NCBI GenBank assembly: GCA_035527515.1
Contig: DATLAJ010000071.1
Span: 1 to 45,343 of the forward strand
Source: a bacterium
GTDB lineage: Bacteria > B130-G9
DNA length: 45,343 nucleotides
Direction of reading: 5' to 3'
In this document: in pieces, positions 1 to 45,343 of the stretch
Numbering within the stretch: position 1 is the stretch's first letter
How the letters are laid out: every line of letters begins with the position of its first letter
The notes under the pieces: model-generated
The model's input: only the letters and a program-made list of their open reading frames with translations
The model's database searches: none
What the model was told of the DNA's origin: nothing
Made by a program: the position numbers and the translations under genes

Positions 1-1
1 A

Positions 2-451
2 AGCAACGACGTTGGCGCAATGATCATCGACTATGACGGAAACGTGTGGCTCTCTGATAGAATTGGCGCTGGCCTGACCAGGATCTCTGATGGGGGCTGG
101 CCACAGATGCGACTTGCCCTTAACAAGTTGGAGACACCTGAGGCCATTGCCATAGTGGCCAGTGTTTTCAACACACAGCCCGTTGTCGGGGTTGACGTTT
201 ACATCGCTTGCCAGATAGGGGCTTCACTTCTATTCTATCCGAACTGGATGCAGGAGCCCTCTCCCATCCAAATCAATCTCTACGCGGGCTTCAATCAATC
301 CGCGACGATCATCGAGATGCCGAAGGCGAGCATCCCGCCCGGGAGCTACACGTTCTGGGGCTGCATGACCGGCCGAGGCACGCAGAAGCTCATCGGCCCC
401 CTCGACCGCAAGTTCGAGACTCTCCGCATAGAGGTCAACGAGGGCAACTAA
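2..451 (+). CDS. C-terminal end of a secreted propeller-type protein (partial)
   Basis: The reading frame is open to the left edge of the window, so this is the 3' end of a longer gene; the first ATG at 20 is internal. The first ~30 residues (IIDYDGNVWLSD followed by GLTRI) resemble a two-component-regulator-propeller beta blade. The remaining ~90 residues resemble the N-terminal module of the beta-helix protein at 12510-14183: both have a VD(V/L)Y(I/V) strand, a central FYP or LYTLSPYG stretch, then an I-x-x-P-P-G turn and a Y-x-F strand. That suggests a carbohydrate- or surface-associated beta-sandwich. The protein is probably exported, but the signal peptide lies outside the window. No enzymatic motif is visible. 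The next gene is convergent, 150 bp away. Confidence 0.6.
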   Translation, partial: SNDVGAMIIDYDGNVWLSDRIGAGLTRISDGGWPQMRLALNKLETPEAIAIVASVFNTQPVVGVDVYIACQIGASLLFYPNWMQEPSPIQINLYAGFNQSATIIEMPKASIPPGSYTFWGCMTGRGTQKLIGPLDRKFETLRIEVNEGN

Positions 452-601
452 CTCGCGGAAGGTGTCATGTTCGAGGACAATCGCTAGTTTGGGCAAGTTC
501 GAGGCGCTCACAATCGAGATCGCCAACACGGAAACGAGATGAGAGGCCCGAGATGAAATGGCCTAGAATCGTGGTCATCAGGCTTGATCTTGTCCCGCTA
601 G

Positions 602-2029
602 CTACCTGCGCCTCTCAAACAGTAGGTATTTGAAGAAGCCGAGGCCGGTCGAGACGTAGTATCTGAGCGCCTTGAGGCTTTTGATGTGACTCAGAGTCGA
701 TAGGATGAACCGAGGCGAGAGCGAGTAGCGAAGGTAGAACCAGCGCTGCAAGCGGACGAGGTCATCTGAGGAGAAGTGCTCGGTGTGCCACGACGGCTGG
801 GTGTGTGTGCAGTCGAACTTCTCCCAGTCCAGCGTCTCAGGCATGTAGCCGCCCGCCTGCATAGTATCGTAGAGCTCAGTGCCCGGGAAGGGGGTAACGA
901 CGTTGACCACGATGAAGTCGGGCGCGACGCGTTTTGCAAGTTTTAAGGTCATCTGGACCTCATCGAGCGTCTCGCTTGGGTGGCTTCCGATGATGAAGAA
1001 CGCCTCCGTGGCGAGGCCGGCCCTCTTGGCGGCGTCGAAAGCCGTGATTATCTGCTCCTCTGTTATGCGTTTTTTTATCAGATTCCTTATCCGGTCGCTG
1101 CCGGACTCGATGCCGAACGCCACTTTCTTGCAGCCTGCGGCCTTCATTTTGGCGAGCATGTCCTGATCGACGGCATTAACTCGGGTGTCGCAGTCCCAGC
1201 TGATACCGAGTGCCGCGAACCCATCGAGCATTTTCTTGAGGCGCTTCCTGTTGAGTGTGAAGGTGTCGTCGTCGATCGTGTAGTGATCGAAGCCGAACTT
1301 TTCGATGCACTGTTTGACCTCGGCGAGAACGTGCTCGGACGAGCGGAATCGAAGCCGGCGGGAGAACGTGATCTTCGAGGCGCAGAACGTGCAGTCCTCG
1401 GTGCAGCCGCGGGAGGTGAAGAGGACGGTTGAACGGCAGGCGGAGTCGGCGACTCCGGGCGTTGGGCCGGCTCGGTATAGGTCGAGATTGAGCAGGTGTC
1501 TTGCGGGGAAAGGCAGCTTGTCGAGGTCATTGATAAGTGGCCTGCTCTCTTCGGTGACGGTCTCCGAGCCGCTGCGGTATGCAACGCCTCGGACGCCGTG
1601 TAGGTTCGGCTTGGCGCCTTCGGAGGCTCGCTGGCAGAGCTCCAGCAGCGTCTCCTCGCCCTCACCGAAGGCCGCCACGTCGAACCCCTCGAACTCCTGA
1701 AGCGAGCGCTCTGGCATGGCGCTAATGTGTGGGCCGCCCGCGACTACGAGTGCGTCCGGACAGCAGCTTTTGACCACTTTGGCGAGGCGATTCGCGGCGA
1801 CAACGGTTGCGGACAGACACGTGAAGCCGACGAGGTCAGGTCCATAATCGGAGACCCTTGCCGCAAACTCCTTGTCGGAGAGATGTTCAACCTCGAAGTC
1901 GACTATCCTCGTGTCGATTCCGTTCGCGAGCAGGAATGCAGCAAGCGAGGCGATGTTTATTGGATGTTGCACAGAGCTTTTTTCGAGGCCCCCCATGATT
2001 CTAGGCGGCCTGACGATCAGCGTTTTAAT
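602..2029 (-). CDS. B12-binding-domain radical SAM protein
   Basis: The N-terminal ~150 residues form a Rossmann-like cobalamin-binding domain (IVDFEVE, then the VVAGGPH strand-turn typical of this family). The radical SAM core follows, with the 4Fe-4S motif C-T-E-D-C-T-F-C (about residues 209-216) and the glycine-rich FGIESGS strand. The ~90-residue C-terminal tail is basic and hydrophobic. The family includes BchE/HpnJ-like methyltransferases and cyclases; the substrate cannot be told. The first ATG is at 1996, but an open stretch of 11 codons upstream encodes the strand that usually opens these proteins (K-T-L-I-V-R-P-P). An in-frame TGA two codons upstream leaves ATT at 2029 as the best start, with GGAG six bases before it. 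Length from there is 475 aa, normal for the family. It is transcribed alone or after the NusG-domain-II gene. Confidence 0.87.
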   Translation of the reverse strand: MKTLIVRPPRIMGGLEKSSVQHPINIASLAAFLLANGIDTRIVDFEVEHLSDKEFAARVSDYGPDLVGFTCLSATVVAANRLAKVVKSCCPDALVVAGGPHISAMPERSLQEFEGFDVAAFGEGEETLLELCQRASEGAKPNLHGVRGVAYRSGSETVTEESRPLINDLDKLPFPARHLLNLDLYRAGPTPGVADSACRSTVLFTSRGCTEDCTFCASKITFSRRLRFRSSEHVLAEVKQCIEKFGFDHYTIDDDTFTLNRKRLKKMLDGFAALGISWDCDTRVNAVDQDMLAKMKAAGCKKVAFGIESGSDRIRNLIKKRITEEQIITAFDAAKRAGLATEAFFIIGSHPSETLDEVQMTLKLAKRVAPDFIVVNVVTPFPGTELYDTMQAGGYMPETLDWEKFDCTHTQPSWHTEHFSSDDLVRLQRWFYLRYSLSPRFILSTLSHIKSLKALRYYVSTGLGFFKYLLFERRR

Positions 2030-2039
2030 GGTTCACTCC
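2027..2039 (-). promoter_or_regulatory. Ribosome binding site and probable ATT start codon
   Basis: On the minus strand GGAG (2039-2036) is followed by six bases and then ATT (2029-2027), which opens a frame encoding the expected first beta strand of the B12-binding domain. TGA lies two codons upstream in the same frame, so no ATG, GTG or TTG is available before that strand. ATT initiation is rare; infC is the known example. Confidence 0.5.
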
Positions 2040-2071
2040 AGGCATTTGAGTCTCCGTCGCACAGAGGCATT

Positions 2072-2135
2072 TGTAGGGGCGGGGCTTGTCTCCGCCCATC
2101 TATATATTCGGGCAGACACAAGGCCTGCCCCTACA
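2072..2135. repeat. MITE-like palindromic element with TGTAGGGGC ends
   Basis: The 64 bp element begins TGTAGGGGCGGGG and ends CCTGCCCCTACA, so its termini are inverted repeats. Imperfect internal arms (CTTGTCTCCGCCC against GGGCAGACACAAG) give a long hairpin. It lies upstream of the radical SAM gene. Related ends occur in the two elements at 44926-44998 and 45058-45160. No coding capacity. Confidence 0.7.
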
Positions 2136-2288
2136 TGTGGCATACCCCGCTGCGCCATCCCCGTTGAAACCAACTTATTAGACGGCCTCCTTGCCCCGCC
2201 CGAAAGATAGATGGGTGCGGCAAGCGGCAGCCCTACCTGAATCGGCAACGGCGGTGGCAGGCTAGAAAGCCCGGCCCACGCTCGCGGG

Positions 2289-2711
2289 CTACATGGTGAT
2301 GGCATCGACAGCGTCCGCACCGACAATCCTGACCACGACCCTGTTGGGGACGCACACGATGGTCTGGCCCTGGGTATGGATCTTGCCGGTCTTTACGCAT
2401 AACTTGTTCGGGCAGCACGAGTCTTTGACCCAGACGTATCCATCCAGGCACATCACTGTTGTTATGCCGAGCGGCCCGAGCACCTTTTGGGTGAAGTTCT
2501 GACCCAACGAGGCGCGATGGACGACATCGCTGTTGACGGATACTTCAACTTCTGAAATAGATTTGGGCGCCCCCGCTCCCGCCCAGATCATGAACAGCGC
2601 AGAGGCGCCCAGCACGACAAAAACTACGATGTCGCCGGCCCTGATGATTTTTGTCTTGTCAGACACCGGCCGCATCGCTTTGATTGAATAAACTCGTGCC
2701 GGCATCGTCAT
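2289..2711 (-). CDS. NusG domain II-containing membrane-anchored protein
   Basis: After one hydrophobic segment (about residues 25-45, the GDIVVFVVLGAS region) comes an extracytoplasmic domain whose C-terminal half carries the signature of the NusG_II family (PF07009): CPNKLCVKTG, then an I-H-x-Q-G-Q-T loop and IVCVPNRVVV. At 140 aa it is a little longer than the usual ~120. The function of this family is unknown; it often accompanies ECF-type transporter (Gx) or ApbE genes, neither of which is adjacent here. The start is uncertain: ATGs at 2711, 2705 and 2675 all lack a clear ribosome binding site, and 2675 would remove 12 residues without touching the domain. Three near-contiguous Cys could bind metal or form disulfides. 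Confidence 0.82.
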   Translation of the reverse strand: MTMPARVYSIKAMRPVSDKTKIIRAGDIVVFVVLGASALFMIWAGAGAPKSISEVEVSVNSDVVHRASLGQNFTQKVLGPLGITTVMCLDGYVWVKDSCCPNKLCVKTGKIHTQGQTIVCVPNRVVVRIVGADAVDAITM

Positions 2712-2795
2712 AGGTCTGCGAGCGGATTTCTTCCGGTAAGGCCGGCAAGGATTTTTTTGGCAAGATGCGAAACACAGCGCGTCCTAACTCGCCGA

Positions 2796-4610
2796 CTAGC
2801 TCGGAGTGTTCGGGTCGATTGCCCCTGCGACGACCTCGTATTTCCCAAGCGGGAGCAACGAGGCTTCAACGGACAGAAGCGGCGCGTGAATTGAGAAACC
2901 GTAAGGGATAGTGCAAGTGAACGGACGTGGCTCACTAGACCAGTAATGCGGCCGAATGAGTGGGGCGGCGCCAATGAAACCCGCGTAAGGACCACCGTAG
3001 GCGCCCATGTCGTTGATTGAACCGTCTCTGTCGTTCATGCTGCTCTCTGGCAAGCCAGCATCGATGCAGGGCGAGCCTGCCTGTAGGTGAAAGTTGTAGT
3101 TCTGGGGGTCTGCAAACAGTGGGTCCGCTGAGATCAGGCCGGTGCCGGGAGAGGGCATAAAAGCCACCGACCCGTCGTCATAGACATACGGGGGGGCTTC
3201 CATGGCCCAGGCATCGTCATAGGCTATCTCAAGGCCAACCGGCAGAAGTTGAACAGCCGCCCAGACGGCGTGTTGGGCGTTTGCGAAGATGTTGTTCACA
3301 ATGATGTGAGGGCCAAAGTCCTGACAGAGAATACAGGTGAGCGGGATAGAGAAGAAAGCGTTGTTAGAGATGTTTAAGGAAGACCCATCCGAGAAAATCC
3401 CATTGTAGAAGGGGCCGGCCACAACGGAGTTGCTCATTTCGACATCCGCATCGATCGCCCCGATGCCTAGCAAGTGGCTTCTTAGGAACATACAGCGTCT
3501 TACAGTAACATGGTTTGCTTGCTCGCAGTGGAGAGCGTTGAATCTATCCTCGAGGCTCGTTTCGTTGACGATCTGGGCGGTTGCAGAGGACAGGACCGAT
3601 ATCCCGTTTGTGTAATTCTTATGGTAATAATTGTTCGTGAGGGCAGCGTTGGAGCCTTCCTCTACAAGAACGCCTCCTTCGAAGTTGCGCTCGAGCACGT
3701 TGCCAGAAATGGTAACGTCCGAGCCTTCCGCGAGGTGTATCCCCGCAAGGCGATTGCACTGAATAGTGCAGCCGAGTACCTGGCCGGAAGAATTCATAAA
3801 CTGCACGCCGTGGTCGAAGTTTTCGGTTACTGAATTGAAGCTGAACGTAACATCGGTTGAGTCAACGGCCCGAAGGCCCATTTGTGCGTTGCGGCTTGAA
3901 TCGTTTCCTAACACACTTCCAGTTGATCGGATGAAGAATATGCCGGTGTGATGATTGCTCTGGGCAATGTTGCCTTCTATGTAAGCAACCGTGCCGTCTC
4001 TGCAGTTTATTCCCGCATGCACGTTTCCGAAGCAGAAATTGCCCGTGACCTCAATAGTTGATTGGAAGGAGAGAATGCCGTCAAGATCGTTGAAGTAGGC
4101 GAGATTCTGGTCAATCTGCGCGTCGCAGCCATCGACCTTAATTCCCGAGGCATAGTTGTCATGCAGCTCGTTGCCTACGGCGACGATCGTCCCACCAGTG
4201 CATAAGATGCCGTAGCCACCCCCTGAGATCTCATTTGACCAAAGTGTAACCGAGACGTCCCGCGAGTAGAGCGTTGCCACGGTTGAGCCGGAGATGAGCC
4301 TCAGTTGGCCTACGCTGCAGTCCTCGGCGCATACGATTGCAGGCTTCAAACCACCGTCAACAAGCGTGTTATCAGGACCCGCGCCGACAAGCGAGACACC
4401 CGGGCTCATCAACACGTTCTCGTTGTATTCGCCGGGGCCAACCAGAACCTCGTCGCCCGGCGACGCCGCGTTCATCGCGGCAGAGATCGTCGGGAACTCC
4501 TCGGGGACACGGAGAGTCTCGGCAGAAAGCCGAGCAGGAATGAGCAAGAGTAGTTCGAGCAGAATCAGCGTGGTGACCAAAGCCCGAATACGCAGAGCGT
4601 AGAACTTCAA
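2796..4610 (-). CDS. Secreted right-handed parallel beta-helix protein
   Basis: I chose the TTG at 4610 because GGAGGT ends four bases before it and the product then starts with a proper signal peptide: basic residues, a Leu/Ile-rich core and a cleavage site near LSA-ETLRV. An upstream ATG at 4688 would add 26 unlikely residues. The mature protein opens with the P-(x)-I-(x)3-M-N-A-A and GDEVLVGPGEY signature of pectate-lyase-like/NosD proteins. About 15 coils of ~22 residues follow, rich in N-x-(I/V/F) ladders such as ISGNVLERN and LTNNYYHKN. A choice-of-anchor-Q-like end (SPCIDAG, DMGAYGG) and a ~60-residue tail close it. No catalytic residues can be assigned; a polysaccharide-binding or surface role is likely. 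Length 604 aa. Confidence 0.85.
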   Translation of the reverse strand: MKFYALRIRALVTTLILLELLLLIPARLSAETLRVPEEFPTISAAMNAASPGDEVLVGPGEYNENVLMSPGVSLVGAGPDNTLVDGGLKPAIVCAEDCSVGQLRLISGSTVATLYSRDVSVTLWSNEISGGGYGILCTGGTIVAVGNELHDNYASGIKVDGCDAQIDQNLAYFNDLDGILSFQSTIEVTGNFCFGNVHAGINCRDGTVAYIEGNIAQSNHHTGIFFIRSTGSVLGNDSSRNAQMGLRAVDSTDVTFSFNSVTENFDHGVQFMNSSGQVLGCTIQCNRLAGIHLAEGSDVTISGNVLERNFEGGVLVEEGSNAALTNNYYHKNYTNGISVLSSATAQIVNETSLEDRFNALHCEQANHVTVRRCMFLRSHLLGIGAIDADVEMSNSVVAGPFYNGIFSDGSSLNISNNAFFSIPLTCILCQDFGPHIIVNNIFANAQHAVWAAVQLLPVGLEIAYDDAWAMEAPPYVYDDGSVAFMPSPGTGLISADPLFADPQNYNFHLQAGSPCIDAGLPESSMNDRDGSINDMGAYGGPYAGFIGAAPLIRPHYWSSEPRPFTCTIPYGFSIHAPLLSVEASLLPLGKYEVVAGAIDPNTPS

Positions 4611-4716
4611 GATGACCTCCCCATTATCCGTAAACTGACTAGCCCAAAGAAACACAACCCCGAGAGCTGTAAGTTCCCGAGTCTGCATTCATGTCGTTCC
4701 CCTGGCCAAAGTAAGG

Positions 4717-6411
4717 TTACTCTCGTATCTTGGATACAAGAAAGTCTCCAATCGCAAGAAAGTCAAGCGCCGTGTTCATGAACGATGCCAAGGCGTGCTT
4801 GGGGGCGCAGACGATCGGTGCGCCTCGCTCATTGAACGAGGTGTTCAGAAGCATCGGGACGCCAGTTAGTTTCTCAAATTCCTGAATTAGCCTTCTGTAT
4901 CGCTTTGCGCGTGAGTTCTTTGGCACGGACTGGACCCTCGCACTGCCGTCAACGTGAACTACCGACGGGACTCTTTGCTTGACCCCATCCTTGAAATGGA
5001 AGTTCAGCGTCATGAACGGGCTCGGATAAGGGTTATGGAACCAATCCGGCATTCGCTCCTCGAGAATGGCAGGGGCGAGGGGACGCCACCGCTCGCGGCC
5101 CTTGATGTCGTTGACTAGGTCTTTCATATAAGGTTCTATTGGGCTGGCAAGGATGCTCCTTGAGCCAAGCGCTCGCGGCCCGAACTCCATCCGACCCTGG
5201 AACCACCCTACGGCCTTGTTCTCGGCCAGGAGCTTCGCCACTGGCTTTTCGATCTGCTTGTAATGCTTGTACGAGATACCCGGCGTCGCATCTAGCACAG
5301 TTCTAATCTCGTCGTTGGAATACTCAGGGCCCAGAAACACGTCCTCCATTGCGTCAGGCATCGGTTCGCCTCTCAGATGGGCAATCCAGACCGCAGCACC
5401 AAGCGCCGCGCCCATGTCCATCGCAGCCGGCTGAATGAAGATGTCGTCAACGAACTCAGAATCAAGCAGCGCCGAGTTCATCACGCAATTGAGAGAGACG
5501 CCGCCGCCGAGGCAGAGATTGCGGCAGCCCGTCTTGGCGTGCAGCAGTTTGGTCATCTCCATCCCGGCCAGCTCCAGCCGCTCCTGAAGCGTCGCTGCTA
5601 TGTCCTTGTGAATGTCGGCTATTGGCTGGCCGTCATCTCGCGCGAATCTCCAGAGCTTGCGCAAGGCCTTGAAGTCGATGCAGTACGAATATGGATATAC
5701 GGACAGGTATTCGCCGAGCTCCGGCCGCGGCGTGCCGTATGCAGAGAGCCCCATCGTCTTGCCCGCGTCGAAATAGACGAAGCCACAGACCTGCGAGACC
5801 GTTCGATAGAGTGTGCCGAGGGACTGATGCGGATGAAACTGCTTGATCGGGATCAGCTCGCCGTCCCGACCGTAGTAGAGCGAGGTGGGCGATTCGTCGC
5901 CAACGCCATCGGTAACGAAGATGTTGGCCCGGTCGAAACCTGAGCAGTAATAGGCACTTGCCGCGTGTGCGAGGTGGTGCTTCACGAATATGACCTCTTT
6001 GAAGCGCCGCCTGAGCTCCGAGAAGTAGGCCCTTCGCCTGACGAGAAAGCCGAACGTTGCGCCTGGGATGATGTTCATGCCCGGATCGTTCTTTGACTTC
6101 TGCTTGAAGGCGCTCCTAATCGACATCTTCTGAAGCGCCTCGGAGAAGATATTGTAGAGCATTTTCATCATCGTGAGAGCGTTGACATCGAAGCTGATGG
6201 CCACGGCATCGATCTGGCTCTCGTCAAGCCCGAAGTACTCGAGGCACCAATCCACTGAGTAGGAGGGCGGTTTGCCCATGAGGCAGAGCCCGAGCGCGTG
6301 CTTATCCCCGGAGAGCCGCTCCTCCTCAATCGCGCCGACAATCTTCCCGTCCTTGAGCAGAACGGCCGACGTATCGTGCAGCAGCTCATTTATACCAAGA
6401 ATGTAGCCCAT
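4717..6411 (-). CDS. NodU/CmcH-type O-carbamoyltransferase
   Basis: This family transfers the carbamoyl group of carbamoyl phosphate, via a carbamoyl-adenylate, to hydroxyls of sugars or natural products. The N-terminal Kae1-like domain starts GYILGINELLHDTSA (His12) and holds the metal-binding motif KHHLAHAASAYY (about 144-155) and VTDGVGD. The C-terminal domain has GWFQGRMEFGPRALGSRSI and LLNTSFNERG, both diagnostic. 564 aa is full length. The ATG at 6411 is preceded by AAGGA six bases upstream. No glycosyltransferase or antibiotic cluster is adjacent, so the acceptor is unknown; a surface glycan is plausible given the envelope genes in the window. It is followed after 106 bp by a secreted beta-helix gene. 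Confidence 0.93.
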   Translation of the reverse strand: MGYILGINELLHDTSAVLLKDGKIVGAIEEERLSGDKHALGLCLMGKPPSYSVDWCLEYFGLDESQIDAVAISFDVNALTMMKMLYNIFSEALQKMSIRSAFKQKSKNDPGMNIIPGATFGFLVRRRAYFSELRRRFKEVIFVKHHLAHAASAYYCSGFDRANIFVTDGVGDESPTSLYYGRDGELIPIKQFHPHQSLGTLYRTVSQVCGFVYFDAGKTMGLSAYGTPRPELGEYLSVYPYSYCIDFKALRKLWRFARDDGQPIADIHKDIAATLQERLELAGMEMTKLLHAKTGCRNLCLGGGVSLNCVMNSALLDSEFVDDIFIQPAAMDMGAALGAAVWIAHLRGEPMPDAMEDVFLGPEYSNDEIRTVLDATPGISYKHYKQIEKPVAKLLAENKAVGWFQGRMEFGPRALGSRSILASPIEPYMKDLVNDIKGRERWRPLAPAILEERMPDWFHNPYPSPFMTLNFHFKDGVKQRVPSVVHVDGSARVQSVPKNSRAKRYRRLIQEFEKLTGVPMLLNTSFNERGAPIVCAPKHALASFMNTALDFLAIGDFLVSKIRE

Positions 6412-6502
6412 TTCATTCCTTAACTAGCGGCAAATCGCATAAGCCAGTGTAACGTTGAGGTGAAACAGCAAGATTCTCTTCTCCTTGCGCGCCCGACCTT
6501 CG

Positions 6503-7465
6503 TCAGGCCCTTGGCCGCCGCGACAGTTCATCAAACTTGCCATCAATATAATGCATTATTTGCTTGTGAAGCAAGCTGCTGCGCGCCGCGATGCAGGACA
6601 GCCTCGTGTCCGGCCCCGAGCCGAGCAAGCGCCTCGGCTCAAGCGCCTGACCGTAGGCGTCCGTCATGACGATTCCCGCTTCCTTTGCGATGAGGAAAGT
6701 CGCAGCGATGTCGTAAGGGAAGAGGCCCAGCACCTGTCGCTGGCCAGCCCGGAACATCTCATCAACCGAGTCGGGGAGCTCCTCCACAATGCGCACGCCG
6801 ACATCGACATAGGCATCGAGCCTGCCCAGGGCTATGCGAGAGATGCCGAAAGTAGTGCTGTTGAAGAGGAAACACCCGCCGCGGACGGCCGACATGTTCA
6901 CAAGGTCCCCGATCACCCAGAAAAGCTCCCTTGCCGGACGGCCACACACCTCGAACGCCCAGGCCATCTCCGAAAGCCCCGGAGCCACGGCTGAAAGCGG
7001 CGCAAGCGACTCACCCTCCCGCGTTATTGAGACGCCTTGGCCGGCGCTCGCCTCGAACACGGTGTCGGTTTTTATCTCCCAAAGATAGCCGAGCAAGATG
7101 TCCCTAAAGCGTGTCTCCTCCTTGCCACGAAACCGCGCCACAGCGATGGAGACGCAGGCAGTTTCAAGTCCAGCCCTGAAGGCGCGCGAGCCGTCGAGCG
7201 CATCAACCACGAGAACGTATTGGGGATTGCCTCGCCCCGGTATGAAACCCATCTCCTCAGTATAGGCTGCGAGTGGGACCGGGCTTGTATCAAGCCAGTC
7301 CTTGACGACCCTCTCAGCCAAGAGATCGACCTTGAACGACGCGTCTCCGCTGTCCGTCAATCCTGATGTGGACCGCATCTCGCCCTCTGATGCGACTGAG
7401 CGAATCGCCGCAAGAATGCTGGCTCCGAGCTCCTTGATCCTCGGCGCAAGCTCAGCTACCTGCAA
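6503..7465 (-). CDS. Inositol monophosphatase-family sugar phosphatase
   Basis: The Mg-dependent phosphatase fold is shown by the metal ligands in YTEEMG (Glu70/71), VVDALDGSR (Asp88 and Asp91, matching the family's D-P-(L/I)-D-G-(S/T)) and a C-terminal FPYDIAATFLIAKEAG, equivalent to the usual W-D-x-A-A motif. Substrates in the family include inositol phosphates, fructose-1,6-bisphosphate, histidinol phosphate and PAP; none can be chosen here. At 320 aa it is longer than the typical ~260, mostly through inserts after the D-A-L-D motif and a C-terminal extension. The start is TTG at 7465, with GGAGG nine to ten bases upstream, inside the end of the dehydrogenase gene (10 bp overlap), so the two are probably translationally coupled. 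Confidence 0.85.
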   Translation of the reverse strand: MQVAELAPRIKELGASILAAIRSVASEGEMRSTSGLTDSGDASFKVDLLAERVVKDWLDTSPVPLAAYTEEMGFIPGRGNPQYVLVVDALDGSRAFRAGLETACVSIAVARFRGKEETRFRDILLGYLWEIKTDTVFEASAGQGVSITREGESLAPLSAVAPGLSEMAWAFEVCGRPARELFWVIGDLVNMSAVRGGCFLFNSTTFGISRIALGRLDAYVDVGVRIVEELPDSVDEMFRAGQRQVLGLFPYDIAATFLIAKEAGIVMTDAYGQALEPRRLLGSGPDTRLSCIAARSSLLHKQIMHYIDGKFDELSRRPRA

Positions 7466-8577
7466 TACTTGGCGACCTCCTCCGCAACCTCCGTTGTCGA
7501 GGCGCTGCCACCCATGTCGTAGGTCCTGACTCTGCCCTCGGCGATGACTCTTGCGACGGCGTTCTCGAGAACCTGCGCCTTTTCTAGCTCGGTCAGGTAC
7601 TCAAGCATCAGCTTTGCACTAAGGATTGCCGCCATGGGGTTCACCTTGTTCATGCCGGTGTATTTGGGCGCCGAGCCATGAGTTGGCTCGAACAGAGCGT
7701 AGTCGTCGCCTATGTTGGCGCTCGAGGCGAAGCCCAGCCCGCCGACCAGCTGCGCCGAGAGGTCCGAGATTATATCCCCGAACATATTGCCTGCGCAGAG
7801 CACGCTGTAAATCTGTGGGTTCTTGACCAGCCACATGCACATTGCATCCACATTTGTCTCCCAGAGCTGGATGCCGGGATAGCTCTTTGCCGCCTTTCTA
7901 GCCTCGCTAAGCAGCAGCCCGCCGGTCTCGCGCAGGACGTTCGGCTTCTCGACGACGGTCACACTTGCGCGATTGTGTTTCTTGGCGTATTCAAAGGCCT
8001 GCATAACGATCGAGCGGCAGGCTTTCCGCGTGTAAACCCGCACCGTGATCGCGAGGTCATCCGGGCTTTCGTGAATGAAGCGCCTCGCCTTCGGCTGGTA
8101 ATCCGCCAGAAATCTCATCACCTCACGTGGGACAGGATGTAATTCCACCCCGCTGTAAAGGCCCTCGGTGTTCTCCCGGAAGACCACTATGTCTATGTCG
8201 TCCCGGTAGTTGAGCGGATTGCCCTTGAACGCCTTGCATGGCCGCATGTTGGTGTGCAGATTAAGCAGCTGCCTCAGCTTTACTATTGGGCTGAAATAGA
8301 CGAAGCCCTGCTGCCAGAGGTGCGGGGCTAGCTCCCTTGCCGCCTCCTCCGACGGCTTAGACGTTATCGCGCCGAAGAGGCAGCAGTCGGTCATCTTGAG
8401 CATATCGACCGTCCTTTGGGGAAGCGGGTTGCCCTCGTTGCACCAGAACTCCCAGCCAACGTCGCCTGGGATATACTCCGCATCAAACTCAAGCGCCTCC
8501 AAAACGAGTCTCGCGGCATCAAGAACGTCAGTCCCGATACCATCACCCGGCAGATAGGCGACCCTGTGCTTTGCCAT
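7456..8577 (-). CDS. Isocitrate/isopropylmalate-family NAD(P)-dependent beta-decarboxylating dehydrogenase
   Basis: The product (373 aa from ATG 8577, preceded by GGAGG with correct spacing; an upstream TTG frame to 8766 is not needed) has the family landmarks in order: YLPGDGIG near the N terminus, the LNLHTNMRPCKAF substrate-loop region, VVFRENTEGLYSGVE, the VYTRKACRSIVMQAFEYA helix, the Mg-site aspartates in ETNVDAM and FGDIISDLSAQLVGG, and the cofactor loop HGSAPKYTGMNKVNP. It oxidises and decarboxylates a 2-hydroxy dicarboxylic or tricarboxylic acid. Whether that is isocitrate, 3-isopropylmalate, homoisocitrate or tartrate is not resolved by eye, and no leu or TCA gene is adjacent to decide. 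Its partner is the overlapping phosphatase downstream. Confidence 0.9.
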   Translation of the reverse strand: MAKHRVAYLPGDGIGTDVLDAARLVLEALEFDAEYIPGDVGWEFWCNEGNPLPQRTVDMLKMTDCCLFGAITSKPSEEAARELAPHLWQQGFVYFSPIVKLRQLLNLHTNMRPCKAFKGNPLNYRDDIDIVVFRENTEGLYSGVELHPVPREVMRFLADYQPKARRFIHESPDDLAITVRVYTRKACRSIVMQAFEYAKKHNRASVTVVEKPNVLRETGGLLLSEARKAAKSYPGIQLWETNVDAMCMWLVKNPQIYSVLCAGNMFGDIISDLSAQLVGGLGFASSANIGDDYALFEPTHGSAPKYTGMNKVNPMAAILSAKLMLEYLTELEKAQVLENAVARVIAEGRVRTYDMGGSASTTEVAEEVAKYCR

Positions 8578-8853
8578 GATAGTCCTCCAAACAAAAAATA
8601 CTATCGCCTCTTTACTTTCTACGCATAAATCGCCCCGCAGATTACGAGACGAGAGGTAAGTCTTGCACCAAAGTGCCCAAGGATCAACACACATGAACAC
8701 TCGTTCCCCCATTCTGTCGTGGACTGGTTCATGGCACCGCTTTCGTTTCATGGGGCCCTCAGGCACGGCGTCCGGTCAGGTCCAATGTCATGCAGCCGGC
8801 TGTCTCGGACGTCTGTTGCCGGCGCGCGTCAATTATGAGAGCCTAGAGACGAT

Positions 8854-11415
8854 ATGTTCGAGAGGGTTCTCGGTTGGACAGCAAATCTCTGCTTCAGACG
8901 GTCTGGCACCATCATCATTGTGGCCTTGGCGCTGCTTTTGATCGCGGTCGTGCTAGCGCTTAGGCTTGAGTTCTCGGCTGATATCCGCCAGTTGCTTCCC
9001 CAGTCTCATCCCCGCGTCAATCAGTACTTCGAGGCGCTCTCGAGATTCGCCGGGTCCGAGACGTTAATCGGTGTTGTGAGACCATCTGGGACGCAGGACG
9101 TCCACCTCGTGCAGGAGTTTGTGAAACACTTCGGGGAGTCCGTTTCCGGGAGCCGAATGGTTGGCGACGTCGATTTCAACGCCAACCAGCTGGCGCTCAG
9201 GTTCTTCAGGAAGTTCTTCCTTAAGCATATCTTTCTATTCCTTGACGAGCAGGACTTTAACAACGTCATCGATGCCCTGTCAAAGGAGGGCATGAGCCGG
9301 GCACTCAAACAAGCGCGGGCAACGCTGATCTCTCAGGCCGGCATCGTCCAGAAGGAGTTCATCGAACACGATCCGCTCAACCTTCGGCGGTTCATGTTCA
9401 AATACAGCCCAAAACTCAAACAGGGCCTGAAACTTGACCTAATTGACGGCTACTACTTCTCAGCCGACCACAAAATGGGTTTCGTGCTTATCTATCCGAC
9501 CAAGAACCCCCAGGACTTGGATTTCGACCGGGCGCTGCTCGCAAGCTTGCGCGAGAGCGCGGATGAGGCTTTCGCGTGGCAGGACAACCTTCACGGGTGG
9601 GCGATGGGCGAGGCTGCCCAACGGCTCTCGATCTCGTTCACTGGCCCCCACGCGATCCTGCTTGAGGAGAGTGGACTCATCAAAGACGACACGCTCACAA
9701 CGCTCATCAGCTCCTTCGCGCTCGTTGTTGTGCTCTTCGTCGTAGCTTTTCGCAGCACAGGAAGTCTGCTGTTTGTGGGCGGGCCGCTACTCTCCTCCCT
9801 AGTTTTCACACTTGCCCTATGCTACGTAACGCTTGGCTACATCAACATCTTGACCATCGTGCTCGTGGTCTCGGTAGTCGGCCTGGGGATCGACTTCGCC
9901 GTGCATCTATACAGCAGGTTCGTCGATGAGCGCGCCTCGGGCAGGATGGCCGCGGAGGCGTTGAGAATCTCATATACCCGCACCGGGTCCGGAACCCTTG
10001 CCTGCGCAGCGACTACTTCCCTAGCCTTTCTCAGCTGCGCCCTATCCCGCTTTCAAGGCGTAAAACATATAGGGCTGTTGGCGGCGGCAGGAATCGTCAT
10101 CTGTCTCTCTACTACGTTCTTTTTCATGGGAGCAGTTCTGAAACAGCAGGAACGACTCGGACGACACAAAGTCAATACTCCAAGGGCCGCTATTCTCGGC
10201 CTGACCAAACTTGCGAGACTTGTAACAAACCACCCAGGCCCAATCATCGCGGTATGGACGATACTGACGCTCCTGGCTGCCATCAGGGTCTCTCAGGTCA
10301 AGTTCTCCGAGGACATTACCAAACTGAGAGCGAAGACCTCCCAGGCAGCGCGACTTCAGACCCAGATAAGCCGCGACATCGGAGGAAGCTTCAAGGATTG
10401 GATCATCTTCAAGACTGTCCCGGACAGTGAAGCCGCTCTGAAGTTCGCAGAACACGTGAAGACCGAGTCAGCCGCTATGATCGCTGATGGAACGCTTGCC
10501 GCCGCATCATCGCTGCTCGATTTCGTGCCCTCGCTCGCGAGGCAACTGGAGAACATAAGGCGCCTTGAGCGGCTCTCCGGCAAGCTGTCGCCTCGGGCAA
10601 TTGCTCCGGCCTTCGAGGCTGCTGTCGAGGGCAGCGGGCTGAGAATGACTGACCTATATCGAGAGTATATCAACCAGCTGGCGGCTTCTCTCTCGGTCAA
10701 AGAGCCAATCGACCTGAACGCACTTGCGGCCGACAAGTCCGTTAAGAGGCTGCTGAGGCGCTTCCTTGAGGCAGACAGCAGCGGCCTGAGCATCGCCTGC
10801 TACGTCTCCCCCGCCAAACTGCTTTCCGCCAAGCGCGACGCCGTGGCATTTGAGCATAAGCTCCGAAAGCGACTCGGCAACACTCCGTCCATAGTCAGCA
10901 CCACGTACCTCACTGCCGTGCTGAAGGACCTGATCGTGCAGGATATATGGCTCATAGCGATCGTGGCTGCGGTCCTCGTGCTCGCGATTCTTCTGATGCA
11001 GTTCAGAAACCTCTGGGTCGCTCTCATCGCAATCGTGCCACTTGGCTCCGGCGCCCTGATGATGCTTGCCACGGCCTCAATGCTCGGCATCGACCTCAAC
11101 CCAGTCAACCTGTTCGTCGTGCCGATGATACTCGGCATCGGGATCGACGACGGAATACATCTCGTCCATCGCTTCCTCGAAAAAAAGGCTCACGCTCAAG
11201 ACGCCATTGTTGGGACAGGTAAGGCCCTGATATTGACCTCACTAACGACGATTCTCGCTTTCGGCACGCTCGTCTTTGCTGGGTTCGAGGGCCTTGTTCA
11301 AATAGGCATCATCACAATACTGGGCGTGGGATTCTCGCTACTTGCGTCGATAACGTTTCTCCCCGCACTTCTCGTTCGGCTACCGAGTGTGGGTCGCAGG
11401 CTGAACGTTGGATAG
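8854..11415 (+). CDS. MMPL/RND-superfamily lipid-type exporter
   Basis: The 853 aa architecture is that of a duplicated RND transporter: one N-terminal membrane segment (about 20-43), a ~240-residue periplasmic loop starting FSADIRQLLP, five clustered segments, a second loop, and a final bundle. The TM4 proton-relay motif occurs in both halves: GLGIDFAVHLYSRF and GIGIDDGIHLVHRF. The overall form matches HpnN-like and MmpL-like exporters, which move hydrophobic molecules such as hopanoids or lipids to the outer membrane. No membrane-fusion or outer-membrane channel gene is adjacent. The ATG at 8854 follows a weak GAGA. The laccase-domain gene follows closely. The substrate is unknown. Confidence 0.88.
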   Translation: MFERVLGWTANLCFRRSGTIIIVALALLLIAVVLALRLEFSADIRQLLPQSHPRVNQYFEALSRFAGSETLIGVVRPSGTQDVHLVQEFVKHFGESVSGSRMVGDVDFNANQLALRFFRKFFLKHIFLFLDEQDFNNVIDALSKEGMSRALKQARATLISQAGIVQKEFIEHDPLNLRRFMFKYSPKLKQGLKLDLIDGYYFSADHKMGFVLIYPTKNPQDLDFDRALLASLRESADEAFAWQDNLHGWAMGEAAQRLSISFTGPHAILLEESGLIKDDTLTTLISSFALVVVLFVVAFRSTGSLLFVGGPLLSSLVFTLALCYVTLGYINILTIVLVVSVVGLGIDFAVHLYSRFVDERASGRMAAEALRISYTRTGSGTLACAATTSLAFLSCALSRFQGVKHIGLLAAAGIVICLSTTFFFMGAVLKQQERLGRHKVNTPRAAILGLTKLARLVTNHPGPIIAVWTILTLLAAIRVSQVKFSEDITKLRAKTSQAARLQTQISRDIGGSFKDWIIFKTVPDSEAALKFAEHVKTESAAMIADGTLAAASSLLDFVPSLARQLENIRRLERLSGKLSPRAIAPAFEAAVEGSGLRMTDLYREYINQLAASLSVKEPIDLNALAADKSVKRLLRRFLEADSSGLSIACYVSPAKLLSAKRDAVAFEHKLRKRLGNTPSIVSTTYLTAVLKDLIVQDIWLIAIVAAVLVLAILLMQFRNLWVALIAIVPLGSGALMMLATASMLGIDLNPVNLFVVPMILGIGIDDGIHLVHRFLEKKAHAQDAIVGTGKALILTSLTTILAFGTLVFAGFEGLVQIGIITILGVGFSLLASITFLPALLVRLPSVGRRLNVG

Positions 11416-11446
11416 GCGACCGAGGTTGGCCAAGTGTAACGACGAG

Positions 11447-12274
11447 ATGACAGTCATGCCGGCAGATGGGTTCGAGCAGATTGACTATGAGCGCTTCGTC
11501 TATTTCCGCTCTTCACGGCTGCACGAGCTCGGTGTCAAACATCTTTTCTCAACTCGCATCAGCACCCGAGGCGGCGTTCGCGCGGATTTCAACATCGGCT
11601 TTCGTAACTGCGCCGCCCAAGAGATGCCCTTGGAGGCGAGGCGCGCTGCTTGTGACATACTAGCCGCCGACCTCTCCGGACTGACAGTGGCCAGGCAGGT
11701 GCACTCCGGCCGTGCGGTCGTGGTGGACAGCCGCGATGTCGGACGAGGCGCACGGTCCGCCGAGGACGGGATACCTGATGCGGATGGGATGGTTACGGAG
11801 GCGCCGGGCGCCTCGCTTCTGATCCTCACCGCCGACTGCCTGCCCGTTCTCATTTACGATCCCGCAGGCCGGGTTGGGGCGTTTCACGCAGGCTGGAGGG
11901 GTGCTCTAGCGGGCATCGCCCGGAATACTATCGACCTGATGGTGAACCGCCTGTGCTCCAGGCGGGCCGACCTGATCGCGGTCCTCGGCCCCGCCATTCA
12001 GAAGTGCTGTTTCCAGGTGGGACGGGACGTCGCAAGGAGGTTCATGGCCGCCTCGAGGCGCTGCGGCCAAGAGGTGGTCCACAGCGACAATGGGCGGTTT
12101 TTCGTTGACCTGCCAGCGTTCGTCAAATGCGAGCTCATTGCCCAAGGGCTGGCCCAGAAAAACGTCATGGACATCGGGCTGTGCACGTCTTGTCTGCCCG
12201 AGCTGTTCTATTCTTTTCGCCGCGATGGGCGCCTCGTCGGCTCAATGGGTGCGATAATAGCCCTGGGCAGATGA
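11447..12274 (+). CDS. pgeF: YfiH/PgeF-type laccase-domain protein (purine nucleoside phosphorylase / peptidoglycan editing factor family)
   Basis: The conserved metal and active-site motifs are all present: ARQVHSG, LTADCLPVLIYDP, GAFHAGWRG and the later GPAIQKCCFQVG. The C-terminal CTSCLPELFYSFRRDG matches the family's C-T-x-C...F-x-S-x-R-R-D signature. Family members were called polyphenol oxidases, later shown to have purine nucleoside phosphorylase or adenosine deaminase activity; E. coli YfiH also limits misincorporation in peptidoglycan synthesis. The start is uncertain: ATG 11447 gives 275 aa, ATG 11456 is close behind, and TTG 11408 would overlap the exporter gene. None has a strong ribosome binding site. 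The envelope-gene setting fits the editing role, but this is inference. Confidence 0.9.
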   Translation: MTVMPADGFEQIDYERFVYFRSSRLHELGVKHLFSTRISTRGGVRADFNIGFRNCAAQEMPLEARRAACDILAADLSGLTVARQVHSGRAVVVDSRDVGRGARSAEDGIPDADGMVTEAPGASLLILTADCLPVLIYDPAGRVGAFHAGWRGALAGIARNTIDLMVNRLCSRRADLIAVLGPAIQKCCFQVGRDVARRFMAASRRCGQEVVHSDNGRFFVDLPAFVKCELIAQGLAQKNVMDIGLCTSCLPELFYSFRRDGRLVGSMGAIIALGR

Positions 12275-12305
12275 GGGCGAATGTCGGCAAGCCGCGGCAG
12301 TCCGG

Positions 12306-12342
12306 CCTTCGCAGCCACAGCTGCTATGGCGGAGTAGGCTTG
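12306..12342 (+). repeat. Palindromic repeat, intergenic copy
   Basis: This copy begins CCTTCGCAGCC and ends GGCGGAGTAGGCTTG, matching both arms of the repeat at 17232-17264 and 17482-17514, but with an 11 nt centre in place of 5 nt. It lies between the pgeF stop and the promoter of the beta-helix gene. Confidence 0.65.
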
Positions 12343-12393
12343 CGGCCGGCCGTCATCGCAAGGAACGCGTCCTGCGGCAGGCTTATCTTTCGC

Positions 12394-12422
12394 TTGGGAT
12401 CTCGCCCCTTCCTCAGTATAAT
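12394..12422 (+). promoter_or_regulatory. Sigma-70-type promoter for the beta-helix gene
   Basis: TTGGGA (12394-12399) and a perfect TATAAT (12417-12422) are separated by exactly 17 bp. Transcription would start near 12429, giving an ~80 nt leader before the ATG at 12510. The spacing and the -10 are good; the -35 matches 4 of 6. Confidence 0.6.
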
Positions 12423-12509
12423 ACCTTTTGTTATGGCTTTTTATCGTTCTGTTCGTCTTGTTCATAAGCAGTGAATAAACGCTGCATCGGCTATCAGAAG
12501 GAGATAGAT

Positions 12510-14183
12510 ATGAAAAGAGCTATTCTGGCCTGCGTCGTAATTGCGGCCTCTGCCTTACTGCCGATCGTGGTGACCGCGGAGCCAACCATTACAATCTACA
12601 CGGATGCTCAGACGTACCAATACGGCGACACTATCGAGGTGAGCCTGGCCGCACTGAACCTCGGATCGGGAGTGTCCGTTGACTTATACGTCGGTCTTCT
12701 GACGCCAGACGGCGGTCTCTATACGCTTAGCCCCTATGGACAGAGCGGCTGGTCGGGGAACCTCGAGGCGTGGATTCCCGACATCTACGTGCCACCTGGC
12801 TTTGCTATGGACCGGACGCCCTTCTGGTGGTTCGATGTGCCCTGCTCGATGCCGCCAATCGGCGGGGCGGGTCACTACGACTTCGCGGCGGTCCTGACGC
12901 GAGCGGGCAGCTTCGACGAGTGGGTCTGCAACGCGAGCTTTGCGCCATTCGCAGTTCGTCTCTGGCCTGCATCTCATTACTACGTTGACGGGGAAACAGG
13001 GGACGATTCAAACGACGGGTCTGAAAGCTCGCCCTGGAAAACGATAACACATGCGCTCGCATCCGCGCTCAACACCCCTGCCACCATCCACGTGGCCGCC
13101 GGAACGTACTCTGCCTCGACCAACGGCGAGCGGTTTCCACTCAGAATGAAGAGCTGGGTGTCTCTTACAGGTGATGGCCCTAACACGACGACTCTGGACG
13201 CGGAGGACTCGGCCTACCATGTTATCTTCTGCTACAACGCGAACGAGCTGACTATCGAGGATTTCACCATCACTGGTGGCAACGCTAATGGGGATTCATC
13301 CGCGCACTCGTCCGGCGGCGGGATATACTGCTACGAAAGTTTGCCGACTATTGTGAGCAACACGATCACGGCCAACACTGCCTACTCGGGCGGCGGCATA
13401 TACTGCTGGGACAGTTCCCCAATCATCACAAACAACGCGATCACGGACAACACTTCCGAGTACTACTGCGGCGGAGGGATATTCTGCTACTACTATAGTT
13501 CGCCTGCAATCGAGAACAATGCGATCGAGGCCAACGCTGCCGTCGCCTACGGCGGCGGGATCTACTGCGACTGTTACAGTTCGCCAACGGTCCGAAACAA
13601 CACGATCACGGACAACACTGCCGAGGCGTGCGGTGGCGGGATATACTGCTACTACACTTCACCGATGATCCAGAACAACGCGATCGAGGACAACACTGCC
13701 GGCTACGGTGCCGGGGTCTTCTGGTATGGAGGCTCACCAACGGTTAGGAACAATGCGATCCTGTACAATAGCGCCGGGGGGTGCGGCGGCGGGATCTACT
13801 GCTACTACAGTTCACCGACCATCGAGAACAACACAATCTTGGACAACACTGCCAACACCAACGACGGCGGCGGGATATACTGCTACAAGAGTTCGCCGAC
13901 GATCATCAACTGTATCATGTGGGGCAACAGCGGTGATCTTTATCACTGCTACGCGACATATTGTTGCATAGAGGAGAACGATCCGGGCGAGGGCAACATC
14001 CACTACGATCCGATGTTCGTCGAGGGGCCATTCGGCGACCACTACTTGCACCCCGATAGCCTGTGCATAGACGCAGGAAGCCAATCTACTGAAGAGGCAG
14101 GCCTCTCTGATCGGACAACGCAGGCCGACAGCACGCCGGACACCGGCACGGTCGATATGGGCTTCCATTATCCGATTCCGTAA
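12510..14183 (+). CDS. Secreted beta-helix protein with Cys/Tyr-rich repeats
   Basis: The ATG at 12510 follows AAGGAGAT at ideal spacing, and the product opens with a clear signal peptide ending near VTA-EPT. Residues ~25-150 form a beta-sandwich-like module that resembles the partial protein at the left edge of the window. Next comes the DUF1565-like entry to a right-handed beta-helix (YYVDGETGDDSNDGS, then PWKTITHALA and TIHVAAGTYS). Eight successive coils of ~28-31 residues follow, built on GGGIYCY..SSPTI.NN.I..N.A. The sixth coil is degenerate (GAGVFWYGGSP). The end has LCIDAGSQ and DMGFHYP. 557 aa. The stacked Cys and Tyr would form ladders along one face. No catalytic site is apparent; a surface or glycan-binding role is likely. 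Confidence 0.85.
   Translation: MKRAILACVVIAASALLPIVVTAEPTITIYTDAQTYQYGDTIEVSLAALNLGSGVSVDLYVGLLTPDGGLYTLSPYGQSGWSGNLEAWIPDIYVPPGFAMDRTPFWWFDVPCSMPPIGGAGHYDFAAVLTRAGSFDEWVCNASFAPFAVRLWPASHYYVDGETGDDSNDGSESSPWKTITHALASALNTPATIHVAAGTYSASTNGERFPLRMKSWVSLTGDGPNTTTLDAEDSAYHVIFCYNANELTIEDFTITGGNANGDSSAHSSGGGIYCYESLPTIVSNTITANTAYSGGGIYCWDSSPIITNNAITDNTSEYYCGGGIFCYYYSSPAIENNAIEANAAVAYGGGIYCDCYSSPTVRNNTITDNTAEACGGGIYCYYTSPMIQNNAIEDNTAGYGAGVFWYGGSPTVRNNAILYNSAGGCGGGIYCYYSSPTIENNTILDNTANTNDGGGIYCYKSSPTIINCIMWGNSGDLYHCYATYCCIEENDPGEGNIHYDPMFVEGPFGDHYLHPDSLCIDAGSQSTEEAGLSDRTTQADSTPDTGTVDMGFHYPIP
13308..13900 (+). repeat. Intragenic tandem repeats encoding beta-helix coils
   Basis: About eight degenerate units of roughly 84-93 bp share GGCGG(C/G)GG(G/C)AT(A/C)TACTGCTAC near their start and AACAACGCGATC or AACACGATCACG near their middle. 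The nucleotide similarity between units is high enough for slippage or recombination to change the coil number. Confidence 0.7.
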
Positions 14184-14232
14184 GCAGTTAGCAGTTAGCG
14201 GTTGGCGGTTGGCAGTTGGCAGTTGGCGGTCG
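14184..14232. repeat. Seven tandem 7 bp repeats
   Basis: Starting directly after the beta-helix stop codon, seven heptamers run without interruption: GCAGTTA twice, GCGGTTG twice, GCAGTTG twice, then GCGGTCG. This is a simple tandem array with no coding role. Confidence 0.85.
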
Positions 14233-14632
14233 TCCCTGAGACAGGTCGATGGTGCAATAGGGGAAAGGAGGGAGGCGTTGGCCGCCCCAAATCCCCCGAA
14301 TGAATTCGGGGGCTAGGATCCATGGTAGCCCAGAAGCATCGCCTCGGCTAAAGCCGGGCGATGAGCCTTGCCGGGTGCCGCTTGCGCCGGGCGATGAGGT
14401 GGCCCAGGCTGGGGAGCTTTTTCCTCCGAATCACCGTATTTTAATGCGGTGATATAGACGGCTCTCATTATACTAACACCCGAATTCATTCGGGTGGCCT
14501 GGAGATGGCTCGGCGTCCTCCACCTCCTCCCCGGAATCCCGATCTGAAGAGGAAAGGAAGAGATGTTGGCTGCCACGGATCCCCGAATTCATTCGGGTGG
14601 CCTGGAGATGGCTCGCCGTCCGACACCATTTC
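14233..14632. other. Non-coding repeat island between convergent genes
   Basis: About 400 bp with no plausible gene. It holds a palindrome CCCCCGAATGAATTCGGGGG (14293-14312), two nearby copies of GCCGGGCGATGAG (about 14355-14400), and a 40 bp direct repeat described separately. No T-tract terminator is evident, although the first palindrome could act as a weak bidirectional terminator for the two convergent flanking genes. Confidence 0.6.
14479..14621. repeat. 40 bp direct repeat pair carrying CCCGAATTCATTCGGG palindromes
   Basis: Copies at 14479-14518 and 14582-14621 differ at one base (CTCGGCG against CTCGCCG). Each begins with CCCGAATTCATTCGGGT, which extends the same palindrome family as the element at 14293-14312, then GGCCTGGAGATGGCTCG. 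They are 103 bp apart. The pair looks like a REP-type or small mobile repeat. Confidence 0.75.
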
Positions 14633-15943
14633 TCACAACAAGAGCGCCTCCTGCTTCTTGTCCGCGCGCTGCTTGGACCATCTTCTGTAGTCGCGCAGGT
14701 TGAAGTCCTTCCGCGAGTTAGGGGTGCCGCCCATGGCGAGGTCCTCAACGCCACACAGGGGGAAGCTGCATGTCAGGCACGCACCGGTGCAGGCGGCGGC
14801 CGGGCCGAACCTTGGCCGTTTACTGCCGTCGTGGTCGATGTAATAGCCGTATCTGCCGGAAAGGTCGCGCACATAGATAGGGATGTCGATGCCCTCGCAA
14901 TTCTGGCAGCCGGCCATGAACTCAGCGTTCATGCCGCGGCTTTTCACTCGCTTGAGCTTGCCCGAAGCCGTTTTGACCATCGTCTCAGTGCTCACGTTCT
15001 CAAACTCCATGCACAGCGCGAAGGAGAGCTCGTTTTGCATACAAAGGTCCCTCAGGTAGGAGAATAGCTCCCGGCGGTAGTCAATGTGAGCGTGCAGGAA
15101 CCCGTCGATCCGGTCTGTAAATAGCTTCTCGTAACCAAGCCTCGGCGCTGGGTTGAGCGAGTAGAGCGTCTTCAACATCTCGCTCTTGCTGTGGATAGGG
15201 ATATCGACGCAGCTTGCGATGATATGGTCTGCGCCGCAGAGCTTCGCCCGCTCGATGAGGTGCTTTAGCTCGCGCCTGTCGTCAGTTATGAACGGCAGGA
15301 TGGGGTCGATGCGGCAGACGGTGTGGATTTTCTGCCGGCCCTCACAAGGCCACGACGAGAGCCGCCTGAGGCTGTAGAAAAGGTCATCGGTCGAGGCGCT
15401 CGAGCCTGGGGAGAGCCGCCTCCTGAGCTCGTCGTTCACCGTTGTGATGGAGACCTGGGCGAATGAGTGCCGATTCTGCGCCAGAAGACGTATCACCTCG
15501 TCGGGGATAATGCCCTTGGTTACCACGTCGATCGGGACGCCTCGTTCAGTGAAGACGCGGACTATCCTCTCGGAGAGCCTGTATCGAGAGTTGATCGGCT
15601 GGAAGGGGTCCGTCACGGGCGACAGGTAGCCGCACGCCGCCACATCGAGCGAATCGAGCTGCCTCGCCACGTTGGCGTCCATATCCTTGAAGACCGTGAC
15701 CAGCCCCATCCGCCGATACAGTTTGAAATAGCCCCAGTTCATGGAGTTGGCGTAGCAGTAGAGGCACCCGAAATCGCAGCCGTTGTATGGGTTTATCAGC
15801 ATCCGCTCGGCGGTGCACTCTCGTTTGCCAGGCCACCAACCGTGCAGTTCCTTCTTTGACGAGACTACGATGTGCGGCGCCGGCTGCCGAAGGACAGGAA
15901 TCTGCGTCATAGCGCCGGCCATCCTTGGATTAACGCTCATCAT
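14633..15943 (-). CDS. SPL-like radical SAM protein with extra C-terminal cysteines
   Basis: The cluster motif is C-D-F-G-C-L-Y-C-Y-A-N, preceded by NPYNGC and followed by the VFKDMDANVARQLDSL and GYLSPVTDPFQPIN segments typical of the spore-photoproduct-lyase-like/Rv2578c radical SAM group. Family members are of unknown function apart from SPL itself. The C-terminal third carries a second cysteine set, C-Q-N-C and then C-T-G-A-C-L-T-C with a further Cys four residues on, enough for an auxiliary Fe-S cluster or zinc site. The start is uncertain: TTG 15967, ATG 15943, 15940, 15922 and 15910 are all in frame. I list 15943 (436 aa), which overlaps the end of cca by 14 bp, so it is translated after cca. 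Confidence 0.82.
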   Translation of the reverse strand: MMSVNPRMAGAMTQIPVLRQPAPHIVVSSKKELHGWWPGKRECTAERMLINPYNGCDFGCLYCYANSMNWGYFKLYRRMGLVTVFKDMDANVARQLDSLDVAACGYLSPVTDPFQPINSRYRLSERIVRVFTERGVPIDVVTKGIIPDEVIRLLAQNRHSFAQVSITTVNDELRRRLSPGSSASTDDLFYSLRRLSSWPCEGRQKIHTVCRIDPILPFITDDRRELKHLIERAKLCGADHIIASCVDIPIHSKSEMLKTLYSLNPAPRLGYEKLFTDRIDGFLHAHIDYRRELFSYLRDLCMQNELSFALCMEFENVSTETMVKTASGKLKRVKSRGMNAEFMAGCQNCEGIDIPIYVRDLSGRYGYYIDHDGSKRPRFGPAAACTGACLTCSFPLCGVEDLAMGGTPNSRKDFNLRDYRRWSKQRADKKQEALLL

Positions 15944-17315
15944 CTTGCGCAGCGAGCCGACGCGCAAGCGCTAGCTCCGCCTCCTTGCCGTCCACGTGCC
16001 CGTCGAGCTTCGCCATCAACACACTCCTGAGAATCTCGCCCACGCTCGGGCCCTCGGGGACGCCCATACCCTTAATGTCGTCGCCGTTGATCTCAAGTCG
16101 CACCTTTTGCAGGAGCGACCAATATCGCTCGAACGCCATACCGCTGGCCTTGGCGCGCCGTGAGGCAACGATCACTACTGCCGCCTCGGCCGAAATGCCG
16201 GAAAACAGCTGCCAAAGCTCGCTGTCCCGCGCATCCCGAAGCCCGTCAAGCTTGGACAGAATCTCGCTCTGGCGTGTTACGAACTCCTCAACTATTGCGG
16301 CCTCATTTCTGTCCAGATCGAAAATCGCGAGCGTGCTGGGCAGCTTATGCTCGGGCACGTTTCCCATGAACAGGAGCAGCCTCACCAGCCATTTCCGGTA
16401 GTCATCGGGCAGGCCGTCTTTCGTGGCCTCCTCGAGCCTCTCGAGCCGCTGGAGGATGGGAAGCGCATTGTGGAACAGGGACAAGTATGGCGAGATGGAG
16501 CTCAGAACCGATAGCTGAGCCAGGTCCCAGACCGCGCCCCACGGCACCTCCTCGACAAAAAGCGATCTCAACTCGTCCGTCAGCCTGTGAGGTGAAATGG
16601 TGCTGAAGCAGCCGTCGCAAATGGCATCTTCGGCGAGCTCGAGCGTTGCGTAGTCAATAACGAACTTGAACCGGTTGGCATACTTGATCGCCCTGATGAT
16701 TCTGGTCGGGTCGTCCACGAAACTTCTCTCGTGCAGAACTCTGATCAGACCGATCTCAATGTCCTTGAGCCCGCTGTGGGGGTCGAAAACATCCCCAACC
16801 CCCTCCGGCGCAAGTGAGGCGCAGACGCAATTGATGGTGAAATCTCTCCGCCTCAGGTCCTCCTCGACAGTGCCCGGCTGCACCTTGGGAAGAGCACCTG
16901 GGCTGTCGTAGGTCTCGGTCCTCGCCGTGGCGATGTCGATATGGAAGCCGCCCTCAAAGGGAAGCGTTGCCGTTGCGAAATCTCGGTTGAAAACAGGTCG
17001 CTTGATGGCATGAACAGCCAACTCCTCGGCAATCTGCATCGCATCGCCCTCGATCACGACGTCTATGTCAAGACTCTGCCAGCCCAGCACGATGTCGCGC
17101 ACAAGGCCGCCCACGACGAAGGCACGCGCCGAGCGCTCGCTGGCGGTCTTGCCGAGCAGCTCAAGCAGATTTAGGACAGCGCCGGGCAACGACGAGTTCA
17201 TCAGCGGCAGAACATTATTGATCTTGGAGATGCCAGGCCTACTCCGCCGAAGCGGCTGCGAAGGCCGGGCCCGTGTATTCCTTGACTGTTGTTTGGTCAT
17301 CGCTTTTACTTTCAT
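15930..17315 (-). CDS. cca: tRNA nucleotidyltransferase / poly(A) polymerase family (CCA-adding type)
   Basis: Class II nucleotidyltransferase motifs appear in order: FVVGGLVRDIVLG (GG at 69-70), the catalytic LDIDVVIEGDA (Asp83, Asp85), RRRDFTINCV and DDPTRIIRAIKYANRF. It adds or repairs the 3' CCA of tRNA, or only C or A if the activities are split. There is no HD domain. From ATG 17315 the protein is 461 aa with an unusual ~38-residue basic extension before the fold; starting at the Met codon at 17201 would place GG near residue 31, as in typical enzymes. Part of the extension (residues 18-28) is encoded by a palindromic repeat. Neither start has a good ribosome binding site. The radical SAM gene overlaps its end. 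Confidence 0.88.
   Translation of the reverse strand: MKVKAMTKQQSRNTRARPSQPLRRSRPGISKINNVLPLMNSSLPGAVLNLLELLGKTASERSARAFVVGGLVRDIVLGWQSLDIDVVIEGDAMQIAEELAVHAIKRPVFNRDFATATLPFEGGFHIDIATARTETYDSPGALPKVQPGTVEEDLRRRDFTINCVCASLAPEGVGDVFDPHSGLKDIEIGLIRVLHERSFVDDPTRIIRAIKYANRFKFVIDYATLELAEDAICDGCFSTISPHRLTDELRSLFVEEVPWGAVWDLAQLSVLSSISPYLSLFHNALPILQRLERLEEATKDGLPDDYRKWLVRLLLFMGNVPEHKLPSTLAIFDLDRNEAAIVEEFVTRQSEILSKLDGLRDARDSELWQLFSGISAEAAVVIVASRRAKASGMAFERYWSLLQKVRLEINGDDIKGMGVPEGPSVGEILRSVLMAKLDGHVDGKEAELALARRLAAQDDER
17232..17264 (-). repeat. Palindromic repeat, copy at the 5' end of cca
   Basis: Read on the minus strand this 33 bp copy differs from the one at 17482-17514 at only two bases. Its core GCCGCTTCGGC is a hairpin, and GCCT/AGGC outer arms extend it. 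In the cca frame it encodes PSQPLRRSRPG; in the amidohydrolase frame the equivalent copy encodes PLQPLRRSRLG, the same reading frame. Confidence 0.75.
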
Positions 17316-17388
17316 GGGAAGTTGCAGTGAACATCACTATATTTTGAACAAAGTATTTGTGCGACCACAATATGTCAAGGAGCGCGGC
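17316..17388. promoter_or_regulatory. Divergent promoter region between cca and the amidohydrolase
   Basis: The 73 bp gap is AT-rich relative to its surroundings. On minus a perfect TTGACA (17378-17373) stands 17 bp from TACTTT (17355-17350), a weak -10. On plus TTGAAC (17344-17349) stands 18 bp from CAATAT (17368-17373). Both are only candidates. AAGGAG at 17377-17382 is the ribosome binding site for the GTG start at 17389. Confidence 0.35.
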
Positions 17389-18927
17389 GTGCTGATTGTA
17401 GATGCAAACCTCGAGCTGGCAGGCTTTGGTGAGGGACTCTGCTCGATCCGAATCAAAGGCCCACGAATTGAGAGCATCCAGCCTTTGCAGCCGCTTCGGC
17501 GGAGTAGGCTTGGCGCCTCGTCCGGCGTCGAGCTGGACGACGACGTGATCGACGCTCAGGGCAGGATCGTTCTCCCCGGCTTCATAGACGCCCACGCACA
17601 CCTTCTCTCCGGGGAGTTTGACACTCTGACGGTCGATTTTGCCGCAACAGCCGACGTGGATGAGATGCTCTCGATGGTCCAACAGAAGGCAGCCGAACTG
17701 GAGCGGGAGAAGTTCGTGGTCGGCGTCAACTGGGATGACTCTAAGGTTCGAGGTATCGAGAGACTGAACCGCGATCTATTGGACGCAGTCGGCGTCCCGA
17801 ATCCTATCTTCCTACAGCGAGTCTGCGGGCACATAGCTCTTGTCAACTCACGTGCGCTCGAGGTCCTGTATTCAGCGCCCAACTTTCGTGAAATCAGCTC
17901 GCACGTTGACCGTGAACGCGGTGAGATAAGTGAGGATGCCATTCATCTGATGCGGCGGTTAGTGCCGATCGAGCATTCTGACCGCGTCAAGGGAGTGAGG
18001 CGGGCAATTGACGAGGCGCTGTCGCTCGGGGTGACGAGCATCTGCGAGATGCACGCTTTGCCGAATCAGTTCGCCGCGCTTCGGGACGCTGCAAGTGATA
18101 TCGAGATATTTGTCTATATGGACTACATCTCGGAGACAAGTTTCGCAGAGTTGGAGCGGCTCGAGCCATCGGAGCTCTGCCGGCCTGTCGGGCTCAAGCT
18201 AGTGGCGGATGGCTCTATCGGCGCCCGCACTGCGGCGGTTTCGAGGCCATACTGGGGCACAGACGAGCATGGCGAGCTGCTACTATCGAGGGAGAAGACC
18301 GCTGCCGTGGCAAGAGAGGCTTTGGCACGAGGCGTCCAGCTCGCCGTTCATGCGATCGGCGACAGGGCGATTGACGCTGTGGTTGGGGCGTTCGAGGATG
18401 CTGGGGTGAGTTCTTTCCCCGATCACAGACACCGAATCGAGCATCTGGAGATTCTGCCCGAGCCGCTTGATGAGCACTTGGAGCGGCTTTGCCGCAGTGG
18501 GCTTGTGGCGTCGATGCAGCCGGGCTTCATCACGACTTGGGGGCGGCATGAGGATGGCCTTTACGGTGAGCGATTTGGGCCTAGGTGGGCCGAAACGAAC
18601 GCATTTGGCCCGTTGGCGAGGGCAGGCGTGCCTCTTTGTTTTGGCTCAGATTCAATGCCCATTGGCCCGATCTATGGCCTTCGGGGAGCAGTGAGGCATC
18701 CTTTCCCGGACTTTGCGATGCCGCTTGCCGACGCAATCAGTGCGCACACCGCCGGCGGGGCATTTGCCGTCCGACAGGAGGCTCGCCTGGGCCGCATTCA
18801 AGAGGGGATGGCCGCGGACCTCGTGGTCCTCACGTGCAGGGATGCGAGCGAGCTGCTCGAGTCGCACGTGGCGGCGACAATCAAGGGTGGGCGAGTGGTT
18901 TGTGCAGCTGAGGGTGTGGCTTCTTAG
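17389..18927 (+). CDS. YtcJ-type metal-dependent amidohydrolase
   Basis: The GTG at 17389 lies six bases after AAGGAG and gives the usual opening beta strand (MLIVDANLEL); a longer frame to 17065 only reads antisense through cca. Landmarks of the amidohydrolase_3 family follow: VIDAQGRIVLPGFIDAHAH (metal ligands His69 and His71), a GLKLVADGSIGARTA segment with the bridging-ligand region, HAIGDRAID, HRIEHLE and FGSDSMPIGP. Members hydrolyse amide or cyclic amide bonds in the cytoplasm; the true substrate is rarely known. Residues 32-42, just before the VIDAQGR strand, are encoded by an inserted palindromic repeat. Length 512 aa. nagZ begins 13 bp downstream. Confidence 0.88.
   Translation: MLIVDANLELAGFGEGLCSIRIKGPRIESIQPLQPLRRSRLGASSGVELDDDVIDAQGRIVLPGFIDAHAHLLSGEFDTLTVDFAATADVDEMLSMVQQKAAELEREKFVVGVNWDDSKVRGIERLNRDLLDAVGVPNPIFLQRVCGHIALVNSRALEVLYSAPNFREISSHVDRERGEISEDAIHLMRRLVPIEHSDRVKGVRRAIDEALSLGVTSICEMHALPNQFAALRDAASDIEIFVYMDYISETSFAELERLEPSELCRPVGLKLVADGSIGARTAAVSRPYWGTDEHGELLLSREKTAAVAREALARGVQLAVHAIGDRAIDAVVGAFEDAGVSSFPDHRHRIEHLEILPEPLDEHLERLCRSGLVASMQPGFITTWGRHEDGLYGERFGPRWAETNAFGPLARAGVPLCFGSDSMPIGPIYGLRGAVRHPFPDFAMPLADAISAHTAGGAFAVRQEARLGRIQEGMAADLVVLTCRDASELLESHVAATIKGGRVVCAAEGVAS
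17482..17514 (+). repeat. Palindromic repeat inserted in frame in the amidohydrolase gene
   Basis: This is the plus-strand partner of the copy at 17232-17264, with two mismatches over 33 bases. It encodes residues 32-42 of the amidohydrolase, in a loop where the family normally passes directly to the V-I-D-A strand. The insert keeps the frame and introduces no stop. The two copies are in opposite orientation and flank the divergent start region. Confidence 0.75.
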
Positions 18928-18940
18928 GCAGTGGGGCTGA

Positions 18941-20569
18941 ATGAACGAGCAGGTTGAGCAAAGGCAGCGGGCGACCGAGAAGTTGATCGCCAGCATGAGC
19001 ATGGAGCAGCTGGTCGGGCAGCTCCTGGTTACAGGTTTCGAGGGCGTTGAGGCGCCTCAACTCCTGAAGGACCATATCCGAAATCACCTGGTCGGAGGCG
19101 TCATACTCTTCCGGCGAAATATCTTTGACGCCGATCAGACGCAATACCTCACTAGAAGCCTTCAGGAGACTGCCAGCGGGGCCGGGGAAGAGCTGCCGAT
19201 GTTAATCATGATAGACCAAGAGGGGGGGAGGGTTACACGTTTTGATTTCGCGGGCAGGCTTCCGTCTGCGATGGCCCTGGGCGCTGCTGGCTCACGCTCT
19301 TACACCTATATTGCGGGCCAAAGCTGCGGGAAGGTTCTCTGCGCCCTCGGGATAAACGTGAACTGTGCGCCGGTTCTTGATGTGCTGACGAACTCGAAGA
19401 ACACGTGCATCGGCACGAGGTCTTTCGGGAGCGATCCCGAACGTGTCGCGGAGCTAGGGGCTCAATACATAAACGGCCTTCAGTCGGCGGATGTCATGGC
19501 AGTAGCCAAGCATTTTCCCGGATTGGGCGCCGCCTCATTCGATACGCATCTTGGGCCTGCCCGAGTTGACAAGACGGTTGATGAGCTCCTCGAGTGCGAC
19601 CTCAAGCCCTTTGAGGAGGCCTTCCGATATGGCGTTGCGATGGTGATGGCGACCCACGCGGAGTATCCCAAGCTTCCACGGGACGGCGAGCTTCCCGCGT
19701 CGCTATCACCCTATATTCTCACGGACCTCTTGCGGGGCAGGCTGGATTTCCGCGGGCCGGCCGTCACGGACGACCTTTCGATGGGCGCGGTCGCGGGAAG
19801 ATATGGCCTCGCCGAGGCTGCGGTTCAGGCGATTACGGCTGGGGCTGACCTCCTGCTGTTCTGCCACAACCTCGACGAGATCGAAGCCGTCCACAGTGCC
19901 ATCATGTCTGCGATCATAGGTGGGGAGTTGCCGTCCGAGCGCGTGCTGGAGGCGGCCATTAGAGTGCTGTGGCTGAGGGCCGAACTCAAGGACAGGAGTG
20001 CACGAGCTGCAAAGGCCCCCTCGCTCTCGCTCGACGACCTCGGCCCTGATATGCAAGAGCTTATGTTCCACGAAATCGCCGAGAATGCTATCTGCGTCGT
20101 CAAGGATGAGAAGGGGCTCCTGCCGGTCGATGCCGATTCGAGCGTCTTAGTCGTCCTTCCGGGGCTCGAGCGCTTGTTCAACCTTCAGTCCTCACAGAAG
20201 TTACGCTCGCTTCGGGATGCTATGCTGGACTATTTCGAGACCGTGTCCGAGGCGATATACGACCTGGACTCACCCTCGAGTGGGCAGGTGAACGATGTGC
20301 TCAGGAAGGCCAACGCCGCTGACGTAGTGGTATTCTGCACGTTCTCGGCAGGCTCCCACCCCAGGCAGCTTGCACTTGGCAAAAAAGTATCGTTGCTGGA
20401 CAAGCCCCGCATTCTCGTCGCGCTCGACGAGCCGTTCGACTTGAGCCTTCTGAAAGGCTTCGGGACCACGATCGCGGCCTTCGGATTCGCCGAGCCCACG
20501 TTCAGAGCGCTTGCCTCGATCATCGCTGGCGAATCATCGCCCGGCGGAAGAATGCCGGTAGAGATATGA
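18941..20569 (+). CDS. nagZ: Beta-N-acetylhexosaminidase, glycoside hydrolase family 3
   Basis: The GH3 catalytic domain is complete: IDQEGGRVTRF, the NagZ-type catalytic dyad loop KHFPGLGAASFDTH (the Asp-His pair that acts as acid/base), and TDDLSMGA with the nucleophile Asp. A GH3 C-terminal alpha/beta domain (about 375-542) follows. Such enzymes remove N-acetylglucosamine from muropeptides or other beta-linked GlcNAc; without a signal peptide this one would be cytosolic and act in peptidoglycan recycling. Two-domain forms are common outside Proteobacteria, where the enzyme is ~340 aa. It follows the amidohydrolase by 13 bp and precedes holB and murA, so an envelope-precursor context is plausible. 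The ATG is at 18941. Confidence 0.9.
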   Translation: MNEQVEQRQRATEKLIASMSMEQLVGQLLVTGFEGVEAPQLLKDHIRNHLVGGVILFRRNIFDADQTQYLTRSLQETASGAGEELPMLIMIDQEGGRVTRFDFAGRLPSAMALGAAGSRSYTYIAGQSCGKVLCALGINVNCAPVLDVLTNSKNTCIGTRSFGSDPERVAELGAQYINGLQSADVMAVAKHFPGLGAASFDTHLGPARVDKTVDELLECDLKPFEEAFRYGVAMVMATHAEYPKLPRDGELPASLSPYILTDLLRGRLDFRGPAVTDDLSMGAVAGRYGLAEAAVQAITAGADLLLFCHNLDEIEAVHSAIMSAIIGGELPSERVLEAAIRVLWLRAELKDRSARAAKAPSLSLDDLGPDMQELMFHEIAENAICVVKDEKGLLPVDADSSVLVVLPGLERLFNLQSSQKLRSLRDAMLDYFETVSEAIYDLDSPSSGQVNDVLRKANAADVVVFCTFSAGSHPRQLALGKKVSLLDKPRILVALDEPFDLSLLKGFGTTIAAFGFAEPTFRALASIIAGESSPGGRMPVEI

Positions 20570-20664
20570 TAGAGATCGAGAACGGCATGAACGAGAGCCC
20601 GGTGACTCCTCGTCGCATCGATTCAGTCCCGTCCGCAGATATGGTGTCAGACGATGTTCTCTAG
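20566..20664 (+). CDS. Possible 32-codon linker peptide between nagZ and holB
   Basis: The ATG overlaps the nagZ stop codon as ATGA, and the stop TAG lies 10 bp inside the holB gene, so the frame exactly bridges the 84 bp gap. The product would be acidic and without recognisable features (starts MIEIENGMNESP). It could couple translation from nagZ to holB, which lacks a good ribosome binding site, or be chance. Confidence 0.25.
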   Translation: MIEIENGMNESPVTPRRIDSVPSADMVSDDVL

Positions 20665-22009
20665 CATTTTTGGGCAGGACCGGGTGCTTCAGTCGCTGGA
20701 TCGCAGCATCGCAGAAGGACGCGTCGCAAACACGTATCTCTTCGCTGGGCCGGCCGGGGTGGGGAAGCGGACGACTGCCTTCGACATGGCCCGCGTTCTG
20801 CTGTGTGAAAGCCCTGGGAACGGCATCGCTTGCGGCTCGTGTCCCTCGTGCAAGAGGACCGCCCATTTCCCAGAGATACACCCGTCTCTGTTGGTGTTTC
20901 GGGACGTCTTGGTGCCGAGCGCTGTTGTCAGAGGCGAGATAATGCACGTCGCCGGCTACGAGGAGGGGCAGCAAGCCCAATACCTTGACGCGATGGCTGC
21001 TCTGTCGGAGTTGGGCCTCATTCAGTTTAGCCCCTCAGCAGGACAGGGCCTGGGTCAGGTCGATTGCTATGAGAGAACACAGGCGGCGGTGTTCGAGAGG
21101 GCCGACTCAAAGGTGGTCTCCATCGCCGCAATTGACCGCACCATCGACTTAATCCAAAAGGAAACTCGAAGGGGCGTCGATCCACACGTTATCAGGCTCG
21201 CTGAGCACATCTTCAGAAACACCACCGAGGGGCTGTATCAGGGAACGATTAAGATATGGGCGATACGCAATGTCCTCCAGCAGCGCCTCGCCACCGGGCC
21301 GCTTTTGGGGCCGCGACACATCTGCATCATCGATGACGCCCACAAGATGCAGGAGCCTGCCCAAAACTGCCTCCTGAAAACGCTTGAGGAGCCGCCGCTT
21401 GGAACGGTGATCATACTCGTCTCGGAGAACCCGTCGGCCCTCTTGCCTACCATACTTTCTCGCTGCCAGCTCGCCAACTTCGAGCGACTTCCCACCGATT
21501 CGATCGAGCGTTTTCTGACCGAAAGGCGGGGGCTCGCCCGGGACATTGCGCCGATCATCGCCTCGTTTGCGGCGGGCAGCCTGGGCCGGGCGATCTTGGT
21601 TGATCCGGATGAGTTCTTGAGGCGCCGCACGGCCGCGTCCAGCATAGTCGATTGCGTAATTGGCAGGAAGATCGAGGCCCTGTTCTCCGTGCTTGACGGT
21701 GCTCTCGGTGATGCCGCGAGCTCCAGGGCCAAGCAGAGGCAATCGGCTCTCGAGCTGCTGGACATGCTCTCGGTCTTGGTTCGTGATGCGATGGTTCGCA
21801 AGGAGGGCGGTGAGAACGCAAAGGGCATATCCCCCAGCGACGCCGGTGTCATCTCGCTGTCGGACGCCTACGGTGTTTCGATGCTTCTCAGGCTTGACCA
21901 GGCGGTTCGACAGGCCCGGGAAAAGATCGCCGGCAACGCCAACATCCGGCTTGCGCTTGAGGCGATGGTTTTGGGCTATTGGCTTAAAACTGCCAAATCC
22001 AGGGCGTGA
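20654..22009 (+). CDS. holB: DNA polymerase III delta-prime-like clamp-loader subunit with an insertion
   Basis: The AAA+ clamp-loader features are clear: GPAGVGKRT (Walker A, 32-40), a four-cysteine zinc module (Cys51, 60, 63, 66), ICIIDDAHKM (Walker B, 223-232) and the SRC sensor motif (269-271). Delta-prime works with DnaX and HolA to load the sliding clamp. An apparent insertion of ~110 residues (about 84-200) separates the zinc module (ending EIHPSLLVF) from the helix before Walker B, where delta-prime and DnaX proteins normally have only ~20-30 residues. The insert is helical-looking and charged, with no motif I recognise. The intact Walker A lysine and the zinc module also leave a short DnaX-like identity possible. 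451 aa, against ~330 usual for HolB. Confidence 0.82.
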   Translation: MFSSIFGQDRVLQSLDRSIAEGRVANTYLFAGPAGVGKRTTAFDMARVLLCESPGNGIACGSCPSCKRTAHFPEIHPSLLVFRDVLVPSAVVRGEIMHVAGYEEGQQAQYLDAMAALSELGLIQFSPSAGQGLGQVDCYERTQAAVFERADSKVVSIAAIDRTIDLIQKETRRGVDPHVIRLAEHIFRNTTEGLYQGTIKIWAIRNVLQQRLATGPLLGPRHICIIDDAHKMQEPAQNCLLKTLEEPPLGTVIILVSENPSALLPTILSRCQLANFERLPTDSIERFLTERRGLARDIAPIIASFAAGSLGRAILVDPDEFLRRRTAASSIVDCVIGRKIEALFSVLDGALGDAASSRAKQRQSALELLDMLSVLVRDAMVRKEGGENAKGISPSDAGVISLSDAYGVSMLLRLDQAVRQAREKIAGNANIRLALEAMVLGYWLKTAKSRA

Positions 22010-22085
22010 ATACCAGATGCGGCGGCGCTTGGAGCGCCAGTCATCGGTGTCGATTTTTGGTTCAGACCTCATTCTGTTCCGGCTA

Positions 22086-22114
22086 TTGCGGTGCCGATCT
22101 CATAGTGGTCTTAT
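22086..22114 (+). promoter_or_regulatory. Weak candidate promoter for murA
   Basis: TTGCGG (22086-22091) and TCTTAT (22109-22114) are 17 bp apart in the 169 bp gap before murA. The matches are 3 of 6 and 4 of 6, so this is only a candidate. Confidence 0.22.
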
Positions 22115-22178
22115 AGATACATAGTCTCGACGCTGCTAGTTTATCAACGACCACAATTGATGGAAGTAACGATCAACG

Positions 22179-23441
22179 ATGGAAAATCTCATCATAAAAG
22201 GAGGTAAGCGGCTTTCGGGAACGGTCCTGACCTCGGGCGCTAAGAACGCCGCTCTTCCGATACTTGCGGCCACTATACTGACGGAGGGCAAGACTCGTCT
22301 TCTCAACGTTCCAGACGTTGTTGACATAGATTCGATGTGCAAGCTCCTATCGAACCTGGGGGTCGCTGTCTCGAGTCCCGACTCAGACCGCCACACCATT
22401 GAGCTTAACATAGGCCACCTCTCGCGGCTTGAGGCGCCGTACGATCTTGTCCGGAAGATGCGCGCGTCCGTGATAGTTCTGGGCCCAATGCTGGCCAAGT
22501 ATGGACATGCTCGCGTGTCAATGCCGGGGGGATGTGCGATCGGAGAACGGCCTATTAACATGCACCTTGCGGCGCTAGCAAAGATGGGAGCGAGTATCGA
22601 GATCGACCACGGCTACGTCGAGGCGACGGCCAAGCGACTCGTGGGCACGAGCATAAACCTGGACTACCCCACTGTCGGCGGCACTGAGAACATAATATGT
22701 GCCGCGGCGCTCGCTAGGGGCACCACCGTCATCGACAATGCGGCGAGGGAGCCAGAGATCGTTGATCTGGCCGATTTTTTGAACAAGGCGGGCGCGAAGG
22801 TGTCCGGCGCTGGGACGCATCAGGTCATCGTCGATGGCGTCGATACGCTTAGCGGTGTTGAGCACAGCATCATACCCGACCGGATCGAGGCGGGGACATA
22901 CGCGCTTGCGGCGGCCATAACTGGAGGCGAAGTTACGGTCTCGGGCTGTAACCCGAACCATCTCGGCGCCCCTCTGGAGAAGCTTCTTGAGGCAGGCTGC
23001 GAAATCGCGACGTCGCGGGACTCACTTACGGTCAAAGCCACCGGTCGAGCTAGGCCGGTCAGTATCACGACGCAGCCTTATCCGGGCTATCCGACCGACC
23101 TTCAGGCGCAGTGGTTGGCGTTCATGACGCTGGCCGACGGGTCAAGCATCATCAAGGAGACGGTGTTTGAGCGGCGGTTCACGCATGTGCAGGAGCTGAG
23201 GCGCATGGGTGCAAAGATCACAGTCGATGGGGACACGGCGGTCGTAACCGGAGTCGAGAGGCTTCAGGGTGCGCCGGTTATGTGCACCGACATACGGGCC
23301 AGCGCCTCGTTGATTCTTGCTGGCCTTGCGGCCGAGAACTCGACTGTCATCTCGCGGGTCTATCACCTCGACCGCGGCTACGAGCGGATAGAGGAGAAGC
23401 TCCGACCGTTGGGCGCAGAGATCAGCCGAGAGCAAGTTTGA
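22179..23441 (+). CDS. murA: UDP-N-acetylglucosamine 1-carboxyvinyltransferase
   Basis: MurA adds enolpyruvate from PEP to UDP-GlcNAc, the first committed step of peptidoglycan synthesis, in the cytoplasm. The active-site pair Lys22-Asn23 sits in [11 protein letters not shown], the catalytic loop is [12 protein letters not shown] with Cys119 (the residue alkylated by fosfomycin, so the enzyme should be sensitive in principle), and the C-terminal [11 protein letters not shown] holds the conserved Asp. The final [16 protein letters not shown] motif is intact. 420 aa is the normal length. The ATG is 169 bp after holB, leaving room for its own promoter. The gene converges on the EcfT-like gene. 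Confidence 0.97.
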
Positions 23442-23504
23442 GCTGGCCGTGAACTATTGATGGTCAAGGGCAGTGCTGGCGGTGGGCTTGGCGAATGCTC
23501 TGGT

Positions 23505-24257
23505 TCAGATAACGAGAATGGCAACGGTCAGCCCTGTGACGACGAGGAAGAGTGCTAGCTGGCCTGCGCTTGGCGGCCTGCGCTCGTTCAGCCATTTCTC
23601 GGGGCCACGATAGCCCCTGGTGGCGAGCCAGCCCGACACCTCGTCCGAACTTACCCAGAGCCTCTTCAGGGCAAAGCCCACGACCCTCGCCATGTTCCGG
23701 CGCGCCTTACCGTGCGAGCCGAGACCAAACCGTCCGGCCCTCGCCCTAGCGGCTATCCTCGCAGCTATTAGCTCATTCTTGCAGACGGGCAGAACCAAAA
23801 GTCCACTCGAGACAACTGAAACGAGGCTATGAGAGAAGGAGCCACGCCTTCTTGCAGCCGGCAGGACGGCGCCAATTGCGCGGGCCAAGTCGCGCGGCCT
23901 GGCTGAGCTGAACAGAAGCTTAGCGCCAGCCCACAAGGAGAGCACGGTCAGTGCAAGCCTTGCGCCTCGCTGACATCCCTGTGGCGAGAACTGGCCGTAA
24001 TCCGCTTCGCCGATAGCGAAGAACGAGTGCAGCACAAAGATTGTGGATGCAACGATGAGGACCGCGATGAGCGAATGTGGTCTCCGCGAAGACTCTTTTC
24101 TGAGAAGCGCAAAGAGCGATAGAAGCAACACGGCCAGGATGGCGAGCCTAATAACGTTCTTGGCGAAGACCAAGGATGCCGCAAGCGCTATGTAGTATAG
24201 GAGATTCAGCCTGGCGTCCTTGCCAAGTGCAAGACTGGCCCTCATGGCTGACGGCAC
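23505..24257 (-). CDS. EcfT/CbiQ-like transmembrane protein
   Basis: The 250 aa product has about five hydrophobic segments: two near the N terminus, one around 60-85, one around 100-120 and one at the C terminus. Between them lies a long basic cytoplasmic region with ARPRDLARAIGAVLPAARRR, IAARARAGRFG and ATRGYRGP, in positions where EcfT proteins carry coupling helices with Ala-Arg-Gly motifs. EcfT links the two ATPases and the substrate-binding S component of vitamin or metal importers. No EcfA or EcfS gene is in the window, so it is either an orphan T component or a relative with another job. Start is GTG 24257 or ATG 24245; the upstream gene ends 12 bp away, so it closes the envelope operon. 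Confidence 0.6.
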   Translation of the reverse strand: MPSAMRASLALGKDARLNLLYYIALAASLVFAKNVIRLAILAVLLLSLFALLRKESSRRPHSLIAVLIVASTIFVLHSFFAIGEADYGQFSPQGCQRGARLALTVLSLWAGAKLLFSSARPRDLARAIGAVLPAARRRGSFSHSLVSVVSSGLLVLPVCKNELIAARIAARARAGRFGLGSHGKARRNMARVVGFALKRLWVSSDEVSGWLATRGYRGPEKWLNERRPPSAGQLALFLVVTGLTVAILVI

Positions 24258-24269
24258 TCATCGGGCACG

Positions 24270-24779
24270 TCAGAGGCCGGGGTTGAACTCGGTAGCTCGG
24301 TCGAGCATCCAGACCGCTTGGCCGCCGGCTGGTGCTTCTGTGCGAGGTCGCTTGCTGAGGTGCAGTGTGGCTCTTGCGGCCTTCAACGGCTCGCCCAGGA
24401 TGAAGCCCCGCTTCCCCACGAACTGATCCATCCTGCCAACGTAGGCGCCAAGTAACCTGAAACGCAGTGTAATTGTTGCGCTCTCGCCCTCGACGTCGAT
24501 CTCGAGCTGCGAGATGGTAACTTTCAGGTCGTCCGCTCGAGCGAAAATCTGCTGCACGTGGGCCGCAAGCCGCGCCTTATTCACATGCTTTGGCTGATAC
24601 ACGAAATCATCGCTCACATGCCGCATGCAGCCGGCGAGGTCCTCATTCGCTATCGCCTGAGAGACCTCCTTGACGATAGCCTCGATGCGCTCCTCGTCGG
24701 TAACGATCAACCGGGAAACTCCCAAAAACAGGCCCACCGCGGCCAATATCACAGCCAGCACGATCAGAGACCGCTTCAT
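24270..24779 (-). CDS. Membrane-anchored NTF2-like protein of unknown function
   Basis: The ATG at 24779 overlaps the preceding TPR gene's stop as ATGA. The product (169 aa) opens with a single hydrophobic anchor (residues ~4-24), and the rest would be periplasmic. The segment RIEAIVKEVSQAIANEDLAGCMRH followed by VSDDFVYQP matches the helix-helix-strand opening of SnoaL/NTF2-like (DUF4440-type) folds, and LEIDVEGESATITLRFRL is a plausible central sheet strand. No catalytic residues can be assigned. Translational coupling to a large periplasmic TPR protein suggests they work together. Confidence 0.6.
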   Translation of the reverse strand: MKRSLIVLAVILAAVGLFLGVSRLIVTDEERIEAIVKEVSQAIANEDLAGCMRHVSDDFVYQPKHVNKARLAAHVQQIFARADDLKVTISQLEIDVEGESATITLRFRLLGAYVGRMDQFVGKRGFILGEPLKAARATLHLSKRPRTEAPAGGQAVWMLDRATEFNPGL

Positions 24780-26983
24780 TTCTCGTCCACCCACCAACTC
24801 GATATGTCCTCAAGCCGCCTCTTCATCTCCATCTCCGACAGAAGCAGCGACTGCGCCTCTTTGAAGACATCTTCCTCTGCCTTGAGCTGCTCGCACTTCT
24901 TGAGCATTTTCGTGGCCTCCGCGCTCTTGCCCTGCTGGACTTTGAGATCCGCCAGAAAGCAGCAGGCTTGATATACAAGCGGAGACTGCTGGCACTCATC
25001 AACTACCTGTTCGAGCAAAGAGATGGCGTCATCCTTCTGACCAAGTGAGGCGCTGCACCTGGCTTTCTGCAAGTAAGCGGCCGTCGCAAGGTAGGACCGG
25101 CAGTCGAGGGGTTTGATCTCTTCGGCGGGTTCGCCCGCCGCCGCCGACTCGCCCGTTCCGCCCAGCGCGGCCCGGAGAAGCTCGCGACTGTGCACATTGA
25201 ACCGAAGGTAACGGTCAAAAGCCTCCTTAGCTGCGGCATATTGCTTGTTGCTGAACAGCATAAGGCCCGCGCGAAAGTCGAGGCAAAGCACAAACCGTGT
25301 ATCAGAATACTTCGGCGAGAGCTTCTGATAGCGCTCGAGCGCTTCAGTCACCTTGTTCTCCCTGAGCAAAATGTCAATCAGACGGTACCGTGCAGTGAAG
25401 GATATGTCATCCACCTTGCCCACGGCTAGCTTCTCAAGCTCAGATACCGCCTTCTCTTTCGAGCCCTCGAAGTACGATTCAAGCGCAAGCAACAGCCGCG
25501 TCATTCTGCGATCATCAGGACTGAGATACCTGTCCTCAGTCGCATTGAGGAGCGAAGCGCTCCGGCGATAGCCCATGAGGCCGAAGTAGACCTGCCCGGC
25601 CAAGAACCTCGCCCGCACGACCGACGACTGCCTGCGAATCTGCTCCTTGCGCCGCTCAAACAGCATTGCGCCGGCGAAGTATTCCTTCTCGTTAAGGTGC
25701 GATTGCAGAAGCCCCAAAATGGCCTCGTCCCTCACGTCAAGCATCTCGTTCGTGAACTTGTTCTGGTCAAAGGTCGCAAAGAACCAGTCCACGTACCTCA
25801 GGCAGCTTCTGAGATCGCCATCCTTCAGAAACTCCTTCGAGATGTGCAGCGAGGCGACGATCGCCTGATCCGAATAGGGCGTCTCGTCCACGATCTTCTT
25901 GTAGAGAGCCATGAAGCCCTCCTCGGAGAGCTTCTTGCCCGTCCTCTGCTCCAGTTCCGCGAGCCTAAGCTGCGCCTCCGCCCTCTTCTCAGGCCGGCTC
26001 GAGCCAAACACACCGGCCAAAACAACCGCCGCTCCCTTCAGGTCGTCGAGCGCTGAGAGGCTGCTGGCGAGCATGAGCATCGCATCGTCGTAGCGAGGAT
26101 CGGAAGGAAAGATATTCACAAAGCGCCACATCTGCTTTGCAGCCTCACCGGGCTGTCCAAGCGCGTAGTAAGCGTTCCCGCAGTAGAACAAAACGTCACT
26201 GTCCATTAGGCAGCGCGTCCGGTTGCGCTTGCAGGCCAGCAAATACCACTTGACCGCCAAATCGTGCTTGCCGATGAGCTCGCTGATCCTCGCTATCCTG
26301 AATGTCGAATCCTCAACATCCTTCGCCGGACGGCGATAATACTCAATCACTTTATAGTACCTCTTCTGCGCCTCTAAGTACTTCTGCGCCTTCTCCATTA
26401 TCCGGCCCAAATGATACTCGGAGTCGGGAGCAAACTGGCTCTCCGGGAAGCGATTCAAAAGCTCTAAAAACCTCGGCTCCGCCTCAAACCAGTCGCCCAA
26501 GTCGAAGAGCGCAAGTCCCCAGAAATAACTCACCTGCTCCATGAGCGGGGAATCGGGAAATGACTTCTCAAAGACCTTGAACCTCTCGATAGCTTCATTA
26601 CGAAGCTTGTCCGAATCGATCGCTATCGCCGCCTTGAGGTAGGACTTGCCCGCAAGGAGCGTTGCCTCAGGCCACAGGTGCTTTGCGTCCTTGTATGTTA
26701 GGACCGTTTCGAAAAGGTCTGCCGCCTCGAGATAGAGCCCGCTGGCGAGGAACTTTTTTGCCTCTCTCAGAAAATCTTCGGCGCTCTGGAAGGTCGCAGC
26801 TTCCCCCCCTACGGTAGCAACCGACGAGGCTGTAGCTTGAGCAGCCTCTATCCGGCTCTCCTCGGCGGCTATGCCAGATTGGGAATAGCAAGGGACGGCC
26901 AGAACAAGCGCAATACACACGAGGCGTGCGAGGCGGACGCCGTCTCGCGGGATGGGACTAGACTGGGCGCAGCCGGACCTCAT
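24776..26983 (-). CDS. Large periplasmic TPR-repeat protein
   Basis: The ATG at 26983 has GGAGG seven bases upstream and overlaps the lipoprotein gene's stop (ATGA). A signal peptide (residues ~18-40, cleavage near IAA-EE) exports it. The 735 aa product is built of tetratricopeptide-like helix pairs along its length, for example YLEAADLFETVLTYKDA, SQFAPDSEYHLGRIMEKAQKYLEA and QYAAAKEAFDRYLRF. These resemble the repeats of YbgF/CpoB and BamD, which act in outer-membrane and peptidoglycan assembly. Its length suggests a scaffold rather than an enzyme. Position directly after lapB and a lipoprotein points to an envelope complex; the exact role is unknown. Confidence 0.8.
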   Translation of the reverse strand: MRSGCAQSSPIPRDGVRLARLVCIALVLAVPCYSQSGIAAEESRIEAAQATASSVATVGGEAATFQSAEDFLREAKKFLASGLYLEAADLFETVLTYKDAKHLWPEATLLAGKSYLKAAIAIDSDKLRNEAIERFKVFEKSFPDSPLMEQVSYFWGLALFDLGDWFEAEPRFLELLNRFPESQFAPDSEYHLGRIMEKAQKYLEAQKRYYKVIEYYRRPAKDVEDSTFRIARISELIGKHDLAVKWYLLACKRNRTRCLMDSDVLFYCGNAYYALGQPGEAAKQMWRFVNIFPSDPRYDDAMLMLASSLSALDDLKGAAVVLAGVFGSSRPEKRAEAQLRLAELEQRTGKKLSEEGFMALYKKIVDETPYSDQAIVASLHISKEFLKDGDLRSCLRYVDWFFATFDQNKFTNEMLDVRDEAILGLLQSHLNEKEYFAGAMLFERRKEQIRRQSSVVRARFLAGQVYFGLMGYRRSASLLNATEDRYLSPDDRRMTRLLLALESYFEGSKEKAVSELEKLAVGKVDDISFTARYRLIDILLRENKVTEALERYQKLSPKYSDTRFVLCLDFRAGLMLFSNKQYAAAKEAFDRYLRFNVHSRELLRAALGGTGESAAAGEPAEEIKPLDCRSYLATAAYLQKARCSASLGQKDDAISLLEQVVDECQQSPLVYQACCFLADLKVQQGKSAEATKMLKKCEQLKAEEDVFKEAQSLLLSEMEMKRRLEDISSWWVDEK

Positions 26984-27636
26984 CGTGTTTCCTCCGACCT
27001 CCCTCGCTGACGGATTGAGCGCTTCGCTCCGATCGCCCTGATCACGGAAGGGGCAGCCGAGAGCGTCATGACCTTTTCCAACAGCGATTCCGTCGGTTCA
27101 GGCGGCTTTGAAAGCGCTGAATAGGAGAAAGCTTTTCGGGAGAGTGCGCTGACGTTGAACGAGGCCATCCTTTGCCCAGACGACATGTTCACCACAGATA
27201 TCGAACAGGCGATCTCTGTCGGGTTGAGACCGCCATAAACGTAACGTGTTGCTGTGCCCAGGATGGCCACGCTCGCACCAAGCATCCTGCCGAGAGCTTT
27301 GAACGCCTCTGTCCCTCGCGGGGACCCCCACGGCGAGTGAGTCGCCTCCTTCCATTTTGAGATGACCTCGCGCGGGCCAATTGCGGCTGGCCATTGGGAG
27401 TCAAGAGCGTCATACAGCCGTTCGCCAGCGAGCCATGCGAAATCCTCGGGAACATCCTCTGTATAGCAAAACGGCAGGACCGCAATCGTCGCCGGCGAGG
27501 CGCTCGGGACTGGCGAGCGCTCTCCGTAGTAACTGGGCTCGCAAAAGATGCTCGAGCTCGGAGCACATCCCGCCAGCACTACTGCTAGAAGCAGAAGAAG
27601 CAGCGGCGGTGCGCTAGTGCTTTTCTCCTTTGCCAT
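26980..27636 (-). CDS. Lipoprotein of unknown function (LpoB/GNA1162-like outline)
   Basis: Starting at ATG 27636, the product (218 aa) has a type II signal peptide with a perfect lipobox L-A-G-C (Cys24). A longer frame to 27693 would bury it. A GAGGCGGG sequence precedes the ATG, and the start overlaps the end of lapB by 23 bp. The domain opens with TIAVLPF and later has LGASVAILGTATRYVYGG and a C-terminal amphipathic helix, an alpha/beta outline seen in LpoB, CsgG and the DUF799/GNA1162 lipoproteins. I cannot assign it firmly. As an outer-membrane lipoprotein it could tether the TPR protein encoded next. Confidence 0.72.
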   Translation of the reverse strand: MAKEKSTSAPPLLLLLLAVVLAGCAPSSSIFCEPSYYGERSPVPSASPATIAVLPFCYTEDVPEDFAWLAGERLYDALDSQWPAAIGPREVISKWKEATHSPWGSPRGTEAFKALGRMLGASVAILGTATRYVYGGLNPTEIACSISVVNMSSGQRMASFNVSALSRKAFSYSALSKPPEPTESLLEKVMTLSAAPSVIRAIGAKRSIRQRGRSEETR

Positions 27637-28840
27637 TGCTACCCGCCTCTGGGCGCCTCCTTGGGCGTATGCGCTTCTCGATCTCCTGAACAAAAGTGTC
27701 CCACTTCCGACACTGCGGGCAGCGCCAGTGAATCTGAGTGTCCTTGAACCCGCACTTGCCGCAGTAATAATAGACCGATTGCAGTTCGGGCAGCGAGCTG
27801 AGCTTCTGAAGCACTCCCAACGCTTCCTCAGGTTTCCCCTCCTTCAAATAGACCTTCGAGAGCCTTTGATAGCCGACTGTCGATGTGCTAGAAAGCTCAA
27901 GTATCCTCTCGTATTCTTCCTTGGCCTTGCTCAACTGCCCGGTGTCAAAGTAATAATCGCCGAGCGAAAGACGCGTGTTGATGTCGTCAGGGGTCTTGGC
28001 GAGAACTTTCTCGTAAATGCTCTTGATGTTTCGGACTGTGTCCTGCTTGAGATATACCTGCCGGAGCCGGTCAAACAGAAGAAACGCTAGGTGGGGGAAG
28101 TTATCAACGGCCTCCTCCCAAACGTGCTCAGCCTTCTTGAAATCGCCCTGAGCAAGGTAAACATCCCCCAAATACATCGGCACCGAGACACACGTAGGGT
28201 CTGTCTGTTTAGCCTTGTGCAACAGCGAAATGGCCTCCTTGGGCCGCTTGTTTCGCATCGCCTCCTCAAGCGCCACCTCGGTCAACAGATAGGCCAGCAG
28301 TCGCGAGCTTTTCTTCTTGGTCCTCTTGTCAAGCTCCAGCTGGCACTCATAGGCCGCCTTCCAGTCGCGCATCTCCTCGTGAACCCGCTCGAGACTCTCG
28401 TAGCTCTGGATGTGGTTCGGGTCCTCCTTGATCGCCTTCTTGAAAGCCGCCTCGGCTCTCTCCAAGAGCCCGCCTCGAACGTAATCCAGCCCCAGACTGT
28501 AAAGCGCACGGACACGCGATTGCAGGGGCAGATTAGGCCGTATCGAAACGCTCTCGTGGATCCGGATCGACCGGTCAATGTTGCCCTGCTCACGGTGAAG
28601 ATTGCCCAGACTGATATAAGCAGCAACATCGTCCGTGTTCCTCGCGGTAGCGTCGGCAAGCTCCTTGATGGCCTTGTCTCGCTGATCATAAATCAGAAAG
28701 TCCAAGCCCCTAAGATAAGAGACCTCGGACGAAGGCTCCGTCACCGCCTGCCGACGCCGACGCCTGACGATGAATACGACAATTGCAATCGCCGCCAGCG
28801 CCGCGACCGCGTAGGAAAACACTGCCCATCCAGAGCTCAT
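27614..28840 (-). CDS. lapB: LapB/YciM-type LPS assembly regulator
   Basis: The architecture matches LapB: one N-terminal membrane helix (about 6-26) followed by basic residues, TPR repeats through the middle of the 408 aa protein, and a C-terminal rubredoxin-type metal knuckle, YYYCGKCGFKDTQIHW then CPQCRKWDTF. In E. coli LapB sits on the cytoplasmic face of the inner membrane and brings LpxC to FtsH, limiting LPS synthesis. All four metal cysteines are present. TAGGAG precedes the ATG at 28840. It follows kdsC by 25 bp, pairing Kdo synthesis with LPS control. The lipoprotein gene downstream overlaps it. Confidence 0.87.
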   Translation of the reverse strand: MSSGWAVFSYAVAALAAIAIVVFIVRRRRRQAVTEPSSEVSYLRGLDFLIYDQRDKAIKELADATARNTDDVAAYISLGNLHREQGNIDRSIRIHESVSIRPNLPLQSRVRALYSLGLDYVRGGLLERAEAAFKKAIKEDPNHIQSYESLERVHEEMRDWKAAYECQLELDKRTKKKSSRLLAYLLTEVALEEAMRNKRPKEAISLLHKAKQTDPTCVSVPMYLGDVYLAQGDFKKAEHVWEEAVDNFPHLAFLLFDRLRQVYLKQDTVRNIKSIYEKVLAKTPDDINTRLSLGDYYFDTGQLSKAKEEYERILELSSTSTVGYQRLSKVYLKEGKPEEALGVLQKLSSLPELQSVYYYCGKCGFKDTQIHWRCPQCRKWDTFVQEIEKRIRPRRRPEAGSNGKGEKH

Positions 28841-28865
28841 TTGCCCAAACTCCTAACAAAAGATC

Positions 28866-29402
28866 TCATGGCATCATTCGGTAACGCTGAACAACTGCTT
28901 CCCACTTGTTCTGAGCCTTCAGTATCATCTCGCACACCTCCCGAACTGCCCCATCCCCACCGCAATTCTGCGTAACGTAGTCGGCGGCCTCTTTCACCTC
29001 AGGCACCGCGTCCGCTACCGCAACTGACATGCCGACTTGGGCCATGATCGATAGGTCCAAAAGGTCATCTCCAATGAAAACAGCCTCATCCGGCAGAAGG
29101 TTCTGCTGTCTCAGTATCTCGTTCAGAGTGGCGACTTTGTTCTTAATATTTCGGTGGACAATAGAGATGTGCAGGTCCCGAGCACGGTGCGATACAGCAT
29201 TGTTCTTCTTGCCGGTGATTATCCCTGTCTGAATGCCTCCGAACGAAAGGTACCTGATCCCGCTCCCGTCCCGAACGTCAAACCGCATAGTTATCTCACC
29301 GCTGTTGCTGAAATAGAGCTTGCCATTCGTCAAAACGCCGTCAGCATCCAACAGCAGAATCTTGACCCTCCGCAGCTTCTCGGTCAGCTCCTCAGAGATC
29401 AT
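28866..29402 (-). CDS. kdsC: 3-deoxy-D-manno-octulosonate-8-phosphate phosphatase
   Basis: KdsC removes the phosphate from Kdo-8-phosphate to supply Kdo for the LPS inner core. The HAD signature is LLLDADGVLTNGKL (nucleophile and acid/base Asp in D-A-D), then VRDGSGIRYL, IITGKKNNAV (motif II) and FIGDDLLDLSIM (motif IV). It is a cap-less C0 HAD of 178 aa, the usual length; such enzymes are tetrameric. The ATG at 29402 has GGGTGAT just upstream. A 252 bp gap separates it from rpe, so a promoter may lie there, though I see no good consensus. Together with lapB it indicates a Kdo-containing LPS. Confidence 0.93.
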   Translation of the reverse strand: MISEELTEKLRRVKILLLDADGVLTNGKLYFSNSGEITMRFDVRDGSGIRYLSFGGIQTGIITGKKNNAVSHRARDLHISIVHRNIKNKVATLNEILRQQNLLPDEAVFIGDDLLDLSIMAQVGMSVAVADAVPEVKEAADYVTQNCGGDGAVREVCEMILKAQNKWEAVVQRYRMMP

Positions 29403-29654
29403 ATCACCCAGATCGTAAGCCCCTGCTAATAACTTTCTGACTACCTAGACCGCAAACCATACTCCCACGAATGATATGGACTCGGCCCTTCTCTGTCAAC
29501 AGCCCCCTCTGCCAGGCGTGCCCCCGGATTGCTGCCAACGCGCCCCCCTTTCGTGGTGTTTCAGACCCGGACCCGATCTTGTAGCGGTGCCGCTTGCCGT
29601 CCCCTCCGCCATCAAGGCGGGCCAAAATCACCGGCCGCCCTACGACATAAGCGT

Positions 29655-30311
29655 CTAAAGCCTCTCCTTGAACGCCCTTGTCGTTCCCTCGGGGTCCAGC
29701 GTCTTGAAAATCGCCGAGCCCGCGACGATGATCGAGGCGCCAGCCCGGACGACCTCAGCGACATTCTGAAGGCAGATGCCTCCGTCAACCTCTATCGGGC
29801 AATTCGGGTTTCTGGCGTCAAGAATAGCCCTGAGTCGCCTGATTTTGTCCAGGACAGACGGTATGAACTTCTGCGCCGCAAACCCCGGATTCACCGACAT
29901 CAAGAGGATGAAATCCACGACAGGAACGATCTCTTCCGCTGTGTTGAGCGGCGTCGCCGGGTTCAGGACCACGCCGGCCTCAGCGCCGAGAGCCTTGATC
30001 GCCGCGATGGTCCGTTCAAGATGCGTAGCTGCCTCAATCTGCACACTGATCATGTCGGCCCCGGCCTTCGCAAAGCTCTCGATGTAGCGGTCAGGATGTT
30101 CGATCATCAGGTGAACGTCGAGCGGCAGGTTGGTTGAGGCGCGAGCCGCCTCGACAACGAGAGGACCGACAGTGATATTTGGCACGAAATGGCCGTCCAT
30201 CACGTCGATGTGAATGATGTCAGCGCCGCCCCTCTCGACGGAGGCGATCTCCTCGCCCAGCTTGGCAAAATCGGCAGATAGTATCGATGGGGCGAGCTTA
30301 AGTGTCTTCAA
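29655..30311 (-). CDS. rpe: Ribulose-phosphate 3-epimerase
   Basis: Rpe interconverts ribulose-5-phosphate and xylulose-5-phosphate. The TIM-barrel motifs are intact: LAPSILSADF, IIHIDVMDGHFVPN, DVHLMIEHP, LLMSVNPGF and IEVDGG, followed by the phosphate-binding AGSAIF. 218 aa is standard. The only suitable start is TTG at 30311, overlapping the end of maf by 14 bp, with GAGGG eight to nine bases upstream. The gene is cytosolic and housekeeping; besides the pentose phosphate pathway it could feed ribulose-5-phosphate, which is the precursor of arabinose-5-phosphate for Kdo made by the neighbouring pathway. Confidence 0.96.
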   Translation of the reverse strand: MKTLKLAPSILSADFAKLGEEIASVERGGADIIHIDVMDGHFVPNITVGPLVVEAARASTNLPLDVHLMIEHPDRYIESFAKAGADMISVQIEAATHLERTIAAIKALGAEAGVVLNPATPLNTAEEIVPVVDFILLMSVNPGFAAQKFIPSVLDKIRRLRAILDARNPNCPIEVDGGICLQNVAEVVRAGASIIVAGSAIFKTLDPEGTTRAFKERL

Positions 30312-30882
30312 CTCTGTCCCTCAATTCAGAGAGCATTCTGCGGACTAGCCGCACCGGCAAGCCAATTACATTGTCCAGAGGCCCTTGCAGACCGGCTATG
30401 AATGAAGACGCACCACCCTGTATGCCATAAGCGCCTGCCTTGTCGAGCGGCTCGCCCGATGCGACGTAGGCCTCGATCTCATCTGGCTCAAGCCTCACGA
30501 AACGGACTCTTGTCTCCTCACAATCGAGAAGCTCCCTCCCCGATCCCGCGTCCAGAACGCAGACACCGGTGATGACCCGGTGCCAGCGATCGGAGAGGAG
30601 CCTGAGCATCCGCCGCGCGTCGTTCGGGGAGTTCGGCTTGCCCAGAATAGTATCATCAACCGCCACCAAAGTATCACAAGCCAGAAAAACGCGGTCTGAA
30701 CCAGTCGTCACGCTCTTGGCCTTGGCACAAGCTAGCGCCTTGGCAAGCTCCTTCGGGTCACTAGGCCCGTCCACCTCTCGCTCAACCTGACCGGGCTGGA
30801 CAATCTCGAACGGTATCCCAGCGCTCCTTAATAAGGAGGCCCGTCGCGGAGAAGCTGAGGCCAGCACGATTGCCAATGTCAT
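30298..30882 (-). CDS. maf: Maf-family nucleotide pyrophosphatase
   Basis: Maf proteins hydrolyse (d)NTPs to monophosphates, removing modified or excess nucleotides, and are linked to septation. The motifs are LASASPRRASLL at the N terminus, LACDTLVAVDD, GKPNSPNDARRML and DKAGAYGIQG, matching the dTTP/UTP-type (YhdE) rather than the m7GTP-type subgroup, where the residue pattern differs. 194 aa is normal. The ATG at 30882 lies two bases after the stop of the SurA-like gene, with no clear ribosome binding site, so it is probably translated by coupling. Confidence 0.94.
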   Translation of the reverse strand: MTLAIVLASASPRRASLLRSAGIPFEIVQPGQVEREVDGPSDPKELAKALACAKAKSVTTGSDRVFLACDTLVAVDDTILGKPNSPNDARRMLRLLSDRWHRVITGVCVLDAGSGRELLDCEETRVRFVRLEPDEIEAYVASGEPLDKAGAYGIQGGASSFIAGLQGPLDNVIGLPVRLVRRMLSELRDRVEDT

Positions 30883-30884
30883 CG

Positions 30885-31970
30885 CTATAAGGGCTGCTGC
30901 TCCCCGCCGACGTATTCTATCTTCAGCTCGCTCTTCTTCTTGCTCATAAACTCGCCCATTGCCTTGAACTTCCTCAGCCCCGGCAGCCAGTTCTTGACCT
31001 GGTCCTTCGCCTCTTCGTATGTCTTGACCTTGGCCGGCTGCTTCTCTGTTGCCTCAAGCAGACAAAATCCCGCCGTTGTCCTTACCGGGCCGGTCAGCTT
31101 GCCCACTTCGGCTGAGAACGCGGCCTCGTCGAACTTGTCACCCAGCCTCGCCTGGCCCCTACGAATCAAGCCCATCTCGCCGCCTTTCGGCGCCCATCTA
31201 TCAGCAGAAGCCTCCTTGGCCACTGCATCAAAGGCCTCGCCCTTCTTGATCCGCTTCGCCAGGCTCAAAATCCGCTCCTGGGCTTTCGCAACGTCCGCCT
31301 CCGATGCCCCCTCGGCGACGTTCACCGTGATAGTCTTAACCTTGACCGTCTCCGGAGTGCTGAACTTGCTCTTGTTCTCGTCATACCACTTCTGCATCTC
31401 ATCCTCTGTCGGCTCCGGGATATGTGAATAGACATCCTTCTCTATGTATTTCTCCCTTAGTATCGTGTCGGCCATTTGCTCGTGAAGGCTCTCATCGCTG
31501 GTTCCCGAAAGACCCGAGGACTGAAGGAACTTCTCTTTGCTGCCATACATCTTGTAAATCTGTTCGAGCTTCTCATCAATCTCCTTGTCCGTAACAGTCA
31601 AACCGCTTGCCTTCGCCTCATTCAATAGGAGCTTCGAGACCATGAGGTTCCTTATCGTGTTCCTTCTCTGCTGCTCCTTCTGCTGTGCCGTTAGCTCTGG
31701 CATCTTGCCACCGGACATCATCATGCTGTATTTAAGGTTTCTGGCGAGCAGCTCATCCACCTCGCCCTCGGTTACAGCCAAATCGCCGCTCTTGGCAACT
31801 ACCTTGTTGGCATCCGTGGCCACTGTGCCCTCTGAAGCCCCCGCTGGTGCCTGCATCGCGGCCGGCGCTGGCGCCTTCGGTGCGCTTGTCTGTTCTCCCT
31901 CACCGCAGCCAACACAGGCAACTATCAACATCACAGAAGCCATCAAGGCCAAAATCCTGACAAATCTCAT
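30885..31970 (-). CDS. SurA/PrsA-like peptidyl-prolyl isomerase lipoprotein
   Basis: The ATG at 31970 has AGGAGG seven bases upstream. The signal peptide carries a lipobox (I-V-A-C, Cys19, with a second candidate Cys22). After a Pro/Ala linker, a SurA_N-like helical chaperone region (about 60-190, including NLMVSKLLLNEAKASGLTVTDKEID) precedes a parvulin-type rotamase domain (about 205-325), recognisable from KTITVNV, FDAVAKEASADRWAPKGGEMG and FSAEVGKLTGPVRTTAGF. It would assist folding of exported or outer-membrane proteins while tethered to a membrane. It leads a run with maf and rpe. Confidence 0.9.
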   Translation of the reverse strand: MRFVRILALMASVMLIVACVGCGEGEQTSAPKAPAPAAMQAPAGASEGTVATDANKVVAKSGDLAVTEGEVDELLARNLKYSMMMSGGKMPELTAQQKEQQRRNTIRNLMVSKLLLNEAKASGLTVTDKEIDEKLEQIYKMYGSKEKFLQSSGLSGTSDESLHEQMADTILREKYIEKDVYSHIPEPTEDEMQKWYDENKSKFSTPETVKVKTITVNVAEGASEADVAKAQERILSLAKRIKKGEAFDAVAKEASADRWAPKGGEMGLIRRGQARLGDKFDEAAFSAEVGKLTGPVRTTAGFCLLEATEKQPAKVKTYEEAKDQVKNWLPGLRKFKAMGEFMSKKKSELKIEYVGGEQQPL

Positions 31971-32244
31971 ACATCATCCTCCTAATAGGAGCCCAATCAC
32001 TCGAGCTAGTCGCGTCCGGTAGCCCCGGACCAAAGCAGGGCTCGATTCTTGCCTCACCCTAATAATTAGTCATTATGTCAAGGCAAACCGATGCGGTCAA
32101 GGCTTCGGGCAAGGTTGGTTTGGCAGACCTCTCAGGGAAGCCGAGCTATACGGCTCGTGTATCTTAAGAGGAATGGTGCGGGAGAATCTCAGCTAAAGAC
32201 CGCCTCAAGAGGCCGAAAACCTGCTTGCACGATTCAGAGCTTGC
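31971..32244. other. Divergent intergenic region between the SurA-like gene and DUF4390
   Basis: No gene is apparent. The AGGAGG ribosome binding site of the SurA-like gene lies at 31983-31978. A perfect TTGACA on minus (32081-32076) has no matching -10 at the right distance. A small hairpin GAGC-TATACG-GCTC occurs near 32143. The plus-strand promoter is given separately. Confidence 0.5.
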
Positions 32245-32273
32245 TTGACGAGGCCGTGCCCCAACCCTACAAT
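32245..32273 (+). promoter_or_regulatory. Sigma-70-type promoter for the DUF4390-ntr-pyr-rtcB run
   Basis: TTGACG (32245-32250) and TACAAT (32268-32273) each match consensus at 5 of 6 positions and are exactly 17 bp apart. Transcription would start near 32280, ~85 nt before the DUF4390 start. It is the best promoter match I see in the window. Confidence 0.65.
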
Positions 32274-32364
32274 CGGTCTCAATCAATGTGAGGCGACGGT
32301 TGGCTAGTTTTTGGGGGGGAGAGTTGTGGTGGGATTTTTGGGTTCAAGCTGCGTGGGAGTCCTT

Positions 32365-33048
32365 ATGAACAGATTTGGCCTATGGGCAATTTTTGTCGCT
32401 ACTATGTTGGCCGCATCTCCTTTGCTGGGCAAGACAGAGTCACAGCCTGCGGCCTTCGAGCCCGAGCCCCGGATGTTAAAGCCGTCCGCCGTGATCGACG
32501 CGAACAGGAGAGTCGTCGTGATCAAGTCCAGGCTCCTAAACTGGATGAATGAGGAGTTGGAGGAGTTCTTCACCTCCGGGCTCCCGCTCAAGCTCTCTTT
32601 CAAGGCGGCTGTGTTTGAGGAGCGCGACTTCTGGTTTGACGGGCAGCTCCGTTCTATGACTGTCAAGAAAGAGGCATCATACGACCCGGTCAAGAAATCC
32701 TATACGGTGGTTCAGCTACAAGGCGACAAGCAGGTCAGCAAGACGTTTATGGACGAGAAAGACGCGAGGGCGAACCTGTTGAACCTGGAGACTGAGATAC
32801 CCATACCCCTGCTGATGGAGAAATACCCCTTGCGCATCTATTCCGCTGGGGTGTTCTGCGACGTGGCTGCGAGCGAGGTGGATTTCCCCTTCGGTAAACT
32901 TTTGTGGTTTCTTAGGACGGGTTACACGACGAGCTGGTTTTACTCAGAGAGAATCTCTACTAGCTCGCTTCAAAGCGGTCGCTCTGGCTGGCAGCAAGGC
33001 TTCGGCACATCGCCGTCCACGGAGCCAAGTCCGGAGGTATATAAGTGA
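32365..33048 (+). CDS. DUF4390 domain protein
   Basis: The ATG at 32365 follows GGGAG and begins a signal peptide (hydrophobic to about residue 20, cleavage near LLG-KTES); an upstream frame from 32311 would bury it. The mature region matches DUF4390: FFTSGLPLKLSFKAAVF, then a W-F-D turn, KKEASYDPVKKSYTV and later a YPLRIYS strand. The family is of unknown function and lies next to ntrY/ntrX in many Proteobacteria, exactly as here, where its stop overlaps the kinase start by 4 bp. It could be a periplasmic ligand or signal partner of the kinase. 227 aa. Confidence 0.85.
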   Translation: MNRFGLWAIFVATMLAASPLLGKTESQPAAFEPEPRMLKPSAVIDANRRVVVIKSRLLNWMNEELEEFFTSGLPLKLSFKAAVFEERDFWFDGQLRSMTVKKEASYDPVKKSYTVVQLQGDKQVSKTFMDEKDARANLLNLETEIPIPLLMEKYPLRIYSAGVFCDVAASEVDFPFGKLLWFLRTGYTTSWFYSERISTSSLQSGRSGWQQGFGTSPSTEPSPEVYK

Positions 33049-35348
33049 CGAGGCAATCCGGGCCCGCGCCATCAGACGATCTTTCTTCCGAAGGCCGTTT
33101 AGCTCCGCATGAGGCGGTGAGAGAGGGAGAGCGGCCACCCAAGCTCGTAATGCGCCGCAAGAGGCTAATCGTCGCCCTCGCTGTCGTGCTGTTTTTGGTC
33201 ATTGCCTCGTCGGTTGTCGTTTATATGGAAAGCGGCAGCCTTATGGACAACGAGGGCCACAGCGGCTCGAGTTTTGAGCGGGGCATTTGGCAGTTCACGC
33301 TCATGCTCAACACATTGATAACGATGCTGTTGGTGGTCCTGATCTTCCGCAACTTGATCAAGCTGTATTTCGAGCGGAAGCACAAGAAGGTTGGCGCCAA
33401 GCTCAGAACTAAGCTGGTGATTGCCTTTGTGGGCTTCTCGCTCATACCATCGATCTTACTTTACATGCTGGCGTCGGGCCTTGTGCGTGAGACTTTCGGC
33501 AAGCTACTGATTCCGGACGTCGAGAGGGTCTATCAGCAGGCGGTTGATATCGCGAGTTTCTATCACGCTCAGGACGTCAAGCGGGCGGAGCGCTGGGCGA
33601 GAATGATCGCAGAGCTGGTGCAGAAGAGGGGGCTGCTTTCGGCAAGCAGGCACGACGAGCTTGTCAAGCTGGTCTCAGATAAAGTGCGCGAGTATGGCCT
33701 TGGTGGTGCTCAGGTTCTGGAGGGCGACAAGGAGATTACAAGAGTTAGCGAAGCTAAGGCGTTGCTCACAGATGCGACTTTCAAGTTCGACCGAGACCGC
33801 ATTGGCCTGCTGCTCAAGAGTGAGAAGAGCAGGATCGTTGAGAATCTCTCTGCGAATAAGGCCGACATTATTAGCTGTGCAGTGCCAGTCAAATCTCCTG
33901 AAGGAAAAGTGCTCGGTGCGGTCATTGTCAAGTATGTCGTCCCGCCGCAGATATCGTTGTCAAAGAAACAGGTCTCCTCCTCGATCACGCGTTATAGGCT
34001 ATTCTCCACAAAAGAGGTCTGGAAGCAGAAGGTCTATGTCGCTCTGGTTCTGATCATTACCCTGCTCATAATTTTTGCGGCGACCTGGTTTGGGTTCTAC
34101 GTGGCTAAGGTAATGACGGGTCCGATCGAGCGGCTCCTCAAGGGGCTTCAGTCGGTTGCCAGGGGCGATTTCGGCGTTCATCTTAGCGGCGAGACAGACG
34201 ACGAGATGGGCCTTTTAGTAAATGCCTTCAACAAGATGGCGGCGGACTTAAAGGCGAGCAAGACCGCTGTGAACAAGGCCGAGAACCAGCTGTCGAGGTC
34301 GAGCCGGGACTACGACAGGAGGCGCCGGCACATGGAGTCTATCCTGTCGAACATCGCGACCGGGGTGGTGTCGTTCAACATCAAGGGCAAGATAACGATC
34401 ATCAACGAATCGGCGCTGTCGATACTTCACCTTCAGGAGGAAGCATGTGTCCAGCGCGACTTTAAGGAGGTGTTCTTCGCTCCGGACCTGCGGGAGTTTG
34501 GGGACCTGATTCAGACGATCGTCAAGACGAATCGCAGCGTTCGCGAGCACGAATGCCAGATTACTATAAGAGGCCAAGTTCGAACGCTCTTGGTTACGCT
34601 GGCGGTTCTTCGGGACCGATCAGAGAACGAGATGGGCTTCGTGATGGTGTTCGAGGACCTCTCGCAGCTGCTGAAGGCCAAGAAATCGGCCGCGTGGAGG
34701 CAGGTGGCACGAAGGATAGCACACGAGATCAAGAATCCACTGACGCCCATACAGCTCTACGCTCAGCGACTTCAGAAACATTCCCGCAACCTAGGCCCCG
34801 AGGACCAGGCTCTGTTCAAGGAATGCATCGACACGATCATTCAAGAGATCAACGGCCTGAAGCTCTTGGTCAACGAGTTCTCGCGCTTCGCTAGAATGCC
34901 CGAAGTTCAGGCCCGACCCGACGACATTCATAAGGTCATCCAGGATGTTCTCAGCCTCTACGACGGCAACCTCTCAAACGCGAAGGTTAATCTTACGCTC
35001 GACGAGTCGGTCCCGCGAACCAAGATAGACGCCGAGCAGATGAAGCAGGTCTTCAAGAACCTTATCAACAACGCTCTGGAGGCTGCCAGCAAATTCGTCA
35101 CTATCGACATTTCGACCCACTATGAGAATGTCCTGAAGATCGTCCGCATCGAGCTGGCTGACGACGGAGATGGCATCGATCAGGAGAGTAAGGAGAAGCT
35201 TTTCCTGCCGTATTTCTCGACCAAAAAGCGTGGGACCGGGCTGGGCCTTGCGATTGTGCAGAGGATAATCGAAGACCACAATGGTTACATCCGTGTAGAG
35301 GACAACGTGCCCAGGGGGACTAAGTTCATCATTGAGCTCCCCGGATAG
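33045..35348 (+). CDS. NtrY-like sensor histidine kinase
   Basis: The GTG start overlaps the DUF4390 stop (GTGA). The 767 aa protein has three N-terminal membrane helices (about 41-61, 83-103, 124-145), an extracytoplasmic sensor region of ~180 residues and a fourth helix (about 328-352). HAMP, PAS (about 430-530), the HisKA box RRIAHEIKNPLTPIQ with the phospho-accepting His, and the HATPase N, G1 and G2 boxes (NLINNALEAA, DDGDGID, GTGLGLAIV) follow. This is the NtrY layout, associated with nitrogen or redox sensing. It should phosphorylate the regulator encoded 47 bp downstream. The long sensor domain differs from soluble NtrB. Confidence 0.92.
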   Translation: MTRQSGPAPSDDLSSEGRLAPHEAVREGERPPKLVMRRKRLIVALAVVLFLVIASSVVVYMESGSLMDNEGHSGSSFERGIWQFTLMLNTLITMLLVVLIFRNLIKLYFERKHKKVGAKLRTKLVIAFVGFSLIPSILLYMLASGLVRETFGKLLIPDVERVYQQAVDIASFYHAQDVKRAERWARMIAELVQKRGLLSASRHDELVKLVSDKVREYGLGGAQVLEGDKEITRVSEAKALLTDATFKFDRDRIGLLLKSEKSRIVENLSANKADIISCAVPVKSPEGKVLGAVIVKYVVPPQISLSKKQVSSSITRYRLFSTKEVWKQKVYVALVLIITLLIIFAATWFGFYVAKVMTGPIERLLKGLQSVARGDFGVHLSGETDDEMGLLVNAFNKMAADLKASKTAVNKAENQLSRSSRDYDRRRRHMESILSNIATGVVSFNIKGKITIINESALSILHLQEEACVQRDFKEVFFAPDLREFGDLIQTIVKTNRSVREHECQITIRGQVRTLLVTLAVLRDRSENEMGFVMVFEDLSQLLKAKKSAAWRQVARRIAHEIKNPLTPIQLYAQRLQKHSRNLGPEDQALFKECIDTIIQEINGLKLLVNEFSRFARMPEVQARPDDIHKVIQDVLSLYDGNLSNAKVNLTLDESVPRTKIDAEQMKQVFKNLINNALEAASKFVTIDISTHYENVLKIVRIELADDGDGIDQESKEKLFLPYFSTKKRGTGLGLAIVQRIIEDHNGYIRVEDNVPRGTKFIIELPG

Positions 35349-35395
35349 CATGTTTTCGCATGAGGGATTCGTGTGACGAGACAGGACAGAAAACG

Positions 35396-36769
<1,374 letters not shown>

Positions 36770-36785
36770 CATTCTGGACATCAAC

Positions 36786-37370
36786 ATGCAAACGATCGAC
36801 TTGAGAGCGGAAACTGACGAATTGGTGGTAGCTGGCGCTGCCCAATTCAAGGAAATGCTCGAGGAACTCCTGAACGAGATTTTGGCGGCAGTGACAGACG
36901 ACGACGAGATCGCTTTCATCGGGATAAGGTCCCGAGGAAACCACTTGGCGGAGCGACTCGCTGCCGGCTTCATGGAGCGCACTGGTCGGCGAGTGGATGT
37001 GGGTGCGCTGGACATAGGTTTTTATCGGGACGATTTCGCCACTGCGGGACTTCAGCAGCCGAAGATAAATGACAGCAAGATCGATTTCTCGATAGATGGC
37101 AAGACTGTCTTCCTTGTCGATGATGTGCTCTATACAGGAAGGACGATAAGGGCAGCTCTGATATGTTTTGCCGACCTGGGCCGGACCGGGTGCGTCAGGT
37201 TAGTGGAGCTCATCGACCGCGGTCTGAGGGAGATTCCCATCCAGGCCGACTTTCTGGCCATGCGGCTCATAACACTTCCCTCGCAGTGGGTTCGCGTCAG
37301 GGTCAAGGAGAAAGACGGGCAGGACATGGCCATTGTATCCCCATCGAGACCCCAAAGGGGACATAAGTGA
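36786..37370 (+). CDS. pyrR: PyrR bifunctional regulator / uracil phosphoribosyltransferase
   Basis: The PRPP-binding motif is [18 protein letters not shown] (about 108-125), and [15 protein letters not shown] and DIGFYRDDF match PyrR. In Firmicutes PyrR binds pyr leader RNA and causes attenuation when UMP is high, and it also has weak UPRTase activity. Here only 16 bp separate it from the regulator gene, leaving no room for an attenuator, and I saw no PyrR-binding loop or terminator near 36770-36786. Regulation may act elsewhere, or the protein may be mainly enzymatic. 194 aa. Its last codons overlap pyrB by 4 bp. Confidence 0.93.
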
Positions 37371-38302
37371 GAAGAAAGGACCTCCTGGGAATCGCCGACC
37401 TGTCCCCGTTTGAGATATCGATGATCCTTGACCTTGCAGAATCGACAAAGACCATTAACGAGCGAACCGTCAAGAAGGTCCCGACGCTGCGAGGCAGAAC
37501 CGTCGTCAACCTCTTTTTCGAGCCGAGCACGAGAACGCGGGTATCGTTTGAGATCGCTCAGAAGCGGCTATCGGCCGATAGCGTGAACTTCTCTGTTTCG
37601 GACAGCAGCATTTCAAAAGGCGAGACGCTCGTCGATACCGCCAAGAACCTCTCCGCAATGAACCCCAGCGTGGTTGTCATCCGGCACAGCGTGGCTGGTT
37701 TCCCTCACAGGCTCGCCAAACTCATGGATGCCTCGGTCATAAACGCCGGGGACGGTTTCCACGAGCACCCCACGCAAGCCCTCTTGGACCTCATGACGAT
37801 CCGCGAGAGAAAGAAAGAGATTAAAGGCCTTAAGGTCGCCATCATCGGCGACATAGCCCGCAGCCGCGTCGCTGGCTCCAACATTCCGTGCTTAACCAAG
37901 ATGGGGGCGGAGGTTACGGTCATGGCCCCCAAGACCATGCTCCCGTTCGATGTGACCAGGCTCGGGGTCAAGGTCGCACCTAGCCTCAAAGATGCCATCA
38001 AGGACAAGGATGTCGTCATGCTTCTCCGCATACAGACCGAGCGCGATGCTGCCACGAGGTTCCCATCACTCAGGGAATACAACCGTTACTTCGGGCTCAA
38101 GCTAGAACACCTGAAATACCTTAAAAAAGACTGCATCATTATGCACCCCGGCCCGATAAACCGCGGCGTTGAGATCGACCCCGAAGTCGCCGATGGCCCA
38201 TTCTCGGTGATACTTGACCAGGTGGCCAACGGCGTCTCGATCAGAATGGCTGTTCTTCTCTTGCTGCTTGGCGGAAGGAGCATCTATGAAGTTAGTGATT
38301 AG
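37367..38302 (+). CDS. pyrB: Aspartate carbamoyltransferase catalytic subunit
   Basis: PyrB condenses carbamoyl phosphate with aspartate, the first committed pyrimidine step. [13 protein letters not shown] is the carbamoyl-phosphate site, [12 protein letters not shown] and [10 protein letters not shown] follow, the aspartate-binding region is LLRIQTERD, and [11 protein letters not shown] is near the C terminus. 311 aa is typical for the catalytic trimer. No pyrI regulatory subunit follows; the next gene is pyrC, as in Pseudomonas- and Bacillus-type operons. The GTG start overlaps the pyrR stop (GTGA), and pyrC starts 17 bp before the end. Confidence 0.97.
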
Positions 38303-39635
38303 CGGCGGCAGGATAATCTCCCCGGGCGATAATATCGATTACGTGGGAAGCATTCTTGTCGAGGACGGGCTCATCAAGAAAATCTCAAAAAAGCCCATCC
38401 CACTCAGAGACGCCTTGCTCATCCGCCCAGGCAAAAAAGGCCCAAGGGCGCTCAAAAAAAGCGACAGGATCGTCATCGACGCGCACGGACTCATCATAAC
38501 TCCGGGCCTCATCGACATCCACGTCCACTTCCGCGAGCCGGGACGCGAGGATGCCGAGACCATCAAGACGGGCATGATGGCGGCCGCCGCGGGCGGCTTC
38601 ACGTCTGTCATAACTATGCCGAACACCTTCCCCGCCAATGACAACCAATCAACGACGCTGTTCATCCTTCAGCAAGCCGCCAGAAGCGGCCTTGTCCACA
38701 TCTTCCCGGCGGGAGCAATCACCCGCGATAGAAAGGGAGAGTCGCTCGCAGAAATTGGCGAAATGGCCGAGGCGGGGATCGTGGCCGTAACGGATGACGG
38801 GAATTGCGTCTCAAACAGCATGATGATGCGCCATGCGCTCGAGTATGCGAGCGATTTCAAGGTCCGCGTGCTCTCGCACAGCGAGGACACGACGTTGTCT
38901 GCCGGCGGCGTTATGCACGAGGGCTTCGTGTCAACCAGGCTCGGCCTCCCCCCAATACCGCCTCAGGCGGAGACCAGCATGGTCTATCGAGACATCTCAC
39001 TCTCCGCACTGACCGGCGTGCCAGTCCACATAATGCACGTCTCAACGAAGGAGTCAGTTGAGCTGATTAGACAGGCCAAGAAGGCCGGAATAAAGGTCAC
39101 CGCGGAGACCACGCCGCATCACCTCGCCCTCACGGACGAGGCGGTGGAGAAGTCCGATTACGACACTAGCACGAAGGTCAATCCGCCGCTCAGGACGCAG
39201 GATGACGTAGATGCACTGATAGAAGGCCTTTTGGACGGCACGATAGACGCCATTGCGACCGACCATGCGCCTCACACGACAACCGACAAGGAGCAAGATT
39301 ACATCGCGGCACCATTCGGGATAATCGGTCTGGAGAGCGCCATACCTGTTTGTCTGGACCGGCTTGTCGCCACGAAACGTGTCCCGCTCGCGCTGCTCAT
39401 CCAAAAACTAACGACCGGTCCGGCGGATGCGATCGGCCTGAAAAAGGGGAGGTTATTGAGAGGGTCTGATGCTGACATCACTATCATTGACACCGCAAAA
39501 AAAGTCACTATCGACCCTGCCAAGTTCTACTCAAAGGGGCGCAACTGCCCATTCGCCGGCTGGTCGCTCCAAGGTGCGCCGGTGTGCACGATAACCTCCG
39601 GCCAAATCAGGATGATCGACGGCAGAGTTGTCTGA
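38286..39635 (+). CDS. pyrC: Dihydroorotase, type I
   Basis: PyrC cyclises carbamoyl aspartate to dihydroorotate. The ATG at 38286 follows AAGGAG and lies 17 bp inside pyrB. Metal ligands are in [12 protein letters not shown] (His79, His81); conserved segments include [36 protein letters not shown] and IATDHAPHT with the catalytic Asp. The 449 aa length is a little above average because of a basic stretch of ~17 residues (about 36-58, rich in Lys and Pro) in the small beta domain, just before the VIDAHGL strand. Otherwise the gene looks fully functional. Its end overlaps pyrK by 8 bp. Confidence 0.96.
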
Positions 39636-40671
39636 GGAGAGCACCCAGGGCATTCTTGCGGGCGAATGCACTGTGCAACGCATCAAACCTCGCGGCAGCT
39701 TCAACCGACTGGTCCTTAGGATGCCGTCTGATTTCCCCGACCCCATACCTGGCCAGTTCATTCTCGTCTCTTCCCAGCCCAACTCCGACGATTTCCTCCC
39801 GCCACACGAACGCCTGCACGGCGGCCATCTCGCACGTTTCCTGATCGAGCCGGTTGGCGACAGGACAATGCTACCCCGGCCGATGAGCATCTTCGACTAC
39901 GCTCCCCGGTCAAAGAACGAGCCTGCGCATGTAACGCTTCTTTTCAAGACTGTCGGACGGGGCACGTTGCACTTGTCGATGGTTCGACCGGGTGACCGTC
40001 TGCGGTTCCTGGGGCCGCTCGGCAATGGCTTCAACGCCGACGGCTGGAAACGCACGCTGCTCGTCGCAGGAGGGATCGGCCTCGCCGGCGTCAACTTCCT
40101 CGCCAAGGCACTCAGCACAAGCCCTCTGCGCCCGCTGACAGTGCTCGGCGTGAATAACCGCGGCCAAAGCCCTGTGCGCCTTTCATTGACCGAGGTTCCC
40201 CCAGTCTATCGCTGGGCGCTACCCAAGACCACGGAACCACTTAGGCTCGTCGTCTCACGGCTCTTTGACAACTTCATGCCCTCCATTGTCGCCTCGATGT
40301 ACCCAGGCGATCAGGGCGCCTTCTGTGGGACCGCGTGCGACCTGGTCGAGCGACTCTTCCAGGCTAACCCGACGTATCCTGCCGAGACCACCCTCGTCGG
40401 CTGCGGACCCCGCCCGATGCTTGAAGCGCTTACTACCATCGCAAGGCACAACCACGTCCAACGCCTACTTGTGCTTCTTGAAGAACGGATGGCGTGCGGC
40501 GTTGGGACTTGCCTGGGATGTGCGGTTAAGGTCCGAGAGGGAGCGCTCCCTTCCGAGGATGATGGCCCTCAGGAAGGCCCCACTACATACAAGAGGGTCT
40601 GCACCGATGGACCGGTCTTCAACGGCTATCAGATCGTTTGGGAACATCCGTGCGAGGGCCAGAATGGTTGA
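39628..40671 (+). CDS. pyrK: PyrK-type FAD/2Fe-2S electron-transfer subunit
   Basis: Electrons from dihydroorotate dehydrogenase B are passed by this subunit to NAD. An N-terminal FAD-binding barrel (LPRPMSIFDY, then GRGTLHLSMVRPGDRLRFLGPLG), an NAD-binding region (LLVAGGIGLAGV, LVGCGPRPMLEAL) and the C-terminal cluster motif CGVGTCLGCAVKV with a last Cys in YKRVCTDGPVF are present. 347 aa is longer than the usual ~260, with extra residues in the N-terminal barrel and an insert in the NAD region. No pyrD follows: rtcB does. The start is TTG 39628, overlapping pyrC, and no strong ribosome binding site is visible. Confidence 0.88.
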   Translation: MSEESTQGILAGECTVQRIKPRGSFNRLVLRMPSDFPDPIPGQFILVSSQPNSDDFLPPHERLHGGHLARFLIEPVGDRTMLPRPMSIFDYAPRSKNEPAHVTLLFKTVGRGTLHLSMVRPGDRLRFLGPLGNGFNADGWKRTLLVAGGIGLAGVNFLAKALSTSPLRPLTVLGVNNRGQSPVRLSLTEVPPVYRWALPKTTEPLRLVVSRLFDNFMPSIVASMYPGDQGAFCGTACDLVERLFQANPTYPAETTLVGCGPRPMLEALTTIARHNHVQRLLVLLEERMACGVGTCLGCAVKVREGALPSEDDGPQEGPTTYKRVCTDGPVFNGYQIVWEHPCEGQNG

Positions 40672-42118
40672 TCTGGCTCAGCTCGAGAGAATAAGCCCCT
40701 TCAAATGGCGCCTGCCCAGAAGCTACAAGCCTTGTATGAGGGTTGACGGCATAGTCTTCGCCAGCAAGCGGCTGCTTCAGGGACGGGCCGAGGGAGCGGA
40801 CCCGCTCGACCAAATCGCAAACGCGGCCTCACTGCCGGGAATCGTCGTTGCATCCTACGCGATGCCCGACATTCACTATGGCTACGGCCTGCCAATTGGC
40901 GGGGTCGTGGCGACGCTGGAGGAAACGGGCGTTGTGACCCCGGGCGGGGTCGGCTACGACATCAACTGCGGCGTGCGTCTTCTGGCAAGCAAGCTCACGG
41001 TGTCGGACGTGAGGCCCCACTTGCAGAGGATCGCCAACGCACTGTTTGAGCGCATCCCCTGCGGGGTCGGCTGCCGAGGCAAGATCAAGCTCTCCCCTAC
41101 CAAGCTCGCCGACGTTCTCCGCAACGGGGCTGGATGGGCTGTCGCCCAGGGCTATGGGGCCGCTTCCGACCTCGAGCGCACCGAGGCAAGTGGCCGACTG
41201 GAGAGCGCCAATCCCGACGTCATCAGCACGAAAGCCTACCAGCGGGGGCTTCAGCAAATTGGCACCCTGGGCGCGGGCAACCATTTCGTCGAGGTGCAGT
41301 TCGTTGAGGAGGTCTTCGATCAAACCACGGCCGAGGCGTTCGGGCTCTTCAGGGACCAGGTTACGGTGATGGTCCATTCAGGCTCACGCGGCTTCGGCCA
41401 TCAGGTCTGCACGGACGCTCTCGCCTCGCTGGCAAACGCTTTCCCGAAGTTCGGAATCGACATCCCCGACCGACAGCTCGTCTGCGCCCCAACCGACTCG
41501 CCCGAGGGGAAGGAATACATCGAGGCGATGAGCTGCGCCGCGAACTACGCCTGGGCCAATCGGCAGTGCTTGGGCTGCTGGGCGATTGAGGCCTTTGAGC
41601 ATGCGCTGGGCATCGGCCCCGCCCAACACGGGCTCTCGCTGGTCTATGACGTGGCGCACAATATCCTAAAACGCGAGAGCCACGAGATCGACGGCCAGGT
41701 AACCACGCTCATGGTCCACCGCAAGGGCGCCACACGGGCCTTCCCACCCGGCCATCCCGAGCTTCCCGAACCCTACCGCCCCGTCGGGCAGCCGGTCCTC
41801 ATCCCTGGCGACATGGGCACGGCCTCCTACGTCCTTGTCGGAACTGACACAGCAATGCGAGAGACCTTCGGCAGCACCTGCCACGGGGCCGGGCGGGTCA
41901 TGAGCAGGCACCAGGCGATCAAGCATGCGAGGGGCAGACAGATCGACCACGAGCTAGCAGAGCTGGGCATCATTGTTCGCGCCGCATCCCGCAGAACGCT
42001 CGCTGAGGAGATGCCCGCCGCCTACAAGGACATCGACGAGGTCGTCCGCGTGGTTCACGAGACAGGCATCTCGCGCAAGGTGGCCAGATTGAGGCCACTC
42101 GCCGTTGTGAAGGGGTAG
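40664..42118 (+). CDS. rtcB: RtcB tRNA-splicing / RNA-repair ligase
   Basis: RtcB joins 2',3'-cyclic phosphate or 3'-phosphate RNA ends to 5'-OH ends using GTP and Mn. All signature blocks are present: GVGYDINCGVRLL (Asp and Cys metal ligands), GTLGAGNHFVEVQ (Asn and His ligands), HSGSRGFGHQV, TTLMVHRKGATRAFPP, GDMGTASYVLVGT and STCHGAGRVMSR (His that takes the guanylate). The ATG at 40664 follows GAGG and lies 8 bp inside pyrK; a longer frame to 40265 is antisense-like overlap. 485 aa is normal. No archease or RtcA/RtcR partner is adjacent, which is unusual, and its place at the end of a pyrimidine operon is unexplained. Confidence 0.96.
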   Translation: MVDLAQLERISPFKWRLPRSYKPCMRVDGIVFASKRLLQGRAEGADPLDQIANAASLPGIVVASYAMPDIHYGYGLPIGGVVATLEETGVVTPGGVGYDINCGVRLLASKLTVSDVRPHLQRIANALFERIPCGVGCRGKIKLSPTKLADVLRNGAGWAVAQGYGAASDLERTEASGRLESANPDVISTKAYQRGLQQIGTLGAGNHFVEVQFVEEVFDQTTAEAFGLFRDQVTVMVHSGSRGFGHQVCTDALASLANAFPKFGIDIPDRQLVCAPTDSPEGKEYIEAMSCAANYAWANRQCLGCWAIEAFEHALGIGPAQHGLSLVYDVAHNILKRESHEIDGQVTTLMVHRKGATRAFPPGHPELPEPYRPVGQPVLIPGDMGTASYVLVGTDTAMRETFGSTCHGAGRVMSRHQAIKHARGRQIDHELAELGIIVRAASRRTLAEEMPAAYKDIDEVVRVVHETGISRKVARLRPLAVVKG

Positions 42119-42126
42119 CACACATA

Positions 42127-42184
42127 AGGATGAAGGCGGAAGGATGAAGGCGGAAGGATGAAGGATGAAGGCGGAAGGATGAAG
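42127..42184. repeat. 14 bp minisatellite downstream of rtcB
   Basis: Units of AGGATGAAGGCGGA recur at 42127, 42141 and 42162, with a half unit at 42155 and another at 42176. It lies in the 117 bp gap between the convergent rtcB and aroB genes. No gene or terminator is seen there. Confidence 0.88.
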
Positions 42185-42235
42185 AGAAGAATTGGAGGAA
42201 AGGAGAGTTGATGAACACCGCTCATCTCGCTCGAA

Positions 42236-43315
42236 TCAAAGCGCCGACAGATGCCTCACCAGCTCCTCGGGGGCAACGGGCCAGAGGTCAGCAGAGCCAA
42301 TGCCGGTGCATACGACGAGGCGGATTTTGTCCGCCACAAGCTTCTTATCGGCGTATAGATGATCGATTAGCCTCGGTATTGCCGCCTTATCGAGCCTTGT
42401 GGGAAGGCCGATAGCCCTCAAGAGCCGCTCCTGGCGCCGAACGTCCTCATCCGAGCATCTCCCGACCGCACGAGACACCTTCGCGGCAGCCACCACCCCT
42501 ATGCTGACCGCCTCACCGTGCAAAAACACCCTGAAGCCTGTCGATGCCTCGAGCGCATGGGCTATCGTGTGCCCGTAGTTCAACACGTGCCTCGGCCCCT
42601 CATCGAACTCATCCTGCTCAACGAGCCCGGCCTTGAGCTCGCAGCAGCGGCCGATAACATGAAGAAGCGGCCCCGGTTTCAGGCGAAGTACCTTCTGATA
42701 GCTGCTCTCAAGAAACGAAAAGAGCTCCCCATCCAGGGCAACCGCGTACTTGACGACCTCAGCCATCCCCGCAAGTAGCTCACGAGTGGGTAACGTCCTC
42801 AGGGTATCAATGTCGATGAGGACCAGCCGAGGCTGATAGAACGTCCCGATGACATTCTTCTCACCGCCATGATGAATCCCCGTCTTGCCACCAACGCTCG
42901 AATCAACGTGTGCGAGCAGCGAAGTCGGAACCGCAACGTAGGGCACACCACGCTTGTATGTGGAAGCGACGAACGATGCTACGTCGCCGACAACCCCCCC
43001 TCCTAGAGCAACTATTATGCCCGCGCGCGGGGTCTTGTGCTTTATGAGGAAGTCGTATATGCGAGACACGGTCTCGAGTCGCTTGGACGTCTCCCCCGGC
43101 TCAATAACATGAATTAAAACATCAAAGCCCGCATCCGCGATTGCGCACTCGACGCTGTCTGTGTAGATGCGGCCAACGTTCTCATCGGTGATAACAACGA
43201 CAGGAGCGTCCGCCTCAAAGCGCTCGCGCAGAAAATCCCCGATCTGGCCAAGAGAGCCTGAGTCGAGAATTATCGGATAGGCCCTGTCAGCTAGGTTGAC
43301 GTCGATTGTTCTCAC
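42236..43315 (-). CDS. aroB: 3-dehydroquinate synthase
   Basis: AroB converts DAHP to 3-dehydroquinate in the shikimate pathway, using NAD and a divalent metal. The NAD/metal region GGGVVGDVASFVASTYKRG leads into VPTSLLAHVDSSVGGKTG; KNVIGTFYQP, AEVVKYAV and the metal-binding NYGHTIAHALE with LHGEAVSIG follow. 359 aa is the family length. The start is GTG 43315 with GGGTGA a few bases upstream. It lies 83 bp downstream of the glycerate kinase gene on the same strand, so the two may be cotranscribed, though they share no pathway. Confidence 0.97.
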   Translation of the reverse strand: MRTIDVNLADRAYPIILDSGSLGQIGDFLRERFEADAPVVVITDENVGRIYTDSVECAIADAGFDVLIHVIEPGETSKRLETVSRIYDFLIKHKTPRAGIIVALGGGVVGDVASFVASTYKRGVPYVAVPTSLLAHVDSSVGGKTGIHHGGEKNVIGTFYQPRLVLIDIDTLRTLPTRELLAGMAEVVKYAVALDGELFSFLESSYQKVLRLKPGPLLHVIGRCCELKAGLVEQDEFDEGPRHVLNYGHTIAHALEASTGFRVFLHGEAVSIGVVAAAKVSRAVGRCSDEDVRRQERLLRAIGLPTRLDKAAIPRLIDHLYADKKLVADKIRLVVCTGIGSADLWPVAPEELVRHLSAL

Positions 43316-43398
43316 AGATCACCCACACATACAACGGGCGTATCGCGAGCCGCCTCTACAATGTATTTCGCCCATCATGCCCGCCGCCACACCCCTCC

Positions 43399-44745
43399 CT
43401 ACACGTCCACCATCAAAAGCCTGATGTCCATCACGTTCGTGCCAGTCCGCCCAGTTATTATCGTATCACCAATGGCGTCAAGATACGAGAACGAGTCGCT
43501 CCGGGCAAGATAATCGGCGGCATCCATCCCCTCGTAGGCCCCGCGCGCAGTTGTTTTGCCGTCTATGATCGCGCCCGCCGCCTCGCTCGACCCGTCAATC
43601 CCATCAGTCCCGGCGCTCAGTATCACGATGCTGTCTGTCCCGCGCAGGTGAAGCGCGGCCGCAAGTGCGAACTCCTGATTCCGACCGCCGAGCCCGTCAC
43701 CCGTAAGGGTAACGGTCAACTCACCTCCGGAGATGATGCAGCACGGGGGACTCGCCGGATACGCGCGCGCCTGGGCCGACTGGGCTATGCCCACCATCAC
43801 CTTTGCCACCTCCCGCGCCTCGCCAAAGACCCTCGCGCCGAGGTTGACCGTCGAGTACCCAAGCGACTGTGCGGCCCCTTGGCAAGCCGCGAGCGCAACA
43901 TCGTTGTTGGAGACGACAACGTTATCACACCTCTCAAAGACCGCATCTTCAATGTCCTCCGGCCCTGAGAACTTCCCGTGCGCCCCGTCCCTCAGCCGTT
44001 TCAAGACCGATGCTGGCAGCTTTCTTGAAAGCCGGTAGCGGCGCACTATCTCGACACAATCGGCGAACGTCGTCGTGTTCTTTACCGTTGGCCCCGACCC
44101 CACCGACTCGAGCCGGTCGCCGATCACGTCAGAGATGATGAGCGAGATGACCCGCGCGGGGTTCGCCGCCCTCAAGAACTGTCCGCCCTTGATCGCCGAG
44201 ATGTGCTTCCTTATCGCGTTGACCTCATCTATCGTGGCGCCCGACGCGAGAAGCTGCTTCGTCGCCTCAACCTTGTCCGCAAGCGTTATATCTCCTGCCG
44301 GAAGCGGCAGCATCGCAGAGCCACCGCCAGATAGCAGAAAGAAAATGAGGTCCCTCTCGATCGCCCCCTCTGCAAGCTCGACCATACGACGCACCGCCTC
44401 GACCGCAGAATCGCTCGGCAGCGGATGCGTTGCCTCGAAAACCTCGATGCGCTCAGGAATGTCGGGCTGTTTGCTTCCAAGCGGGACAGTGATCGCACCC
44501 GCCGAGATCGCCGCCTCGCCAAGCGCGTCAACCAAGGCCTCCGCCATAGACGCCCCTGCCTTGCCGCCTCCGACCAGGAGAACCCGCTCATACTCATCGA
44601 GGTTGACCCGGACCTGGGCATCCAAGGCCGAAATCAGGACCTCTCCTCCCTTGCGAGAAATCGCTCGTCTCACAGACTCACCCCCGTCCACTGCGGCGAG
44701 TCCCGCCTCGAAAATCTCAAGCGCGTCAGCCCTTAGCTCCTTCAC
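43399..44745 (-). CDS. Glycerate 2-kinase (MOFRL/DUF4147 family)
   Basis: The family phosphorylates D-glycerate at C2 (GckA/GarK-II type). Motifs: VLLVGGGKAGASMAEA, the glycine-rich LLSGGGSAML, NAIRKHISAIKGG, then the C-terminal MOFRL region with SGGELTVTLTGDGLGGRNQEF, GTDGIDGSSEAAGA and TGRTGTNVMDI. From GTG 44745 (AGGGG nine bases upstream, giving the usual RADALEIFEAGLAAVD helix near the start) it is 448 aa, normal for the family. A TTG at 44781 would add 12 residues. It may feed glycerate from sugar-acid or serine-cycle catabolism into lower glycolysis. Confidence 0.92.
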   Translation of the reverse strand: MKELRADALEIFEAGLAAVDGGESVRRAISRKGGEVLISALDAQVRVNLDEYERVLLVGGGKAGASMAEALVDALGEAAISAGAITVPLGSKQPDIPERIEVFEATHPLPSDSAVEAVRRMVELAEGAIERDLIFFLLSGGGSAMLPLPAGDITLADKVEATKQLLASGATIDEVNAIRKHISAIKGGQFLRAANPARVISLIISDVIGDRLESVGSGPTVKNTTTFADCVEIVRRYRLSRKLPASVLKRLRDGAHGKFSGPEDIEDAVFERCDNVVVSNNDVALAACQGAAQSLGYSTVNLGARVFGEAREVAKVMVGIAQSAQARAYPASPPCCIISGGELTVTLTGDGLGGRNQEFALAAALHLRGTDSIVILSAGTDGIDGSSEAAGAIIDGKTTARGAYEGMDAADYLARSDSFSYLDAIGDTIITGRTGTNVMDIRLLMVDV

Positions 44746-44925
44746 GGCTTGCGTCCCCTCTCGTTCGGCTTCTCCGTCCAACAGCCCACCACGTCAAATG
44801 CCGATAAAGATGCCGCCTACGAAATGGTCTCCGCGGCATTGATGTATAATCTACCGATAATGCCTCAACTTGCAACTGAAGGCGCCCTCAATATGAGAGG
44901 CTGTCCAAGAAGTCGTTGTGGAGTC

Positions 44926-44998
44926 GTAGGGGCGGTGCTTGCCCCGTCCTATCTGCATTTGGCAAATCATAAGGAGGGTGCAGCAGGCAGCACCCCTA
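44926..44998. repeat. MITE-like element with GTAGGGGCGG end
   Basis: The left end GTAGGGGCGGTGCTTGCCCC pairs imperfectly with a right end GGCAGCACCCCTAA. No coding capacity. It is of the same kind as the elements at 2072-2135 and 45058-45160. Confidence 0.6.
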
Positions 44999-45057
44999 AA
45001 GGATGCGGGCGTAATGTGCATGGAGGGTGCGGCCAATCATAGCGCCGGAAACCGTTG

Positions 45058-45160
45058 TAGGGGCGATTCACGAATCGCCCGATGTTATTGACGCAACCCG
45101 ATTTACCCCAAACTTGTTTGGCAGACATCATAAGAAGGGCGGTTCGTGAACCGCCCCTAC
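45058..45160. repeat. MITE-like element with GTAGGGGC/GCCCCTAC termini
   Basis: The 103 bp element begins GTAGGGGCGATTC and ends GAACCGCCCCTAC. Each end itself contains a hairpin: GGGCGATTCACGAATCGCCC on the left and GGGCGGTTCGTGAACCGCCC on the right, so the structure can fold as two small stems or one long one. Confidence 0.7.
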
Positions 45161-45343
45161 CATGAGAGCTCATCTCAGCCGGTCTGATTGTGCCCAACTT
45201 CTCGACAATCAGATTGGAGCGCGGAACGTTGCGGCTGCCTCGCGGATGGAGGGCAGAAGCTCTTGCCCGAAGGGCAGACCATGGGTAGCCGCAGGCGTAG
45301 CCTGACGGTGCGAATACCGCCACAATCCCCCTCCCCGTTGCGT

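Follow-up and report, generated by a model that had tools for sequence, protein, structure and literature searches.

A short REP-like palindromic element that lies mostly between genes and occasionally in frame within them

A repeat found on both sides of a divergent gene start is very probably a short, non-autonomous mobile element of the REP/MITE type, which resides mostly in intergenic regions and is occasionally tolerated in frame within a gene. It has the look of a tiny genomic parasite to which certain proteins are tolerant. It was studied in a stretch of 45,343 nucleotides (hereafter the window), equal to contig C71 in a genome of 3.47 Mb and 183 contigs. The observations behind this reading are the dispersal of the repeat, its insertion relative to homologues, the exact length of the inserts and their frame, their relaxed constraint, the conserved mismatches of the hairpin and the occurrence in several phyla.

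Two copies around a divergent start region

A search of the window located the core of the repeat, GCCGCTTCGGCGGAGTAGG, at 17490-17508 on the forward strand and at 17238-17256 on the reverse strand, and again, with three mismatches, at 12320-12338 (+). The complete 33-bp copies occupy 17477-17509 (+), where TCCA is followed by a 29-nt imperfect hairpin (51.6 bits with the covariance model R2 described below), and 17237-17269 (-), where the same kind of hairpin follows CCCG (53.3 bits). Together they form the arms of a 42-nt inverted repeat, 88 % complementary and 209 nt apart, in agreement with a sequence-only reading that had described two 33-bp copies in opposite orientation flanking a divergent start region. 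The two base differences counted there are true in its own 33-bp register; counted over the inserted unit itself (TCCR plus 29 nt), the differences are three.

The forward copy lies in a gene for a YtcJ-like amidohydrolase (17389-18927, +; Amidohydro_3, PF07969, E=1.7e-65), which starts at the GTG at 17389 with AAGGAG upstream. Its closest named relative, 84 % identical, belongs to a Candidatus Coatesbacteria MAG (QMNL01000075, treated as the same record as contig C101 of genome G001). The copy encodes residues 31-41, QPLQPLRRSRL; the insert claimed earlier is thus genuine, and only its numbering (32-42) has to be shifted. The reverse copy encodes residues 12-22 in the N-terminal extension of a cca-type nucleotidyltransferase (15930-17300, -; PolyA_pol, PF01743, E=2.2e-23). 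Translation of both copies confirms that they are read in one and the same frame, as had been noted, and both give the peptide PLRRSR.

Two genomes were compared at this locus, one of the same genus (G001) and one of the same family (G002). The start of cca had been called uncertain, with its copy perhaps in the leader, and this doubt is fair: the N-terminal stretch is too short for its codon-position pattern to count as proof of translation. Moreover, REPs in N-terminal coding regions may really be extragenic and the genes misannotated (PMC3733652), a warning that applies to the cca copy. Because the cca gene of G002 begins MGRMQS.. in register, the ATG at 17300 is the likely start, and alignment with G001 and G002 makes it likely that the N-terminus is coding. 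The divergent intergenic region at 17301-17388 has 6 differences in 80 positions in G001, fewer than the flanking genes, and is likely to be a shared two-way promoter region.

In the amidohydrolase alignment, G002 reads IAEI-GTSPPSAMSSP-IIDA where the protein of the window reads IESI-QPLQPLRRSRLGASSGVELDDD-VIDA and is 11 residues longer. The same-family gene is without exactly 33 nt, or 11 codons, at the insert site, which bears out the earlier proposal that a dispersed palindromic element was inserted in frame and that its residues should be absent from homologues. For cca, the BLOSUM62 protein alignment with G002 contains a single gap, which spans the repeat and is exactly 11 residues long, and the shared DNA anchors CAGTCAAG and CTGGC give a gap of 33 nt; this gap is taken from the protein alignment and the anchors, MAFFT on DNA alone having aligned the two genes without a long gap. 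If the unit is TCCR plus 29 nt, a length difference of 33 nt at the genic sites is compatible with no target duplication, the empty sites being much diverged. The AlphaFold model of the amidohydrolase (mean pLDDT 92) is weak at about residues 33-52, a stretch flanked by the strands 26-32 and 53-55. The insert at 31-41 is therefore predicted to fall in a low-confidence loop of an otherwise confident model, as the surface loop proposed earlier would have it.

It is hardly credible that the additional residues are no more than lineage-specific protein sequence of the ordinary kind, with the repeat a coincidence or an assembly artefact. Loop lengths do vary in this enzyme family. However, three matches to the core were found in the window where shuffling predicts 0.02, the difference is exactly 33 nt in both genes, and the same sequence recurs between genes and in other phyla.

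Both extra blocks are also present in G001, each agreeing with the element in 24 of its 33 positions (32 of 33 for each copy of the window). Since the congener carries both, the two genic insertions are older than the divergence of the two genomes. In the inserted codons, nonsynonymous and synonymous changes amount to 0.27 and 0.27 in one gene and to 0.26 and 0.20 in the other, compared with pN/pS values of 0.23 and 0.35 for the codons outside, and the insert residues thus appear to evolve neutrally, under relaxed constraint. In the rest of the genes the two lineages have similar rates (149 versus 129 unique changes). Although these rates are similar, 17237-17269 and 17477-17509 are near consensus here and decayed in the congener, and gene conversion or re-copying is possibly behind the better preservation.

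The same figures bear on whether the genic copies stem from one local insertion, followed by inverted duplication or gene conversion, and not from two independent insertions. This is unlikely. It would agree with the inverted arrangement over 209 nt, with only two to three differences in 33 positions and with the parallel state of the copies, both near consensus here and both at 24 of 33 in a congener whose gene rates are similar. Yet other copies in this genome are just as near consensus, the flanks past the unit are barely similar, and the exact absence of 33 nt at both sites suits two clean insertions.

Architecture and dispersal of the element

The unit consists of TCC[A/G], 12 nt, a variable centre and a further 12 nt, and its conservation is sharply bounded at TCCR and GTAGGC. 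It measures 33-42 bp, with a hairpin of 29-38 nt made up of GCCTTCGYAGCC, the variable centre and GGCGGAGTAGGC; outside, the flanks are near random save for weakly preferred bases directly adjoining. Three arm mismatches (T-T, G-A and A-G) are retained in almost all copies. Covariation is seen at the apex of the hairpin and in an alternative helix, GYAGC/GCTRC (0/500 shuffles), whose Y-R pair is switched on both sides in nine rows. Five of the six reading frames of the unit are open. An Rfam search returned no family in the window; outside it, the only results were tRNAs and a single miRNA match below threshold. No relevant paper emerged from a literature search by sequence fragments of the element.

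A first covariance model, built from six copies, detected at least six strong copies in the window's genome. The second model, R2, was built from 25 copies from several phyla and finds at least seven in the same 3.47 Mb and at least two in G001, these counts being lower bounds since the census scored the best 150 candidates per genome. Within the same candidate limit, the family members G002 and G003 gave none at E<=0.1. Few or no other copies would have undermined the sequence-only reading; this is not the case, with at least seven in all, yet the copy number is low. Five of the seven lie outside genes. Among them is the third variant, correctly called intergenic and now placed at 12301-12339 (+) instead of 12306-12342, a 39-bp copy (R2 62.0 bits) between a YfiH/PgeF-like gene and a gene for a tandem-repeat protein. 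Its centre is 6 nt longer than that of the genic copies, its complementary outer flanks (-28.8 kcal/mol) enclose it in a larger palindrome, and an orthologous copy occupies the same place in G001 (C209). By alignment with C259 of G001, which has a 60-bp insertion with an element copy, positions 22057-22058 of the window are the corresponding empty site. At the place of the copy on contig C21, a same-family genome is without the element, with much diverged flanks, and the place in G001 that corresponds to the copy on C42 is heavily rearranged.

Further afield, the exact two-half pattern was present in 7 of 386 genomes and the reversed control pattern in none. R2 gave 3 to 17 matches (lower bounds) in each of six other genomes (G319, G187, G153, G291, G042 and G096) and none in two further ones, again among the best 150 candidates per genome; the weakest matches, above all in G096 and G291, may be due to chance. 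These six genomes have only the domain in common with the window's genome. As G153 and G291 are the only members of their phylum among the genomes compared, the element is found in at least three phyla, and it is nearly unchanged in sequence across them.

Of 43 distinct copies examined, four are genic with support from homologues and about 39 lie outside genes as far as could be judged, the remaining open reading frames over copies being apparent spurious frames or upstream extensions on inspection. The two genic copies from other phyla are located in a cytosine methyltransferase of G153, with an exact 11-residue insertion relative to three viral homologues, and an SPL-family protein of G042 (a relative of spore photoproduct lyase), which is 19-20 residues longer at the site than all 11 homologues compared. 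In the gene of the SPL-family protein, a GTAGGGCACGA/TCGTGCCCT palindrome encloses the 39-bp unit. The four genic copies are not all translated in one frame: two give PLRRSR and two SLRSR, so no peptide is conserved. The idea that selection acts on a fixed peptide was discarded, the methyltransferase and SPL copies being in another frame and the insert pN/pS about 1.

These data also weigh on a coloniser of coding sequence similar to the Rickettsia palindromic elements (RPEs), for which the translated peptide would be the main survival strategy. Two in-frame copies with the same peptide in one gene pair speak for it, together with the in-frame copies in two genomes from other phyla. It is nevertheless quite improbable, given the share of copies outside genes (five of seven in this genome, about 39 of 43 in total), the two frames, with no peptide in common, in which the four genic copies occur, and the neutral evolution of the insert residues.

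Nested palindromes and mobilisation

Copies of the element often sit within larger palindromes. Their flanks are more complementary than shuffled pairs (mean -14.0 vs -10.9 kcal/mol; 0/500), and a GTAG-type motif occurs within 30 nt of 10 of the 43 copies, compared with 1.8 % at random places. Since the outer flanks vary from copy to copy and resemble other palindromic repeats, they were left out of the element, and the idea that they are part of one fixed unit was not adopted. At five loci (L173, L174, L175, L187 and L188), copies have further hairpin repeats in the apical loop, as if palindromes had been mutually inserted.

Other repeats were seen in the window. At 12471-14183 lies the gene of a large, beta-helix-like and probably secreted protein, in which a unit of some 26 residues (GGGIYCY..SSPTI.NN.I..N) is repeated in tandem about eight times. 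Another palindrome, CCCGAATTCATTCGGG and its relatives, is clustered downstream of the tandem-repeat protein (14295-14319, 14470-14524 and 14582-14627). Palindromes of the GTAGGGGCGGGGCTTGTCTCCGCCC type at 2073-2101 and 44926-44954 are like the GTAG palindromes around the element in other genomes, and a short tandem repeat based on AAGGATGAAGGCGG extends over 42126-42184.

The chemistry of transposition and the enzyme are what we infer from this arrangement. The nesting of copies in hairpin loops points to single-stranded hairpins as targets, in the manner of IS200/IS605-type chemistry. The short size, the unpaired tag, the mismatched hairpin, the dispersal and the empty sites agree with a non-autonomous element that is mobilised in trans. 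The element would spread at low copy number, chiefly between genes, and would be moved as single-stranded hairpin DNA by a trans-acting enzyme, most likely of the HUH (IS200/IS605-like) type, often landing in the loops of other palindromes. A few insertions would hit exposed loops or N-terminal tails. Since the genic inserts are 33 or 60 bp, both multiples of three, and five of six frames are open, the host protein would gain 11 to 20 residues, followed by neutral evolution.

A more specific version, in which a classical REP is mobilised by a REP-associated tyrosine transposase (RAYT) that the genome itself encodes, is somewhat unlikely. The architecture is the same, with a tetranucleotide followed by an imperfect, mismatched hairpin; each of the four Coatesbacteria genomes searched has a Y1 transposase, and about a quarter of the copies are in GTAG-tagged palindromes. 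However, the tag is TCCR and not GTAG. The single Y1 gene of the window's genome, a RAYT-like gene on C146 (L064, 3114-3623), has a different GTAG-tagged repeat on both sides, GTAGCCGTGTGCGAAGCACAACGG and GTAGCCGCAGGCGTCAGCCTGACGG, which forms a REP family of its own. No element copy was found within about 1.5 kb in 36 Y1_Tnp loci (115 kb), and linkage to a Y1 transposase was rejected at this range. Finally, G096 has a strong copy, yet no Y1 match.

Comparison with known palindromic elements

Most known cases of very small palindromes inserted in frame come from Rickettsia, Wolbachia and a handful of species rich in REPs. In the present comparisons, proteins from unrelated phyla have cleanly gained exactly 11 or 20 residues relative to their homologues, so that a simple census could test both how well proteins tolerate such insertions and whether hairpins are placed within hairpins. 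A unit of less than 45 bp common to several phyla also raises the question of a common mobilising enzyme. We tentatively consider a third REP-like super-family, TCC[A/G]-tagged and common to several phyla, that would target hairpin loops in nested palindromes and sometimes add a protein module of 11-20 residues; the present data leave this somewhat short of an even chance.

The ends of IS200/IS605-type elements and the MITEs derived from them combine a tetranucleotide with a mismatched hairpin. The element has both, and a relationship may be supposed on this likeness, no transposase with such ends having been identified here.

REPs of the GTAG and CGTC super-families are palindromes of 20-40 bp with an unpaired tetranucleotide at one end; they are mostly extragenic, with few intragenic copies, and occur in several phyla (PMC3733652). 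The element is likewise an imperfect palindrome, mainly extragenic with few genic copies, from several phyla. In contrast to GTAG REPs, its conserved 5' tag is TCC[A/G], and unlike CGTC REPs, including RPE-4/6, it has no conserved CGTC in its flanks. It further differs from REPs in its low copy number here, in having no flanking RAYT among the 36 Y1_Tnp loci and in arms that are almost letter-identical between phyla.

RPEs are about 150 bp long, encode a conserved peptide and are nearly half located in open reading frames (reviewed in PMC10969869). The resemblance to them proposed by the sequence-only reading extends to the in-frame insertion of a palindromic element into unrelated, unbroken genes, seen against homologues in four cases. 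It does not extend to a close likeness as coding-sequence coloniser: RPEs measure about 100-150 bp, whereas the inserts are 33 or 60 bp, carry their own tag, use two frames, are outnumbered by intergenic copies in the proportions given above and are shared across phyla. The WPE-like regions of Wolbachia, about 170-840 nt long, also occur in frame in genes with no premature stops (PMC4224334); the element shares the in-frame genic insertion with them but is a unit of 33-42 bp. It is thus called REP-like here, closer to REPs than to RPEs, and is placed in neither named super-family, since its tag is different and no copy lies near the 36 Y1_Tnp loci.
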